Of a DNA stretch of 64,000 nt, positions 1 through 64,000 are shown in pieces. The stretch is from positions 1-64,000 of the forward strand of contig NZ_BMVF01000020.1 of NCBI RefSeq assembly GCF_014650575.1, in the 5' to 3' direction. The position numbers were made by a program, and so were the translations under genes. Source of the stretch: Streptomyces naganishii JCM 4654 (GTDB taxonomy: Bacteria > Actinomycetota > Actinomycetes > Streptomycetales > Streptomycetaceae). The notes below the pieces were generated by a model. That model saw only the letters and a program-made list of their open reading frames with translations, made no database searches and was not told the DNA's origin. Each line of letters begins with the position of its first letter. The stretch's first letter is position 1.

Positions 1-93
1 GACGAACGTGGTCTTGCCCACGCCGAAGCCGCCCGCCACCACGATCTTCGCGGAAGTGGTCGCCCGGCTTCCGTCAGAGCTTGCGAAGTCCAC
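1..93 (-). CDS. cvnD1: Conservon GTP-binding protein CvnD (5' end only)
   Basis: Only the first 31 codons lie in the window; the gene continues beyond position 1. A GTG at 93 opens a frame with a short polar lead followed by a P-loop, GGFGVGKTTF, at about residues 21-30, the Walker A motif of the small Ras-like GTPases that end each Streptomyces conservon. The start overlaps the last 20 nt of the DUF742 gene, so translation is probably coupled. In the known family, CvnD works with the sensor kinase, roadblock and DUF742 proteins as a membrane-associated complex resembling a eukaryotic G-protein-coupled system. The identity is strong from the motif plus the order of the three genes upstream. 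The number 1 rests on remembered synteny with S. coelicolor SCO5541-5544. Confidence 0.9.
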   Translation of the reverse strand, partial: MDFASSDGSRATTSAKIVVAGGFGVGKTTFV

Positions 94-472
94 TGAGCAC
101 CCTTTCGAGCAGCGTCACATCAGGCGCGCCGCCGTTGTTCTCGTCGCCGCCCGGCTGGTGGATGGCCACCAGGCCGGCCTCGGCGAGGTCCGCGACGAGG
201 ATCCGCGCCACACCGAGCGGCATGGCGAGCAGCGCCGAGACCTCGGCGACCGACTTCACCTCGCGGCACAGATGGCAGATCCGCTGGTGCTCCGGGAGCA
301 GTCCCATCAGCGCTGCCGGGTCGGCCGTCGTGCTGATCAGCGCCTCGATGGCGAGCTGGTAGCGCGGCCGGGTCCGGCCGCCGGTCATCGCGTACGGACG
401 GACCAGCGGCTGGTCGCCCTCGTCCCCGTACGGCTCGGCGTACGGATCATGAGAGGCGGTGGGCGGGGTCAT
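74..472 (-). CDS. cvnC1: Conservon DUF742 protein CvnC
   Basis: A 132-aa protein with the DUF742 fold, a winged-helix-like domain found in the third gene of conservons. Landmarks are an N-terminal segment with LVRPYAMTGGRT at about residues 23-34, a conserved EHQRICHLCRE stretch near residues 61-71, and a LLAMPLGVARILVADL helix pair typical of the family. The length is normal. It ends 20 nt inside the CvnD gene and starts 111 nt downstream of the CvnB stop, an unusually wide gap for this operon. Its biochemical role is not known; it is thought to assemble with the GTPase and roadblock proteins. Confidence 0.92.
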   Translation of the reverse strand: MTPPTASHDPYAEPYGDEGDQPLVRPYAMTGGRTRPRYQLAIEALISTTADPAALMGLLPEHQRICHLCREVKSVAEVSALLAMPLGVARILVADLAEAGLVAIHQPGGDENNGGAPDVTLLERVLSGLRKL

Positions 473-583
473 GAATCCTCCGGGCGGGACAGCAAGTCGT
501 TCGGGCTAGCCGTCTGACGGGGCCGGTGGGGGGATTGTGGCGGCCGGACGGTGATTTGGTGAGACGGGTGGTACCGGGGCCTG

Positions 584-1006
584 TCAGTGGAGCAGACTGC
601 CCTGTAGTTCGGCGCGCAGGTCGGGCGTGAGGACCGCGCCCGCGCGGTCGACGAGCAGCGCCATCTCGTAGCCGACGAGGCCGATGTCGCACTCCGGGTG
701 CGCGAGCACGGCCAGGGACGAGCCGTCCGAGACGGACATGAGGAAGAGAAAACCGCGCTCCATCTCGACGACCGTCTGCGCCACGTTGCCGCCCTCGAAG
801 ATCCGGGAAGCCCCGGCGGTCAGCGAGGTGAGGCCGGACGCGACGGCCGCGAGCTGGTCTGCCCGGTCGCGGGGGAAGCCTTCGGACATCGCCAGAAGGA
901 GTCCGTCGGCGGACACAACGACGGTGTGGGACACCCCGGGGGTGTTGTCCACGAAGTTGGTGATCAACCAGTTGAGGTTCTGTGCCGCCTGGCTCATCGG
1001 GCTCAA
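584..1006 (-). CDS. cvnB1: Conservon roadblock/LC7 protein CvnB
   Basis: A roadblock/LC7-domain protein (137-140 aa), the second gene of the conservon, expected to regulate the partner GTPase. The sequence NLNWLITNFVDNTPGVSHTV followed by the SADGLLLAMSEG strand and a C-terminal LTPDLRAELQGSLLH is characteristic of CvnB. Two starts are possible. A TTG at 1006, directly behind the CvnA stop, has AGGAG six bases upstream. The ATG at 997 gives the commonly annotated 137-residue protein, but the same AGGAG is then about 15 bases away. The TTG is listed because its ribosome-binding spacing is better; the ATG remains possible. The gene follows the CvnA stop with no gap, so coupling is likely. Confidence 0.93.
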   Translation of the reverse strand: MSPMSQAAQNLNWLITNFVDNTPGVSHTVVVSADGLLLAMSEGFPRDRADQLAAVASGLTSLTAGASRIFEGGNVAQTVVEMERGFLFLMSVSDGSSLAVLAHPECDIGLVGYEMALLVDRAGAVLTPDLRAELQGSLLH

Positions 1007-4000
1007 CTAACGCTCCTGCTGGTGAGTGGGGCTCGGGAAGCCGCCCGTCTGACCGTTGCCGGCCTGACGGCCCTGTGCGATGCCCCTGCGGAGATTGGTC
1101 AGCCGTCCGCGTACGTCGTCAGGCGCACGCGAGACCTGCGGACCGCTCTGGTGCTGTTGCTGCTGAGCCGTGCCCGGGACGAGGTTCGCCCGGGGCACCC
1201 GGCGCGGCAGGCCGGAGGTGGTGACTCCGCCCGCGGCGGGCTGCCGTACGCGCTCGGCCTGCCGGACGAGGTCGTCGTTCGGCGAGCTGCGCCACGCGGC
1301 GGAGGCGGCGGTCCGCTGGGGACCGGTGGGGGTCTGCGGGGCAGCAGGAGCCTGCTGCTGGGGGGCCGGGGCGCTCGGCTGCTGCTGACGGCCACCGCCG
1401 CGGAACCAATTGGTCTCCAGGGTGTCGTACAGCGGCGTCCGTCCGTCGCCGGGACCCGTGGCCGGGGGAAGCGCCTCGGGCTCCTGACGGGCCGGGCGCT
1501 GCGCGGCCGGCGGCCGCTGGGCACCGAAGTCGGCGGGACCGCCGGGCTGCGGCCTCTCGAACTGACCGGTGGACGACGGGTCCTGACGGCCCGGCAGGGC
1601 GTGCCGGCCGGTGGAGCTCGGGTCGTAGCCGGGCTGGGCGTACTGGCCCGTGGAGCCGTTGTCGTAGGCCTGCGGGGCCTGCACCGCGGGGAACTGGCCG
1701 GTGGAGGAGGCGTCGTACGCCTGACCGGTGGGGTACTGGCCGGTGGCCGCCGGGTTCTGCGAGGCCGCGCCGAACACGTCGGAGCGGACGTACGGGCCCG
1801 AGTTCTGCGCGCCGGGTGCCGGGTACTGACCGGTGTTCTGCGCGCCGGGCGCCGGGTACTGGCCGGTGTTCTGGCCGCCGCCGCGCTGGGCGTCGTAGCC
1901 GGGGCCGGGTATCGCCGGCATCTCCGCCGTGGCGCCGGGGCCCTGGCGGTCGTCGATCCGCGGCATGCGCGAGGTCTGCGCCGGGTCCTGCTCGTCGTGG
2001 CCGCGCGGGGCGTCCATCTGGGCACGGCCCTGGGCGTTGTCGTCGGCCCAGCTCGCGGTGCGGGACGGGCCGTTGGCGCCGGGCAGCTCCGCCCGGGCTC
2101 CGCCGCGCGGCGGCAGCTGGCGGCCCTGGTCGCCGCCGCCCGCGCGCTGCGGGGGCACGGCGCCGCGGGCGCCGCCGAAGGTGTCCTGGCGGCGGGTGTC
2201 GCCGAAGTTCTGCTGCGGGGCCGGACGCTGACCGTCGTTGAAGCCCTGCGGGGCGCCCGCACCGCCGGACTGCGGCGCCTGGCCGCCGAGCCCGCGCGCA
2301 CCGGGGCCGTTCTGGCGGCCGCCGTTGCCGGGCAGCGCGGCCCGCGGGCCCTGGCCCGAGCCGACCTGCCCGCGCGGAGCGGCACCGGTGCCGAGCCGGC
2401 CCGCACCGCCCTGCGCGGCGCCCGCGCCGAGCGCGCCACCGCCCGCCTGGCCGCTCTGCCGGCGTGCCGCGGCGGCGCCTGCGGCGGCCTGCGCGGCCGC
2501 CGGACCGCCCGTGGAGGGGGCGCCGGGCTTGCCGCCGGCCGGCTTCTTGCCGCCCTGGGCGACGTCCACCGGCAGCATGACGAGGGCCGTGGTGCCGCCG
2601 GAGTCCGACGGGCGCAGCTGGATGCGGATGCCGTGCCGCTGCGAGAGGCGGCCGACCACGAACAGGCCCATGCGGCGGGAGACGGAGACGTCCACGGTGG
2701 GCGGCGAGGCGAGCCGCTCGTTGATCGCCGCCAGGTCCTCGGGGGAGAGGCCGATGCCGGTGTCGTGGATCTCGATCAGCACGCGGCCGTCGGGCAGCGC
2801 GTGACCGGTGACCTTGACCTTGGTCTGCGGGGAGGAGAAGGAGGTCGCGTTCTCTAGCAGCTCGGCGAGCAGGTGCACGAGGTCGTTGACGACGCGGCCG
2901 GCGACCTCGGTGGTCGGCACCGCGGCCAGTTCGATGCGCTCGTACTGCTCCACCTCGGAGGCGGCGGCGCGGAGCACGTCGACCAGCGGGACCGGGCGGG
3001 TCCACCGGCGGCCGGGCTCCTCACCGGCGAGGACGAGGAGGTTCTCGCCGTTACGGCGCATACGGGTCGCGAGGTGGTCCAGCTTGAACAGCGAGGACAG
3101 CTGGTCCGGGTCGGCCTCGCGGGACTCCAGCTCGGAGATCAGCGACAGCTGGCGCTGGATCAGACCCTGGGAGCGGCGCGAGAGGTTGGTGAACATCGCG
3201 TTGACGTTGCCCCGCAGCAGGGCCTGCTCGGCGGCGAGGCGGACCGCCTCGCGGTGCACGTCGTCGAAGGCCGCGGCCACCTGGCCGATCTCGTCCCGGG
3301 AGTGCACACCGACCGACTCCACGGACGTGTCGACGTCCTGCGGGTCGGACTCGGACAGCTGCTTGACCAGCTCGGGCAGGCGGTCCTGGGCGACCTTGGT
3401 GGCGGTCTCCTGCAGGCGGCGCAGCGAGCGGATCATGGAGCGGGCCACGACGAAGGCGCCGACCAGCGACACGCCGAGGACGAGGAGGATCAGGGCACCG
3501 GAGATGATGGCGTCGCGCTCGGTGGCGCTGCGCAGCTCGCGGGCCTTCTGCTCCATCTCCTCGAGCAGCGTGTGCTCGATCTTCTTCATCTGCTCGATCT
3601 TGGTCGAGCTGTCATCGACCCAGTCGCGGTAGGACCGCTTGTCGAGCGAGGCCAGACCGTCCTTGCTGTCCAGGACGCGCTTGGCGTACGTGTCCGCGGA
3701 CAGGATGGTCGGGTTGCCCTCCTCGATGGGCTTGATGAGCTCCTCGGCGCCGTCGCCGTAGATGTTGCGGAAGCTGCTGAGCTCGGAGGTCTGGCTCTCC
3801 AGCGCCGAGTCCGCGTAGAGGCGGTCGTTGTCGGAGAGGTGGCCCGGCTCGGTGTTGTTGGCGGGCAGGGCCGCGGCGATCACGGCGCGCTGCACGGACG
3901 CGTACTCCTTGGCGGAGGAGAAGGCCGCCAGGGCGCGGGTGCGCTGGATCATCTGCGGGTTGCTGGTCGCCTCGGCCATGTCCTGGGAGAGGGCGAGCAA

Positions 4001-4711
4001 CTCGGTGATGAGGTGGTGGTAGGCCTCGACGGTCTGCGTCGAGTTGTCCTTGGCCTGGTACGCGTTCTTGCGGATCTTGCTCAGGCCGTTGAGTTCGCTG
4101 GCCAGGCCGACCAGGGTGTCGCGGACACCCTGGAGGTTGCCGTTCTTGCTGGCGCTGTCGATCTCCTCGGAGGCCGACAGGAAGTTGTCCCGCGCGCGGT
4201 CCGTCTTGTCCTGGAAGCCCTTGACGGTGATGGCGCTCGCGCTGGAGGGGTGCGCCAGCGGGCCGGCCGACTGGTCGCGCTCCTCCTGGAGCGCGGCCGC
4301 CAGCTCGGTGGCCTGCTTGGTCATGTCCGTCAGCAGCTTCATGTTGTCGAGCTGCTGGATGTCGTCCATGTTCTGGCTGATGCGCAGCGCGCCGAGCGAG
4401 GTCGCCGCGACCACGGGGAGCGCGAGCAGCGACACCAGGCGCGTGGAGATGCGCCAGTTGCGCAGCGCCAGGCGCGAGCCAGGGCCCGCGGGGCCCTGGG
4501 CCTTGGGCGGTTTCACCGCCGGAGCGGGGCTCGGCGACGCCTGCGTACCGGACGGGCCGGACACGCCGGGGCGGCCGGCGCGCTCACCGCCGTCACCGGA
4601 GGGGCCGGGGCCCTGGTTCTGGGCGTGCTGGGGCGAGGAACCGCGGTCGGTCCCGCCGTGCGGCTCCGGCTCCGCCGAAGCGCTGCCATCCCTCTTGAAA
4701 CGTCCCTGCAC
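1007..4711 (-). CDS. cvnA1: Conservon nitrate/nitrite-sensor histidine kinase-like protein CvnA
   Basis: A sensor kinase-like membrane protein of about 1234 aa that heads the conservon. In order: a Pro/Gly-rich cytoplasmic lead, TM helix 1 at about residues 80-105, an extracytoplasmic nitrate/nitrite-sensing (NIT) domain to about 400, TM helix 2 at about 404-424, a HAMP linker, and a GHKL ATPase domain near 600-715 with N box (LLAELLENATSF), DTGIGLS and RMGLFVVG motifs. No orthodox His phosphoacceptor box is obvious, as in other CvnA proteins. The last ~500 residues are Pro/Gln/Gly/Ala-rich and contain about eight degenerate (S/N)TGQ(Y/F) repeats. The GTG at 4711 was chosen; the frame is open upstream to 4963, but that part is Arg/Thr-rich, reads like non-coding DNA and lacks family similarity. 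Confidence 0.9.
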   Translation of the reverse strand: MQGRFKRDGSASAEPEPHGGTDRGSSPQHAQNQGPGPSGDGGERAGRPGVSGPSGTQASPSPAPAVKPPKAQGPAGPGSRLALRNWRISTRLVSLLALPVVAATSLGALRISQNMDDIQQLDNMKLLTDMTKQATELAAALQEERDQSAGPLAHPSSASAITVKGFQDKTDRARDNFLSASEEIDSASKNGNLQGVRDTLVGLASELNGLSKIRKNAYQAKDNSTQTVEAYHHLITELLALSQDMAEATSNPQMIQRTRALAAFSSAKEYASVQRAVIAAALPANNTEPGHLSDNDRLYADSALESQTSELSSFRNIYGDGAEELIKPIEEGNPTILSADTYAKRVLDSKDGLASLDKRSYRDWVDDSSTKIEQMKKIEHTLLEEMEQKARELRSATERDAIISGALILLVLGVSLVGAFVVARSMIRSLRRLQETATKVAQDRLPELVKQLSESDPQDVDTSVESVGVHSRDEIGQVAAAFDDVHREAVRLAAEQALLRGNVNAMFTNLSRRSQGLIQRQLSLISELESREADPDQLSSLFKLDHLATRMRRNGENLLVLAGEEPGRRWTRPVPLVDVLRAAASEVEQYERIELAAVPTTEVAGRVVNDLVHLLAELLENATSFSSPQTKVKVTGHALPDGRVLIEIHDTGIGLSPEDLAAINERLASPPTVDVSVSRRMGLFVVGRLSQRHGIRIQLRPSDSGGTTALVMLPVDVAQGGKKPAGGKPGAPSTGGPAAAQAAAGAAAARRQSGQAGGGALGAGAAQGGAGRLGTGAAPRGQVGSGQGPRAALPGNGGRQNGPGARGLGGQAPQSGGAGAPQGFNDGQRPAPQQNFGDTRRQDTFGGARGAVPPQRAGGGDQGRQLPPRGGARAELPGANGPSRTASWADDNAQGRAQMDAPRGHDEQDPAQTSRMPRIDDRQGPGATAEMPAIPGPGYDAQRGGGQNTGQYPAPGAQNTGQYPAPGAQNSGPYVRSDVFGAASQNPAATGQYPTGQAYDASSTGQFPAVQAPQAYDNGSTGQYAQPGYDPSSTGRHALPGRQDPSSTGQFERPQPGGPADFGAQRPPAAQRPARQEPEALPPATGPGDGRTPLYDTLETNWFRGGGRQQQPSAPAPQQQAPAAPQTPTGPQRTAASAAWRSSPNDDLVRQAERVRQPAAGGVTTSGLPRRVPRANLVPGTAQQQQHQSGPQVSRAPDDVRGRLTNLRRGIAQGRQAGNGQTGGFPSPTHQQER

Positions 4712-5337
4712 TAGCGTCGCAACCTCTGGACCAGGCGCCCCTCCGCGCGAGCGGAAGGACGGTGTCGGCGTCGTGGGAAGCGTCCTGAACACACTTCCCG
4801 TGGTGGTCGTGAGTGACCGGCGCTGGCTCCCCCTTCTCGCCGCCACTCGGCGCTGCGTTGCGCCCCCTGCGCGCCGGGTCGATCCTGCGGCGGTCCGTGG
4901 CATTCCAGCACAGTGCCGGATCTCCAACAAGGCATGTGGGCCATGCTGTGACCTCCGTGACACGCCGTGAGTGACGGGTTACGGGATGTGGAAAGGGATC
5001 TCTCCCATAAAGGACATATGACTGCGATCCATTGGGTCCTCTGAGGTGTCCCGCGGGTGTCCCAGTCGCCATGATCAGGAGCGGAATGAAGGCTTCAGGG
5101 GGTTAATGTCCTGATTCGTCGCCACGGAACGCCCCTGATAAATGTCCGCTTTGTCAATGCGGCCGTGAGCAAACTCACACGGAGATCACGGGCTCTTCAC
5201 GCCTTCGGCCGGGAATTGAATGTTTAGCCTGACGCTTTACAGAGATGGCAAATCCGGCAACCCGCGCCCGCGCGGGGCTCCAGCGGCCCTCGCGGCGCCC
5301 GTACACGACGAGGTCTCGTACAACCGTGAAGACGACG
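4712..5337. other. Intergenic region upstream of the conservon and a small gene
   Basis: About 620 bp between the divergent cvnA and the small gene at 5338. The sequence is visibly more A/T-rich from about 4980 to 5250, as expected for promoters. GTGAC-type repeats occur at 4948-4952, 4957-4961 and 4971-4975, with GTTAC at 4978-4982, about 240 bp upstream of cvnA; they could be regulator half-sites. I see no RNA gene or convincing reading frame here. Confidence 0.5.
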
Positions 5338-5514
5338 ATGATGTTCCGCAACATAGCCAACCCCCGGCGCACGACGCTCGCCCACCTCGAGGACGCCGAA
5401 GCGCTGCAGACGCCGCAGCAGCCGGAACACTCCGTCATCCTCCCCACCCAGACCGCCAACCCCCGGCGCACCGTCCTCATGGAGGCCCCGGTCGCGGCCT
5501 CCGTCGCGGAGTAG
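5338..5514 (+). CDS. Hypothetical small protein with a duplicated NPRRT motif
   Basis: I do not recognise a function. Starting at the ATG-ATG pair at 5338, the protein is 58 aa: a short N-terminus with IANPRRTTL, an acidic middle (HLEDAEALQTPQQPEH), a second TANPRRTVLM, and an Ala/Val tail ending VAE. The two NPRRT(T/V)L copies are 34 residues apart. The frame is open to an ATG at 5245, but the extra 31 residues are Arg/Thr-rich and look less like protein; the ribosome-binding signal is weak for each start. A strong hairpin terminator at 5589-5619 closes the unit, which supports a real transcript. There is no signal peptide or membrane segment. It could be a conserved small regulator or a precursor-type peptide, but no modifying enzyme is nearby. 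Confidence 0.55.
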   Translation: MMFRNIANPRRTTLAHLEDAEALQTPQQPEHSVILPTQTANPRRTVLMEAPVAASVAE

Positions 5515-5588
5515 TACGCACGCCGGACGCCGGATGCTCACAGTGGGCACGAGGCGTACGAAGAAACGAAAGAAGAGACGAAGAAGAC

Positions 5589-5619
5589 AAGGGGCGCCCC
5601 GCCGGCCGGGGCGCCCCTT
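5589..5619 (+). terminator. Hairpin terminator after the small gene
   Basis: A perfect 12-bp G/C-rich stem (AAGGGGCGCCCC, loop of 7, GGGGCGCCCCTT) followed by CTCGTC, 75 bp after the small gene's stop. Confidence 0.75.
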
Positions 5620-5636
5620 CTCGTCGCCCGGGCCGC

Positions 5637-5700
5637 GGTGCGCGCGGTCGCGCGGGCGACGATGCGCGCGGTCGCGCGGGCCGCGACGCGCGCGGTCCGG
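5637..5700. repeat. Three-copy 24-bp tandem repeat
   Basis: The core GCGCGCGGTCGCGCGGGC occurs at 5640-5657 and 5664-5681, and its first ten bases recur at 5688-5697, an exact 24-bp period. It lies between the terminator and the hydrolase gene. No function is apparent. Confidence 0.7.
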
Positions 5701-5808
5701 ATCGGCGATGCGCGCCGTCCACCCCGTAATGCGCGAGGTCCCGGGCGCCCGCCGCGTTAGCCTGGAGCGTCAGACTCCAGCCAGTTCAGTCAAGGGGCCA
5801 AGCAACCC

Positions 5809-6594
5809 GTGCGCATCGCCAGGTTCTCCATCGACGGGAACGTAGCCTTCGGCGCGGTCGAGGGCGACAAGCCGGACGAGCTCGTCCTCGACATCATCAA
5901 GGGCATCCCGTTCGCGGACTTCGAGCTCTCCGGCACCAAGGTGCCGCTCGCCAAGGTACGGCTGCTGCCGCCGGTGCTCCCCAACAAGGTCGTGGCCTTC
6001 GGCCGCAACTACGCCGAGCACGCCCGCGAGCTGGGCAACGAGGTGCCCGACGTCCCCTTCGCCTTCTTCAAGCCGTCCACCTCGGTGATCGGCCCCGGCG
6101 ACGAGATCCGCTACCCCTCCTTCTCCGAGGAGCTGCACCACGAGGCCGAGCTGGCCGTGGTGATCGGGCGGATGTGCCGCGAGGTCCCGCGCGACCGCGT
6201 CAAGGACGTCGTCTTCGGCTACACCTGCGCCAACGACGTCACCGCCCGGGACGTGCAGCGGCGCGAGAAGCAGTGGGCGCGGGCCAAGGGCTTCGACACC
6301 TCCTGCCCGCTGGGCCCCTGGGTGGAGACGGACATCGACCTGGCCGCCGCGTCCGACCTGACCGTCCAGCTCACCGTCAACGGCGAGCAACGGCAGCTGG
6401 GCCGCACCAGCGAGATGGTCCACCCCATCGAGGACCTCATCGTCAACATCTCCGAGGCCATGACGCTGCTCCCCGGCGACGTGATCCTCACGGGCACCCC
6501 GGCAGGGGTCGGCCCCCTCAACGTCGGCGACGAGGTCGCCGTCACCATCGAAGGCATCGGCACTCTCACCAACAAGGTTGTCAAGCGTGGCTAG
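5809..6594 (+). CDS. Fumarylacetoacetate hydrolase (FAH)-family protein
   Basis: A 261-aa cytosolic protein of the FAH/2-hydroxyhepta-2,4-diene-1,7-dioate isomerase family, which cleaves or isomerises C-C bonds in dicarbonyl acids using Mg2+/Mn2+. The metal ligands are visible as [14 protein letters not shown] (two Glu) and [14 protein letters not shown] (Asp). [13 protein letters not shown] and the C-terminal [11 protein letters not shown] are the usual family signatures. The exact substrate cannot be told; oxaloacetate decarboxylase or acylpyruvase-type activity is possible. The GTG start at 5809 puts the N-terminus at MRIARF, as in homologues. Its last 8 nt overlap gltX, so the two genes are co-translated. 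This pairing is conserved in streptomycetes and has no obvious metabolic logic. Confidence 0.9.
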
Positions 6595-8071
6595 CGCATC
6601 CGGCTCCTCCGTACGCGTCCGTTTCTGTCCCTCGCCCACCGGTAACCCCCACGTGGGCCTGGTCCGCACCGCCCTGTTCAACTGGGCGTTCGCCCGGCAC
6701 CACCAGGGCACCCTGGTCTTCCGCATCGAGGACACCGACGCGGCCCGAGACTCCGAGGAGTCCTACAACCAACTGCTCGACGCGATGCGCTGGCTGGGCT
6801 TCGACTGGGACGAGGGCCCCGAGGTCGGCGGCCCGCACGCGCCGTACCGCCAGTCGCAGCGCATGGACATCTACAAGGACGTCGCGCGAAAGCTGCTCGA
6901 CGCCGGCCACGCCTACCACTGCTACTGCTCCCAGGAGGAGCTGGACAGCCGCCGCGAGGCCGCCCGCGCCGCCGGCCGCCCCTCCGGGTACGACGGTCAC
7001 TGCCGCGACCTCAGCGCCGCCCAGGTCGAGGAGTACGAGGCCCAGGGCCGCGCCCCGATCGTCCGCTTCCGCATGCCCGACGAGACGATCACCTTCACGG
7101 ACCTGGTCCGCGGCGAGATCACCTACCTCCCGGAAAACGTCCCGGACTACGGCATCGTCCGCGCCAACGGAGCCCCGCTCTACACGCTGGTCAACCCGGT
7201 CGACGACGCCCTGATGGAGATCACCCACGTCCTGCGCGGCGAGGACCTGCTCTCCTCCACCCCGCGCCAGATCGCCCTCTACAAGGCGCTGACCGAACTG
7301 GGCGTCGCCAAGCGGACCCCCGAGTTCGGCCACCTGCCGTACGTGATGGGGGAGGGCAACAAGAAGCTCTCCAAGCGCGACCCGCAGTCCTCGCTGAACC
7401 TCTACCGCGAGCGCGGATTCCTGCCCGAGGGGCTGCTCAACTACCTGTCCCTGCTCGGCTGGTCGCTCTCGGCCGACCAGGACATCTTCTCCGTCGAGGA
7501 GATGGTCGCGGCCTTCGACATCGGGGACGTGAACCCCAACCCGGCCCGCTTCGACCTGAAGAAGTGCGAGGCGATCAACGCCGACCACATCCGGATGCTG
7601 GACGTGAAGGACTTCACGGAGCGCTGCGCGCCCTGGCTGAAGCCGCCCATCGCGCCCTGGGCGCCGGAGGACTTCGACGAGTCCAAGTGGCAGGCGATCG
7701 CCCCGTACGCCCAGACCCGCCTGAAGGTCCTGTCCGAGATCACGGACAACGTCGACTTTCTCTTCCTCGCCGAGCCGGTCTTCGACGAGGCGTCCTGGAC
7801 CAAGGCGATGAAGGAGGGCAGCGACGCCCTGCTGCGCACCGCCCGCGAGAAGCTCGAGTCGGCCGACTGGACCTCCGCGGACTCCCTCAAGGAGGCCGTC
7901 CTGGCCGCCGGCGAGGCCCACGGCCTCAAGCTCGGCAAGGCCCAGGCCCCCGTCCGCGTGGCCGTCACCGGCCGCACGGTCGGCCTCCCCCTCTTCGAGT
8001 CCCTGGAAGTCCTGGGCAAGGAGAAGACCCTCGCCAGGATCGACGCGGCCCTGGCCAGGCTCGCCGCCTGA
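6587..8071 (+). CDS. gltX: Glutamyl-tRNA synthetase
   Basis: A class I aminoacyl-tRNA synthetase of 494 aa that attaches glutamate to tRNA-Glu. Known actinobacterial enzymes are non-discriminating and also mischarge tRNA-Gln, which GatCAB then amidates. The HIGH-type motif is [10 protein letters not shown] near the N-terminus, and the KMSKS-type loop is KKLSKRD at about residue 262. The Rossmann catalytic core and the C-terminal anticodon-binding helical domain are both full length. The GTG at 6587 (protein starting [13 protein letters not shown]) was preferred over the TTG nine bases upstream. It overlaps the FAH gene by 8 nt. A tRNA array with Glu and Gln tRNAs lies 1 kb downstream. Confidence 0.97.
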
Positions 8072-8084
8072 CCCGCGCGCACCT

Positions 8085-8127
8085 ACGACAGGCGTGGCCC
8101 CGGAACCCCCGGGGCCGCCCCTGTCGT
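8085..8127 (+). terminator. Hairpin terminator after gltX
   Basis: ACGACAGG and CCTGTCGT form the outer stem, with an inner GGCCCCGG/CCGGGGCC stem, 14 bp after the gltX stop. There is no U-tract, as usual in this genus. Confidence 0.65.
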
Positions 8128-8204
8128 CCTGCTTACCGCGCGTCGGCCTCGTCGATCAGGCGGGCGCCCCGCGTCGCCGGTCGTCCGGCGGTACTGTCGG
8201 TGGC

Positions 8205-8939
8205 ATGGGGATCCGGGCCGTCCTGTGGGACGTCGACGACACGCTGTTCGACTACACCTCGGCCGACCGGGCGGGGATGCGGGCTCATCTGCTGGCCGAG
8301 CGGCTGCTGGACAGGTACGGCACCGCCGAGGAGGCGCTGGCGCACTGGCGGCGGATCACCGACGCGCAGTGGGCGCGGTTCTCGGCCGGCGAGGCGACCT
8401 TCGAGGAGCAGCGGCGGGACCGGGTGCGGGTCTTCCTGGACCGGCCGGAGCTGACCGACGGCGAGGCCGACGCCTGGTTCGACCGTTATCTCGGTCACTA
8501 CGAGGCCGCCTGGGCGCTCTTCCCGGACGTGCTGCCCGTGCTGGACGCCCTGGCCGTCAGCCACCGGCACGCGGTGCTGTCCAACTCCAGCGTCACCGTC
8601 CAGGAGCGCAAGCTGCGCGCGCTCGGCGTGCGGGACCGCTTCGAGGCGCTGCTGTGCGCCGCCGAGCTGGGGGTGTCCAAGCCCGAGGCGCGGGCGTTCC
8701 ACGCCGCCTGCGACGCCCTGGAGCTGCCCCCGCACCAGGTCGCGTACGTCGGCGACCACCCGGACATCGACGGGCGGGGCGCCGCCGAGGCCGGGCTGCT
8801 GTCGGTGTGGATCGACCGCGACGGCGTCCACACCGCCCCCGAGGCGGGCGCCGCCCCGCACCGGATCGCCTCCCTCGCCGAACTCCCCGCGCTCCTCGGC
8901 GCCGATACCCGTTTTGGAGCCCCGTCCACCTTCGGGTAA
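8205..8939 (+). CDS. HAD-superfamily hydrolase
   Basis: A 244-aa haloacid dehalogenase-type phosphatase. Motif I is LWDVDDTLFDYT at residues 7-18 (nucleophile Asp plus second Asp), motif II is the Ser of AVLSNSS, motif III is the Lys of LGVSKPEARAF, and motif IV is YVGDHPDIDGRGAAEAG. The helical cap between motifs I and II marks subfamily I, similar to YjjG or phosphoglycolate phosphatases, but the substrate is not predictable. The ATG at 8205 was chosen because the catalytic Asp lies close to the N-terminus. A TACTGT -10-like hexamer at 8192-8197 lies only seven bases upstream of the ATG, so the mRNA may be leaderless. Confidence 0.9.
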   Translation: MGIRAVLWDVDDTLFDYTSADRAGMRAHLLAERLLDRYGTAEEALAHWRRITDAQWARFSAGEATFEEQRRDRVRVFLDRPELTDGEADAWFDRYLGHYEAAWALFPDVLPVLDALAVSHRHAVLSNSSVTVQERKLRALGVRDRFEALLCAAELGVSKPEARAFHAACDALELPPHQVAYVGDHPDIDGRGAAEAGLLSVWIDRDGVHTAPEAGAAPHRIASLAELPALLGADTRFGAPSTFG

Positions 8940-9033
8940 TGTTCTTCCTGCGCCGCCGGGGAGCGGGCCGGAAGGCCGGAAACCCGACAGGCGCAGTGCT
9001 AGAACAAGAACCCCTCAGGGGCTTGCGTTCCAG

Positions 9034-9105
9034 TGGCCTATGGTGTAATTGGCAGCACGACTGATTCTGGTTCAGTTAGTCTTGGTTCGAGTCCAGGTAG
9101 GCCAG
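9034..9105 (+). tRNA. tRNA-Gln (CUG), copy 1
   Basis: A 72-nt cloverleaf: acceptor TGGCCTA pairs with TAGGCCA, the anticodon loop TTCTGGT is held by an ACTGA/TCAGT stem (anticodon CUG), and the T arm contains GGTTCGAGTCC. The CCA end is not encoded. Confidence 0.96.
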
Positions 9106-9143
9106 CTCGCAGAGCTCATCTGCACCGCGGATCACATCCGCAA

Positions 9144-9216
9144 GCCCCCGTTGTGTAGCGGCCTAGCACGCTGCCCTCTCAAGGCAGTAGCGCCGGTTCG
9201 AATCCGGTCGGGGGTA
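9144..9216 (+). tRNA. tRNA-Glu (CUC), copy 1
   Basis: A 73-nt cloverleaf: acceptor GCCCCCG/CGGGGGT, anticodon stem CTGCC/GGCAG around CTCTCAA (anticodon CUC), T loop GTTCGAATC, discriminator A. Its anticodon stem differs by one base pair from the two other Glu copies (CTGCC against CCGCC). Confidence 0.96.
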
Positions 9217-9245
9217 CGGATTCCAGGAGCGATCCAGGGATCAAG

Positions 9246-9318
9246 GCCCCCGTTGTGTAGCGGCCTAGCACGCCGCCCTCTCAAGGCGGTAGCGCCGGTT
9301 CGAATCCGGTCGGGGGTA
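9246..9318 (+). tRNA. tRNA-Glu (CUC), copy 2
   Basis: Same cloverleaf as the first Glu gene but with a CCGCC/GGCGG anticodon stem around CTCTCAA. 73 nt, no encoded CCA. Confidence 0.96.
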
Positions 9319-9339
9319 CTGACTGGTCTAAACCATCAT

Positions 9340-9411
9340 TGGTCTATGGTGTAATTGGCAGCACGACTGATTCTGGTTCAGTTAGTCTTGGTTCGAGTCC
9401 AGGTAGACCAG
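9340..9411 (+). tRNA. tRNA-Gln (CUG), copy 2
   Basis: Identical to the first Gln tRNA except for a compensated acceptor pair: TGGTCTA with TAGACCA instead of TGGCCTA with TAGGCCA. Anticodon CUG, 72 nt. Confidence 0.96.
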
Positions 9412-9439
9412 CTCGGACCTGCGGAAACGCAGTGTCCTC

Positions 9440-9512
9440 GCCCCCGTTGTGTAGCGGCCTAGCACGCCGCCCTCTCAAGGCGGTAGCGCCGGTTCGAATC
9501 CGGTCGGGGGTA
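9440..9512 (+). tRNA. tRNA-Glu (CUC), copy 3
   Basis: Same as Glu copy 2: acceptor GCCCCCG/CGGGGGT, anticodon CUC, 73 nt. It is the last member of the Gln-Glu-Glu-Gln-Glu array. Confidence 0.96.
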
Positions 9513-9518
9513 CGACAT

Positions 9519-9548
9519 CGAAGGGCCTTCCCCAGGGAGGGCCCTTCG
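9519..9548 (+). terminator. Terminator of the tRNA array, convergent with the MerR gene
   Basis: CGAAGGGCC and GGCCCTTCG form a 9-bp stem 6 bp after the last tRNA and 6 bp before the end of the opposite-strand MerR gene. It can serve both directions. Confidence 0.75.
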
Positions 9549-9554
9549 GCGTGC

Positions 9555-10199
9555 TCACTCGAAGCCGTACCGCCGGGCCGACTCCTCCTCCTGGGCCAGC
9601 CGGCGCAGCGCCAGCAGCATCGGCTCGCCCAGCACCGTCCCCAGCACGGCGATCTCCACCCGCTCCGCCTCGGTGGGGTACGTCTCCACGAAGTCCAGGT
9701 CCAGCACCGCGGCCTCGTGCATCAGCCGCGCGTACGGCTCCATCCGTTCGGCGCCCCAGCCGTGCCCGAGCCGCCGGAACGCCGCGACCGCCACCACCAG
9801 CGAGCGGTAGGCCGGGGAGATGGTCACCAGGGCCTTCGCGTTCGACCAGCCCAGGGTGTCCAGGAGTTGATCCACCTCGTCCCGGGCGGCCCGCACGTAG
9901 GCGTCCTCCGCGTCCGGCTCCCGGATCTGCGGCAGCGCCCACAGGGCCGCGCCCATCCGGATCGTACGGCCCAGGGACTCGTCGTCGACGTGCCCGAGCA
10001 CCTCCCGGACCGTCGCCACCGGCAGCCGCCCCACCTGGATCAGCGCGCGCACCAGCCGCAGCCGGCGCAGATGCTCCTCGTCGTAGTCGGCGGTGGTCGC
10101 GTTGACCTGCCTGCCGGGCGCCAACAGCCCTTCCCGCAGGTAGTACTTGATCGTCGCGGTGGACACACCGCTGCGCTCGCTCAACTCGGCCAGCCGCAT
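9555..10199 (-). CDS. MerR-family transcriptional regulator
   Basis: A 214-aa regulator with an N-terminal winged helix, MRLAELSERSGVSTATIKYYLREGLL, the signature of the MerR family, followed by the RRLRLVRALIQVGRLPVATVREVL wing and dimerisation helix. The C-terminal ~130 residues are helical, without a Cys metal-binding set, so a metal-sensor role is unlikely. The start was set at the ATG at 10199, with GGAGAGG eight bases upstream; the frame continues to a TTG at 10235 without family similarity. The gene diverges from a DUF4188 gene. The gap between them holds a perfect 17-bp palindrome and a further inverted pair, so it very likely controls both genes. Confidence 0.88.
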   Translation of the reverse strand: MRLAELSERSGVSTATIKYYLREGLLAPGRQVNATTADYDEEHLRRLRLVRALIQVGRLPVATVREVLGHVDDESLGRTIRMGAALWALPQIREPDAEDAYVRAARDEVDQLLDTLGWSNAKALVTISPAYRSLVVAVAAFRRLGHGWGAERMEPYARLMHEAAVLDLDFVETYPTEAERVEIAVLGTVLGEPMLLALRRLAQEEESARRYGFE

Positions 10200-10227
10200 C
10201 TCTTGCGCCTCTCCTTGGGAAGTGACA

Positions 10228-10265
10228 CTATCCAACCATCAGCCGAATGGATAGCGCCGCTATCC
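10228..10265. promoter_or_regulatory. Palindromic operators between the MerR and DUF4188 genes
   Basis: GGATAGCG-C-CGCTATCC at 10249-10265 is a perfect 17-bp palindrome. A further CTATCCA at 10228-10234 faces TGGATAG at 10248-10254. The three GGATAG half-sites fill the divergent promoter region and are the likely binding sites of the adjacent MerR protein. Confidence 0.7.
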
Positions 10266-10287
10266 GACATGCCGCCAGGGGGTCGTC

Positions 10288-10806
10288 GTGTTCGCGAAGC
10301 CGGTACGGGGCCGTACGACCGCCGACGCCGAGGGCGATGTGGTGGTCCTGCTGATCGGGATGCGGATCAACCACTTCTGGGCGGTGCACCGGTGGCTGCC
10401 GGTCATGATGGCGATGCCCCGCATGCTGAGGGAGCTCGCGCGCGACCGCGGGCGCGGCCTGCTGGGCCACGTCCTGCTGACGGCCTCGCCACGGACGTAC
10501 TACGTCGTCCAGTACTGGGAGTCCAAGGAGCAGCTCTACGCCTACGCGGCCTCGCCCGACATGTTCCACCACCGGGTCTGGGCCCTGATCAACCGCAGGG
10601 AGCGGGAGGGCAGGGCGCGCGGCCACGTGGGCCTGTGGCACGAGGCGTACGTGGTGCCCGAGGGATCGTACGAGTCGATCTACGTCGACATGCCGGCCTT
10701 CGGTCTCGCGGCGGCCCACGGACAGGTGCCGGTCGAGCGCCGGGGGCGGACCGCCAGGGACCGCTTCGCGCACCGGTCGGCGAAGGCGGCGCAGGAAGCC
10801 AACTGA
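10288..10806 (+). CDS. DUF4188 domain protein
   Basis: A 172-aa protein of the DUF4188 family, related to small ferredoxin-like alpha/beta monooxygenase folds. Visible landmarks are VVVLLIGMRINHFWAVHRWLPVM near the N-terminus, YYVVQYWESKEQLYAYA in the middle, and HRVWALIN. The biochemical function is unknown; homologues are often annotated as transcriptional regulator-linked or monooxygenase-like proteins. The GTG start at 10288 follows CCAGGGGG. The divergent partner is the MerR regulator, and the shared palindromes suggest that it is the regulator's main target. Confidence 0.82.
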   Translation: MFAKPVRGRTTADAEGDVVVLLIGMRINHFWAVHRWLPVMMAMPRMLRELARDRGRGLLGHVLLTASPRTYYVVQYWESKEQLYAYAASPDMFHHRVWALINRREREGRARGHVGLWHEAYVVPEGSYESIYVDMPAFGLAAAHGQVPVERRGRTARDRFAHRSAKAAQEAN

Positions 10807-10824
10807 CCCCGGAGCCGGGGGGAG

Positions 10825-10864
10825 CGGGGAGGGTCTGCCGCGGCGTTGAGGCGGGCCCTCCCCG
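10825..10864. terminator. Convergent hairpin between the DUF4188 gene and ndgR
   Basis: CGGGGAGGG and CCCTCCCCG, a 9-bp stem with a 22-nt loop, lie between two converging genes. Confidence 0.55.
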
Positions 10865-10879
10865 GTGACGTGTGCCCGG

Positions 10880-11596
10880 TCAGCCCGAGCGGCGCAGTGC
10901 CTCGGAGAGGCGGGCGGCGGCGTCGATGACCGCCTGGGCGTGCATCCGGCCGGGGTGGCGCGTCAGGCGCTCGATGGGGCCGGAGACGGAGACGGCGGCC
11001 ACCACGCGGTTGGAGGGGCCGCGCACGGGCGCGGAGACGGACGCGACGCCCGGCTCGCGCTCGCCGATCGACTGGGCCCAGCCGCGCCGGCGCACGCCCG
11101 ACAGCGCCGTCGCCGTGAAACGGGCGCCCTGGAGGCCGCGGTGCAGGCGCTCCGGCTCCTCCCAGGCCATCAGGACCTGGGCCGAGGAGCCCGCCTTCAT
11201 GGTCAGCGTGGAGCCCACCGGGACCGTGTCCCGCAGGCCGGACAGGCGCTCCGCCGCGGCCACGCAGATGCGCATGTCGCCCTGGCGGCGGTAGAGCTGC
11301 GCGCTCTCGCCCGTGACGTCGCGGAGGTGGGTGAGCACCGGGCCGGCGGTGGCGAGCAGGCGGTCCTCGCCCGCGGCCGCGGCCAGTTCCGCCAGGCGCG
11401 GGCCGAGAATGAACCGGCCCTGCATGTCGCGCGCGACCATGCGGTGGTGCTCCAGGGCCACGGCCAGCCGGTGGGCCGTGGGTCGTGCCAGTCCGGTGGC
11501 CGCGACCAGACCCGCGAGGGTGGCCGGACCGGACTCCAGGGCGCTCAGGACAAGGGCTGCCTTGTCCAGGACGCCGACGCCGCTACTGTTGTCCAT
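10880..11596 (-). CDS. ndgR: IclR-family regulator NdgR
   Basis: A 238-aa IclR-type regulator: an N-terminal helix-turn-helix (LAGLVAATGLARPTAHRLAVALE, about residues 27-49) and an effector-binding domain from about residue 80. In S. coelicolor and S. clavuligerus (AreB) this protein controls leuCD and other amino-acid genes and influences antibiotic production. Here it is divergent from leuC, as expected. The ATG at 11596 gives the usual length. Its promoter region contains a 29-bp palindrome directly upstream of the start, so autoregulation is likely. Confidence 0.94.
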   Translation of the reverse strand: MDNSSGVGVLDKAALVLSALESGPATLAGLVAATGLARPTAHRLAVALEHHRMVARDMQGRFILGPRLAELAAAAGEDRLLATAGPVLTHLRDVTGESAQLYRRQGDMRICVAAAERLSGLRDTVPVGSTLTMKAGSSAQVLMAWEEPERLHRGLQGARFTATALSGVRRRGWAQSIGEREPGVASVSAPVRGPSNRVVAAVSVSGPIERLTRHPGRMHAQAVIDAAARLSEALRRSG

Positions 11597-11604
11597 GAAA
11601 CGAT

Positions 11605-11633
11605 ACTTGCGTCTCACTCTGTGAAACGCAAGT
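11605..11633. promoter_or_regulatory. Probable NdgR operator between ndgR and leuC
   Basis: A 29-bp imperfect palindrome: perfect 8-bp arms ACTTGCGT and ACGCAAGT plus inner TCAC/GTGA; 12 of the 14 base pairs match. It starts 9 bp upstream of the ndgR ATG and 152 bp upstream of leuC. Its position fits known control of leuCD and ndgR by NdgR/AreB; the binding itself is inferred. Confidence 0.75.
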
Positions 11634-11672
11634 TCAATTTTCCGTGGAACGCGCCACCCTTGAACACACAAC

Positions 11673-11692
11673 GGCCCGTGGACCGGCGGGCC
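11673..11692 (+). promoter_or_regulatory. Hairpin in the leuC leader
   Basis: GGCCCG and CGGGCC form a stem in the ~150-nt stretch between the operator and leuC. The leader has no stop in the leuC frame. Whether the hairpin regulates leuC is unknown. Confidence 0.35.
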
Positions 11693-11784
11693 GGCGGTGG
11701 CTGCCCGGCTGGGGGGTTCGGGCGCCGCTCCTCAAGATCTCTAGTTGGGCCGGCGCGCTGTCGCGTTCGGCCGGAGGGAAAGCG

Positions 11785-13215
11785 ATGGGTAGGACACTCG
11801 CGGAGAAGGTCTGGGACGACCACGTCGTCCGGCGCGCCGAGGGCGAGCCCGACCTCCTCTTCATCGATCTGCACCTGCTGCACGAGGTGACCAGCCCCCA
11901 GGCCTTCGACGGCCTCCGCAAGAGCGGGCGCGGTGTGCGCCGGCTCGACCTGACCATCGCCACCGAGGATCACAACACCCCGACCCTCGACATCGACAAG
12001 CCCATCGCGGACCCGGTCTCCCGCGTCCAGCTGGAGACGCTGCGCAAGAACTGCGCGGACTTCGGCGTCCGGCTGCACCCGCTGGGCGACGTCGAGCAGG
12101 GCGTCGTGCACGTGGTCGGCCCCCAGCTGGGCCTGACCCAGCCCGGCACCACCGTCGTCTGCGGCGACTCGCACACCTCCACGCACGGCGCCTTCGGCGC
12201 GCTGGCGTTCGGCATCGGCACCTCCCAGGTCGAGCACGTGCTGGCCACCCAGACGCTGCCGATGGGCCGCCCGAAGACCATGGCGATCACGGTCGACGGC
12301 GAGCTGCCCGAGGGCGTCACCGCCAAGGACCTCATCCTGGCGATCATCGCCCGGATCGGCACCGGCGGCGGCCAGGGCTACGTCCTGGAGTACCGCGGCT
12401 CCGCCATCGAGAAGCTCTCGATGGAGGCCCGCATGACCATCTGCAACATGTCGATCGAGGCCGGCGCCCGCGCGGGCATGATCGCCCCCGACGAGACCAC
12501 CTTCGCCTACCTCAAGGGCCGCCCGCACGCCCCCGAGGGCGAGGACTGGGACGCGGCGGTCGCGTACTGGAGGACGCTGCGTACCGACGACGACGCCGAG
12601 TTCGACGCCGAGGTCGTCATCGACGCCGCCGCGCTGGCCCCGTTCGTCACCTGGGGCACCAACCCCGGCCAGGGCGCGCCGCTTTCGGCGTCCGTCCCCG
12701 ACCCTGCTTCGTACGAAGACGCTTCGGAGCGCCTCGCCGCCGAAAAGGCCCTGGAGTACATGGGGTTGGAGGCCGGCCAGCCGCTGCGCTCCATCCGGGT
12801 CGACACCGTCTTCGTAGGCTCCTGCACCAACGGCCGCATCGAGGACCTGCGCGCCGCCGCGGACCTGCTGCGGGGCCGCAAAGTCGCCGACGGCGTACGG
12901 ATGCTGGTCGTGCCGGGCTCCGCGCGGGTGGGCCTCCAGGCCGTCTCCGAGGGCCTGGACGTGGTCTTCAAGGAGGCCGGCGCCGAATGGCGGCACGCGG
13001 GCTGCTCGATGTGCCTGGGCATGAACCCCGACCAGCTGGCCCCCGGCGAGCGCTCCGCCTCCACCTCCAACCGCAACTTCGAGGGCAGGCAGGGCAAGGG
13101 CGGCCGCACCCACCTGGTGTCGCCGCAGGTCGCCGCCGCCACGGCGGTCCTCGGTCACCTGGCCTCCCCGGCCGACCTGTCCGCCGCCGACGCCCCCACG
13201 CCCGCTGGAGTCTGA
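11785..13215 (+). CDS. leuC: 3-isopropylmalate dehydratase large subunit
   Basis: A 476-aa aconitase-family large subunit that, with LeuD, isomerises 2-isopropylmalate to 3-isopropylmalate in leucine synthesis. The 4Fe-4S ligands are seen as Cys in VGSCTNGR (about residue 347) and two Cys in [13 protein letters not shown] (about 407 and 410). [17 protein letters not shown] is the aconitase signature. The frame is open 141 nt further upstream, but family alignment ([15 protein letters not shown]) and GGAGGG eight bases upstream fix the ATG at 11785. leuD starts 6 bp after the stop, so the genes form an operon controlled by the adjacent NdgR. Confidence 0.97.
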
Positions 13216-13221
13216 GAGATC

Positions 13222-13815
13222 ATGGAAGCCTTCACCACCCACACCGGCCGGGCCGTCCCGCTGCGCCGCAGCAACGTCGACACCGACCAGATCATCCCCG
13301 CCCACTGGCTCAAGAAGGTCACGCGCGACGGGTTCGAGGACGGGCTGTTCGAGGCCTGGCGCAAGGACCCCGAGTTCGTGCTCAACCGCCCGGAGAGGCA
13401 GGGCGCCACGGTCCTGGTGGCCGGCCCCGACTTCGGCACCGGCTCCTCCCGCGAGCACGCCGTCTGGGCGCTGCAGAACTACGGCTTCAAGGCCGTGATC
13501 TCCGCGCGCTTCGCGGACATCTTCCGGGGCAACTCGCTGAAGAACGGCCTGCTCACGGTGGTCCTCGACCAGAAGATCGTGGACGAGCTGTGGGAGCTCA
13601 CCGAGAGGGACCCGCAGGCCGAGGTGACCGTCGACCTCGAGGCCCGCGAGGTGCGCGCCGAGGGCATCACCGCCTCCTTCGAGCTGGACGAGAACTCCCG
13701 CTGGCGGCTGCTGAACGGCCTGGACGACATCTCCATCACCCTCCAGAACGAGGCCGACATCGCCGCGTACGAGGCGGAGCGCCCCTCCTTCAAGCCCCGC
13801 ACCCTGCAGGCCTGA
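13222..13815 (+). CDS. leuD: 3-isopropylmalate dehydratase small subunit
   Basis: A 197-aa small subunit carrying the swivelling domain of isopropylmalate isomerase. The family motifs are [13 protein letters not shown] near the N-terminus, [17 protein letters not shown] in the middle, and [15 protein letters not shown]. The length is normal. It follows leuC by 6 bp and is closed by a strong terminator 30 bp after its stop. Confidence 0.97.
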
Positions 13816-13845
13816 GGCAGACGAGTTTCAGCCACCCGACAGCGC

Positions 13846-13888
13846 CGCCGTACCCCCGATCACCCCGATCGGGGGTACGGCGTTTTTT
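13846..13888 (+). terminator. Intrinsic terminator of leuCD
   Basis: A perfect 16-bp stem (arm CGCCGTACCCCCGATC) with a 5-nt loop, followed by TTTTTT. This is one of the few textbook rho-independent terminators in the window. Confidence 0.93.
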
Positions 13889-14065
13889 CGGCTCCGAAAC
13901 TCGGGTGCGCCGCCGTGCGCGCGGCCAACTGCCCAGGTTAGGAAGGTTGTTGCCGGGGCACACGCGTCCTTGGACGCCGGTCGGCGGATGTCTCAGGAAG
14001 GCGGTCCACGGCGGCAGTTGCCCCCTGCGCAGGCGACAACTCGCCCCAGATGGCACAATCTGTGC

Positions 14066-14296
14066 ATGGACAACGACGGCCAACTCGAGCTCTATACGGC
14101 GGTCGCGGCCCAACTGAAGGAAGCGCACGCAAGAGTGCGCGCACTGCAAGTCCCGGAGGGCGTACGGATGGCGCTGACCCGGAAGCTGCTGGTCATTACG
14201 GCCGCGGCCAAGCACGATCTCGCCGGTGCGACAAGGCGTCTGGAGCGGTTCACGGCAGACCTCGACGAGGGTCGAATCCCCGGCGAGGAAGGCTGA
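14066..14296 (+). CDS. Conserved hypothetical protein, 76 aa
   Basis: Function not known. The 76-aa product is almost entirely helical: LYTAVAAQLKEAHARVRALQVPEG, then RMALTRKLLVITAAAKHDLAGATRRLERFTADL, a short alternating charged and hydrophobic pattern that may form a small helical bundle. I recall a homologue at the same place, just before hupS, in other streptomycetes, which supports it as real. The ATG at 14066 is preferred over the upstream start at 13970, whose extension is unlike protein. A CACAAT hexamer at 14054-14059 ends six bases before the ATG, suggesting a leaderless mRNA. No operon partner is evident; hupS has its own promoter. Confidence 0.75.
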   Translation: MDNDGQLELYTAVAAQLKEAHARVRALQVPEGVRMALTRKLLVITAAAKHDLAGATRRLERFTADLDEGRIPGEEG

Positions 14297-14352
14297 ACAG
14301 CCCGAGACCGTCGAGTCCGTTGCGGCACAAGGGTGATTAGCCCGTTTCGTGT

Positions 14353-14381
14353 TTGATTTGCGGTATATATCTGCCTAACGT
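14353..14381 (+). promoter_or_regulatory. Probable promoter of hupS
   Basis: TTGATT (14353-14358), a 17-bp A/T-rich spacer and TAACGT (14376-14381), about 50 bp upstream of the hupS start. This is a good match to a vegetative (HrdB-type) promoter. Confidence 0.6.
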
Positions 14382-14432
14382 GCGAAAAAGCCTGAACACT
14401 TTCGTTCCGGCGAGGTCTCCGAAGGGGAAGAC

Positions 14433-15068
14433 GTGAACAAGGCGCAGCTCGTAGAAGCGATTGCCGACAAGATGGGCGGCCGCCAGCAGGCCGCCGATGC
14501 CGTCGACGCCGTCCTGGACGCCATCGTCCGCGCGGTCGTCGGAGGAGACCGGGTCTCGGTCACCGGCTTCGGGTCCTTCGAGAAGGTGGACCGCCCCGCC
14601 CGCTACGCCCGCAACCCGCAGACGGGCGAGCGGGTGCGGGTCAAGAAGACCTCCGTTCCCCGCTTCCGCGCCGGCCAGGGCTTCAAGGACCTGGTGAGCG
14701 GCTCGAAGAAGCTCCCCAAGAACGACATCGCGGTCAAGAAGGCCCCCAAGGGCAGCCTGTCCGGCCCGCCCGCCACGATCGCCAAGGCCGTCGGCAAGAA
14801 GGCCGCAGCCAAGAAGACGACCGCGGCGGCGAAGAAGACGGCCGCGAAGAAGACCACCACGGCGAGGAAGACCACCGCCAAGAAGACGGCGCCGGCGAAG
14901 AAGACCACGGCCGCCGCCAAGAAGACCACGGCCACCAAGACGACCGCCAAGAAGACCGCGGCCAAGAAGGCCCCGGCGAAGAAGGCGACCGCCAAGAAGG
15001 CCCCGGCCAAGAAGTCGGCCGCCCGCAAGACCACCGCCAAGAAGACCACCGCGCGCGCCGGCAAGTAG
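14433..15068 (+). CDS. hupS: HU-family nucleoid protein with a histone H1-like tail, HupS
   Basis: A 211-aa DNA-binding protein. Residues 1 to about 92 are a complete HU domain (NKAQLVEAIADKMGG, VTGFGSFEKVDRPARYARNP, VPRFRAGQGFKDLV). Residues from about 100 onward form a Lys/Ala/Thr tail made of many KKTTAKK, KKAPAKK and AAKK repeats, resembling histone H1. This two-part layout is typical of actinobacterial HupB/HupS, which in Streptomyces is sporulation-associated and compacts and protects spore DNA. The GTG at 14433 is preceded by GAAGGGGAA. The codons of the repetitive tail (AAG, ACC, GCC) make a near-repetitive DNA stretch, a possible hotspot for length variation. Confidence 0.95.
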   Translation: MNKAQLVEAIADKMGGRQQAADAVDAVLDAIVRAVVGGDRVSVTGFGSFEKVDRPARYARNPQTGERVRVKKTSVPRFRAGQGFKDLVSGSKKLPKNDIAVKKAPKGSLSGPPATIAKAVGKKAAAKKTTAAAKKTAAKKTTTARKTTAKKTAPAKKTTAAAKKTTATKTTAKKTAAKKAPAKKATAKKAPAKKSAARKTTAKKTTARAGK

Positions 15069-15097
15069 GCGGAGCTCACGCAGGGGTACTCACGCGC

Positions 15098-15127
15098 CGG
15101 GCCGGACTCCCCAGGGAGCCCGGCCCG
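15098..15127 (+). terminator. Hairpin terminator after hupS
   Basis: CGGGCCGG/CCGGCCCG outer stem with an inner CTCC/GGAG and a 4-nt loop, 30 bp after the hupS stop. There is no U-tract. Confidence 0.7.
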
Positions 15128-15165
15128 CGGTGTGTCCGGGGGCCTCGAGGGACCGCCCGCCGGCT

Positions 15166-15369
15166 TCAGAAGGTCTGCAGCGTCACCAGCGTGACCCGCA
15201 GGCCGTCCCCCGAGCCCTCGGTCTCGATCCGCACCCGCTGCCCGGGCCGCAGCAGCCGCAGACCGCCCGCGTCGAACGCCGGGGCGTCGAAGGGCACCGG
15301 GGTGCCGTCGTCGAGCAGCACCTGCCCGCTGCGGCTGACGGGGTCGTACGTGTACGCGGTCGCCTGCAT
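15166..15369 (-). CDS. Small cold-shock-like (OB-fold) protein
   Basis: A 67-aa acidic protein. The pattern SGQVLLDDGTPVPFDAPAF, then GGLRLLRPGQRVRIETEG and VTLVTLQTF, resembles a compact cold-shock/OB-fold with alternating strands, but the RNP1 aromatic motifs of true cold-shock proteins are not clear. Function is unknown. It lies 9 bp downstream of cofC on the same strand and so is probably its operon partner. Conservation of this pairing would be worth testing. There is no signal peptide or membrane segment. Confidence 0.7.
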   Translation of the reverse strand: MQATAYTYDPVSRSGQVLLDDGTPVPFDAPAFDAGGLRLLRPGQRVRIETEGSGDGLRVTLVTLQTF

Positions 15370-15378
15370 GAACGCAGC

Positions 15379-16017
15379 CTACTGCCCGGGGATCAGCAGC
15401 CGAGCGGCCGCGGCCGCCGTGCGCGGCCCCACCCCGAGGGCCAGTGCGGCCCGCAGATCCTCCCCGGTGTCCACGTCCTGGCGTACCGAATCCACCCCGG
15501 CCAGGCGCAGTTCCACCGCGCCCGAGGCCCGGTGGCGGGCCCGGGAACCCCTACCGAACGCCGGGCGCAATTCACCGCCCGCGGCCGCGGCCAGCAGGGT
15601 CGTACCCGTTCCCGCCGCATCCGCGAGAAAAGCGCGCGGGAATTGCGCGGCCGCCCGGAGAACTCTCGCCAATTCCACGGACCGCAGCGCGGGGAGATCG
15701 GCGTTCAGCGTCGCCACGGGACTTTCGGGACGCGACGCCCCGGCGTGCGCGGCGCCGTGCGCGAGGGCGGCGTTCAGGCCCGCGCGCGGCTCGTCCGCGA
15801 CGATCCGGGCGCCCAGCGCCGCCAGCTCCTTTCCGGCCAGCGCGTCGTTGGTGACGACCGCCACATCCCCGACCGCCGGGCAGGCCAGCGCGGCCGCCAC
15901 GGTGTCCTGGGCGAAGGCGAGGGCGAGGGCCGGCCGCACCCCGTCCCCCGCGGTGTCCGAGAGCCTGCTCTTGGCCCGGCTCAGGGGCTTCAGGGGGATG
16001 ACCAAGGTCCACTGCAC
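15379..16017 (-). CDS. cofC: 2-phospho-L-lactate / phosphoenolpyruvate guanylyltransferase (coenzyme F420 synthesis)
   Basis: A 212-aa nucleotidyltransferase of the CofC/FbiD family. It joins GTP to 2-phospholactate or, in actinobacteria, to phosphoenolpyruvate, making the activated precursor used by CofD/FbiA in coenzyme F420 synthesis. The N-terminus WTLVIPLKPLSRAKSRLS is the nucleotide-binding signature, and TLNADLPAL holds the metal-binding Asp. The GTG at 16017 was chosen because the protein then begins VQWTLVIPLK as in homologues; the longer frame to 16113 adds Arg-rich sequence. A small OB-fold-like gene follows. The other F420 genes are not in the window. Confidence 0.9.
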   Translation of the reverse strand: MQWTLVIPLKPLSRAKSRLSDTAGDGVRPALALAFAQDTVAAALACPAVGDVAVVTNDALAGKELAALGARIVADEPRAGLNAALAHGAAHAGASRPESPVATLNADLPALRSVELARVLRAAAQFPRAFLADAAGTGTTLLAAAAGGELRPAFGRGSRARHRASGAVELRLAGVDSVRQDVDTGEDLRAALALGVGPRTAAAAARLLIPGQ

Positions 16018-16170
16018 GCGCGTCCCGTCCCTCTCTCGTCCCGGACATTCTCCCCGGCCCATCGGGCGCCGCCGAGGTCGGGGCGTACGGTGTTCTCGAC
16101 AGACCGGCGGCATGGGGCGACACTTGTGCGGCCCCCGGCCCCGGGGGCAGCCCTAGAGGAAGGTGTCCGC

Positions 16171-17025
16171 GTGCCCCGCCGCAGAATCGGCTTCTGGTAC
16201 CGCTTCGCAGCGGTGATCTGCAAACCGCCGCTGGTGGTTCTGATCAAGCGGGACTGGCGCGGAATGGAGAACATTCCGGCCGACGGTGGATTTATCACCG
16301 CGGTGAACCACAATTCCCACGTCGACCCCTTCGCATACGCGCACTATCAGTACAACACCGGCCGCGTGCCGCGATTCCTCGCGAAGAGCGGGCTTTTCAA
16401 GCAGGGCTTCGTGGGCGCCGCGATGCGCGGCACCGGGCAGATCCCCGTCTACCGGGAGAGCACGGACGCGCTGAGCGCCTTCCGCGCCGCCATCGACGCC
16501 GTGGAGCGCGGCGAGTGCGTCGCGTTCTACCCCGAGGGCACCCTCACCCGCGACCCCGACGGCTGGCCGATGACCGGCAAGACGGGCGCCGCGCGGGTCG
16601 CGCTCCAGACCAAGTGCCCGGTGATCCCGGTCGCCCAGTGGGGCGCCAACGAGCTGCTGCCGCCGTACGCGAAGAAGCCCAGGCTCTTCCCGCGCAAGAC
16701 CCACCACGTGCTCGCGGGCCCGCCGGTGGACCTCTCCCGCTTCTACGACCGGGAGATGACCCCGGAGCTGCTCAAGGAGGCCACCGAGGTCATCATGGCG
16801 GCCATCACGCGCCAGCTGGAGCAGATCCGCGGCGAGAAGGCGCCCGCCGTGCCCTACGACCCGCGCCGCGAGCGGATCGAGCAGCGCCGCAGGACCGAGG
16901 CCCAGAACCGCGCCCGCGCCCAGGGCGGCACGGCGGCGGCACAGGACCAGGGCGGGCTGGCGGCGGCCGTACAGGAAGAGGGCGGGAGCGCGCCTGCCGT
17001 AAGGGAAGAGGGGCAGGGCACGTGA
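16171..17025 (+). CDS. PlsC-type 1-acyl-sn-glycerol-3-phosphate acyltransferase
   Basis: A 284-aa acyltransferase of the PlsC family, which transfers an acyl chain to lysophosphatidic acid in membrane phospholipid synthesis. The catalytic HX4D box is NHNSHVDPF at about residues 49-57, and the second block is FYPEGTLTRDPDG. A hydrophobic N-terminal stretch (FAAVICKPPLVVLI) may associate with the membrane. The C-terminal ~50 residues are Gln/Arg/Ala-rich and probably disordered. The GTG at 16171 has AGAGGAAGG upstream. Its stop overlaps the gpsA start (GTGA), so the two lipid genes are translationally coupled: GpsA makes glycerol-3-phosphate, the backbone for this acylation route. Confidence 0.9.
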   Translation: MPRRRIGFWYRFAAVICKPPLVVLIKRDWRGMENIPADGGFITAVNHNSHVDPFAYAHYQYNTGRVPRFLAKSGLFKQGFVGAAMRGTGQIPVYRESTDALSAFRAAIDAVERGECVAFYPEGTLTRDPDGWPMTGKTGAARVALQTKCPVIPVAQWGANELLPPYAKKPRLFPRKTHHVLAGPPVDLSRFYDREMTPELLKEATEVIMAAITRQLEQIRGEKAPAVPYDPRRERIEQRRRTEAQNRARAQGGTAAAQDQGGLAAAVQEEGGSAPAVREEGQGT

Positions 17026-18032
17026 GCAAGCCGGTCAAGGCGGCCGTCTTCGGCACCGGATCGTGGGGAACCGCCTTCGGCATGGTCCTCGTCGACGCCG
17101 GCTGCGAGGTCACCCTCTGGGCCCGCCGCGCCGAACTCGCCGACGCGGTCAACTCCACCCGGACCAACCCCGACTACCTGCCCGGCGTCGAACTCCCGGA
17201 GGGCCTGACGGCCACCGCGGACCCCGCCGAGGCCGCCCGCGACGCGGACTTCACCGTCCTCGCCATCCCCTCGCAGACCATGCGCGGCAACCTCGCCGAG
17301 TGGCTGCCCCTGCTCGCGCCGGACACCGTCCTCGTCTCCCTGATGAAGGGCGTCGAACTCGGCTCCGCGATGCGGATGAGCGAGGTGATCGAGGACGTCG
17401 CCAAGGTCGGAGCCGACCGCATCGCCGTGGTCACCGGGCCCAACCTCGCCCGCGAGATCGCCGCCCGCATGCCCGCCGCCGCCGTGGTCGCGTGCACCGA
17501 CGAGGCCGTCGCCCGGCGGCTCCAGGCCGCCTGCCACACCCCGTACTTCCGGCCGTACACCAACACCGACGTCGTCGGCTGCGAACTGGGCGGCGCGGTG
17601 AAGAACGTGATCGGGCTGGCCGTCGGCATCGCGGACGGCATGGGGCTGGGCGACAACGCCAAGGGCTCGCTCATCACGCGCGGGCTCGCCGAGACCACCC
17701 GCCTCGGCATGGCGCTCGGCGCCGACCCGCTGACCTTCTCCGGACTCGCCGGCCTCGGGGACCTGGTGGCCACCTGTTCCTCGCCGCTGTCGCGCAACCA
17801 CACCTTCGGCACCAACCTCGGCAAGGGCATGACCCTCCAGGAGACCATCGCGGTCACCAGGCAGACCGCGGAGGGCGTCAAGTCCTGTGAGTCGGTGCTG
17901 GATCTGGCCCGCCGGCACGGCGTCGACATGCCCATCACGGAGACCGTCGTCGGCATCGTGCACGAGGGCAAGCCCCCGGTGGTCGCCCTCAAGGAGCTCA
18001 TGTCGCGCAGCGCGAAGCCCGAACGACGCTGA
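17022..18032 (+). CDS. gpsA: NAD(P)H-dependent glycerol-3-phosphate dehydrogenase
   Basis: A 336-aa cytosolic enzyme that reduces dihydroxyacetone phosphate to sn-glycerol-3-phosphate for phospholipids. The Rossmann motif is FGTGSWGTAFG at the N-terminus. VTGPNLAREIA, the catalytic Lys in GGAVKNVIGLAVGI, and GLAGLGDLVATCSSPLSRN are family hallmarks. The GTG at 17022 overlaps the acyltransferase stop by four bases. The length is normal. Confidence 0.97.
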   Translation: MSKPVKAAVFGTGSWGTAFGMVLVDAGCEVTLWARRAELADAVNSTRTNPDYLPGVELPEGLTATADPAEAARDADFTVLAIPSQTMRGNLAEWLPLLAPDTVLVSLMKGVELGSAMRMSEVIEDVAKVGADRIAVVTGPNLAREIAARMPAAAVVACTDEAVARRLQAACHTPYFRPYTNTDVVGCELGGAVKNVIGLAVGIADGMGLGDNAKGSLITRGLAETTRLGMALGADPLTFSGLAGLGDLVATCSSPLSRNHTFGTNLGKGMTLQETIAVTRQTAEGVKSCESVLDLARRHGVDMPITETVVGIVHEGKPPVVALKELMSRSAKPERR

Positions 18033-18091
18033 GCGACGCAGGCCCGCGGACGCTGTCTCGGGGCACTACCAACGGGTACTCTCATCGCGAT

Positions 18092-19249
18092 ATGAGCACC
18101 GAGAACCTCCCCCAGAGCCCTGAGCAGCCGTCCCGCAAGCCGCGCGTGGCCGTCGTGTTCGGAGGCCGCAGCTCCGAACACGGGATCTCCGTGGTCACCG
18201 CCGGCGCCGTCCTGCGGGCCATCGACCGGACCAAGTACGAGGTCCTGCCCATCGGCATCACCCGGGACGGCCGTTGGGCGCTCACCGCCGACGCCCCCGA
18301 GCGCATGGCCATCACCGACCGCCGCACGCCCAGCGTCGAGGAGCTCGCCGAGTCGGCCGAGGGCGGCGTGGTGCTCCCCGTCGACCCCGCCAACCGCGAG
18401 GTCGTCTACACCGAGCCCGGCTCCGTGCCCAAGGCGCTCGGCGAGGTCGACGTCGTCTTCCCGGTGCTGCACGGCCCCTACGGCGAGGACGGCACCCTCC
18501 AGGGCCTGCTGGAGCTCTCCGGCGTCCCCTACGTCGGCGCGGGCGTCCTCGCCTCCGCCGTCGGCCAGGACAAGGAGTACATGAAGCGGGTGTTCACCTC
18601 CTTCGGGCTCAAGGTCGGCCCGTACGTGGTGATCCGGCCCCGCGAGTGGCAGCGGGACGAGTCCACCGCCCGCAAGAAGATCGTCGACTTCGCCGGCGAG
18701 CACGGCTGGCCGCTGTTCGTGAAGCCCGCCCGCGCGGGCTCCTCGATCGGCATCACCAAGGTCGACGACCTCGCGGGCCTCGACGAGGCCGTCGCGGAGG
18801 CCCAGCGCCACGACCCGAAGATCATCGTGGAGGCCGCGCTGCGCGGCCGCGAGATCGAGTGCGGGGTGCTGGAGTTCGAGGACGGCCCGCGCGCCTCCGT
18901 CCCGGCCGAGATCCCGCCGCCCGAGACGCACGCGTACTACGACTTCGAGGCCAAGTACATCGACTCCACCCCCGGCATCGTGCCCGCCCCGCTGACGTCC
19001 GAGGAGACCGACGAGGTGCGCGAACTCGCGGTGCGGGCCTTCGAGGCGGCCTCGTGCGAGGGCCTGGTGCGCGCGGACTTCTTCCTCACCGAGGACGGCG
19101 AGTTCGTGATCAACGAGATCAACACCATGCCCGGCTTCACGCCCATCTCGATGTACCCGCAGATGTGGCAGGCCAGCGGCATCGGCTACGGCGAGCTGGT
19201 GGACCGCCTCATCCAGGCGGCCCTGCGCAGGCCCACCGGACTGCGCTGA
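18092..19249 (+). CDS. ddlA: D-alanine--D-alanine ligase
   Basis: A 385-aa ATP-grasp ligase that makes the D-Ala-D-Ala dipeptide of peptidoglycan. VVFGGRSSEHGIS at the N-terminus, the VKPARAGSSIGITKV phosphate-binding loop, and NEINTMPGFTPISMYP near the C-terminus are diagnostic. In the omega-loop region the sequence reads HAYYDFEAKY, with Tyr rather than the Phe linked to D-Ala-D-lactate ligases, so ordinary D-Ala-D-Ala specificity is expected and intrinsic glycopeptide resistance is not suggested here. A TACTCT hexamer nine bases upstream of the ATG may be part of its own promoter. Confidence 0.96.
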   Translation: MSTENLPQSPEQPSRKPRVAVVFGGRSSEHGISVVTAGAVLRAIDRTKYEVLPIGITRDGRWALTADAPERMAITDRRTPSVEELAESAEGGVVLPVDPANREVVYTEPGSVPKALGEVDVVFPVLHGPYGEDGTLQGLLELSGVPYVGAGVLASAVGQDKEYMKRVFTSFGLKVGPYVVIRPREWQRDESTARKKIVDFAGEHGWPLFVKPARAGSSIGITKVDDLAGLDEAVAEAQRHDPKIIVEAALRGREIECGVLEFEDGPRASVPAEIPPPETHAYYDFEAKYIDSTPGIVPAPLTSEETDEVRELAVRAFEAASCEGLVRADFFLTEDGEFVINEINTMPGFTPISMYPQMWQASGIGYGELVDRLIQAALRRPTGLR

Positions 19250-19286
19250 GGTCCGTAAAAGACCCCTTCGGCGCCCCTTTCCGCGC

Positions 19287-19769
19287 TCAGTCGGCGATCC
19301 CCTCGGGGATCGCCTTCTTGATGGCGGGGGCCAGGACGGCCAGCGGTGCCACCCCGTGCCCGGTGCGGCTCTTGGGGATGGTGACCTCCACATAGGCCAG
19401 CCGCAGGGTGGTGGTGAAGCGGAACGATCCGTCGTCCCGCTTCTGCAGCAGCCAGCCGACCCCGTCCACCTCGGCGCCGTCGGCCTCCGGATCGTTCATC
19501 TCGGCGGGCCGCGCGACACCGCAGCGCAGTATGATCGCCGGGCTTCCCCAGCCCGCGGTCAGCGCCGAGGCGGGCCGGGGGTCCTCGCGGCCCAGCCCGT
19601 CCACCGTCTTCGGCAGCGCCCCGTCCAGGTTCCGGCACAGTTTCGCCACCGCCGCGTCCGGGCTGGGAACCGCGGCGGTGGCGCTGTCGTCGCCCGAGGA
19701 GCAGCCCGCCGCGGCGCACAGGGCGACGAGGACGGGCAGGCCGAGAAGCCGGTGACGGAAAGAGCTCAC
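19287..19769 (-). CDS. DUF3515 lipoprotein
   Basis: A 160-aa exported lipoprotein: a basic N-terminus (SSFRHRLLG), a hydrophobic core (LPVLVALCAA), and a lipobox with the modified Cys at residue 23 (AAAGCSSG). The mature part matches the actinobacterial DUF3515 family, with two further Cys (KLCRNL and LRCGVA) that may form a disulfide. Function is unknown. It starts with GTG at 19769, twenty bases after the stop of the Lrp-domain gene, so the two are probably co-transcribed. Confidence 0.85.
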   Translation of the reverse strand: MSSFRHRLLGLPVLVALCAAAGCSSGDDSATAAVPSPDAAVAKLCRNLDGALPKTVDGLGREDPRPASALTAGWGSPAIILRCGVARPAEMNDPEADGAEVDGVGWLLQKRDDGSFRFTTTLRLAYVEVTIPKSRTGHGVAPLAVLAPAIKKAIPEGIAD

Positions 19770-19789
19770 CGGCCAAGGGTAGACGGGGG

Positions 19790-20023
19790 CTACAGATGCA
19801 CGACCGGGCAGGTCAGGGTGCGCGTGATGCCGTCCACTTGCTGGACCTTCGCCACCACCATCCGGCCCAGGTCGTCGACGGTGTCGGCCTGGGCCCGCAC
19901 GATGACGTCGTACGGTCCTGTCACGTCCTCGGCCTGGATGACTCCAGGGATCTTGCTGATCGTCTCGGCGACGGTCGACGCCTTGCCGACCTCCGTCTGG
20001 ATCAGGATGTACGCCTGTACCAC
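19790..20023 (-). CDS. Stand-alone Lrp/AsnC ligand-binding domain protein
   Basis: A 77-aa protein consisting of only the RAM/Lrp effector-binding fold: VQAYILIQTEVGKASTVAETISKI, then GPYDVIVRAQADTVDDLGRMVV and GITRTLTCPVVHL. No DNA-binding helix-turn-helix is present or encoded just upstream. Such single-domain proteins form octamers in other bacteria and may sense amino acids, but the role here is unknown. The GTG at 20023 is preceded by a good TGGAGG. The gene diverges from thiL and precedes the DUF3515 lipoprotein on the same strand. Confidence 0.88.
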   Translation of the reverse strand: MVQAYILIQTEVGKASTVAETISKIPGVIQAEDVTGPYDVIVRAQADTVDDLGRMVVAKVQQVDGITRTLTCPVVHL

Positions 20024-20310
20024 GGAACCTCCAGGGCGGCCACGAGGATCATGTGGGGAAAAGGAACGCCACGGTATCGCGTCGCCGCGCGCCGCGGGGA
20101 GACCCGCGAAGGGCGCGACGCGCGCGCCGGGGTGCAGGTAGGACAGAAGTTGACGGCCACCTCGACCGTAACGAGGACCGCGGGGACGCGCGACCGGGAA
20201 TCCGGCCGGGAACCCGGCCGAAAACTCGATCAGGAACTCGATCATCGACACGGCCGGGAGAACGGCCGGGAGCACCAGGACCGTACAGGGACAGAAGGGG
20301 CGAAAGGGCA

Positions 20311-21276
20311 ATGAAGGGCACTGTTGGTGAGCTCGGGGAGTTCGGGCTCATCAGGGAGCTCACCTCCCGTCTCACCACCACCCCGGCGGTCCGGGTCGGC
20401 CCCGGCGACGACGCCGCGGTGGTCGCCGCCCCGGACCGCAGGGTCGTGGCGAGCACCGACATACTCCTGGAGGGGCGGCACTTCCGCCGGGACTGGTCCA
20501 CGGCGTACGACGTGGGCCGCAAGGCGGCCGCCCAGAACCTCGCGGACATCGCCGCCATGGGCGCGGTGCCCACCGCGCTGCTGCTCGGCCTGGTCGTCCC
20601 CGCCGAACTGCCGGTCACCTGGCCCACCGAGCTCATGGACGGGCTGCGCGACGAGTGCCAGGTCGCGGGCGCCTCGGTGGTCGGCGGCGACGTGGTGCGC
20701 GGCGACACGATCATGGTGTCGATCACCGCCCTGGGCGACCTGCGCAACCACGAGCCGGTGACCCGCGCGGGCGCCCGGCCCGGCGACCTCGTCGCGGTGA
20801 CCGGCTGGCTGGGCTGGTCCGCGGCCGGGTACGCGGTGCTCTCCCGCGGCTTCCGCTCCCCGCGCGCCTTCGTCGAGGCCCACCGCCGCCCCGAGCCGCC
20901 GTACCACGCGGGCCCCGCGGCCGCCGGGCTCGGCGCCACCGCGATGTGCGACGTCAGCGACGGGCTGATCGCCGACCTCGGGCACATCGCGGAGGCCAGC
21001 AAGGTCCGCATCGACGTGCGCTCGGGCGCGATAGACATCCCCTCGCAGATGAACGACATCGGGCAGGCCGTCGGCGTCGACCCGCTCCAGTGGGTGCTGA
21101 CCGGGGGAGAGGACCACGCGATCGTGGCGACCTTCCCGCCGGACGTGAAGCTGCCGGCCCGCTGGAAGGTCATCGGCGAGGTGCTCAACCCCTCCGCGCT
21201 GCCCCAGGTCACGGTCGACGGGGCGCCCTGGACCAGCAAGGGCGGCTGGGAGCACTTCGGGGACATCGAGTCGTGA
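20311..21276 (+). CDS. thiL: Thiamine-monophosphate kinase
   Basis: A 321-aa ATP-dependent kinase of the PurM/SelD fold that phosphorylates thiamine monophosphate to the active diphosphate. Motifs are [12 protein letters not shown] near residue 28, [26 protein letters not shown], and [11 protein letters not shown]. The ATG at 20311 fits the family (start [12 protein letters not shown]); the frame upstream is open but non-homologous. Its stop overlaps the GTG of thiD, giving a coupled thiamine pair. Confidence 0.94.
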
Positions 21277-22118
21277 TCCCGCCGAGGGTCCTCACGGTCG
21301 CCGGCTCCGACTCCGGCGGCGGCGCGGGCGTCCAGGCCGACCTGAAGACGATGCTCGCGCTCGGCGTGCACGGCATGAGCGTGATCACCGCCGTGACCGC
21401 GCAGAACTCCCTGGGCGTCCAGGGCGCCTGGGAGATGCCGGTGGCGGCGGTGGTGGCCCAGTACCGCAGCGTCGTGGACGACATCGGCGTCCAGGCGGTC
21501 AAGACCGGGATGCTCGCCTCCGCGGAACTGGTCGAGGCGGTCGCCGAGTTGATCGCCGGGACCGACGCGCCGGCGGTCGTCGACCCGGTCGGCGTCTCCA
21601 AGCACGGCGACCCGCTGCTGGCCGCCTCCGCCCTGGACTCGGTACGCACCCGGCTGCTGCCCGCGGCGACCGTCGCCACCCCGAACCTGGACGAGGTGGC
21701 GCAACTGACCGGCGTGCGCGTCGAGTCGGAGGCCGGCATGCGCGAGGCCGCGGGGGCCGTGCTGGCGTACGGGCCGAAGTGGGTGCTGATCAAGGGCGGC
21801 CACCTGCCTCTGGGCGGGGGGCCAGAGGGGGAGGACGGGCGCGGCGGCCGGGCCCGGGCGGTCGATCTGCTGACCGACGGCACCGAGGAGCACTGGCTGC
21901 GTGCGCCGCGGCACGGCAACCGGCACACCCACGGCACCGGATGCACCCTCGCCTCCGCGATCGCCGCGGAGCTCGCCAAGGGCCGGTCCGTGCCCGAGGC
22001 GGCCGCGGCCGCCAAGAGCTACGTCACCGGGGCGATCGCGGCCGGCTTCGCGCTCGGCGCCGGCATCGGCCCCGTGGACCACGCCTGGGCCCTGCGCGGC
22101 CCCGAGGGCACCGGGTAG
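21273..22118 (+). CDS. thiD: Hydroxymethylpyrimidine / phosphomethylpyrimidine kinase
   Basis: A 281-aa ribokinase-fold enzyme that phosphorylates HMP and HMP-phosphate for thiamine assembly. The N-terminal [19 protein letters not shown] and the C-terminal [16 protein letters not shown] (anion hole and catalytic Asp/Cys region) are diagnostic. The GTG start overlaps the thiL stop. A Gly/Glu-rich stretch ([14 protein letters not shown]) interrupts the C-terminal third. Its 3' end converges with rpmB across a hairpin. Confidence 0.94.
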
Positions 22119-22163
22119 CCCCGGCCCGAGGAGGGGGTGGGAGGAGGGCGTACGGGTGCACGG

Positions 22164-22194
22164 CAAAAAGCCGGTCCACCGAGGTGGACCGGCT
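22164..22194 (-). terminator. Intrinsic terminator of rpmB
   Basis: AGCCGGTCCACC and GGTGGACCGGCT form a 12-bp stem with a 2-nt loop. On the minus strand it is followed by TTTTT. Confidence 0.88.
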
Positions 22195-22241
22195 CAGTGC
22201 AGCGAACCAGCGGTGGCCGCGCGCTTAGCTGTTGCTGTGCG

Positions 22242-22427
22242 TCAGCGCGAGACCTTGCCGGCCTTGATGCACGAGGTGCAGGCGTTCACGCGCTTCGGCG
22301 TCCCGCCGACCACGGTACGCACACGCTGGATGTTCGGGTTCCAGCGGCGGGACGTACGGCGGTGCGAGTGCGAGATGTTGTTGCCGAAGCCCGGCCCCTT
22401 GCCGCAGACGTCGCAGTTGGCAGCCAC
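22242..22427 (-). CDS. rpmB: 50S ribosomal protein L28
   Basis: A 61-aa L28. [21 protein letters not shown] at the N-terminus and [10 protein letters not shown] at the C-terminus supply two CxxC pairs, so this is the zinc-containing (C+) form. Streptomyces often also encode a cysteine-free paralogue under zinc control; this copy would be the zinc-replete one. GTG start at 22427. Confidence 0.95.
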
Positions 22428-22695
22428 GGGTCACTCCAAAGACTTCAGATGCACTTACGGTGGATCCCGGCGTGCCGGAATCAGGATCTCAGGCTCGTGA
22501 GTGTCTGACATCTGAGTGGCGTAGCCAGGGGGAGAGCCCGATCGGATCGGGCAACCGGAGCAGCATACAACGGCTGCGTCCGTACAACGAAACTACCATG
22601 GCGGACCCGGGGCCCGCCCGGGCCCTCCCGGGGCCCGGACCGCCCCTGGGTCTACGCTGCGTCCAGTCCAGCAGCCGCAGCTCAGGGAGGCGCAG

Positions 22696-24480
22696 GTGGC
22701 GCAGGTGCCGCAGACGTTCGACGCGCTGGCGGTACGTACCTGGTGCGGTCTGGCCCTGCGTGCGCTGGGACGCGCGCGCGAGGAGATCGACGCGATCAAC
22801 GTCTATCCCGTGGCCGACGGGGACACCGGGACCAACCTGTACCTCACGGTGGAGTCGGCGGTCGCGGCGGTGGAGGCCGTGTTCACGGCCCACGAGACGC
22901 GCGGGGCGGGGCGTGAGGCGCGCGGGGCAGCGGGCGAGGCCGGCGAGGCGGGCGAGGCGGGGCGTGAGGCGCCCGGCGTGGGGGGTGCCGGCGGTGACGC
23001 CGGGGGCGGCCCCGCGGAGCCCGCCGGGGCCGCCGGGCCGTCGCTGGGGGACGCCGCCCGGGCGATGGCGCACGGCGCGCTCATCGGGGCCCGGGGGAAC
23101 TCCGGGACCATCCTCGCCCAGCTGTTGCGCGGCATGGCCGAGGTGCTGGCTCCCGGCGGCGACAGCGCGCACACCGACGGTCACGGTCTGCGGCGGGCCC
23201 TGCGGCACGCGGCCGACTCCGCCCGGCGGGCCGTGGCGCACCCGGTCGAGGGCACGGTCCTGTCGGTCGCCTCGGCCGCCGCCGACGCGGCCACCGGCAC
23301 GGAGGGCGACTGCGCGGCGGTCGCCCGGGCCGCCCACGAGGGGGCGCTGGCGGCCCTCGCCGCGACCCCCGGCCAGCTGGCGGTCCTGGAGCGCGCGGGA
23401 GTGGTCGACGCGGGCGGGAGGGGCCTGGTGGCGGTGCTCGCCGCCCTGGTGGAGACCTTCACCGGACAGGCGCCGGCCGCGGTGCCCCCGGCCGCGCACG
23501 TCGAGGGCCAGGACGTGGAAAGGGACGGCCCGGGGGCCTGCGCCCCGTCCGAGCCCGGCCCCGCCTACGAGGTGATCTACCTCCTGGAGGCGCAGGACGC
23601 GGCCGTGGACCGGCTGCGCGAGCGGCTCGACGCGCTCGGCGACTCCCTCGTGGTGGTCGGCGGCGACGGGCTGTGGAACGTGCACGTGCACGTCGACGAC
23701 GCCGGCGCCGCCGTGGAGGCGGGCGTCGAGGCGGGCCGCCCGCACCGGATCCGGATCACCCACTTCGGCGCCGGCGACGTGCACACCGGCGGTGCCGGCC
23801 GGCCGCCCCGGGAGCGGGCCCAGCGCGCCGTGGTCGCGGTCGTGCCCGGGGAGGGCCTGGCGGCCCTGTGCGGCGCGGCCGGGGCGACGACGGTGCTCGC
23901 CCGTCCCGGGGAGCCGCCCGCGAGCGGCGAGCTCGTCGAGGCGGTACGGCGGGCCCACGCGCGCGAGGTGGTGCTGCTGCCCAACGACGCCGAACTGCGC
24001 GACACCGCCGCCGCGGCGGCCGAGCAGGCGCGCGGTGAGGGGGTGCGGGTGGCGGTCATCCCGACCCGCTCGGCGGTCCAGGGCATCGCCGCGCTCGCCG
24101 TGCACGAACCGGGGCGCCGCTTCGACGAGGACGTCGTCGCGATGACCTCTGCGGCGGGCGCCACCCGCCACGCGGAGGTCACCGTCGCCGAGCACCGCTC
24201 GTGGACCACGGCCGGCATCTGCCAGGCCGGTGACGTCCTCGGGCTCATCGACGGCGACGTGGCCGTGATCGGCTCCGACGTCACGGCCACCGCCGAGACC
24301 GTCCTCGACCGCATGCTGGCGGCGGGCGGCGAACTGGTCACCCTGGTCCTCGGCGACGAGGCCCCCGACTCCGTCGCCGACCGCCTCCAGGCCCGCGTCC
24401 GCGAGTCCTACCTGGCCGTGGACACGGTCACCTACAGGGGCGGCCGCCAGGGCACCCTCCTCCTCATCGGCGTGGAATGA
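22696..24480 (+). CDS. FakA-like DAK2-domain protein
   Basis: A 594-aa cytosolic protein of the DhaL/FakA family. The N-terminal DAK2 domain has the Mg-ATP motif NVYPVADGDTGTNLYLT at about residues 35-51 and GARGNSGTILAQLL at about 133-146. The C-terminal half matches the fatty-acid kinase FakA C-terminal domain (VIYLLEAQ, ALGDSLVVVGGDGLWNVHVHVDDAGAAVEAG). FakA phosphorylates exogenous fatty acids bound to a DegV-type FakB partner; no FakB is encoded here. Between the two motifs is a Gly/Ala/Glu-rich insert of about 60 residues with a GEAGEAGEA run, probably a flexible loop. The GTG at 22696 is preceded by GGGAGG. Confidence 0.85.
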   Translation: MAQVPQTFDALAVRTWCGLALRALGRAREEIDAINVYPVADGDTGTNLYLTVESAVAAVEAVFTAHETRGAGREARGAAGEAGEAGEAGREAPGVGGAGGDAGGGPAEPAGAAGPSLGDAARAMAHGALIGARGNSGTILAQLLRGMAEVLAPGGDSAHTDGHGLRRALRHAADSARRAVAHPVEGTVLSVASAAADAATGTEGDCAAVARAAHEGALAALAATPGQLAVLERAGVVDAGGRGLVAVLAALVETFTGQAPAAVPPAAHVEGQDVERDGPGACAPSEPGPAYEVIYLLEAQDAAVDRLRERLDALGDSLVVVGGDGLWNVHVHVDDAGAAVEAGVEAGRPHRIRITHFGAGDVHTGGAGRPPRERAQRAVVAVVPGEGLAALCGAAGATTVLARPGEPPASGELVEAVRRAHAREVVLLPNDAELRDTAAAAAEQARGEGVRVAVIPTRSAVQGIAALAVHEPGRRFDEDVVAMTSAAGATRHAEVTVAEHRSWTTAGICQAGDVLGLIDGDVAVIGSDVTATAETVLDRMLAAGGELVTLVLGDEAPDSVADRLQARVRESYLAVDTVTYRGGRQGTLLLIGVE

Positions 24481-25134
24481 CACCCCACCCCGACCACACC
24501 CCCACCCCGCACAACACGAAACCTCATTACGAAGCCCCGTCCCGCGAGGACCTCCCACCCACGGCACCCCTGGCTCTGCGGTGCCTTTCCGCCCGCGGTG
24601 GTCGCCAGGCCTGCGGCGGTCGCCCGGCCCGCGTGGGGTGCTGGTCAGCGGCGGCATGGCGGCCTCGGGTCGTGCGGGGCCCTGCCTTGCGGTGTCCCTC
24701 GCTCTGTGGGGTCCCTCGCTCTGGGGTGCCCCCCGCCCTGCGGCGGTCGCCAGGCCTGCGGCGGTCGCCCGGCCCGCGTGGGGTGCTGGGTCAGCGGCGG
24801 CATGGCGGCCTCGGATCGTGCGGGGCCCTGCCTTGCGGCGGCCTTCTCTCTGCGGCGCCCCCACCCTGCGGTGCGCCTTTCCGCCCTGCGGTGGTCGCCA
24901 GGCCCGTGATGGCCGCCAGGCCTGCGGCGGTCGCCCGGCCCGCGGGTTGCTGGGTCAGCGGCGGCCTCCGGTCTGCGGGCGTCCCCGCCCTGCGGTGCCC
25001 CCGGCCCTGCGGGGGTCGAACCATGCGGTGGTCGGCGGGCCGGGGGTACCCCCGGCGGCCCTCCCGTCCTGTGGCGCCCCCGCTCCGCGATGGTCGTGCG
25101 GTGCGCTGGGGGCGCCCCAGGGGTCCGGCCCGGG
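24481..25134. repeat. Intergenic tandem-repeat island
   Basis: 654 bp between the convergent FakA-like and TPR genes with no credible gene. It contains a degenerate tandem repeat of about 145 bp. Copies at 24595-24692 and 24740-24838 match over 98-99 bp with only three differences. A third, partial copy with an 18-20 bp insertion lies at 24888-24971. Shorter CCCTGCGG and TCTGCGGTGCC words recur throughout and on to about 25040. Reading frames are open in several frames, but codon third positions are not G/C-biased as in real genes, so I take it as non-coding. Function is unknown. Confidence 0.8.
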
Positions 25135-28053
25135 TCAGTTCTTCTCTGTGAGGCGTAGGAGGCGTTCGGCCTCCTCGCGGTGGGGGTTGGGCTCTCCGTC
25201 GGCCTCGGGGGCGTCGGCGTAGGCCGCCAGGACACGGTGGGCGCGGGTCGCCGCCGCGGTGGGGCGGGAGAGGTCGGTCTCCAGCCAGGCGGCGGCGAGT
25301 TCGGCGTCCGCGCGCTCGTGCAGGGCCTCGGGGCCGAGCCGGGTGAAGACGGCCACCGCCTCGTCCAGCTGGGCCAGGGCCTCCTCGAGCAGCGCCGTGT
25401 CCTGCGCGTCCCGTCCGGCCGCGCGGGCGAGGAGGTCGCCGAACTGGCGGTGGGTGCCGCCGAGTTCACCGGTGAGGCGGGCCCGCGTCCCGGCGTCGGC
25501 CGCCGTGGTCGGCGCCGCCCGGCACTCCGTCAACGCGGCCGCCATCAGCTCCCGCGCCCCGTCCACGCCCGCCCCGGACCGCAGCGCGAGCCACGCGCGG
25601 GCGCGCAGCGAGCGCACCAGCCCGTGCGGGGCGTCCAGCGAGCGCCACAGGTCGCCCGCGCGCGCGTAGGCGGCGTCCGCCTCGGCGAGCAGCCCCGCGT
25701 GGCTCAGCGACTCGGCCGCCAGGTGCGCGAGCGTGGCGTGATCCTGCTGCTCCGGCCAGTGCCGGGCGATCTCCGCGGCCTCCAGGCGCCGTTCGGCGGC
25801 CTCCCGGTGCTCCCCGAGCTCGCTCAGGCAGTCGCCGAGCCACCACTTGGCCTGCACGACCGCCCCGTCGCCGTGGCCCTCGGCCGACAGGTCGAGCAGC
25901 GCGGACTCCAGCACCTCGGCGGCCTCGGCCCACTTCCCGAGCCGCAGCAGCAGCCCGCCCAGCATCTGCCGCGCCCAGGCGCCGAGGGTGGCGCTCTCGC
26001 CCGCCTCGTCGGCCCAGTGCGCCGCCCGCAGGGCGTGGTCGGCCGCCTCCTCGGCGCGGCCCAGGCCGCCGAGCACCTCGGCGAGCTGGAGGTGCAGCCG
26101 GGCCCGCCCGGGCGCCTCCAGGTGGTCCCCGCCGTGCTCCAGGGCGCCCCGCAGCGCCCGTTCGGCTGCGGCCGCGTCGCCCCGGTGGTGCGCGAGGGAG
26201 GCCAGCCGGGCCCCGTACTCGACCGCGAACCAGGGCAGCCCCGCGCCGACGTACCCGTCCACCGCCCGCCCGAACAGCTCCTCGGCAGCCTCCAGGTCCC
26301 CGGCGCGGGCGGCGACCTGCGCGAGCATGGCCCGCGCCTCGGCGTCCCGGGCCGCGAGCCGTACGTCCTCGTCCGTACGCCCCTCGACGAGCGCGAGCAC
26401 CTCCCGCGCGGCCTCCTCGGCGGCGGACAGCACCCGCGCGGGCACCGGCCCCTGCGCCTCCTGCACCGGCCGCATCAGGATCCGCGCCCGCGCGATCACC
26501 ACGGACGCCGTCTGCCGCACGCCGGTGCCCTCCTCGGCGTACAGCGCGAGGACGCGTTCGTACGGCTCCCCGACGGCCGTGAGCGCCCCCTCCACGTCTC
26601 CCGCCAGCGCCCGTACGTAGGCCGCACGCGCGCGTGCCGCCAGCGCCTCCCCGGGATCGCCCGCCTCGGCGTACAGCTCCGCGGCCCGCTCGAACAGCTC
26701 GGCGCCCTCGGGGCCCAGCCCCATGGCCTCGTGGTCGGCGATCTCGGCCCGGTCCCGGGCGTCCAGCCCGGCGCCCTCCGCGGCCCGCGCGACGGCCGCC
26801 CAGGCCTCCACGGCGTGCGGCTGGAGCCCGTCCGACAGCCGCCGCGCCCTCGCGAGCAGCGCGGGCAGGCCGGCCGCCTCCGGCTCCTGCGGTGCGGCGG
26901 CGGGCCGCACCCGGGGCGCCGCGGGCGCGGCGGCCGCCGGCGCGGTGCGCACCCCGAGCGGCAGCCGGTCCACCAGCGGACGCCGCGCCATACGCGCGCG
27001 CGTCTGCTCACCGACCCAGGAGGTGCCGTTGCGCGCGTCGAACCGCGCGGCCAGCGCCTCGGCCTCCCCGCGCGCGTGCACGGCGAGTTCCGCGGCCGTC
27101 CAGGTGCGCCCCGCCGGACCCGGCACCACCCGCGTTCCCAGGCCCAGTTCGGTCAGCCGGTCCATCAGCAGCGTCACCACGGCCAGGAAGTCCATCTTGC
27201 TGCGCGGCTGCCCGTCGTCGGTGAAGTACGCGGGCCGCTCGGCCAGCAGCTCCAGCGCGCGTGCCTCGTTGCCGCTCAGCGCGCAGAACTCCACGTGGTC
27301 GGCGTAGGCGGCGCGCATGCTCTCCATCGGCCGCACCAGCCGGAAGCCCCGCAGATGGTGGGCGCGCGCCTCGTCCACGCGGCCCAGCCGCAGCAGCGGC
27401 AGCAGGGAGGAGGCGAGCGCGGTGTGCGGCTCGTGCGCGCAGCCGAACTCGCCCTCCAGCACCGGGCGCCACAGTTCGACCGCCTCCGGGTCCCGGCCCC
27501 GCTCGGCCTGCCACCAGCCCTGCCCGTGCAGCTCGCACGCGTGGCAGTCCGCCATGCGGTCGCGGTCCGCGGCCAGCCACGCCGCGTACGCCCGCTCCGC
27601 GCGGGCCACGTCCCCGATGTGCGCGGCGACGCTGAACTCGGCGCTGCGCACGGCCCGTTCACTGTGCCCGGCGAGCCGGTAGCGGTGCTCCATCTCGCCG
27701 AGCCACTTCTCTATGGACGCCAGCGGGATGTGCGGCTGGTCCAGCATCCCGGCCGTCATCCACTTGAAGACCCAGTGGAGCGTGTGGGTCTCGTACTCGT
27801 CGAAGTCCTCGGGGTGTTCGTCCCACATGCGCAGCAGCCGCGCGAAGGGCACGAACATCTTCGCTTTCTCGGAGCTGTAGTTGTAGACCTTCAGCTGGTG
27901 CCCGAGCGCCTCGATGACGGCGAGCGGGATGTCCAGCCGCTCGGCCTCGGCGAGCAGTTGCTCCGCGCGCGCGTTGCGGGCCGGGCCCTCGGGGCGCTCG
28001 CCGTTCTCGGCGATCGCCCGGCGCAGCGAGTCGAAGTCCGTGATGCCGGTCAC
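25135..28053 (-). CDS. Large tetratricopeptide-repeat protein coupled to the HSP90-like gene
   Basis: A 972-aa cytosolic, almost wholly alpha-helical protein. An N-terminal ~330 residues (start TGITDFDSLRRAIAENGERP) is followed by a short Ala/Pro linker at about 365-395, and then about 570 residues of TPR-like helical pairs with recurrent A-A-E-x-F-x-x-A patterns (DLEAAEELFGRAVDGY, GKWAEAAEVLESALLDL, GEHREAAERRLEAAEIA). No enzyme motif is visible. The GTG at 28053 overlaps the HSP90-like stop codon in a GTGA arrangement, so the two proteins are made together. By analogy with eukaryotic HSP90 co-chaperones, the TPR protein may bind the HSP90-like partner; this is inference. The longer start at 28083 is possible. 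Confidence 0.85.
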   Translation of the reverse strand: MTGITDFDSLRRAIAENGERPEGPARNARAEQLLAEAERLDIPLAVIEALGHQLKVYNYSSEKAKMFVPFARLLRMWDEHPEDFDEYETHTLHWVFKWMTAGMLDQPHIPLASIEKWLGEMEHRYRLAGHSERAVRSAEFSVAAHIGDVARAERAYAAWLAADRDRMADCHACELHGQGWWQAERGRDPEAVELWRPVLEGEFGCAHEPHTALASSLLPLLRLGRVDEARAHHLRGFRLVRPMESMRAAYADHVEFCALSGNEARALELLAERPAYFTDDGQPRSKMDFLAVVTLLMDRLTELGLGTRVVPGPAGRTWTAAELAVHARGEAEALAARFDARNGTSWVGEQTRARMARRPLVDRLPLGVRTAPAAAAPAAPRVRPAAAPQEPEAAGLPALLARARRLSDGLQPHAVEAWAAVARAAEGAGLDARDRAEIADHEAMGLGPEGAELFERAAELYAEAGDPGEALAARARAAYVRALAGDVEGALTAVGEPYERVLALYAEEGTGVRQTASVVIARARILMRPVQEAQGPVPARVLSAAEEAAREVLALVEGRTDEDVRLAARDAEARAMLAQVAARAGDLEAAEELFGRAVDGYVGAGLPWFAVEYGARLASLAHHRGDAAAAERALRGALEHGGDHLEAPGRARLHLQLAEVLGGLGRAEEAADHALRAAHWADEAGESATLGAWARQMLGGLLLRLGKWAEAAEVLESALLDLSAEGHGDGAVVQAKWWLGDCLSELGEHREAAERRLEAAEIARHWPEQQDHATLAHLAAESLSHAGLLAEADAAYARAGDLWRSLDAPHGLVRSLRARAWLALRSGAGVDGARELMAAALTECRAAPTTAADAGTRARLTGELGGTHRQFGDLLARAAGRDAQDTALLEEALAQLDEAVAVFTRLGPEALHERADAELAAAWLETDLSRPTAAATRAHRVLAAYADAPEADGEPNPHREEAERLLRLTEKN

Positions 28054-29882
28054 CGGCGGCGGTCCTCCCCGTGAGTGGCCCACTCCAGCAGGCCGATGAA
28101 CGCCCGGTTCAGCAGCGCCGAGTCGGCCGGCCGCAGCGGGCGCTGCGCCATCAGCAGCGCCTGCCCGTACAGCGACTCGGTCGCGGTGCCGATCAGCTCC
28201 GGGTCACCGAGTGAACTGATCCTGCGGATCAGCGGGTTGAGATGGTTGAGCACCAGACGCGCGCGTGGCGTGCCGCCGCGCAGCGAGCCGAGGATGCCCG
28301 CCCACAGGTCGTCGGCCTGCGCCTCGGCCTCGGCGCGCGCCTGCTCGTGCCGGGCCGCCCGGTCGTCCAGGTGCAGCGCGGGCACGGACAGCGGGTGGAA
28401 GGCGCGCAGCACGACGTCGCAGCCCAGCGGGTCCAGCCTGGCCCGCGCGGCCGCCAGGAAGTCCGACAGGGCCAGCTCCTCGGCCGGCTCGACGGAGTCC
28501 AGGTGCGCGGTCACGGTGTCCGCGTCCAACTCGGCGACCGCCGTGCCCGGCCGCACCGACGGCAGCGCCTCGACCAGCTCGCTGTCGTAGGTGTAGCCGC
28601 CGTTGACGACGCCGATGCCCTGCGCCGAGGCGATCGGCGCGACCTGCCGGTACTCCTCCACCGTCCGCGTGAAGTGCACCACCGGGTGCCGCTGCGCGAA
28701 CTCCTCCAGGGACAGCCGCCCGTCGGTCGTCTCGAACGGCAGCCACGGCAGCATGGTGCGCAGCATCTCCGCGTCGTGCCGCGCCAGCGACTTCACGCCC
28801 AGGTGGTGCACGGACAGGAACGCGGCCAGCCGCTCCGGGTCCCCGGCCGCCAGGGAGGTCAGCCAGGACCTGATCCGCTCGCCCAGCGCCTCACGGACCC
28901 CGGCCAGCGTCTCGTCCTCGTACAGCGACTCGCGCGAGGCGGTCGGCCGCAGGCTGTCGGTGTCGAGCACGCAGCGCACGAAGAACGCCCAGTCGGGCAG
29001 CAGCTGTTCGGCCCGCTCGGTCAGCAGCATGCCCTTCAGGTGCACCCGGTGGCCGGCCCGCTGGGCGGGGCTGACCGCCGACGGCAGCACGTACGCCACA
29101 CCGCGGATCCCGGCCAGCGGCACGTCCAGGTCGATGGTGTCCAGCGGGGTGAAGCCGAACAGCTCGTGGCAGTGCCGGGCGAGCGCGACCCGGCGGTTGG
29201 CGGGGGAGGGGTACGCACGGTCCCAGGGCGCGGGCAGGTCGGTGACCGCCTCCTCGCCCACCCGGACGTCGTAGGGCAGCAGCGACCCGAAGTCCCGGGC
29301 CAGCGCCAGCACCCGCTCCCCGGTCAGCCACTCGCCCGCCCCGGCCCGCGCCCGCAGGTGCACGGTGGTGCCGGGTTCCGGGCGGGCCGAGTCGGGCAGG
29401 GTACGCACGGTGTACGAGCCGTCGTCGCACGCCGTCCACTCCACCGGCGGCGCGCCGGGCGTACGGGCGCTGCGGCTGACCACGCGGATCCGCTCGGCCA
29501 CCACGAAGCAGGCCAGCAGGCCGATGCCGAACTGGCCGAGGAACTCCGAGCGGGCCGCCTGGAGCCCCTCGGCGCGCTTGGAGCTGCGCCCGATGGTCGC
29601 CAGCAGCTCGTGTACGTCGGACTCGGTGAGGCCGATGCCGGTGTCCTCCACGCGCAGCGTGGCGCCGTCGGCGGACAGCCGCACCCGGGCGGGCGCGTCC
29701 GGGTCGCCGGCGCGGCGGGCGGTGATGGCGTCCACGGCGTTCTGCAGCAGCTCGCGCAGATAGACCCGGGGACTGGAGTACAGGTGGTGCGAGAGCAGGT
29801 CCACCAGACCGCGCAGGTCGACCTGGAACGTGTGGGCGGACGGGGATGCCTGGGGTGATGCCGGTGAGGTCTGGGAGTCCAT
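28050..29882 (-). CDS. HSP90-family (HtpG-like) ATPase
   Basis: A 610-aa HSP90-like chaperone. The GHKL ATP site is intact: YLRELLQNAVDAI with Glu44 and Asn48, VEDTGIGLT with Asp80, and GQFGIGLLACFVV. The middle domain follows, with HRVHLKGMLLTERAEQLLPDWAFFVRCVLD and the conserved LRPTASRESLYED, where the Arg contacts ATP in HSP90. The C-terminal region is shorter and diverged from HtpG. The first ~18 residues are Ser/Pro/Gln-rich. The ATG at 29882 is listed; a GTG two codons upstream is also possible. It diverges from recG and is coupled to the TPR gene. It may be a specialised chaperone rather than the general HtpG. Confidence 0.88.
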   Translation of the reverse strand: MDSQTSPASPQASPSAHTFQVDLRGLVDLLSHHLYSSPRVYLRELLQNAVDAITARRAGDPDAPARVRLSADGATLRVEDTGIGLTESDVHELLATIGRSSKRAEGLQAARSEFLGQFGIGLLACFVVAERIRVVSRSARTPGAPPVEWTACDDGSYTVRTLPDSARPEPGTTVHLRARAGAGEWLTGERVLALARDFGSLLPYDVRVGEEAVTDLPAPWDRAYPSPANRRVALARHCHELFGFTPLDTIDLDVPLAGIRGVAYVLPSAVSPAQRAGHRVHLKGMLLTERAEQLLPDWAFFVRCVLDTDSLRPTASRESLYEDETLAGVREALGERIRSWLTSLAAGDPERLAAFLSVHHLGVKSLARHDAEMLRTMLPWLPFETTDGRLSLEEFAQRHPVVHFTRTVEEYRQVAPIASAQGIGVVNGGYTYDSELVEALPSVRPGTAVAELDADTVTAHLDSVEPAEELALSDFLAAARARLDPLGCDVVLRAFHPLSVPALHLDDRAARHEQARAEAEAQADDLWAGILGSLRGGTPRARLVLNHLNPLIRRISSLGDPELIGTATESLYGQALLMAQRPLRPADSALLNRAFIGLLEWATHGEDRRR

Positions 29883-30078
29883 CGTCACGGCGCCGTTGGG
29901 GGGACCAGGAGGCTCCTGAGGGAACAGAAGCCGCCGGTGACGGCGCGGGGTCGGGCGGTCCCTGGTGGGGCGGTGACCGCGGAAGGGAGGCCGGAGCGCG
30001 TCATCCTAGAGCCCGGACGACCCGGCTGACCAGGGGTTTCCCGGCACGTATACGGCATTGTCGGTGGCGTGGTGTGCA

Positions 30079-32370
30079 ATGGATCTCGTGCCCGCACTGG
30101 AAGAACCACTCAAAAAGGTGCTCGGCCCCGCCACCGCGAAGGTGATGGCCGAGCACCTCGGCCTGCACACCGTCGGCGACCTCCTCCACCACTACCCGCG
30201 CAGATACGAGGAGCGCGGCCAGCTCACCCACCTCGCCGACCTGCCCATGGACGAGCACGTCACCGTGGTCGCCCAGGTCGCCGACGCCCGCCTGCACACC
30301 TTCGCCTCCGCCCGCGCGCCGCGCGGCAAGGGCCAGCGCCTGGAGGTGACGATCACCGACGGCAGCGGCCGGCTCCAGCTGGTCTTCTTCGGCAACGGCG
30401 TGCACAAGCCCCACAAGGAACTCCTGCCGGGCACCCGCGCGATGTTCGCGGGCAAGGTCTCCGTCTTCAACCGCAGACTTCAACTGGCCCATCCGGCATA
30501 CGAGTTGCTGAAGGGCGACACCGAGGAGACCGTCGAGTCCTGGGCCGGCGCCCTCATCCCGCTCTACCCCGCCACCGCCAAGCTGGAGTCCTGGAAGATC
30601 GGCAAGGCGGTCCAGACGGCCCTGCCCAGCGCCCAGGAGGCCCTCGACCCGCTGCCCGGCGCCCTGCGCGAGGGCCGGGGCCTGGTCCCCCTCCCCGAGG
30701 CCCTGCTCAAGATCCACCGCCCGCAGACCAAGGCCGACATCGAGGACGCCCGCGCCCGCCTGAAGTGGGACGAGGCCTTCGTCCTCCAGGTCGCCCTCGC
30801 CCGCCGCCGCCACGCCGACGCCCAGCTGCCCGCCGTACCCCGCAAGGCCGGCCCGCGGGGCCTCCTCGCGGACTTCGACGACCGCCTGCCCTTCACCCTC
30901 ACCGAGGGCCAGCGCAAGGTGTCCCGCGAGATCTTCGACGACCTGGCGGCCGAGCACCCGATGCACCGGCTGCTCCAGGGCGAGGTCGGCAGCGGCAAGA
31001 CCCTCGTCGCGCTGCGCGCCATGCTCGCCGTCGTCGACGCGGGCGGGCAGGCCGCGATGCTCGCGCCCACCGAGGTCCTGGCCCAGCAGCACCACCGGTC
31101 GATCACCGAGATGATGGGCGAGCTCGCCAGTTGGGGGCTGTGGCGCGAAGCGCCTCCGCAGAAGGGCGGTGGCGGGCGACGGGAGGGCGGCATGCTCGGC
31201 GGGGCGGAGCACGCCACCAAGGTGGTCCTGCTCACCGGCTCCATGGGCGCCGCCGCCCGCCGCCAGGCCCTGCTCGACCTGGCCACCGGCGAGGCCGGCC
31301 TCGTCATCGGCACCCACGCGCTGATCGAGGACAAGGTCCAGTTCCACGACCTCGGACTGGTCGTCGTCGACGAGCAGCACCGCTTCGGCGTCGAGCAGCG
31401 CGACGCCCTGCGCGGCAAGGGCAAGCAGCCCCCGCACCTGCTCGTCATGACCGCCACGCCGATTCCGCGCACGGTCGCGATGACGGTCTTCGGCGACCTG
31501 GAGACCTCCGTCCTGGACCAGCTCCCCGCCGGGCGCTCGCCCATCGCCAGCCATGTCGTCCCGGCCGCCGACAAGCCCCACTTCCTGGCCCGCGCCTGGG
31601 AGCGGGTGCGCGAGGAGGTCGCCAAGGGCCACCAGGCGTACGTCGTCTGCCCCCGCATCGGGGACGAGGAGGACGACCCGGGGAAGGGCGCCTCCGGCAA
31701 GGCCTCCGGCGGCAAGGCCTCCGGCGGCGCGGGCGCGGGCGAGGAGGCCGACCGGCGCCCGCCGCTCGCCGTCCTGGAGGTCGCCGACCAGCTCGCCCGC
31801 GGCCCCCTGAGCGGCCTGCGGGTGGAGGTGCTGCACGGCCGCATGCAGCCCGACGACAAGGACGCCGTCATGCGCCGCTTCGCCGCCGGCGACGCCGACG
31901 TGCTCGTCGCCACCACGGTCATCGAGGTCGGCGTCAACGTCCCCAACGCCACCGTCATGGTCATCATGGACGCCGACCGCTTCGGCGTCTCCCAGCTGCA
32001 CCAGCTGCGCGGCCGCGTGGGCCGCGGCTCCGCGCCCGGCCTGTGCCTGCTGGTCACCGAGATGCCCGAGGCGAGCCCGGCCCGCGGCCGGCTGAACGCG
32101 GTGGCGGCCACCCTCGACGGCTTCGAGCTCTCCCGCATCGACCTCGAACAGCGCCGCGAGGGCGACGTCCTCGGCCAGGCCCAGTCCGGCGCCCGCTCCA
32201 GCCTGCGGGTCCTCGCCGTCATCGAGGACGAGGAGATCATCGCCGAGGCCCGCGAGGAGGCCGCCGCCGTGGTCGCCGCCGACCCCGAGCTGGAGCACCT
32301 GCCCGGCCTGCGCACGGCCCTGGACGCGCTCCTGGACGAGGAGAGGGAGCAGTACCTGGAAAAGGGGTGA
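30079..32370 (+). CDS. recG: ATP-dependent DNA helicase RecG
   Basis: A 763-aa superfamily 2 helicase that reverses stalled forks and branch-migrates Holliday junctions. The N-terminal wedge/OB-fold (DLLHHYPRRYEERG, GQRLEVTITDGSGRLQLVFFG) binds branched DNA. Walker A is LLQGEVGSGKTLVALRAM, Walker B is VVVDEQHRFG (DEQH rather than DEXH), then MTATPIPRTVAMTVFGDL and the helicase C block QLHQLRGRVGRG. Two Gly/Ser/Lys-rich inserts (KGGGGRREGG and a KASGGKASGGAGAG run) are lineage-specific loops. The ATG at 30079 gives MDLVPALEEPLKK; a GTG at 30088 is also possible. Confidence 0.96.
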   Translation: MDLVPALEEPLKKVLGPATAKVMAEHLGLHTVGDLLHHYPRRYEERGQLTHLADLPMDEHVTVVAQVADARLHTFASARAPRGKGQRLEVTITDGSGRLQLVFFGNGVHKPHKELLPGTRAMFAGKVSVFNRRLQLAHPAYELLKGDTEETVESWAGALIPLYPATAKLESWKIGKAVQTALPSAQEALDPLPGALREGRGLVPLPEALLKIHRPQTKADIEDARARLKWDEAFVLQVALARRRHADAQLPAVPRKAGPRGLLADFDDRLPFTLTEGQRKVSREIFDDLAAEHPMHRLLQGEVGSGKTLVALRAMLAVVDAGGQAAMLAPTEVLAQQHHRSITEMMGELASWGLWREAPPQKGGGGRREGGMLGGAEHATKVVLLTGSMGAAARRQALLDLATGEAGLVIGTHALIEDKVQFHDLGLVVVDEQHRFGVEQRDALRGKGKQPPHLLVMTATPIPRTVAMTVFGDLETSVLDQLPAGRSPIASHVVPAADKPHFLARAWERVREEVAKGHQAYVVCPRIGDEEDDPGKGASGKASGGKASGGAGAGEEADRRPPLAVLEVADQLARGPLSGLRVEVLHGRMQPDDKDAVMRRFAAGDADVLVATTVIEVGVNVPNATVMVIMDADRFGVSQLHQLRGRVGRGSAPGLCLLVTEMPEASPARGRLNAVAATLDGFELSRIDLEQRREGDVLGQAQSGARSSLRVLAVIEDEEIIAEAREEAAAVVAADPELEHLPGLRTALDALLDEEREQYLEKG

Positions 32371-32380
32371 GGCAGACTGA

Positions 32381-33505
<1,125 letters not shown>

Positions 33506-33604
33506 CCTCCTGACAACCCGTCACCCGGTGTCCGGCGGCCGCACCAGGGTCGTACAGTCGTCCCGTCCGTCTCCAACACACCGGTAGAGAGTGGCGAGCA
33601 CACC

Positions 33605-34717
33605 GTGGACGTGCAGAAGAAGCTCGACGAGATCGTGGCCGCGGTCTCCAGCGCCCGGTCCATGCCCATGTCGGCCTCCTGCGTGGTCAACCGCGCCCAG
33701 CTGCTCGCGCTGATCGAGGAGGTCCGCCAGGCGCTGCCCGGCTCGCTCGCGCAGGCCCAGGAGCTGATCGGCGACCGCGAGCAGATGGTCGAGGAGGCCC
33801 GCCGCGAGGCCGAGCGGATCATCGGCGCGGCGCACGCCGAGCGCGGCTCGCTGATCTCCGACACCGAGGTCGCCCGCCGCTCCCAGGCCGAGGCCGACCG
33901 GATCCTCGCCGAGGCCCGCCAGGAGGCCGAGGAGGTCCGCGCCGAGGCCGACGACTACGTCGACTCCAAGCTCGCCAACTTCGAGGTCGTCCTCACCAAG
34001 ACCCTCGGCTCGGTCGGCCGCGGCCGCGAGAAACTGCTCGGCACCGGACCCGGCCTGGACGAGCAGGGCTACGAGGACGAGGACGCCCCCGAGCGCAGCC
34101 ACGACCCGGAGACCCTGCGCCGCGACGCCGACGCCTACGTCGACGCCAAGCTCGGCGCCTTCGAGGCGGTGCTCGCCAAGACCCTGGAGGCCGTGGGCCG
34201 CGGCCGCCAGAAGCTGCACGGCCGGATCGCCACCGACGACCTCGGCGCCCTCGCCGACGACACCACCACCCTTCAGCACTCCAGCGACGCCGACTACCTC
34301 GCCGACCTCGCGGCCCTCGCCGAGACCCCCTCGGTCCCGGCCCAGGCCGCCCCCGCCGAGCCCCCGGCCCAGCCCGCCTACGAACCGCAGCCCGCCGCCT
34401 ACGGCTACGCCCAGCAGCCGGCGCAGCCCGACCCCTACGGCGGCTACCAGCAGGGATACGCCCAGGACCCGTACGGCTACCAGCAGGCCGACCCGTACGC
34501 CTACCAGGGCTACGACGCCCAGCAGCAGGCGTACGACCCGGCGCAGGCGCAGGGCCAGCAGCACCAGGTACAACAGCACGAGGCACAGCAGCACCAGGCC
34601 CAGCAGGGCTACGCCCAGCAGCCGCAGGCGCACGCCCTGGACGAGACCAGCCTCTTCGACACCGGCATGATCAGCGCCGAGCAGCTCAGGGCGTACGAAC
34701 AGGGCCGCGGCCTGTAG
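33605..34717 (+). CDS. DivIVA-like coiled-coil protein with internal duplication and Gln/Tyr-rich tail
   Basis: A 370-aa protein. Residues ~30-115 form a Glu/Ala/Arg-rich coiled coil (AQAQELIGDREQMVEEARREAE, then SQAEADRILAEARQEAEEV), which is why homologues are called cell-division initiation or ATP synthase subunit B-like. Residues 115-144 and 175-204 are an internal duplication at an exact 60-residue offset (DDYVDSKLANFE.VLTKTL.. against DAYVDAKLGAFE.VLAKTL..). Residues ~235-345 are Gln/Tyr/Pro-rich and likely disordered (AYGYAQQPAQPDPYGGYQQ). A conserved helical end follows (SLFDTGMISAEQLRAYEQG). The GTG at 33605 is used. Location suggests a role in growth or division, unproven. Confidence 0.82.
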   Translation: MDVQKKLDEIVAAVSSARSMPMSASCVVNRAQLLALIEEVRQALPGSLAQAQELIGDREQMVEEARREAERIIGAAHAERGSLISDTEVARRSQAEADRILAEARQEAEEVRAEADDYVDSKLANFEVVLTKTLGSVGRGREKLLGTGPGLDEQGYEDEDAPERSHDPETLRRDADAYVDAKLGAFEAVLAKTLEAVGRGRQKLHGRIATDDLGALADDTTTLQHSSDADYLADLAALAETPSVPAQAAPAEPPAQPAYEPQPAAYGYAQQPAQPDPYGGYQQGYAQDPYGYQQADPYAYQGYDAQQQAYDPAQAQGQQHQVQQHEAQQHQAQQGYAQQPQAHALDETSLFDTGMISAEQLRAYEQGRGL

Positions 34718-34763
34718 CGACCGGCGCCGGAGGCGGGCCGCGCGGCGGGCGCCGGAGGCCGGA

Positions 34764-34793
34764 TTGGGCCGAGAGCGAAAGGTCCAGTATCCT
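34764..34793 (+). promoter_or_regulatory. Probable promoter of the DUF177-rpmF-rnc operon
   Basis: TTGGGC (34764-34769), an 18-bp spacer and TATCCT (34788-34793), about 90 bp upstream of the DUF177 start in a locally less G/C-rich stretch. Confidence 0.5.
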
Positions 34794-34884
34794 GGCTCTT
34801 CGGTCGCGCGTACGTCCGCGATCAACGCTGCCCGGGAACACCACCGGGGAGCGTCCCCCACGAGTTCGGAAACCGAAAGCAGGA

Positions 34885-35529
34885 ATGGCTCACAACGCCC
34901 GCCTCGACCACCGCGACCCGTTCGTGTTCGACACGCACGAGCTGGGGCGGCGTCCGGGCGCGCTGCAGCGCCTGACCCGCACGGTCCCCGCTCCCCGCGA
35001 CTTCGGCATCAAGGGAGTGATCGGAGTGCCCGAGGGCGCCCCGGTCGAACTCGACCTCCGGCTCGAGTCGGTCATGGAAGGTGTGCTCGTCACAGGCACC
35101 GCCCGTGCACAGGCCGAGGGGGAGTGCGTAAGGTGTCTGGAGCCGCTCGGCCTCGAGGTCGAAGCGGACTTCCAGGAGATGTTCTCGTACCCTGACGCCG
35201 ACGACCGGGGCCGCGTGATCGCGGAACCGGGCGACGACGCCGAGGACGACGAGGACAGGCTCTTTGTCGAGGACGGTCTCATCGGCCTCGAACCCGTGCT
35301 GCGCGACGCGGTGGTGCTCGCACTGCCGATGCAGCCGGTGTGCCAGGAAGACTGCCCGGGTCTGTGCTCCGAGTGCGGAGCGCGGCTCGCGGACGACCCG
35401 GACCACCACCACGACGCCGTCGACATCCGTTGGGCGGCTTTGCAGGGACTCGCCGGCACCATGTCGGACGGCGAGAAGGACGAGATGGGCGGCGCCGAAG
35501 CGGGCGTCGACGAGAAGCAGGAGAAGTAG
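34885..35529 (+). CDS. DUF177 (YceD) protein
   Basis: A 214-aa YceD/DUF177 protein, a family involved in 23S rRNA accumulation and typically located next to rpmF. The core has [32 protein letters not shown] with a CxxC, and a second cluster [16 protein letters not shown], so a zinc site is likely. The C-terminal ~30 residues are acidic. The ATG at 34885 has GCAGGA upstream. rpmF starts 2 bp after the stop, a conserved bacterial pairing. Confidence 0.9.
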
Positions 35530-35531
35530 CC

Positions 35532-35705
35532 GTGGCTGTTCCGAAGCGGAAGATGTCGCGCAGCAACACGCGCCACCGCCGGTCGCAGTGGAAGGCTGCG
35601 GTCCCCACCCTGGTTGCGTGCGAGCGCTGCCACGAGCCCAAGCAGCAGCACATCGCGTGCCCGTCTTGCGGCACTTACAACAAGCGCCAGGTCCTCGAGG
35701 TCTGA
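35532..35705 (+). CDS. rpmF: 50S ribosomal protein L32
   Basis: A 57-aa L32: [20 protein letters not shown] at the N-terminus and a zinc ribbon [23 protein letters not shown] start immediately after the DUF177 gene; rnc follows within 20 bp. Zinc-containing form. Confidence 0.96.
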
Positions 35706-35724
35706 GCGGCTGGTGAGAGGCACC

Positions 35725-36597
35725 GTGTCCACTGCCAAGAAGGCGGCTGACGCCAAGGCGGAACAGTCCGCCAGGAAGAAGTCGGACAACACGGCCTCGT
35801 CCCACACGCTTCTGGAAGGGCGGCTCGGCTACCGGCTCGAGTCCGCCCTTCTGGTGCGTGCGCTGACCCACCGTTCCTACGCGTACGAGAACGGCGGCCT
35901 GCCGACGAACGAGCGGCTGGAGTTCCTCGGTGACTCCGTCCTCGGCCTCGTCGTCACGGACACGCTGTACCGCACCCACCCCGACCTGCCCGAGGGCCAG
36001 CTGGCCAAACTGCGGGCCGCGGTGGTCAACTCGCGCGCACTGGCCGAAGTGGGACGCGGACTCGACCTGGGTTCCTTCATCCGGCTCGGCCGCGGTGAAG
36101 AGGGCACGGGCGGCCGGGACAAGGCGTCCATCCTCGCCGACACCCTCGAAGCGGTGATCGGCGCGGTCTATCTCGACCAGGGCCTCGACGCGGCCTCCGA
36201 ACTGGTGCACCGCCTGTTCGACCCGCTGATCGAGAAGTCCTCCAACCTCGGAGCCGGCCTGGACTGGAAGACGTCCCTCCAGGAGCTCACCGCGACCGAA
36301 GGACTCGGCGTCCCCGAGTACCTGGTCACGGAGACCGGCCCCGACCACGAGAAGACCTTCACTGCTGCCGCCCGCGTCGGAGGCGTCTCGTACGGCACCG
36401 GCACCGGCCGCAGCAAGAAGGAGGCGGAGCAGCAGGCCGCCGAGTCCGCCTGGCGCGCCATCCGCGCCGCGTCGGACGAGCGCGCCAAGGCGGCCGAAGA
36501 AGCGCAGGCGGCCGAGGCCGCCGGGGCTTCCGACGCCGCCGGAGCCGCCGCGGCGGGCGGCGCCGGGAACGCCGACGAGGCCTCGGCCTCCGCCTGA
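35725..36597 (+). CDS. rnc: Ribonuclease III
   Basis: A 290-aa double-strand-specific endoribonuclease. The catalytic RIIID domain holds [13 protein letters not shown] and [15 protein letters not shown] (metal-binding acidic residues), and the C-terminal dsRBD is WKTSLQEL...[18 protein letters not shown]. In S. coelicolor rnc is absB, a global regulator of antibiotic production. The N-terminal ~30 residues (Lys/Ala-rich) and the C-terminal Ala/Glu tail are low-complexity. The GTG at 35725 has GAGAGG a few bases upstream; a GTG at 35713 is the alternative. A strong hairpin follows. Confidence 0.96.
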
Positions 36598-36612
36598 CCC
36601 GCACAGCACGAA

Positions 36613-36646
36613 CCGAGCGCCCGCCCCGCCCGGGGCGGGCGCTCGG
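36613..36646 (+). terminator. Hairpin terminator after rnc
   Basis: A perfect 15-bp stem (arm CCGAGCGCCCGCCCC) with a 4-nt loop, 16 bp after the rnc stop. There is no U-tract. Confidence 0.75.
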
Positions 36647-36759
36647 CCCATGCGAGCGGCCCGCCGGGACCCGCCGTCCCGACAGGCCGCCGCGCACCCG
36701 GGCCCGAGCCGGCCCGGAGACCGGCCCCCCGGGGCCGCGGAGGATACGGGGAGAGCGCC

Positions 36760-37632
36760 ATGCCCGAGTTGCCCGAGGTCGAGGTCGTACGGCGGGGCCT
36801 GGAGCGGTGGGTCGCCCACCGCAGCGTCGCCGACGTCGAGGTGCTGCACCCGCGCGCGATACGCCGTCACCTCGCCGGCGCGGACGACTTCGCGCACCGG
36901 CTCAAGGGCCACCGCGTCGGCACGCCGAGCCGCCGCGGCAAGTACCTGTGGCTGCCCCTGGAGGACAGCGGTCAGGCGATCCTCGCCCACCTGGGCATGA
37001 GCGGACAGCTGCTGGTCCAGCCGCACGAGGCGCCCGCCGAGAAGCACCTGCGCATCCGTGTCGGCTTCGCGGACGCCCTCGGCACCGAGCTGCGCTTCGT
37101 CGACCAGCGCACCTTCGGCGGCCTCTCGCTGCACGAGACCGGCACGGACGGGCTGCCCGACGTCATCGCGCACATCGCCCGCGACCCCCTCGACCCGCTG
37201 TTCGACGACGAGGCCTTCCACCGGGCGCTGCGCCGCAAGCGCACCACCATCAAGCGGGCCCTGCTCGACCAGTCGCTGATCAGCGGGGTCGGCAACATCT
37301 ACGCGGACGAGGCGCTGTGGCGGGCCCGGCTGCACTACGACCGCCCGACCGCCACCCTGACCCGGCCGCGCACGGCCGAACTCCTCACCCACGTCAGGGA
37401 CGTGATGAACGCGGCCCTCGCCGTGGGCGGCACCAGCTTCGACAGCCTCTACGTCAACGTCAACGGCGAGTCCGGCTACTTCGACCGCTCCCTGGACGCC
37501 TACGGCCGCGAGGGCCTGCCCTGCCGCCGCTGCGCCACCGCGATGCGCCGCCGCCCCTGGATGAACCGCTCCAGCTACTTCTGCCCCAAGTGCCAGCGCC
37601 CGCCGGCCGCTCCCCGGGCCGTCAGGCCCTGA
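36760..37632 (+). CDS. mutM: Formamidopyrimidine-DNA glycosylase
   Basis: A 290-aa base-excision repair enzyme that removes 8-oxoguanine and formamidopyrimidines and nicks the strand. The catalytic N-terminal [14 protein letters not shown] (Pro after the start Met), the helix-two-turns-helix [12 protein letters not shown] and the C-terminal zinc finger CRRC...CPKC are all present. The Met must be removed for catalysis, so the start is certain. The rnc-mutM order is conserved in actinobacteria. Confidence 0.97.
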
Positions 37633-37638
37633 CGGAGC

Positions 37639-38037
37639 TCAGCCCCCCTGGCGGCTGTCGTACTCCTCGCGCGCCGCGAGGACGTCGTCCATGCGGTCCT
37701 CCACGCAGTGGATGAGGGCCAGCAGATGCCCGGCGACCTGGCGGCCGAGCGGCGTGAGCTCGTAGTCCACGCGCGGAGGGTTGGTCGGCTGGGCCTCGCG
37801 GTGCACCAGTCCGTCGCGCTCCAGCGCCTGAAGGGTCTGGGACAGCATCTTCTCGCTCACGCCGTCCACCCGGCGGCGCAGCTCGTTGAAGCGCAGCGAG
37901 CCCTCCCGCAGCGCGCCGAGCGTCAGCGCGCCCCAGCGCCCCGTGACGTGCTCCAGCGTGCCGCGCGAGGGGCAGGCCTTGGCGAACACGTTGTACGGGA
38001 GGTTCTGCTCCTCCGCGCGCTCCTGCGTGATGCTCAT
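37639..38037 (-). CDS. HxlR-family transcriptional regulator
   Basis: A 132-aa winged-helix regulator of the HxlR family: CPSRGTLEHVTGRWGALTLGALREG, LRFNELRRRVDGVSEKMLSQTLQALERDGLV and YELTPLGRQV are the family blocks. The single Cys near the N-terminus (Cys22, KACPSRG) is at the position used for redox or electrophile sensing in related proteins, an inference here. It diverges from a flavodoxin-like quinone reductase gene, a common pairing for aldehyde or quinone stress control. A perfect 21-bp palindrome lies between them. Confidence 0.9.
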   Translation of the reverse strand: MSITQERAEEQNLPYNVFAKACPSRGTLEHVTGRWGALTLGALREGSLRFNELRRRVDGVSEKMLSQTLQALERDGLVHREAQPTNPPRVDYELTPLGRQVAGHLLALIHCVEDRMDDVLAAREEYDSRQGG

Positions 38038-38076
38038 GCCTCCAGCGTACGCGAACTCAGCGCTACCCGACAGGTT

Positions 38077-38097
38077 GCACTAACTCGTGGTTAGTGC
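38077..38097. promoter_or_regulatory. Probable HxlR operator
   Basis: GCACTAAC-TCGTG-GTTAGTGC: 8-bp perfect arms, A/T-rich for this genome, in the divergent region between the HxlR and flavoprotein genes. Upstream TTGCAC overlaps it and may be the -35 of the flavoprotein gene. Confidence 0.75.
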
Positions 38098-38185
38098 TTT
38101 CCTTTCCTCACCGTCGATGAGCTGCCGTGCGCCGCTCCGCCCGACGGCCCGCTGTCTTCTGCCGAGCTCACAAGGAGAGCCGACC

Positions 38186-38770
38186 GTGACCACCCCTGTT
38201 GTCTCCATCGCCTACCACTCCGGCCACGGCCACACCGCCGTCCTCGCCGAGGCCGTCCGTGCGGGCGCCGTGGAGGCGGGCGCCGAGGTGCACCTGATCA
38301 AGGTGGACGAGATCACCGACGAGCAGTGGGCGGCGCTCGACGCCTCCGACGCGATCGTCTTCGGCTCGCCGACCTACATGGGCACCGCCTCCGGCGCCTT
38401 CCACGCCTTCGCCGAGGCGTCGTCCAAGCGCTGGTTCGGCCAGGACTGGCGGGACAAGCTGGCCGCGGGCTTCACCAACTCCGGCTCCAAGAGCGGCGAC
38501 AAGCTGCACACGCTCCAGTTCTTCCAGATCCTCGCCGGGCAGCACGGCATGCACTGGGTCAACCTCGGCCTGCACCCGGGCTGGAACAGCAGCTCCGCCT
38601 CCGAGCACGACCTCAACCGCCTCGGCTTCTTCGCGGGCGCGGCCGCCCAGACCAACGTCGACGAGGGCCCCGAGGCCGTCCACAAGGCCGACATCGCCAC
38701 CGCCGAACACCTGGGCCGCCGCATCACCGAGACCGCCCGCACCTTCCGCAGGGGGAGCGCGGCGGCCTGA
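38186..38770 (+). CDS. Flavodoxin-like NAD(P)H:quinone oxidoreductase (WrbA family)
   Basis: A 194-aa FMN flavoprotein. The N-terminal phosphate-binding loop is YHSGHGHTAVLAEAV, then VFGSPTYMGTASGAFHAF, and GFTNSGSKSGDKLHTLQFF, all typical of the WrbA/NQO flavodoxin-like family that reduces quinones by two electrons. The GTG at 38186 has AAGGAGAG upstream. Divergent from an HxlR regulator with a palindrome between, so expression is likely induced by quinones or aldehydes. Confidence 0.87.
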   Translation: MTTPVVSIAYHSGHGHTAVLAEAVRAGAVEAGAEVHLIKVDEITDEQWAALDASDAIVFGSPTYMGTASGAFHAFAEASSKRWFGQDWRDKLAAGFTNSGSKSGDKLHTLQFFQILAGQHGMHWVNLGLHPGWNSSSASEHDLNRLGFFAGAAAQTNVDEGPEAVHKADIATAEHLGRRITETARTFRRGSAAA

Positions 38771-38863
38771 CCGCACGGAGTGCGGCGGCGTCGGCCACCC
38801 ACGACTCGGCTGCCGGTGATCGCCGGCGCTGGTCCTCGTCGCGGTCTCCGGCCTGCGGCTACG

Positions 38864-40015
38864 TCAGTAGCCGAAGTCCTGCGTCCACCAAGGGCCGCCC
38901 GCGCCGAAGTGGACGCCGACGCCGAGGGTCTTGAAGTCGCAGTTCAGGATGTTGGCGCGGTGGCCGGGGCTGTTCATCCAGGCGTCCATCACGGCCGCCG
39001 CGTCGGCCTGGCCGCGGGCTATGTTCTCGCCGCCCAGGCCGGTGATGCCCCGCTTGGCCGCGCGGTCCCACGGCGAGGCGCCGCTCGGGTCGGTGTGGTC
39101 GAAGAAGTTCTCGTCGGCCATGGCCTTGCTGAAGGACTCGGCGAGGCCGGTGAGGGCGCTGTTGGCCGCGACCGGGCTGCAGCCGACCTTCGCCCGCTCC
39201 TCGTTGACGAGCTTGAGCACCTCGGCCTCGGCCGCGGCCTCCTGCGAGAGCGTGGCCGGGGCCTCGGTCTTCGGGGGCGCCTTGGGGGCCGGCGTGCTCG
39301 GAGTGGTCTTCGGCTCCTTCGTCGGGGCCGGCGCGGCCGTCGGCTCGGTGGCGGCCGGCTTCGTGGGCGAGGCGGACGGCGCCTCGGAGGCGGAGGCGGA
39401 CGCCGTGGGCGAGGAGGAGCCGGAGGCGGAGGCCGACTGCGCGGGGGCGGCCGGGCGGCCGGAGTCACGGCTGGTGCCGGAGCCGCCCGAGCGGTCGCCC
39501 GCCTCGGCGCTGCCCGACGTGCCGCCCTGCTGGCTCGCGCTGTTGGTCGGCGAGCCCGCCGCCTGCACCTTGTCCGCGCCGCTCGACGTACCGCCGCCCA
39601 GCTTGTAGTTCTGCAGGCCCGGCACCGCACCCGTGGCCACCGCGACCGTGCCGAGGGCGACCGCGGCCGAGACGCCGAGCAGGCCGGTGCGCACCGGCGT
39701 CGCCGCCTTCTTCTTCTTGCGGCGGCCGGGGCGGCGCGGGCCGTCGGAGGGGCTGAAGCCGTCGGACGGGAAGGCCACGGTGTCGGCCGCCGTCGCCCGG
39801 GCGTAGTCGTCGTCCGTGGCGTAGAGGTACTCCTGCGCCTTGGCGTAGGCGTCGGCGTACATCTCCGGGTTCAGGTAGGGCGCGATGCCCATGCGGTCGT
39901 CCGCGTACGAGTCCCCCGGGTCGCGGCCCTGCGCGTACGTGCCGTGCGCTTGTGTGACCCCCGTGGCGCGGCCCGTGGCGGCGCGGCCGGCGTCCGAGCG
40001 TCGGTGGCGTCCCAT
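38864..40015 (-). CDS. Membrane-anchored CAP/SCP-domain protein
   Basis: A 383-aa protein with a cytoplasmic ~105-residue N-terminus (AQGRDPGDSYADDRMGIAPY), a Lys/Arg stop (RRPGRRKKKKAATPVR), one membrane helix at about 108-130, a Ser/Thr/Pro/Ala-rich extracellular stalk to about 250, and a C-terminal CAP (SCP/PR-1) domain. The CAP landmarks are LKLVNEERAKVGCSPV, FFDHTDPSGASPWDRA, GENIARGQ, and AWMNSPGHRANILN. CAP proteins of bacteria (YkwD-like) are extracellular with unknown targets. The stalk is compositionally biased and may vary in length. Confidence 0.9.
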   Translation of the reverse strand: MGRHRRSDAGRAATGRATGVTQAHGTYAQGRDPGDSYADDRMGIAPYLNPEMYADAYAKAQEYLYATDDDYARATAADTVAFPSDGFSPSDGPRRPGRRKKKKAATPVRTGLLGVSAAVALGTVAVATGAVPGLQNYKLGGGTSSGADKVQAAGSPTNSASQQGGTSGSAEAGDRSGGSGTSRDSGRPAAPAQSASASGSSSPTASASASEAPSASPTKPAATEPTAAPAPTKEPKTTPSTPAPKAPPKTEAPATLSQEAAAEAEVLKLVNEERAKVGCSPVAANSALTGLAESFSKAMADENFFDHTDPSGASPWDRAAKRGITGLGGENIARGQADAAAVMDAWMNSPGHRANILNCDFKTLGVGVHFGAGGPWWTQDFGY

Positions 40016-40183
40016 GTCCTGGCCTTCCTCATCCCTGCGGCCGACGCGCGCCCTGAGCCGTCGCGGTCAACCAAGATCACTCGATTGAGTGAGTTTCATA
40101 TGAGATTCATTGGGTCGGGACGGTACCGCATGGCGCGAGGGGAGGAAGTGCCCGGAGAGACATTGGCCGGTTAGGTTGCACCC

Positions 40184-40465
40184 ATGAGCGAGGATGTGCG
40201 ACTGGTCGCCTGGGTGCGCGGACAGGTCCAGGGAGTGGGTTTCCGCTGGTTCACGCGGGCCAGGGCGCTGGAGATCGGCGGCCTGAGTGGTTTTGCTCTC
40301 AATCTGGGCGACGGACGCGTACAAGTGGTCGCCGAGGGGCGGCGGGAGGCGTGCCAGAAGCTGCTCGACTGGCTCCAGGGCGGCGACACGCCCGGACGCG
40401 TGGATGGTGTCACGGAGATCTGGGACACACCGCGCGGGGGCTACGACGGCTTCGCGATCCGCTGA
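40184..40465 (+). CDS. acyP: Acylphosphatase
   Basis: A 93-aa acylphosphatase hydrolysing acyl phosphates. Signature 1 is [15 protein letters not shown], with the catalytic Arg, and the catalytic Asn lies in [25 protein letters not shown] hexamer at 40172-40177 ends six bases before the ATG, so the message may be leaderless. A small enzyme upstream of smc, as in other streptomycetes. Confidence 0.95.
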
Positions 40466-40844
40466 TCGGGCCGCGCCGCACGGCCCGGACGGAAGCCGCG
40501 AAACCTGTCATCGGGCCCCGCCGGGAGGGAAAAGCGGCAGGTGATTGCCAGATACCCCTTGTCGTGGGAGGCTCCGCACGGCAGAGTGATCGCCACGCCC
40601 CGAGGGGCCCGCTGGAGCCGCAGCGCCACCGTTTCCCGGTCGCGCGCCCCCGGGACACCCTGGATACGGGGTGTGATCGTGTTGACCGTCAAACTTTTTG
40701 GTGAGACGCTGAAAGCCCGCGCACCTTAGCTGTTTGGCATGGATGAACGGCAGCACAAACTCAACAGTGCCAAGCACCACGGGTGCGAATCCCTCACGAC
40801 CCACACCGCATCGGTCGGTCACTCAGTGTGGAGGACCATCCATC
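40466..40844. other. Intergenic region upstream of the 67-aa coiled-coil gene
   Basis: About 380 bp. The first 180 bp show nothing notable. TTGACCGTCAA at 40682-40692 is a small palindrome containing a -35-like TTGACC, in a locally A/T-richer stretch (CTTTTTGG), so a promoter for the downstream gene is likely there. No reading frame looks coding. Confidence 0.45.
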
Positions 40845-41048
40845 ATGGCAAAGGCGCTTCTCGGTTACGTCGGTGGCTCCGACCCTCGACTCCTCGCCGA
40901 GATGCGACGGCTCCAGCAGCGTGTCCAGGATCTTGAATCCGAGCTCGGACGGATCCAGGCCGAGAACGACGCGCTGACGGCTGCCGCTTCTCACGACAGG
41001 ATCATGGAGCGCGTCGACGCACACCAGGCGGAGCCTGCGCTCACCTGA
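40845..41048 (+). CDS. Conserved small coiled-coil protein, 67 aa
   Basis: Function unknown. The product AKALLGYVGGSDPRLLAEM is followed by a heptad-patterned helix (RRLQQRVQDLESELGRIQAENDAL) and a short tail. The GYVGG start is characteristic, and I recall homologues in other actinobacteria. GTGGAGG precedes the ATG. It is a single-gene transcript: a probable promoter lies about 150 bp upstream and a textbook UUCG-loop terminator follows. It lies just upstream of smc, but the terminator separates them. Confidence 0.82.
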   Translation: MAKALLGYVGGSDPRLLAEMRRLQQRVQDLESELGRIQAENDALTAAASHDRIMERVDAHQAEPALT

Positions 41049-41115
41049 TCACTGCATCGCACAACGACACAGTGGTTGGGCAGCCCGTATCAACCGCTCA
41101 GTTGTCAGAAGTTGC

Positions 41116-41143
41116 AAGGGACGCTTCGGCGTCCCTTCTTTCT
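41116..41143 (+). terminator. Intrinsic terminator with UUCG tetraloop
   Basis: AAGGGACGC-TTCG-GCGTCCCTT followed by CTTTCTT, 68 bp after the 67-aa gene. A highly stable hairpin; insulates smc. Confidence 0.93.
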
Positions 41144-41316
41144 TGGCCCTTCCCGGCCGATTCCCGGGCCGCGCGCCTTCCGCCCCGCCTTTTCCTTCCC
41201 CCGCGCATCCTTTCACCTTCTTCAACGTTTGGTCTGCCCGTCATGTTCATGTGTGAAACCGGACGGCCTCGAGGGTTCATGGAGTGAGATGCCGGGGCCG
41301 GGTAGAGTCCGGCGGC

Positions 41317-44300
41317 GTGCACCTCAAGGCCCTGACCCTCCGCGGGTTCAAGTCGTTCGCATCGGCGACCACGCTCCGGTTCGAACCGGGGATCACGTGC
41401 GTCGTCGGACCGAACGGCTCGGGCAAGTCCAACGTCGTGGACGCGCTCAGCTGGGTCATGGGCGAGCAGGGCGCCAAGTCGCTGCGCGGCGGCAAGATGG
41501 AGGACGTCATCTTCGCCGGCACCACCGGGCGGCCGCCGCTCGGCCGCGCCGAGGTCTCCCTGACCATCGACAACTCCGACGGGGCCCTGCCCATCGAGTA
41601 CGCCGAGGTCACCATCACGCGGATCATGTTCCGCAACGGCGGCAGCGAATACCAGATCAACGGCGACACCTGCCGTCTCCTCGACATCCAGGAACTGCTG
41701 TCCGACTCCGGCATCGGCCGCGAGATGCACGTCATCGTCGGCCAGGGCCAGCTCGACTCCGTCCTCCACGCCGACCCCACGGGCCGCCGCGCCTTCATCG
41801 AGGAGGCCGCGGGCGTCCTCAAGCACCGCAAGCGCAAGGAGAAGGCGCTTCGGAAACTGGACGCCATGCAGGCCAACCTGGCCCGCGTCCAGGACCTCAC
41901 CGACGAACTGCGCCGCCAGCTCAAGCCGCTCGGCCGGCAGGCCGCGGTGGCACGCCGGGCGGCCGTCATCCAGGCCGACCTGCGCGACACCCGCCTGCGC
42001 CTGCTCGCGGACGACCTCGTACGCCTGCGGGACGCGCTGAAGGCCGAGATCGCCGACGAGGCCGCCCTGAAGGAACGCAAGGAGGCCGCCGAGGAGGAGC
42101 TGCGCAAGGCACTCCAGCGCGAGGCCCTGCTCGAGGACGAGGTGCGCCGCCTCACCCCGCGCCTGACCGGGGCCCAGCAGACCTGGTACGAGCTGTCCCA
42201 GCTCGCCGAACGCGTACGCGGCACGATCTCGCTCGCCGACGCGCGCGTGCAGAGCGCCACCTCCGTGCCGGTCGACGAGCGCCGCGGCCGCGACCCGGAG
42301 GACCTCGAACGCGAGGCCGCGCGCGTGCGCGAACAGGAGGCCGAGCTGGAGGCGGCCCTGGAGGCGGCCCAGCGCGCCCTGGACGACACGGTCGCCCACC
42401 GCGCCGAACTCGAACGCGAACTCGCCGTCGAGGAGCGCCGCCTGAAGGACGCCGCGCGCGCCATCGCCGACCGCCGCGAGCACCTGGCGCGGCTCAGCGG
42501 CCAGGTGGGCGCCGCCCGTTCCCGCGCCGCCTCCGCCCAGGCCGAGATCGAGCGGCTGGCCGCCGCCCGCGACGAGGCCCAGGAGCGGGCCGCGGCCGCG
42601 CAGGAGGAGTACGAGACCCTCAAGGCCGAGGTGGACGGCCTCGACGCCGGCGACCACGAACTCGCCGAGCGGCACGAGGCGGCCAAGGCGGCCCTCGCCG
42701 AGGCGGAGAGCGCCCTGAGCGCCGCCCGTGAGGCGGCCACCGCCACCGAGCGCAGGCGCGCGGCCACCCAGGCCCGCCACGACACCCTCGCCCTCGGCCT
42801 GCGCCGCAAGGACGGCACCGGCGCCCTGCTCGACGCCCGGGACCGACTGACCGGCCTGCTGGGCCCGGCGGCCGGACTGCTCACGGTCGCCCCCGGCCAC
42901 GAGGCCGCCCTCGCCGCCGCCTTCGGCACGGCCGCCGACGCCCTGGCCGCCGCCACCCCGTCCGCGGCCGCCGACGCCATCCGCCTCCTGCGCAAGCAGG
43001 ACGCCGGCCGCGCCACCCTCCTGCTCGCCTCGGCCCCCGAGGAACCCGCCGCCGCCCCCGCCCCCGGCCTGCCGCCCTTCGCCGCCGGCCTCGTGCAGGG
43101 CCCCGCCGAACTCATGCCCGCCGTACGGCGGCTGCTGGCCGGGATCGTCGTGGTGGGCACGCTGGAGGACGCCGAGGACCTGGTCCACGCGCACCCCCAC
43201 CTCACCGCGGTCACCGCCGAGGGCGACCTGCTCGGCGCGCACCTCGCGCAGGGCGGGTCGGCCGGTGCGCCGAGCCTGCTCGAAGTGCAGGCATCCGTGG
43301 ACGAGGCCGCGGCCGAGCTCGAGGAGCTCGCCGTGCGGTGCGAGCAGCTGACCGAGGCCCAGCAGCGGGCGGGCCAGCGCCGCCGGGAGTGCGCCGCGCT
43401 GGTCGAGGAGCTGGGGGAGCGGCGCCGGGCCGCCGACCGCGAGAAGTCGGCCGTGGCCCAGCAGCTCGGCCGGCTCGCCGGGCAGGCGCGGGGCGCCGCC
43501 GGGGAGGCCGAGCGCTCCGCCGCGGCCGCCGCCCGTGCCCAGGAGGCCCTCGACAAGGCGCTTGGGGAGGTCGAGGAGCTGGCCGAGCGGCTCGCCGTCG
43601 CCGAGGAGATGCCGGTCGAGGAGGAGCCCGACACCCACGCCCGCGACCGGCTCGCCGCCGACGGCGCCAACGCCCGCCAGACCGAGATGGAGGCCCGCCT
43701 CCAGGTCCGTACGCACGAGGAACGGGTCAAGGCACTGGCCGGCCGCGCCGACTCGCTCGACCGGGCCGCCCGCGCCGAACGCGAGGCACGCGCGCGTGCC
43801 GAGCAGCGGCGCGCGCGGCTGCGCCACGAGGCCGCCGTGGCACGGGCCGTCGCCGCCGGCGCGCGCCAGCTGCTCGCCCACGTCGAGGTCTCCCTGGGCC
43901 GCGCGGAGCGGGAGCGCGCCGCGGCGGAGGCGGCCAAGGCACAGAGGGAGCAGGAGCTGACCGCGGCCCGTGCCGCCGGCCGCGACCTCAAGGCCGAGCT
44001 CGACAAGCTGACCGACTCGGTGCACCGGGGCGAGGTGCTCGGCGCCGAGAAGCGGCTGCGCATCGAACAGCTGGAGACCAGGGCGCTGGAGGAGCTCGGC
44101 GTGGAGCCCGCGGGCCTGGTGTCGGAGTACGGGCCGCACCAGCTGGTCCCGCCCTCCCTGCCCGCCGAGGGCGAGCAGCTGCCCGAGGACCCGGAGCACC
44201 CGCGCAACCTGCCCCGCCCCTTCGTGCGCGCCGAGCAGGAAAAGCGGCTCAAGGCCGCCGAGCGCGCCTACCAGCAGCTCGGCAAGGTCAACCCGCTGGC

Positions 44301-44871
44301 CCTGGAGGAGTTCGCGGCGCTGGAGGAGCGGCACAAGTTCCTCAGCGAGCAGCTGGAGGACCTCAAGAAGACCCGAGCCGACCTGCTCCAGGTCGTCAAG
44401 GAGGTCGACGAGCGCGTCGAGCAGGTCTTCACCGAGGCCTACCGGGACACCGCGCGCGAGTTCGAGGGCGTCTTCTCGCGGCTCTTCCCCGGCGGCGAGG
44501 GGCGTCTGGTCCTGACCGACCCGGACAACATGCTCACCACGGGCGTGGACGTCGAGGCGCGCCCGCCGGGCAAGAAGGTCAAGCGGCTGTCCCTGCTCTC
44601 CGGCGGCGAGCGGTCGCTGACGGCCGTCGCGCTGCTCGTGTCGATCTTCAAGGCCCGGCCCAGCCCCTTCTACGTCATGGACGAGGTCGAGGCGGCCCTC
44701 GACGACACCAACCTCCAGCGGCTGATCCGGATCATGCAGGAGCTCCAGGAGTCCTCGCAGCTGATCGTGATCACGCACCAGAAGCGCACCATGGAGGTCG
44801 CCGACGCGCTGTACGGCGTCTCCATGCAGGGCGACGGCGTGTCCAAGGTCATCAGCCAGCGCCTGCGCTAG
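41317..44871 (+). CDS. smc: Chromosome partition protein SMC
   Basis: A 1184-aa SMC ATPase acting in chromosome condensation and segregation. The N-terminal head has Walker A VVGPNGSGKSNVVDAL. The hinge lies about residue 500-640 (TGLLGPAAGLLTVAPGHEAALAAAFG), flanked by long coiled coils. The C-terminal head has LSLLSGGERSLTAVALL (ABC signature) and YVMDEVEAALDDTN (Walker B). The GTG at 41317 gives HLKALTLRGFKSFA as in homologues. The last two bases of its TAG stop are also the first two of the 162-bp inverted-terminal-repeat element. Confidence 0.97.
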   Translation: MHLKALTLRGFKSFASATTLRFEPGITCVVGPNGSGKSNVVDALSWVMGEQGAKSLRGGKMEDVIFAGTTGRPPLGRAEVSLTIDNSDGALPIEYAEVTITRIMFRNGGSEYQINGDTCRLLDIQELLSDSGIGREMHVIVGQGQLDSVLHADPTGRRAFIEEAAGVLKHRKRKEKALRKLDAMQANLARVQDLTDELRRQLKPLGRQAAVARRAAVIQADLRDTRLRLLADDLVRLRDALKAEIADEAALKERKEAAEEELRKALQREALLEDEVRRLTPRLTGAQQTWYELSQLAERVRGTISLADARVQSATSVPVDERRGRDPEDLEREAARVREQEAELEAALEAAQRALDDTVAHRAELERELAVEERRLKDAARAIADRREHLARLSGQVGAARSRAASAQAEIERLAAARDEAQERAAAAQEEYETLKAEVDGLDAGDHELAERHEAAKAALAEAESALSAAREAATATERRRAATQARHDTLALGLRRKDGTGALLDARDRLTGLLGPAAGLLTVAPGHEAALAAAFGTAADALAAATPSAAADAIRLLRKQDAGRATLLLASAPEEPAAAPAPGLPPFAAGLVQGPAELMPAVRRLLAGIVVVGTLEDAEDLVHAHPHLTAVTAEGDLLGAHLAQGGSAGAPSLLEVQASVDEAAAELEELAVRCEQLTEAQQRAGQRRRECAALVEELGERRRAADREKSAVAQQLGRLAGQARGAAGEAERSAAAAARAQEALDKALGEVEELAERLAVAEEMPVEEEPDTHARDRLAADGANARQTEMEARLQVRTHEERVKALAGRADSLDRAARAEREARARAEQRRARLRHEAAVARAVAAGARQLLAHVEVSLGRAERERAAAEAAKAQREQELTAARAAGRDLKAELDKLTDSVHRGEVLGAEKRLRIEQLETRALEELGVEPAGLVSEYGPHQLVPPSLPAEGEQLPEDPEHPRNLPRPFVRAEQEKRLKAAERAYQQLGKVNPLALEEFAALEERHKFLSEQLEDLKKTRADLLQVVKEVDERVEQVFTEAYRDTAREFEGVFSRLFPGGEGRLVLTDPDNMLTTGVDVEARPPGKKVKRLSLLSGGERSLTAVALLVSIFKARPSPFYVMDEVEAALDDTNLQRLIRIMQELQESSQLIVITHQKRTMEVADALYGVSMQGDGVSKVISQRLR

Positions 44872-45031
44872 GGTCTCTCGTCTGGATCAGGCCGGGCTCG
44901 CGGGCCCTGGCACCGCGCCTCGCGGCGTTGTCGTCGGTTGCCATGGCTCCGCCATGACGCCCTCCTCCGCCTTGCGATGCACGGCACCAGACCCCGCTCC
45001 CTGATCCGGCCTGATCCAGACGAAAGACCCT
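44870..45031. mobile_element. MITE-like 162-bp element with 26-bp terminal inverted repeats
   Basis: Termini 44870-44895 and 45006-45031 are inverted repeats of 26 bp with one mismatch (shared core TCGTCTGGATCAGGCCGG). The interior has no gene but carries CATGGC-TCC-GCCATG and partial copies of the terminal CTGATCC word. The left end abuts smc, contributing the AG of its stop codon; the right end lies 64 bp before the end of the opposite gene. No target-site duplication is obvious. It could be a non-autonomous transposable element or a dispersed repeat acting as a bidirectional terminator. Confidence 0.6.
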
Positions 45032-45094
45032 GGAGGTGCTGGCCGGGCCTGCCGGTGGAGTCCCGGCACCGGCGTCCGCCGGGACTGTCACCTC

Positions 45095-45898
45095 CTACTC
45101 GTCCGGGTCCCAGGCGCTGAGCCGGTCGAAGAGACGCCGGTCGCCGTCGAGCCTCAGGGAGTCGAACGGGATGCGGTCGTACAGGATGAGGACCAGTTCG
45201 CCGGCCGTGCCCCGAGCGGAGGCGTAGGCGGCGGCCGCGTCCGGGTCCTGGCCGGCGGCGGTGGCCGGTGCGGTGCCGGGCCCGGGGAGGCGGGCTGTCC
45301 GTGCGCCGTCGGCGGAGAGCGTCAGGCGCCAGGAGCGGCCCTCGACGGCGTGGAAGTCGATGGCAGCGGGCTCGTGCGGCCAGGCACTCGTCGTCGCGAC
45401 GCAGGTGAACAGGAACTCCTCCACACCGTCGAGCGCCACCTCCTCCGGCAGCGGCTGCGGGGCGCCTACGGTGATCTGGGCGTCGTACGTGTGCACCGCC
45501 AGCTGCTGGAGCTGGTGCCGGGCCACGGCACCGGAGGTCTGCGGCGACTGCGACGTCCCCCACCACGTCCAGCAGCCGCGATCCGGGCCGGCCTTGCGCA
45601 ACGCGTCCACCAGTTGCCGCGTGGACTCCGCCAGCCAGGCCAGCAGGGCCTCGCGCTCCCGGGGCGCGGCCGGGGCGCCCTGTGCCGCGGACTTGGCCGC
45701 GGCGGGCCCCGCGGCGACGGTCACGGCCCAGTCCCGGCGCCCCTCGCCGATGTGCCGCGCCAGATCGAACAGCGTCCACTCGGGGCAGGTCGGCACCTGC
45801 GCGTCGAGGCTGGGCGCGGAGGCGACCGCGGCGCGGAAGGCAGCCGACCGTTCGTCGATCAGTCGCAGCAGAGCGGGGAACCCGAGTGTCGTCGTCAC
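45095..45898 (-). CDS. Maleylpyruvate isomerase-family (DinB-like) protein
   Basis: A 267-aa protein of the actinobacterial maleylpyruvate isomerase N-terminal (MDMPI) family, with a DinB-like four-helix bundle. CPEWTLFDLARHIGEGRRDWA near residues 38-58 supplies the first metal-binding His. HQLQQLAVHTYDAQI supplies the other two. The C-terminal MDMPI domain ends IPFDSLRLDGDRRLFDRLSAW. Some members use mycothiol as cofactor; the actual substrate here is unknown. GTG start at 45898. Confidence 0.85.
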   Translation of the reverse strand: MTTTLGFPALLRLIDERSAAFRAAVASAPSLDAQVPTCPEWTLFDLARHIGEGRRDWAVTVAAGPAAAKSAAQGAPAAPREREALLAWLAESTRQLVDALRKAGPDRGCWTWWGTSQSPQTSGAVARHQLQQLAVHTYDAQITVGAPQPLPEEVALDGVEEFLFTCVATTSAWPHEPAAIDFHAVEGRSWRLTLSADGARTARLPGPGTAPATAAGQDPDAAAAYASARGTAGELVLILYDRIPFDSLRLDGDRRLFDRLSAWDPDE

Positions 45899-46216
45899 CC
45901 CGGATCTCTATCACCGCGTTCCGGCGATCGGACAGCGATTTTCCGTCCTCGGCCTCCTCGCCGTGCGGTCCGCCGCCCGTTCTCCCATCGCCCGCGTGTT
46001 CGCGCGGCTTCGGGGTAGTCGAAGGGTGTGCAGTGATTGACTACAACACTTGAACACAATCCCTCCACGTCTGAGGTCAAAGCTCACAGCAAGGAGGCTA
46101 TTGACTTCGAAACTTGAAGGCATAGTCTCTGCAACGTTGCTTTTACCTTCAGGTCCCACGACCTGGAAGGGCTGACCCCCAACCCGGCAGCGCTGCCGGG
46201 TGCCCGAGGAGAACAC
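45899..46216. other. Divergent intergenic region upstream of glcP
   Basis: About 320 bp, A/T-richer than its surroundings from 46030 to 46160. It holds the glcP promoter and operator (46102-46141), ACTTGAA words at 46047 and near 46113, a CAGGTC/GACCTG hairpin at 46151-46166, and a perfect 16-bp palindrome CCGGCAGCGCTGCCGG at 46185-46200 just before the ribosome-binding site. Confidence 0.6.
46102..46141 (+). promoter_or_regulatory. glcP promoter with CpG-centred operator
   Basis: TTGACT (46102-46107), a 16-bp spacer and TAGTCT (46124-46129). A perfect palindrome GCAACGTTGC at 46132-46141 covers the expected transcription start. A central CG in such a palindrome is typical of LacI-family and related sugar regulators. 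Confidence 0.65.
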
Positions 46217-47632
46217 GTGACCAGCACAGCGCAGGCACCCAGGCCGGGAGCCGCCACTCACCCCGATCATCTCGGGCACGTCATCTTCATCGCCGCGGCG
46301 GCCGCCATGGGCGGCTTCCTCTTCGGCTACGACAGCTCCGTGATCAACGGCGCCGTCGAGGCCATCCGCAGCCGTTACGACATCGGCCCCGCCACGCTGG
46401 CCCAGGTCATCGCCATCGCCCTGATCGGCTGCGCCATCGGCGCCGCGACCGCCGGCCGCATAGCCGACCGCATCGGCCGCATCCGGTGCATGCAGATCGC
46501 CGCCGTGCTGTTCACCATCAGCGCCGTCGGCTCGGCGCTGCCCTTCGCGCTCTGGGACCTCGCCTTCTGGCGCATCGTCGGCGGCTTCGCCATCGGCATG
46601 GCCTCGGTCATCGGCCCCGCCTACATCGCCGAGGTGGCCCCGCCCGCCTACCGCGGCCGGCTCGGCTCCTTCCAGCAGGCCGCGATCGTCGTCGGCATCG
46701 CCATCTCGCAGCTGGTCAACTACGGTCTGCTCAACGCCGCCGGCGGCAATCAGCGCGGACAGCTGATGGGCCTTGAGGCCTGGCAGGTCATGCTCGGCGT
46801 CATGGTGATCCCGGCCGTCCTCTACGGCCTGCTCTCCTTCGCCATCCCCGAGTCCCCCCGCTTCCTGCTCTCCGTGGGCCGTCGCGACCGCGCCCGCGAG
46901 GTCCTCGCCGAGGTCGAGGACAAGGACGCCGACCTCGACGCCCGCGTCGCCGAGATCGAGCACGCGATGAAGCGCGAGGAGAAGTCCAGCTTCCGCGACC
47001 TGCTCGGCGGCAGCTTCTTCTTCAAGCGGATCGTCTGGATCGGCATCGGCCTGTCGGTCTTCCAGCAGTTCGTCGGCATCAACGTGGCGTTCTACTACTC
47101 CGCGACGCTGTGGCAGTCGGTCGGCGTCGACCCGACGGCCTCGTTCCTCTACTCGTTCACCACGTCGATCATCAACATCGTCGGCACCGTGATCGCGATG
47201 ATCTTCGTCGACCGCATCGGCCGCAAGCCGCTCGCGCTGATCGGCTCGGTCGGCATGGCCGTCGGCCTCGCCCTCGAGGCCTGGGCCTTCTCCTACGACC
47301 TGGTCGGCGGCAAGCTGCCCGCCACGCAGGGCTGGGTCGCCCTGATCGCCGCCCACCTCTTCGTCCTCTTCTTCGCCCTGTCCTGGGGCGTGGTCGTGTG
47401 GGTCCTGCTCGGCGAGATGTTCCCGAACAAGATCCGCGCCGCCGCCCTGGGCGTGGCCGCCGCCGCGCAGTGGATCGCCAACTGGGCGATCACCGCGAGC
47501 TTCCCGTCGCTGGCCGACTGGAACCTGTCCGCCACCTACGTGATCTACACGTTCTTCGCCGCGCTCTCCATCCCGTTCGTCCTGAAGTTCGTCCGGGAGA
47601 CCAAGGGCAAGGCGCTGGAGGAGATGGGCTGA
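46217..47632 (+). CDS. glcP: Glucose permease, MFS sugar porter
   Basis: A 471-aa twelve-helix transporter of the sugar porter family, very probably the proton-coupled glucose permease that supports glucose uptake and repression in Streptomyces. Signatures: GGFLFGYDSSVINGA in helix 1, GRIADRIGRIR between helices 2-3, PESPRFLLSVGRRDRA after helix 6, QQFVGINVAFYYS in helix 7, DRIGRKPLALIG, and the C-terminal RETKGKALEEMG. GTG start with GAGGAGAA upstream. The identity as GlcP comes from its position beside smc and its sequence. Leader hairpins could add control. Confidence 0.92.
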   Translation: MTSTAQAPRPGAATHPDHLGHVIFIAAAAAMGGFLFGYDSSVINGAVEAIRSRYDIGPATLAQVIAIALIGCAIGAATAGRIADRIGRIRCMQIAAVLFTISAVGSALPFALWDLAFWRIVGGFAIGMASVIGPAYIAEVAPPAYRGRLGSFQQAAIVVGIAISQLVNYGLLNAAGGNQRGQLMGLEAWQVMLGVMVIPAVLYGLLSFAIPESPRFLLSVGRRDRAREVLAEVEDKDADLDARVAEIEHAMKREEKSSFRDLLGGSFFFKRIVWIGIGLSVFQQFVGINVAFYYSATLWQSVGVDPTASFLYSFTTSIINIVGTVIAMIFVDRIGRKPLALIGSVGMAVGLALEAWAFSYDLVGGKLPATQGWVALIAAHLFVLFFALSWGVVVWVLLGEMFPNKIRAAALGVAAAAQWIANWAITASFPSLADWNLSATYVIYTFFAALSIPFVLKFVRETKGKALEEMG

Positions 47633-47659
47633 CCCGCGGGAAGCGGAAGCCCCCGGAGC

Positions 47660-47697
47660 CGAGGAGAGGGTCCAAGTCCCCGCTGTCTCTCTCCTCG
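47660..47697 (+). terminator. Hairpin after glcP
   Basis: CGAGGAGAG and CTCTCCTCG, a 9-bp stem with a 20-nt loop, 27 bp after the glcP stop. Confidence 0.45.
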
Positions 47698-47709
47698 AAC
47701 CCCGCAAGG

Positions 47710-47749
47710 CGCGTACTGCCCCGGCTCACGTGAGCCGGGGCAGTACGCG
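47710..47749. terminator. 40-bp perfect palindrome, bidirectional terminator
   Basis: Left arm CGCGTACTGCCCCGGCTCAC and its exact complement, without a spacer, centred at 47729/47730. It lies between convergent glcP and the luciferase-like gene, and includes the last seven codons and the stop of the latter. Confidence 0.85.
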
Positions 47750-48694
47750 TCCGCAGAACAGGTGCAGGCTGCGCCAGCCCTCCTCCACGGGCATCCCGCC
47801 GGCCAGCGGGTGCAGCACCAGGTGGTCCAGGTCCAGCGCCACGCACTGGTCCGGTGTGACGACGCGGTACACGCCCTCGTCGCGCAGCGCGGCCGCGTCG
47901 TGCGCCGCCGACCGCACCGCCGAGCGGATGCCCCCGGTCTGCCAGGAGGCGTAGGTCCGCGCCTCGTGCAGCAGGTGCTCGCCGTGGAGCGCCCAGACGC
48001 GGTCGGGGTCCTCCGCGACGTGCAGCATCGGGGTCTCGGCCGCGGGCACCAGGGTCCAGCCCTCGGTGCCGTACTCCGCCAGCCGCTCCTCGTAGTACGC
48101 CTGCAGCCGGGGCAGGTGGGCGCTCGGGAAGAACGGCAGCCCCAGCCGGGCGGCCCGGCGGGCGGCCGCCCGGGAGGAGCCGCCGACCAGCAGCAGCGGG
48201 TGGGGCCGGGAGTACGGGCGCGGGGTGACCCGTACCGTACGGCCCCGGAACGTGAACGGCTCGCCCGTCCACGCCTTCAGCAGGGTCTCCAGCAGCTCGT
48301 CCTGGAGGGCGCCCCGCCGCTTCCACTCCACGTCGAAGTGGGCGTACTCCTCGGGCCGGTAGCCGATCCCGGCCACGGTCACCAGGCGGCCGCCGCCGAG
48401 CAGGTCCAGTACGGCGATGTCCTCGGCCAGCCGCAGCGGGTCGTACAGCGGGCCGATCGCCGCCGACACCGTGACCGCGAGGTGCCGCGTGGCGCCGAGG
48501 ACGGCCCCCGCGAAGGCGAACGGCGACGGCAGCCAGCCGTCGGCCACGCCGTGGTGCTCCTCGGTCTGCACGGTGGTGATGCCGCGGTCGTCGGCGTAGC
48601 GGGCCATCTCCAGGGCCGCCCGGTAGCGGTCGCCCAGCGAGGCCGGGGTGGCGCCGGGTTCGACGAGGTTGAAACGGACGACCGTGACGGGCAT
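47726..48694 (-). CDS. Luciferase-like (LLM class) flavin/F420-dependent oxidoreductase
   Basis: A 322-aa TIM-barrel protein of the bacterial luciferase superfamily. TVQTEEHHGVADGWLPSPFAFAGAVLGAT near the N-terminus, YDPLRLAEDIAVLDLLGGGRLVTVAGIGYRPEEY in the middle, and HPLLLVGGSSRAAARRAARLG are characteristic. Cofactor could be FMN or F420; substrate unknown. The ATG at 48694 has AAGGGGGA upstream; the frame also allows a GTG at 48712. Its last codons are built into a 40-bp palindrome. A permease gene lies upstream on the same strand. Confidence 0.88.
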   Translation of the reverse strand: MPVTVVRFNLVEPGATPASLGDRYRAALEMARYADDRGITTVQTEEHHGVADGWLPSPFAFAGAVLGATRHLAVTVSAAIGPLYDPLRLAEDIAVLDLLGGGRLVTVAGIGYRPEEYAHFDVEWKRRGALQDELLETLLKAWTGEPFTFRGRTVRVTPRPYSRPHPLLLVGGSSRAAARRAARLGLPFFPSAHLPRLQAYYEERLAEYGTEGWTLVPAAETPMLHVAEDPDRVWALHGEHLLHEARTYASWQTGGIRSAVRSAAHDAAALRDEGVYRVVTPDQCVALDLDHLVLHPLAGGMPVEEGWRSLHLFCGRVLPRLT

Positions 48695-48749
48695 GGCTGC
48701 GTCCCCCTTCACCGGGCGGGTGTGCAGGGGGACGTTAGCTGACGGTGCG

Positions 48750-50225
48750 TCAGACGGCCAGGCTCTCGGGCGCGGCGTTCCGCTGTCCGGGCAGTGCGCC
48801 GGCCGGGTCCTGGGCGGGGGCCGGCGTCGCCACCGGCGGCTTGGGCAGCACCACGTAGAGCAGTCCGGAGATCACCACGGTGGCCACCCAGCCGAGCCCG
48901 TACTCGCCGATGACGTTGCCCCGGGCCAGCGGGCCGGTGAACCAGTCGGACGTGGTGAACATCAGGCCCGAGCCGAGGCCGATCGCCCAGGAGGCCACCG
49001 CGGCGGGGGAGAAGCCGCCCCGGTACCAGTAGGCGCTGGTGCGCGAGGTGTCGGCCATGGCGGCGCCGTCGTACTCCCGGCGCCGCAGCATGTCCGCGCC
49101 GAAGACGCCGACCCAGGCCGAGAAAGCGACGGCCAGCAGCGACAGGAAGGCGATGAACGAGCCCATGAAGCTGGTCGCCGCCAGCATCAGCACACCGCCG
49201 AAGGCCAGCGAGATCACGGCGTTGACCGACACCGCCCAGTGGCGCGGCACCTTGAAGCCCAGGGTTTGCGCGGTGAAGCCGGCCGAGTACATCGACATGG
49301 CGTTGATCAGCAGCATGCCGATCAGGGCGATCAGCAGGTACGGCACCGCGATCCAGGTCGGCAGGATCTCGCCGAGGAAGGACACCGGGTCGGAGGCGGA
49401 GGCGAGGTCCGGCGTGGCGACCGCCATCACCGCGCCCATCAGCACCATCGGCAGCACCACGATGCCGGCGCCGCCGACGGACGTGCCGACGATCGCCTTC
49501 GAGGAGGCCGTACGCGGCAGGTAGCGGGTGAAGTCGGGCGCCGACGGGATCCAGCTGACGCCGCCCGCCGCGATCATGCCGATGCCGGTGATCACCGCGG
49601 CCGTGGTGCCCGCGGGACGGTCGAACACCTTGGACCAGTCGGTGTCCACGACCAGGTAGCCCAGCACCAGCACCGAGAAGGCGCCGAAGAGGAAGGTCGC
49701 GTACTTGTTGCACTCCTGCACGGCGTTGATGCCGAGCCCGGAGATCGCGAAGGTCGCCGCCACGAACGCCAGCAGCATCACCATGTCCAGCACGGCGCCC
49801 GCCCGCACCCCGAACAGCACCTTCAGGATGGTGAGCACCGCGTAGGCGCCGGTCACCGCGTTGATCGTCTCCCAGCCCCAGCGGGCGACCCAGATCAGCG
49901 AGCCGGGCAGCAGGTTGCCGCGCTGCCCGAAGACCGCGCGGGACAGCGCCATGCCCGGGGCGCCGCCGCGCTTGCCGGCGATCCCGATCAGCCCGACCAG
50001 GCCGTACGACACGACGGGCGCCGCGATCGCGACGATCAGGGCCTGCCACAGGTCGAGGTGGTACGCCACGACGAGGCTCGCGCCCATCGTCAGCAGCAGC
50101 ACGCTGATGTTGGCGCCGACCCAGGTGGGGAAGAGCTCGCGGGTCCGGGCGGTGCGCTCGTGGTCGGGCACCTGCTCGATGCCGCGGGTCTCCAGGGCGC
50201 CTTCGGTCTCGGCGGTCTTGCGCAT
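48750..50225 (-). CDS. NCS1-family purine/cytosine permease
   Basis: A 491-aa membrane protein with about 12 helices of the nucleobase-cation symporter-1 family. The N-terminal PTWVGANISVLLLTMGASLV, MALSRAVFGQRGNLLPGSLIWVARWGWETINA in helix 3, and GGVSWIPSAPDFTRYLPRTASSK are typical of cytosine permease (CodB)-like transporters. No cytosine deaminase gene is adjacent. The ATG at 50225 and the divergent ftsY share a 150-bp promoter region. The luciferase-like gene begins 55 bp downstream and may be co-transcribed. Confidence 0.88.
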   Translation of the reverse strand: MRKTAETEGALETRGIEQVPDHERTARTRELFPTWVGANISVLLLTMGASLVVAYHLDLWQALIVAIAAPVVSYGLVGLIGIAGKRGGAPGMALSRAVFGQRGNLLPGSLIWVARWGWETINAVTGAYAVLTILKVLFGVRAGAVLDMVMLLAFVAATFAISGLGINAVQECNKYATFLFGAFSVLVLGYLVVDTDWSKVFDRPAGTTAAVITGIGMIAAGGVSWIPSAPDFTRYLPRTASSKAIVGTSVGGAGIVVLPMVLMGAVMAVATPDLASASDPVSFLGEILPTWIAVPYLLIALIGMLLINAMSMYSAGFTAQTLGFKVPRHWAVSVNAVISLAFGGVLMLAATSFMGSFIAFLSLLAVAFSAWVGVFGADMLRRREYDGAAMADTSRTSAYWYRGGFSPAAVASWAIGLGSGLMFTTSDWFTGPLARGNVIGEYGLGWVATVVISGLLYVVLPKPPVATPAPAQDPAGALPGQRNAAPESLAV

Positions 50226-50376
50226 GAAGAAGGTCCGTGCCTCGTTCGTGGGGGGAAGTGGCTGGAACTCCGACCATCGTACTTTGATCCCACTAACGCC
50301 CGAATGTGGCGTTTGTCTCTAGCCGCGCGACGCGAGCGGGTCCACGCCACAACCCATGGCCGATACTGGACGCGTT

Positions 50377-51588
50377 ATGGAAACCATCATCCTTGCTGTA
50401 GTCATCGCCGTGGTCGTGCTCGGCGCACTCGGCGGGCTCGTCGTCGGCAGCCGGCGCAGGAAGCCGCTGCCCCCGCCGCCACCGTCCGCGCCCGACATCA
50501 CCGCCCCCCCGGCCGAGCCGCACGTCGGCGAGGAGGCCGAGACGCCGCGGGAGGAGTCGCGGCGGACGATCGAGGAGGTGGACCTGCCCGACGGCTCATC
50601 CCCCGTCGTGGTGGAGGAGCCGCCCGTCGCCGAGGAGCTCCCGGCGCCCGCGATCGAGGTGCCCGAGCCCACCGAGGGCCGGCTGGTCCGGCTGCGCGCC
50701 CGCCTGTCGCGTTCGCAGAACGCGCTGGGCAAGGGCCTGCTCACCCTGCTCTCCCGCGAGCACCTCGACGAGGACACGTGGGAGGAGATCGAGGACATCC
50801 TGCTGACCGCCGACGTCGGCGTGCAGCCCACCCAGGAACTGGTCGAGCGGCTGCGCGAACGCGTCCGCGTGCTCGGCACCCGTACCCCCGAGGAACTGCG
50901 CGGCCTGCTGCGCGAGGAGCTCCTGACGCTGGTCGGCCCCGACCTCGACCGCAAGGTCAGGACCGAGCCGGAGACCAGCAAACCGGGCATCGTCATGGTC
51001 GTCGGCGTCAACGGCACCGGCAAGACCACCACCACCGGCAAGCTGGCCCGGGTCCTGGTGGCCGACGGCCGCAGCGTGGTCCTCGGCGCCGCCGACACCT
51101 TCCGCGCCGCCGCCGCCGACCAGCTGCAGACCTGGGGCGAGCGGGTCGGCGCCTACACCGTGCGCGGGCCGGAGGGCGGCGACCCCGCCTCCGTCGCCTT
51201 CGACGCGGTGAAGGAGGGCAAGGAGATGGGCGCCGACGTGGTGCTCATCGACACCGCCGGCCGGCTGCACACCAAGACCGGCCTCATGGACGAGCTCGGC
51301 AAGGTCAAGCGCGTCGTCGAGAAGCACGCCCCGCTCGACGAGGTGCTGCTCGTGCTCGACGCCACCACCGGGCAGAACGGCCTGGTCCAGGCCCGCGTGT
51401 TCGCCGAGGTCGTCGACATCAGCGGCATCGTGCTGACCAAGCTGGACGGCACCGCCAAGGGCGGCATCGTCGTCGCGGTCCAGCGCGAGCTGGGCGTACC
51501 GGTCAAGCTGGTCGGCCTCGGCGAGGGCGCGGACGACCTGGCCCCCTTCGAACCGGGAGCCTTCGTCGACGCCCTCATCGGCGACTGA
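50377..51588 (+). CDS. ftsY: Signal recognition particle receptor FtsY
   Basis: A 403-aa SRP-receptor GTPase. An N-terminal membrane helix (ETIILAVVIAVVVLGALGGLVVG) is followed by a Pro/Glu-rich linker and the NG domain: G1 GVNGTGKTTTTGKLA, DTFRAAAADQL, DTAGRLHT and TKLDGTAKGG. It docks Ffh-ribosome complexes to SecYEG. The ATG at 50377 matches the position of the membrane helix; a GATACT hexamer nine bases upstream suggests a very short leader. Ffh is encoded 8 kb downstream. Confidence 0.95.
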   Translation: METIILAVVIAVVVLGALGGLVVGSRRRKPLPPPPPSAPDITAPPAEPHVGEEAETPREESRRTIEEVDLPDGSSPVVVEEPPVAEELPAPAIEVPEPTEGRLVRLRARLSRSQNALGKGLLTLLSREHLDEDTWEEIEDILLTADVGVQPTQELVERLRERVRVLGTRTPEELRGLLREELLTLVGPDLDRKVRTEPETSKPGIVMVVGVNGTGKTTTTGKLARVLVADGRSVVLGAADTFRAAAADQLQTWGERVGAYTVRGPEGGDPASVAFDAVKEGKEMGADVVLIDTAGRLHTKTGLMDELGKVKRVVEKHAPLDEVLLVLDATTGQNGLVQARVFAEVVDISGIVLTKLDGTAKGGIVVAVQRELGVPVKLVGLGEGADDLAPFEPGAFVDALIGD

Positions 51589-51607
51589 CCGCCGGCCGCA
51601 CGCCACA

Positions 51608-51648
51608 CCGGAGCCCCGCCCCCTGATCCAGTGGGGGCGGGGCTCCGG
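51608..51648 (+). terminator. Hairpin terminator of ftsY
   Basis: CCGGAGCCCCGCCCCC and its exact complement, a 16-bp stem with a 9-nt loop, 20 bp after the ftsY stop. Confidence 0.82.
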
Positions 51649-52495
51649 CGTTGTGCCGGGGGACGGGGCCCTACGCCGGGCAGTGACGCCGCTCGCGCCC
51701 GCACCGGCGAGCGGTGCGGGACCGGCGCATCCGTGTGCGCCCTCCCGGCTGGAGCCCGACCGACCGGGGGCGCGCTCGCGCCTGCCGGGGCGCGGTGCTT
51801 GGGCCGCGCGGTGCTCGGCCCGCGCGGTACTCGGCCGCCGGGGCGTGGCTACGCGCGGGAGCGGGGGGTGCGCAGGCGAGGGTGCGGCGAAGGGGGCGGC
51901 CTTCCGAGGCGGACCGGTCCTGGGCCGCGCGGCCGGACCCGGTCGGAAGGCGTGGTCGTGTTCGTGGCGCCGACGTCCGTCGCTCGGGGAGGTCCCACCT
52001 CCGGGCCGGGTCCGGACCCGGCCCGGCCGACGCCGCACTCGTGCCTGGCGCCCGCGCGCGGTGCCGATCTCGTGGCGCCCGCGCCCGGGCGTGCTCGGCC
52101 GATGGCTCGGCGCTGCTCGGTCGTCGCCACGCCGGTACGTGCCGCCGGTGCCCGTCGCTTGAGGAGGACCCGCCTCCGGATCGGGTCCGGGGGTGTCCGG
52201 CCGAGGCCGCGCATCGCGCTTGCCGGGGGCGCGCGCTGCTCGGGCCCGCGCCCGGCCGCCCCTGTGGGACCCCGCGTCCGGGCTTGTGGGACCTCTGTCC
52301 GGGCCTGTGCTGCCCGCGTTCAGAGCGTGCTGCCCGCGTCCAGCCGTGTGGGACCTGGCGTCCGGCCTGTGCTGCCCGCGTTCAGGACGCGCTGCCCGCG
52401 CCCGGCCGCCCCCGTAGGACTCGCGACCGGCCCCGCGGGGGCCCCGCGTCCGGCCCCGTGGGCCCTCGCGTGCCGCCCGTGCCTGCCCGTGCTGC
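51649..52495. repeat. Second intergenic repeat-rich island
   Basis: About 850 bp between convergent ftsY and the primase-polymerase-like gene, with no credible gene. Degenerate direct repeats are seen: 41-bp copies at 51975-52015 and 52150-52190 (34 of 41 identical), and CCTGTGCTGCCCGCGTTCAG exactly repeated at 52304-52323 and 52366-52385 within a 62-bp period. Many CTGCCCGCG and GTGGGACC words fill 52250-52400. All plus frames are largely open, but this reflects extreme G/C content and no frame has normal codon bias. Confidence 0.75.
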
Positions 52496-53158
52496 CTACG
52501 CCCGTGAGCGGTGGGCCACGTAAGCCAGGGTGCCCAGGAGGAGGCGGGCCTCCGGGGGGCGGGTGGGGTCCAGGGCCGGGGGGCGGAGCCAGCGGACCGG
52601 GCCGAGGCCGGCGCGGTCGGAGGGCGGGGCCGTGATCGCGGTGCCGGGGCCGAGGCCGCGCAGGTCCAGGGAGCCGGGGTCGTCCCAGCCCATGCGGTAG
52701 AGCAGGGCGGGCAGCGTGTCGGCCGCGCCGGGGGCGACGAAGAAGTGGGCGCGGCCGTCCGGGGTGGCGGTCACGGGGCCGAGAGGGAGGCCCATCCGCT
52801 CCAGCCGGGCCAGCGCGCGCCGCCCGGCCGCCTCGGCGACCTCGATGACGTCGAAGGCGCGCCCCACGGCCAGCATCACCGCGGCCCCCGGCAGCTCGGT
52901 CCACGCCCGGGTCACCTCGTCGAGCGTGGCGCCGGCCGGGATGACGGGCGCGAAGTCCAGGGGGTGGGCGCCCGGCGCGGGGCAGTCGGCGCGGCCGCAG
53001 GAGCAGGCGCCGCCGACGGCCCGCGCGCCCCGCAGCACGTCCCAGCCCCACAGCCCGGTGTACTCGGCCACCGCCGTGCACTCCGACGCGCGGTACGACC
53101 GGCCGCGCCGCCGCGTGCCGGAGCGGATCTCGCGCATACCGCCGATCGTGAAGCCCAT
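52496..53158 (-). CDS. Small primase-polymerase (Prim-Pol)-like protein
   Basis: A 220-aa protein. ECTAVAEYTGLWGWDVLRGARA is followed by a Cys cluster CSCGRADCPAPGAHPLDF, the same pattern that opens bifunctional DNA primase/polymerase N-terminal domains. The expected catalytic DxD segment is replaced by FDVIEVAEAAG (Asp-Val-Ile-Glu), and HFFVAPGA and LDLRGLGPGTAITAPPS match later Prim-Pol blocks. No helicase domain or replication gene is attached, so this is a stand-alone and perhaps inactive member. The ATG at 53158 follows GGAGGGGG. Conserved next to nsdA in my memory of streptomycetes. Confidence 0.8.
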   Translation of the reverse strand: MGFTIGGMREIRSGTRRRGRSYRASECTAVAEYTGLWGWDVLRGARAVGGACSCGRADCPAPGAHPLDFAPVIPAGATLDEVTRAWTELPGAAVMLAVGRAFDVIEVAEAAGRRALARLERMGLPLGPVTATPDGRAHFFVAPGAADTLPALLYRMGWDDPGSLDLRGLGPGTAITAPPSDRAGLGPVRWLRPPALDPTRPPEARLLLGTLAYVAHRSRA

Positions 53159-53605
53159 GCCCCCTCCAACGGGTCCGCCGCCCCGATGGTTACGAGGCGG
53201 ATCCGACTCGTGACTCTCCGTTCCCACTCCCTCCCCGGCTCCGCCCGATCCAGGCGGCGCCCGGAAGCGCCCCGGGTGGTGCGCTCGACGGTGCGCGCCG
53301 TCGCGTACACCGCTCCGCCCGCTCGCGGTTGTCCTATGTCAAGTGAATCGCGCCAACGCCACCGAGAGTTCATTCGATGGGGTGGCGAATGGTGGCGTTT
53401 CAGGGATCCCCATGGCTGGACGGGTGATCGTAGGATTACTGTCAGTGTGCGAGTCCTGGGGGCACATGCGCTCGTGGGTATGCCGGGGGCAAGTCGCCTT
53501 TCCGTTCGACGGGTGAGAAGCGGCGGACGGAAGGCCTGTTGACCGGCATGCTGATAGGGCTTGGCGCACTCAGCGACAAGTGGTCTCAGGAATGGGGGCG
53601 TTCCA
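53159..53605. other. Divergent upstream region of nsdA
   Basis: About 450 bp. From 53330 to 53470 it is A/T-richer, with an imperfect inverted repeat (CGCCACC at 53357-53363 against GGTGGCG at 53381-53387 and 53391-53397) and TAGGATTACTGTCAG nearby. TTGACC at 53538-53543 may be a -35 element. Long leader consistent with complex control of nsdA; no gene seen. Confidence 0.5.
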
Positions 53606-55099
53606 GTGAGCGGCAACGGCGGTGGCGGGACGAGCGCGACGAGCGCGGGCGGCGCGGACAAGCGCCCGAACGAACTGCTCGCGTCGTGGTTCGTGCGCAG
53701 CGGCTGGTCCAAGGGCGAGCTCGCCCGCCAGGTCAACCGCCGCGCCCGCCAGCTCGGTGCCAACCACATCTCCACGGACACCTCACGCGTGCGCCGCTGG
53801 CTGGACGGGGAGAACCCGCGCGAGCCGATCCCCAGGATCCTGTCGGAGCTGTTCTCCGAGCGCTTCGGCTGTGTCGTCTCCGTCGAGGACCTGGGGCTGC
53901 GCACGGCCCGCCCGACGCCCTCCACCACCGGCGTCGACCTGCCCTGGACGGCCCCGCAGACGGTGGCCCTGCTCAGCGAGTTCTCGCGCAGCGACCTCAT
54001 GCTGGCGCGGCGCGGTTTCCTCGGGACCTCGCTGGTGCTGTCCGCGGGCCCGTCCCTCATCGAGCCGCTCCAGCGCTGGCTGGTGCCCGCGCCCCCCGCC
54101 CCGCTCCCGGAGCCCGAGCCGGCCGCGGCCACCCGCCGCCCGGGCCGGCTCTCCCCGCCCGAGCTGGAGCTGCTGGAGACCACCACCCGCATGTTCCGCA
54201 AGTGGGACGCCCAGTGCGGGGGCGGCCTGCGCCGCAAGGCGGTCGTCGGCCAGCTCCACGAGGTCACGGATCTGCTCCAGGAGGCCCAGCCGGCCCCCAC
54301 CGCCCGCCGCCTGTTCAAGGTCGCCGCCGAACTGGCCGAACTGGCCGGCTGGATGAGCTACGACGTCGGGCTCCAGCCCACCGCCCAGAAGTACTTCGTC
54401 CTCGCCCTGCACGCGGCCAAGGAGGCCGGCGACAAGCCCCTCGGCTCCTACGTGCTGTCCAGCATGAGCCGCCAGATGATCCACCTCGGCCGCCCCGAGG
54501 ACGCCCTGGAGCTCATCCACCTCGCCCAGTACGGCAGCCGCGACTGCGCCGGCCCGCGCACCCAGTCCATGCTGTATGCGATGGAGGCCCGCGCCTACGC
54601 CAACATGGGCCAGCCCGGCAAGTGCAAGCGCGCGGTCCGCATGGCCGAGGACACCTTCGCCGACGCCGACGACTGGGACGAGCCCGACCCCGACTGGATC
54701 CGCTTCTTCTCCGAGGCCGAGCTGTACGGCGAGAACAGCCACTCCTTCCGCGACCTCGCCTACGTCGCCGGCCGCAGCCCCGCCTACGCCTCGCTCGCCG
54801 AACCGCTGATGGAGAAGGCCGTCCGGCTGTTCGCCGAGGACCAGGAGCACCAGCGGTCGTACGCGCTCAACCTCATCGGCATGGCCACCGTCCACCTCCT
54901 CCAGCGCGAGCCCGGCCAGAGCACGCGGTACGCCGCGCGTGCCATGCAGGTGGCCAAGAAGGTCCGCTCCGAGCGCGTGAACACCCGTATCCGAAAGACC
55001 GTCGACAGCGCCGTACGCGACTTCGGCGACCTCGGCGAGGTCGCCGACCTCACCGAACAGCTCGCCGCCGAACTCCCCGAGACCGCCGAGGCGGTCTGA
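53606..55099 (+). CDS. nsdA: Negative regulator NsdA
   Basis: A 497-aa TPR-type regulator that in S. coelicolor represses sporulation and antibiotic production. Landmarks: WFVRSGWSKGELARQVNRRARQLG and RVRRWLDGENPREPIPRILSELFS, an atypical helix-turn-helix-like N-terminus, LARRGFLGTSLVLSAGPSL, and a helical TPR region from about residue 230. The GTG at 53606 gives VSGNGGGGTSATSAGG as in homologues, with GGGGGCG upstream. Mechanism is unproven in the literature I know. Confidence 0.93.
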   Translation: MSGNGGGGTSATSAGGADKRPNELLASWFVRSGWSKGELARQVNRRARQLGANHISTDTSRVRRWLDGENPREPIPRILSELFSERFGCVVSVEDLGLRTARPTPSTTGVDLPWTAPQTVALLSEFSRSDLMLARRGFLGTSLVLSAGPSLIEPLQRWLVPAPPAPLPEPEPAAATRRPGRLSPPELELLETTTRMFRKWDAQCGGGLRRKAVVGQLHEVTDLLQEAQPAPTARRLFKVAAELAELAGWMSYDVGLQPTAQKYFVLALHAAKEAGDKPLGSYVLSSMSRQMIHLGRPEDALELIHLAQYGSRDCAGPRTQSMLYAMEARAYANMGQPGKCKRAVRMAEDTFADADDWDEPDPDWIRFFSEAELYGENSHSFRDLAYVAGRSPAYASLAEPLMEKAVRLFAEDQEHQRSYALNLIGMATVHLLQREPGQSTRYAARAMQVAKKVRSERVNTRIRKTVDSAVRDFGDLGEVADLTEQLAAELPETAEAV

Positions 55100-57099
<2,000 letters not shown>

Positions 57100-57124
57100 C
57101 AGGCACGAGGACGGGAGTCGCCGG

Positions 57125-59611
57125 GTGACGGGCACGGACGTGCACAAGGAAGCGGAGGACTCGGGACCCGGCGGCTACGCGGCGGCCCGGCTGCGCCTGC
57201 TCACCGAGGGGACGCGGTCCGGGCCGCCGCGCCGCGCCGCCCTCGCCTCGCTCACCGACGACTGGCTCACCGGCCTGTTCGACGCCGCTGCCGCCGCGGC
57301 CGGCGGTCCGCGCGGAATCTCCCTGGTCGCCGTCGGCGGCTACGGGCGCGGCGAGCTCTCCCCGCGCAGCGACCTCGACCTGCTCCTGCTCCACGAGGGC
57401 GGCGACCCCGGCGCCGTCGCCGCCCTCGCCGACCGCCTCTGGTACCCCGTGTGGGACCTCGGCCTCGCCCTCGACCACTCCGTGCGCACCCCCGCCGAGG
57501 CCCGCAGGACCGCCGCCGACGACCTCAAGGCCCAGCTCGGCCTCCTCGACGCCCGGCACCTCGCCGGCGACTCCGCACTCACCGCCGCGCTGCGCACCGC
57601 CGTGCTCGCCGACTGGCGCAACCAGGCGCCCAGGCGCCTGCCCGAACTGCGCGAGCTGTGCGCCGAACGCGCCGAACGCCAGGGCGAGCTCCAGTACCTG
57701 CTGGAACCCGACCTGAAGGAGGCCCGCGGCGGACTGCGCGACGCCACCGCCCTGCGCGCCGTCGCCGCGTCCTGGCTCGCCGACGCCCCCCGCGAGGGCC
57801 TCGCCGACGCCCGCCGCCGGCTCCTCGACGTACGCGACGCCCTGCACCTGACCACCGGCCGGGCCACCGACCGGCTCTCCCTCCAGGAGCAGGACCAGGT
57901 CGCCGCCGAACTCGGCCTCCTGGACGCCGACACCCTGCTGCGCCAGGTCTACGAGTCCGCCCGGGTCATCTCCTACGCCGGCGACGTCACCTGGCGCGAA
58001 GTGGGGCGCGTGCTCAGGGCGCGCGCCGTGCGGCCCAGGCTGCGCGCCATGCTGGGCGGCGGGAGACCGGCCCCGGAGCGGTCACCGCTCGCCGAGGGCG
58101 TGGTCGAACAGGACGGCGAGGTGGTGCTCGCCCGCACCGCGCGCCCCGAACGCGACCCCGTACTACCCCTGCGCGCCGCGGCCGCCGCCGCGCAGGCCGG
58201 ACTCCCGCTCTCCCTGCACGCCGTACGGCGCATGGCGGCCACCGTGCGCCCCCTGGCCACGCCCTGGCCCGCCGAGGCGCGCGAACAGCTCGTCACTCTG
58301 CTCGGCTCCGGCCGCCCCACCGTCGAGGTCTGGGAGGCCCTGGAAGCGGAAGGCCTGGTCAGCGGCCTGCTGCCCGACTGGGAACGGGTCCGCTGCCGCC
58401 CGCAGCGCAACGCCGTGCACGTCTGGACGGTCGACCGCCACCTCATCGAGACGGCCGTCCGCGCCTCCGCCTTCACCCGCCGCGTCAGCCGCCCCGACCT
58501 CCTCCTGGTCGCGGCCCTGCTGCACGACATCGGCAAGGGCTGGCCCGGCGACCACTCCGTGGCCGGCGAGATCATCGCCAGGGACGTGGCCGCCCGCATC
58601 GGCTTCGACCGCGCCGACACCCACGTCCTCGCCACCCTCGTACGCCACCACCTGCTCCTCGTCGAGACCGCCACCCGCCGCGACCTGGAGGACCCGGCCA
58701 CCGTCCACTCGGTCGCCCGCGTGGTCGGCACCCACAGCACCCTCGAACTGCTGCACGCCCTCACCGAGGCCGACGCGCTCGCCACCGGCCCCGCCGCCTG
58801 GTCCACCTGGCGCGGCTCACTCGTCGCCGACCTGGTGCGCAGGGTGTCCGCGGCCCTCGCGGGCGACCACCCGGACGAGCCCGAGCCCGGCGCTCCCGGC
58901 GCCGAACACGAACGGCTCGCCGTCGAGGCGTTCCGCACCGGCGGGCCCGTACTGTCGCTGCGCCCCCAGACCGAGCCACCCGCCCGGCCCGAACCGGACG
59001 GGGAGGGCGGGAGCGGCACCGCGGAGCCCGAGCCGCTCGGCGTCGAACTGGTCGTCGCCGTCCCCGACCAGCCCGGCGTACTGCCCTGCGTGGCCGGAGT
59101 CCTCGCCGTGCACCGCCTGACCGTGCGCACCGCCGAACTGCGCGCCCTGGAACTGCCCGCCGGCGTCGACGAGGGCTCCGTACTGCTGCTGAACTGGCGG
59201 GTCGCCGCCGAGTACGGGTCCCTGCCGCAGGCCGCCCGGCTGCGCGCCGACCTCGTGCGCGCCCTGGACGGCTCCCTGGACGTCGCCTCCCGTCTCGCCG
59301 AGCGGGACGCCGCCTATCCCCGCCGCCGCGGCGTGGTGGCGCCCCCGCCGCGCGTCACGGTGGCCCCGGCCGCCTCCCGGCACGCCACCGTGATCGAGGT
59401 CCGCGCCCAGGACGCGCCCGGACTGCTGTTCCGCATCGGACAGGCCCTGGAGGACGCCAAGGTACGGGTGCGCAGCGCCCACGTCAGCACCCTCGGCGCC
59501 AACGCGGTCGACGCCTTCTACGTCACCGGCCCGGCGGGCGCCCCCCTGCCCCCCGAGGAGGCGGCGACCGTGGCCCGGCGGCTGGAGGACACGCTGCGGG
59601 CACGGACGTGA
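57125..59611 (+). CDS. glnD: PII adenylyltransferase GlnD
   Basis: An 828-aa nucleotidyltransferase. The NT domain has VGGYGRGELSPRSDLDLLLL at about residues 65-84. GlnD family block LQYLLEPDLKEARGGLRD follows, then the HD domain (LLVAALLHDIGKGWPGDHS) and two C-terminal ACT domains (VVAVPDQPGVLPCVAG and VIEVRAQDAPGLLFRIGQAL). In Streptomyces it adenylylates GlnK rather than uridylylating it. A Glu/Pro/Gly-rich linker precedes the first ACT domain. GTG start at 57125. Confidence 0.95.
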   Translation: MTGTDVHKEAEDSGPGGYAAARLRLLTEGTRSGPPRRAALASLTDDWLTGLFDAAAAAAGGPRGISLVAVGGYGRGELSPRSDLDLLLLHEGGDPGAVAALADRLWYPVWDLGLALDHSVRTPAEARRTAADDLKAQLGLLDARHLAGDSALTAALRTAVLADWRNQAPRRLPELRELCAERAERQGELQYLLEPDLKEARGGLRDATALRAVAASWLADAPREGLADARRRLLDVRDALHLTTGRATDRLSLQEQDQVAAELGLLDADTLLRQVYESARVISYAGDVTWREVGRVLRARAVRPRLRAMLGGGRPAPERSPLAEGVVEQDGEVVLARTARPERDPVLPLRAAAAAAQAGLPLSLHAVRRMAATVRPLATPWPAEAREQLVTLLGSGRPTVEVWEALEAEGLVSGLLPDWERVRCRPQRNAVHVWTVDRHLIETAVRASAFTRRVSRPDLLLVAALLHDIGKGWPGDHSVAGEIIARDVAARIGFDRADTHVLATLVRHHLLLVETATRRDLEDPATVHSVARVVGTHSTLELLHALTEADALATGPAAWSTWRGSLVADLVRRVSAALAGDHPDEPEPGAPGAEHERLAVEAFRTGGPVLSLRPQTEPPARPEPDGEGGSGTAEPEPLGVELVVAVPDQPGVLPCVAGVLAVHRLTVRTAELRALELPAGVDEGSVLLLNWRVAAEYGSLPQAARLRADLVRALDGSLDVASRLAERDAAYPRRRGVVAPPPRVTVAPAASRHATVIEVRAQDAPGLLFRIGQALEDAKVRVRSAHVSTLGANAVDAFYVTGPAGAPLPPEEAATVARRLEDTLRART

Positions 59612-59709
59612 GGCCGTTGAGGGCACGACCGTGACCCGCTCCTGTCCGGCCGGGATACCCTGGAGGGCGATTCCGCAAGCCATCCCCGACACCGAGGACC
59701 GACGCCGCC

Positions 59710-61260
59710 GTGTTCGATACTCTCTCCGATCGCCTCTCAGCGACTTTCAAGAGCCTGCGCGGCAAGGGGCGGTTGTCCGAGGCGGACATCGACGCCACGG
59801 CGCGCGAGATCCGCATCGCGCTCCTCGAGGCCGACGTCGCCCTGCCCGTCGTCCGCGGCTTCATCAAGAACGTCAAGGAGCGGGCGCTCGGCGCCGAGGT
59901 CTCCCGCGCGCTCAACCCCGCCCAGCAGGTCCTCAAGATCGTCAACGACGAGCTGGTCACCATCCTCGGCGGCGAGACCCGCCGCCTGCGGTTCGCCAAG
60001 CAGCCGCCGACCGTGATCATGCTGGCCGGTCTCCAGGGCGCCGGCAAGACCACCTTGGCGGGCAAGCTCGGCAAGTGGCTCAGCGAGCAGGGCCACTCCC
60101 CGCTCCTGGTCGCCTGCGACCTCCAGCGCCCCAACGCCGTGAACCAGCTCAGCGTCGTCGCCGAGCGCGCCGGCGTCGCGGTCTACGCGCCCGAGCCGGG
60201 CAACGGCGTGGGCGACCCGGTCAAGGTCGCCAGGGACTCCATCGACTTCGCGCGGACCAAGGTCCACGACATCGTCATCGTCGACACCGCCGGCCGCCTG
60301 GGCATCGACCAGGAGATGATGCGGCAGGCCGCGGACATCCGGGACGCGGTCTCCCCGGACGAGATCCTGTTCGTCGTCGACGCGATGATCGGCCAGGACG
60401 CCGTCAACACCGCGGAGGCCTTCCGCGACGGCGTCGGCTTCGACGGCGTGGTGCTCTCCAAGCTCGACGGCGATGCCCGCGGCGGCGCGGCCCTGTCGAT
60501 CCGGCAGATCACCGGCAAGCCGATCATGTTCGCCTCCGCCGGCGAGAAGCTCGACGACTTCGACGCCTTCCACCCGGACCGGATGGCCTCCCGCATCCTC
60601 GACATGGGTGACCTGCTCACCCTGATCGAGCAGGCGGAGAAGACGTTCAGCCAGGAAGAGGCCGAGAAGATGGCCTCCAAGCTGGCGTCCAAGAAGGGCC
60701 AGGACTTCACCCTGGACGACTTCCTGGCCCAGATGGAGCAGGTCAGGAAGATGGGCTCCATCTCCAAGCTGCTCGGCATGCTCCCGGGCATGGGCCAGAT
60801 CAAGGACCAGATCAACAACCTCGACGAGCGCGACGTCGACCGCACCGCCGCGATCATCAAGTCGATGACCCCCGGCGAGCGCCAGGACCCCACGATCATC
60901 AACGGCTCCCGCCGCGCCCGTATCGCCAAGGGCTCCGGCGTCGAGGTCAGCGCGGTGAAGAACCTCGTCGAGCGGTTCTTCGAGGCCCGCAAGATGATGT
61001 CGCGGATGGCCCAGGGCGGCGGCATGCCCGGCATGCCGGGGATCCCGGGCATGGGCGGCGGCCCCGGCCGCTCCAAGAAGCAGCCCAAGAAGGCCAAGGG
61101 CAAGCAGCGCTCCGGCAACCCGATGAAGCGCAAGCAGCAGGAGCAGGAGGAGGCCGCCCGCCGCGCGGCCGCGGCCCAGGCCGGCGGCGCCTTCGGGCTG
61201 CCTCAGCAGGGCGGCCAGGACTTCGAGCTGCCGGACGAGTTCAAGAAGTTCATGGGCTGA
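59710..61260 (+). CDS. ffh: Signal recognition particle protein Ffh
   Basis: A 516-aa SRP54 GTPase. N domain at the start (FDTLSDRLSATFKSLRGKG), G domain with GLQGAGKTTLAGKL, CDLQRPNAVNQL, DTAGRLGID and SKLDGDARGG, and a Met-rich M domain (SISKLLGMLPGMGQIKDQ, MSRMAQGGGMPGMPGIPGM) that binds SRP RNA and signal peptides. The Lys/Gln tail (KKQPKKAKGKQ) ending FELPDEFKKFMG is typical of actinobacteria. GTG start at 59710. Confidence 0.97.
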   Translation: MFDTLSDRLSATFKSLRGKGRLSEADIDATAREIRIALLEADVALPVVRGFIKNVKERALGAEVSRALNPAQQVLKIVNDELVTILGGETRRLRFAKQPPTVIMLAGLQGAGKTTLAGKLGKWLSEQGHSPLLVACDLQRPNAVNQLSVVAERAGVAVYAPEPGNGVGDPVKVARDSIDFARTKVHDIVIVDTAGRLGIDQEMMRQAADIRDAVSPDEILFVVDAMIGQDAVNTAEAFRDGVGFDGVVLSKLDGDARGGAALSIRQITGKPIMFASAGEKLDDFDAFHPDRMASRILDMGDLLTLIEQAEKTFSQEEAEKMASKLASKKGQDFTLDDFLAQMEQVRKMGSISKLLGMLPGMGQIKDQINNLDERDVDRTAAIIKSMTPGERQDPTIINGSRRARIAKGSGVEVSAVKNLVERFFEARKMMSRMAQGGGMPGMPGIPGMGGGPGRSKKQPKKAKGKQRSGNPMKRKQQEQEEAARRAAAAQAGGAFGLPQQGGQDFELPDEFKKFMG

Positions 61261-61274
61261 GGCCCACGAGGCCC

Positions 61275-61331
61275 GCGAGTCCGGCGTAGGGAATCCGGCG
61301 AGTCCGGTGGCACGGAATCCCGCGAGTCCGG
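61275..61331. repeat. Three copies of GCGAGTCCGG
   Basis: At 61275-61284, 61298-61307 and 61322-61331 (23- and 24-bp spacing), within a degenerate AATCCCGCGAGTCCGG unit directly after ffh. Confidence 0.6.
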
Positions 61332-61343
61332 TCGTACGCAAAT

Positions 61344-61377
61344 GAGGGCGCCCCCCGTCACGCGCGGGGGCGCCCTC
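61344..61377 (+). terminator. Hairpin terminator of ffh
   Basis: GAGGGCGCCCCC and GGGGGCGCCCTC, a 12-bp stem with a 10-nt loop. Confidence 0.75.
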
Positions 61378-61417
61378 AGCGCGTGCCGGGGCACGCCGAG
61401 TGCCGTAACGTCCAGAT

Positions 61418-63385
61418 ATGAGCAATGCCGCGCCACCACGCAAGGCCCCTGACCAGCCGTGGCGCACCGAGGGCACGCCGGACGGGCCGCCGCGGCGGAC
61501 CGGCGGCAAAGTGCCGCGCGGCCGGTGGTGGGGGCTGCTCGTCACCGCGGTGGTCGTCTTCCTGCTGGCCTACGGCGGACTGACCTACTACAACTCGGGC
61601 AACGAGCCGACCATCTCCTACACCGAGTTCAGCAGGCAGGTCGACACCGGCAACGTCTCCAAGATCTACTCCAAGGGCGACGCGATCCAGGGCCAGCTCA
61701 AGAGCGCCCGGGACCGGCCCGGTGGCGGCGGCACCTACACCAAGTTCAGGACGCAGCGCCCCGCCTTCGCCGACGACAAGCTGTGGCAGAGCCTGACCGG
61801 GCACGGCGTCACGGTGACCGCGCAGCCGGTCGTGCAGCAGCGCGGCTTCCTGTCCAACCTGCTGCTCTCGCTCGCGCCGATCGTGGTCCTCGCCGCGCTG
61901 TGGGTCTTCTTCGCGCGGCGCATCGGCTCCGGCCTCGGCGGACCCGGCGGGATCTTCGGCCGCAAGGCGCCGCCCCGGCCGGTCGAGCTCCAGCCCGGCA
62001 CCCAGCGCACCAGCTTCGCCGACGTGGCCGGGATCGACGAGGTCAAGGGCGAGCTGGACGACGTCGTCGACTTCCTCAAGCACCCCGACTCCTACCGGCG
62101 CATGGGCGCCAAGATGCCCCGCGGCGTCCTGCTCACCGGGCCGCCGGGCACCGGCAAGACCCTGCTCGCCCGCGCCGTCGCCGGCGAGGCGGGCGTGCCC
62201 TTCTTCTCCGCCTCCGCCTCCGAGTTCATCGAGATGATCGTCGGCGTCGGCGCGTCCCGGGTGCGCGAGCTGTTCTCGGAGGCGCGCAAGGTGGCGCCCT
62301 CGATCGTCTTCATCGACGAGATCGACACGATCGGCCGGGCCCGCGGCGCCGGCGCCTCGGTGGGCGGCCACGACGAGCGCGAGCAGACCCTGAACCAGAT
62401 CCTGACCGAGATGGACGGCTTCTCCGGCTCCGAGGGCGTGATCGTGCTGGCCGCCACCAACCGGGCCGACGTCCTCGACCCGGCCCTGACCCGCCCGGGC
62501 CGCTTCGACCGGCTGGTCCAGGTCTCACCGCCCGACCGCGGCGGGCGCGAGGCGATCCTCGCCATCCACACCCGCGAGATCCCGCTCGCCCCCGGGGTCG
62601 ACCTCGCCCGGGTCGCCCGTACGACCCCGGGCATGACCGGCGCGGAACTGGCCAACCTCGCCAACGAGGCCGCCCTCCTCGCCGTCAAGCGGCGCCAGCG
62701 CGAAGTGACGCAGACCGACTTCTCCGAGGCCCTGGAGAAGGTCCAGCTGGGCGCCGAACGCGCCCTGGTGATGCCCGAGGAGGAGCGCCGGCGCACCGCG
62801 TACCACGAGAGCGGCCACGCCCTGCTCGGCATGCTCCAGCCCGGCGCCGACCCCGTACGGAAGATCACCATCGTCCCGCGCGGGAGGGCGCTCGGCGTCA
62901 CCCTGTCCACCCCGGAGTCCGACAAGTACGCCTACACCGAGGAGTACCTGCGCGGCCGGATCATCGGCGCGCTGGGCGGCATGGCGGCCGAGCACGTGGT
63001 GTACGCGGTCATCACGACCGGCTCCGAGAACGACCTCGAACAGGTCACCAACATCGCGCGCGGGATGGTGGCCCGCTGGGGCATGAGCGAGCACGTGGGC
63101 CGCCTGTCCGCGCTGCCCAACGACGCCCAGCAGGCCTACGGCCTCTCCGCCGCCCCGCAGACCCTGGACTCCATCGACACCGAGATGCGGCGCATCGTCG
63201 ACGAGTGCTACGAGGAGGCGTGCCGCAAGCTGCGCGACCACCGCGGGCAGCTGGACGCGCTGGCCCGGGCCCTGCTGGAGAACGAGACCCTGGAGGAGGC
63301 CGACGCCTACCGGGTCGCCGGCATCACCCGCCTGAAGAAGGACACCGAGGGGGGCGCCGCCGAGGGCGGGAGCGCGATCGGCTAG
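61418..63385 (+). CDS. FtsH-family membrane AAA+ metalloprotease
   Basis: A 655-aa FtsH-type protease. Two membrane helices (about residues 37-58 and 142-164) flank a small extracytoplasmic domain ([18 protein letters not shown]). The AAA+ module has [32 protein letters not shown] and the second-region-of-homology [20 protein letters not shown]. The protease site is AYHESGHAL (HExxH with Ser-Gly). Streptomyces usually have another FtsH elsewhere, so this is probably a paralogue. TAACGT at 61406-61411 ends six bases before the ATG, suggesting a leaderless mRNA. Confidence 0.92.
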
Positions 63386-63402
63386 GGGCGCAACGGGCCC
63401 CT
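63384..63402. terminator. Small convergent hairpin
   Basis: AGGGGC-n7-GCCCCT spans the stop codons of the converging ftsH-like and methyltransferase genes. Confidence 0.4.
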
Positions 63403-64000
63403 CAGGGCGTGCGTGCGACCAGGTAGCGGAAGACGTTCGGCATCCACACCGTGCCGTCGCGCCGCTGGTGCGCGTGCAGGGCCTCCGCCAGCTCCTTGCC
63501 GACCTGGTTGCGGTCGGTGGCGTCGACCGCCGCGTCGAACAGCCCCGTGGACATCAGCCCGCGCACCGCGCTGTCGAGGCCGGCGTACCCGAAGGGGCAG
63601 GCCACCCGGCCCGAGCCGTCCGGCCGCAGGCCCGCCTGCCGGGCCACCTCCTCCAGGTCGTCGCGCAGCGCCGGACGCGGGCAGCCGGCGCCCCGCAGCG
63701 GATCGGCGAGCTTGGCCGCCACCCGCAGCACGGAGGCCGTGGCGCACCGCTCCGGCGGGCCCCAGCCGGCCAGCACCACCGGCGCCCCCCGCTCGGCGAG
63801 CGGCGTCGCCTCGGCGAGCATCCCGGCCAGCCCCTCGGCGTCCCCCGCCAGACACCCGATCGGCTCGAACGCGGTGATCAGGGTGTACGGGGGCTCGCCC
63901 GCACCCGCGTCCGCATGGGCGCCGGCGCCCCGCACCGCTCGGTCGCCCCCACGGGCATCCGCACGCGGTGCCGCGCCCGCACCGGCGCGCGCCACGCCGG
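63402..64000 (-). CDS. SAM-dependent methyltransferase, C-terminal part
   Basis: The gene runs off the window end; about 199 codons are present. FEPIGCLAGDAEGLAGMLAEATPLAERGAPVVLAGWGPPERC, followed by LMSTGLFDAAVDATDRNQVGKELAEALHAHQRRDGTVWMPNVFRYLVART, resembles the C-terminal half of class I methyltransferases acting on small molecules (UbiE/SAM-MT type). The glycine-rich SAM-binding motif would lie in the missing N-terminal part, so the assignment is moderate. The first ~35 residues seen are Ala/Arg/Asp-rich and low-complexity. Confidence 0.6.
   Translation of the reverse strand, partial: GVARAGAGAAPRADARGGDRAVRGAGAHADAGAGEPPYTLITAFEPIGCLAGDAEGLAGMLAEATPLAERGAPVVLAGWGPPERCATASVLRVAAKLADPLRGAGCPRPALRDDLEEVARQAGLRPDGSGRVACPFGYAGLDSAVRGLMSTGLFDAAVDATDRNQVGKELAEALHAHQRRDGTVWMPNVFRYLVARTP

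Follow-up and report, generated by a model that had tools for sequence, protein, structure and literature searches.

Bacterial intergenic minisatellites and VNTR loci, such as the mycobacterial MIRU-VNTR loci, are built of imperfect units of tens of base pairs or more that lie head to tail and vary between lineages. In the window (the whole stretch of DNA analysed, 64,000 nucleotides of Streptomyces naganishii JCM 4654) we characterised a repeat island that resembles such loci: it consists of imperfect head-to-tail units in intergenic DNA and differs between lineages. It departs from MIRU-VNTR in its hierarchy of 18-bp units within a 145-bp unit, in its strong degeneracy and in being, by sequence, alone in its genome. 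The likeness rests on differences between species, and from one species to another the repeat in this spacer differs altogether.

A second point of comparison is offered by the tandem repeats of the archaeal Borg elements. The Borg repeats are described (PMC9879509) as lineage-specific, independently arising and fast-evolving, with 14-38% of intergenic unit lengths divisible by three; they are perfect, A-enriched and often lie within genes. The island shares with the repeats so described the lineage specificity, independent origin and fast evolution, and differs from them in being imperfect, GC-rich and located in a spacer (PMC9879509).

In the reading that we consider very probable, slippage or unequal recombination has built up the island as a young minisatellite of a single lineage, non-coding and neutral, at a site that tolerates duplications. 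It is a further case of a known kind, an ordinary minisatellite. Taken alone, this non-coding repeat, which shows no sign of function, is of little importance; it illustrates clearly how fast DNA turns over between converging genes in a GC-rich genome.

Architecture of the repeat island

The interval 24481-25134 is precisely the stop-to-stop DNA between a YloV/FakA-like gene and a convergent TPR gene, as delimited by the open reading frames and by a home-made, codon-bias based gene caller, which places the start of the TPR gene at 28053. The first-pass annotation had seen here a degenerate ~145-bp tandem repeat between convergent genes, and both parts of this description were borne out. TRF reported an array of period 145 with a score of 501, against a best score of 99 among 500 dinucleotide-preserving shuffles of the spacer (Table 1). 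Minisatellites are head-to-tail units of ~10-200 bp, above chance, in non-coding DNA, and the island shows 2.2 copies of 145 bp at that score, situated between two stops in DNA of flat codon-position GC.

Table 1. Coordinates of the repeat island, its parts and the surrounding genes (positions in the window)
Feature	Position	Strand	Basis or remark
YloV/FakA-like gene (DAK2 domain)	22696..24480	+	Pfam FakA-like_C, Dak2; NCBIfam TIGR03599
Stop-to-stop spacer holding the repeat island	24481..25134	.	ORFs, Pfam, codon-bias gene calling, flat codon-position GC
145-bp tandem array, 2.2 copies	24576..24904	+	TRF score 501, 87% matches; shuffle maximum 99
Copy A	24594..24693	+	18-bp units x2, at 24594 and 24612
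Short 17-bp sub-array within the island	24694..24727	+	TRF score 52; weak, shuffled spacers score as high
Copy B	24739..24839	+	18-bp units x2, at 24739 and 24757
Terminator-like site, weak	24828-24841	+	Simple scan
Copy C, degenerate	24887..24990	+	18-bp units x3, at 24887, 24905 and 24923
Outlying degenerate 18-bp unit	25024..25041	+	2 mismatches to pattern
Terminator-like site, weak	25122-25136	+	Simple scan
TPR gene beside HSP90 family gene	25135..28083	-	Pfam TPR_12, gene calling
HSP90 family gene, next after TPR gene	28050-29888	-	
recG	30079-32370	+	

A repeat search gave copy spacings of 145 and 148. Alignment of copy A with copy B (24594-24693 versus 24739-24839) showed three differences in a core of ~99 bp (T/C, a 1-bp insertion and G/A), and one further mismatch at either chosen end; the earlier count of three differences over 98-99 bp holds in this core alignment. 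Copy C, previously described as a third partial copy with an insertion, carries an insertion of exactly 18 bp relative to copy B and then decays. The shorter unit from which the array had been proposed to grow could be named: it is 18 bp long, reads TGCGGYGGTCGCCMGGCC or close to it, adjoins its neighbours head to tail and occurs 2, 2 and 3 times in copies A, B and C, respectively. The recurrent CTGCGG words pointed out in the same annotation number 11 on the + strand of the spacer and 0 as CCGCAG (shuffle mean 1.0, maximum 4), with a total of 49 across the 64-kb window. A CRISPR array was rejected, as the 18-bp units abut, with no unique spacers of similar length between them.

With the genome available as a draft assembly in 75 contigs, the repeat might be viewed as an assembly error. 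The copies, however, differ by substitutions and by 1-bp and 18-bp insertions, unlike the product of a simple duplication error, and we hold this explanation to be very improbable.

We infer the neutrality of the island, the molecular process and the order of the steps. A GC-rich 18-bp word would have been copied in tandem, after which a block of two such words together with neighbouring spacer would have been duplicated as a unit of ~145 bp. Since then, individual 18-bp words would have been added to or dropped from the copies, and the copies would have eroded through point mutation. These steps may be the work of slippage during replication or of unequal recombination, and the products could have persisted in a spacer between two gene ends that is under few constraints, because a duplication there spares both reading frames and both promoters. 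The island is most likely neutral. A young duplication and gene conversion between the copies are not distinguishable on these data.

Coding, transcript and mobile-element readings

The spacer shows flat codon-position GC (0.77/0.77/0.79, versus 0.84/0.57/0.95 in the upstream gene), in agreement with the lack of coding bias observed in the first-pass annotation. A repeat protein could be proposed from the two forward frames that are open throughout the spacer, one of which extends over 224 amino acids from an ATG at 24477 to 25151. Open frames are nonetheless common in shuffled spacers, 474/500 of which hold at least one and 326/500 at least two. Neither copy spacing, 145 or 148 bp, is a multiple of 3, which places the copies in different frames, and the 224-aa frame has no Pfam match. 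A conserved reading frame under purifying selection was not seen, and no homologue was found in which dN/dS is measurable. A protein-coding repeat gene fails on both codon-position bias and a frame-preserving period, and that the island encodes a repeat protein is scarcely credible.

A structured non-coding RNA was likewise rejected. Both strands of the island fold less stably than 20/20 shuffles (z +2.4 and +1.9), and no Rfam family matches it at E up to 1. A simple scan of positions 24300-25300 detected two weak terminator-like sites, both on the + strand, against a shuffle mean of 0.2, and this is the sole result that leans towards function. Combined with the bidirectional transcript ends that exist in S. 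clavuligerus (PMC8269248), it would suit a functional terminator or insulator serving the two convergent transcripts. Such a role appears improbable given that both strands fold worse than all 20 shuffles, that the orthologous spacer is shorter than 100 bp in 45/64 loci, and that the core of the island has no conserved counterpart in the closest relative found.

The units are short and repeated, and other Streptomyces spacers at the YloV/TPR site have short dispersed words in common, features that could suggest the arrival in the spacer of a mobile or palindromic element of dispersed type (REP, MITE). The 7.8-Mb genome holds 5 exact matches to the TGCGGYGGTCGCCMGGCC pattern, all of them inside the island. 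Allowing at most 2 mismatches, the whole genome yielded 21 forward and 19 reverse matches, versus 23 and 16 for a backwards control, which leaves the 18-bp unit without an excess elsewhere in the genome. When the island was compared with its own genome, a single other match of 38 bp was obtained (E 5.9e-4; 40 scored of 197 candidates), and no second copy was detected among the candidates scored. The words common to other spacers do not involve the island of the window. Elements of the REP/BIME/MITE type occur in many copies, and this genome has one full copy; an origin as a dispersed repeat is therefore about as implausible as a coding function.

Searches of relatives gave weak matches to the island in 26/61 genomes (its own included), against 23/61 for the backwards sequence, with usually 9 candidates scored per genome; at a rate so close to that of the control, the weak similarities are background.

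The YloV/TPR spacer in other Streptomyces

The comparisons of this locus are between species, with one genome per species. Among the matches listed from 392 genomes of the genus (own included), the closest relative at the locus is G130, whose flanks are 95% and 92% identical to those of the window. Its spacer measures 261 bp and is occupied by a 17-bp unit repeated 4.5 times (score 138). The island core aligned with this spacer at a score of 32, which was reached by 42/500 shuffles, indicating no significant similarity. At their outer edges the two spacers are marginally similar (14/500 and 8/500 shuffles reach the score), so that perhaps the outermost bases alone are common to both. In the next two relatives, G364 and G302, matches are confined to the flanks. 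The recent expansion suggested in the first-pass annotation agrees with these findings: the array is lineage-specific, and the closest relative found lacks it and has a different one.

To extend the comparison, loci were fetched with the YloV protein (n=80; 79 from Streptomyces and one from an 'Actinobacteria bacterium'). Counts of YloV/TPR spacers take in the 64 loci with a TPR gene; 15 others, including L069, were left out. The 64 spacers range from -73 to 2572 bp, 19 of them being at least 100 bp long and 45 under 100 bp. Arrays were scored at a period of at least 10 and a score of at least 80, in spacers longer than 20 bp; the 17/64 spacers of 20 bp or less all fall under the 100-bp cut. 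Arrays were present in 9 of the 19 spacers of at least 100 bp (L018, L022, L027, L035, L038, L060, L079, L081 and L090), or in 8/18 without L079, whose 2572 bp may include another gene. At L079 the array falls within a 613-bp convergent spacer that the gene caller places at 9760-10372, ahead of the TPR stop. Comparison of the island with the relatives' YloV/TPR spacers of at least 100 bp by blastn, at E up to 1e-3, found nothing similar.

Several of the relatives' spacers have short words in common with each other. A short dispersed word, present as GGGGAACTGCGCGA or as the complement, was found in 8/80 of the relatives' loci, among them the L081, L090 and L093 spacers; it is absent from the window and from 800 kb sampled of the window's genome.

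At L038 the spacer (7729-8010) consists of a 136-bp unit repeated 2.1 times in copies that are 100% identical. Judged by eye, this unit resembles the last codons of both convergent genes, whose real ends are found outside it. L038 is possibly a snapshot of a fresh junction duplication, or else an assembly error in a draft contig. A tandem duplication across a convergent junction would leave both genes whole, because each reading frame reaches its own stop first. The island itself shows no detectable relics of its flanking gene ends, since in each of four comparisons at least 215, and up to all 300, of 300 shuffles scored as high; the route suggested by L038 is therefore not demonstrated for the island, and an origin from its own flanking gene ends was rejected for want of a signal above shuffles.

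Across species the YloV/TPR spacer forms a natural series, from the bare junction through duplicated gene ends (L038) and short-unit arrays to the hierarchical array, which could serve to test whether converging transcription promotes tandem duplication.

Tandem arrays and gene orientation

We surveyed spacers by orientation in a sample of the island's own genome comprising 41 stretches and 864 kb, window included; sampling was non-random, with the first 20 kb of contigs making up 19/41 stretches. The survey took in spacers below 1500 bp and free of N, which set aside one divergent and one co-directional spacer of the relatives for their N. Among spacers of at least 100 bp, arrays were found in 16/60 convergent (the island itself counted), 7/122 divergent and 24/200 co-directional spacers, and shuffled spacers gave on average 0.1 or fewer arrays per orientation class. 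In this non-random sample the convergent excess has a Fisher p of 0.0002 versus divergent and 0.008 versus co-directional spacers. Relative to co-directional spacers, the convergent excess is seen in the 100-250 bp range (10/36 versus 7/130) and not in the 250-1500 bp range (6/24 versus 17/70). Of the co-directional arrays, 15/24 are centred in that half of the spacer which adjoins the end of the upstream gene.

In the relatives' loci arrays were found in 11/40 convergent, 7/152 divergent and 5/123 co-directional spacers. These counts are not independent support, because 7/11 of the convergent arrays (8 with L079) are the YloV/TPR spacer already examined; L038, which is in the 9/19 tally, is absent from the rows listed in this survey. 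Where YloV is followed by a co-directional recG, arrays occurred in 0/15 spacers, 7/15 of which are at least 100 bp long; in these spacers the recG start was taken as the start of the tblastn hit, and the 890 bp of L069 include an HSP90 fragment. Arrays are frequent in convergent spacers, and they are dissimilar.

The orientation pattern fits a tolerance of duplications behind genes and does not separate tolerance from a push by converging transcription. Under the second explanation, converging transcription would actively promote tandem duplication, by collision, supercoiling or R-loops, and the island would be the product of a mutational hot spot in addition to relaxed constraint. The larger share of convergent spacers with arrays, compared with divergent and co-directional ones, speaks for it, as does the contrast between 0/15 arrays where recG is co-directional after YloV and 9/19 at the convergent site. 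Relaxed constraint, however, predicts the same pattern, and at 250-1500 bp co-directional spacers carry arrays as often as convergent ones. Active promotion is in our view unlikely, although the least unlikely of the explanations that compete with a tolerated, neutral minisatellite.

A broader proposal, to which we give similarly little credence, is that tandem duplication breaks out repeatedly and independently at convergent junctions in Streptomyces, with head-on transcription driving duplications that are not merely tolerated. Each lineage would have its own units, sometimes derived from gene ends as at L038, and the island would be one burst. If so, convergent spacers would be overwritten between close species. 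With the neutral minisatellite as the preferred reading, the island keeps a modest interest, in that differing arrays recur in the YloV/TPR spacer and in other convergent spacers, and use in strain typing is conceivable if such loci vary within species. In short listings from the open-licence PubMed Central literature we found no paper on tandem arrays in convergent Streptomyces spacers, which is a weak negative.

Two further arrays of the same genome were noted in convergent spacers. The window contains a second tandem array at 52271-52408 (62 bp x2.2, score 197), in the convergent spacer 51589-52495. A larger island, L138:17085-17808 (174 bp x3.3), has a TRF score of 871, and the island described here ranks second behind it in the own-genome sample.

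In the window the TPR-HSP90 pair sits between yloV and recG (25135-29888). The TPR gene is present in 64/80 of the relatives' loci and absent from 15/80; at L078, on a short contig, nothing was found downstream. At L069 the HSP90 gene is reduced to a fragment. The absence of the TPR gene from 15/80 loci, together with this fragment, suggests loss.
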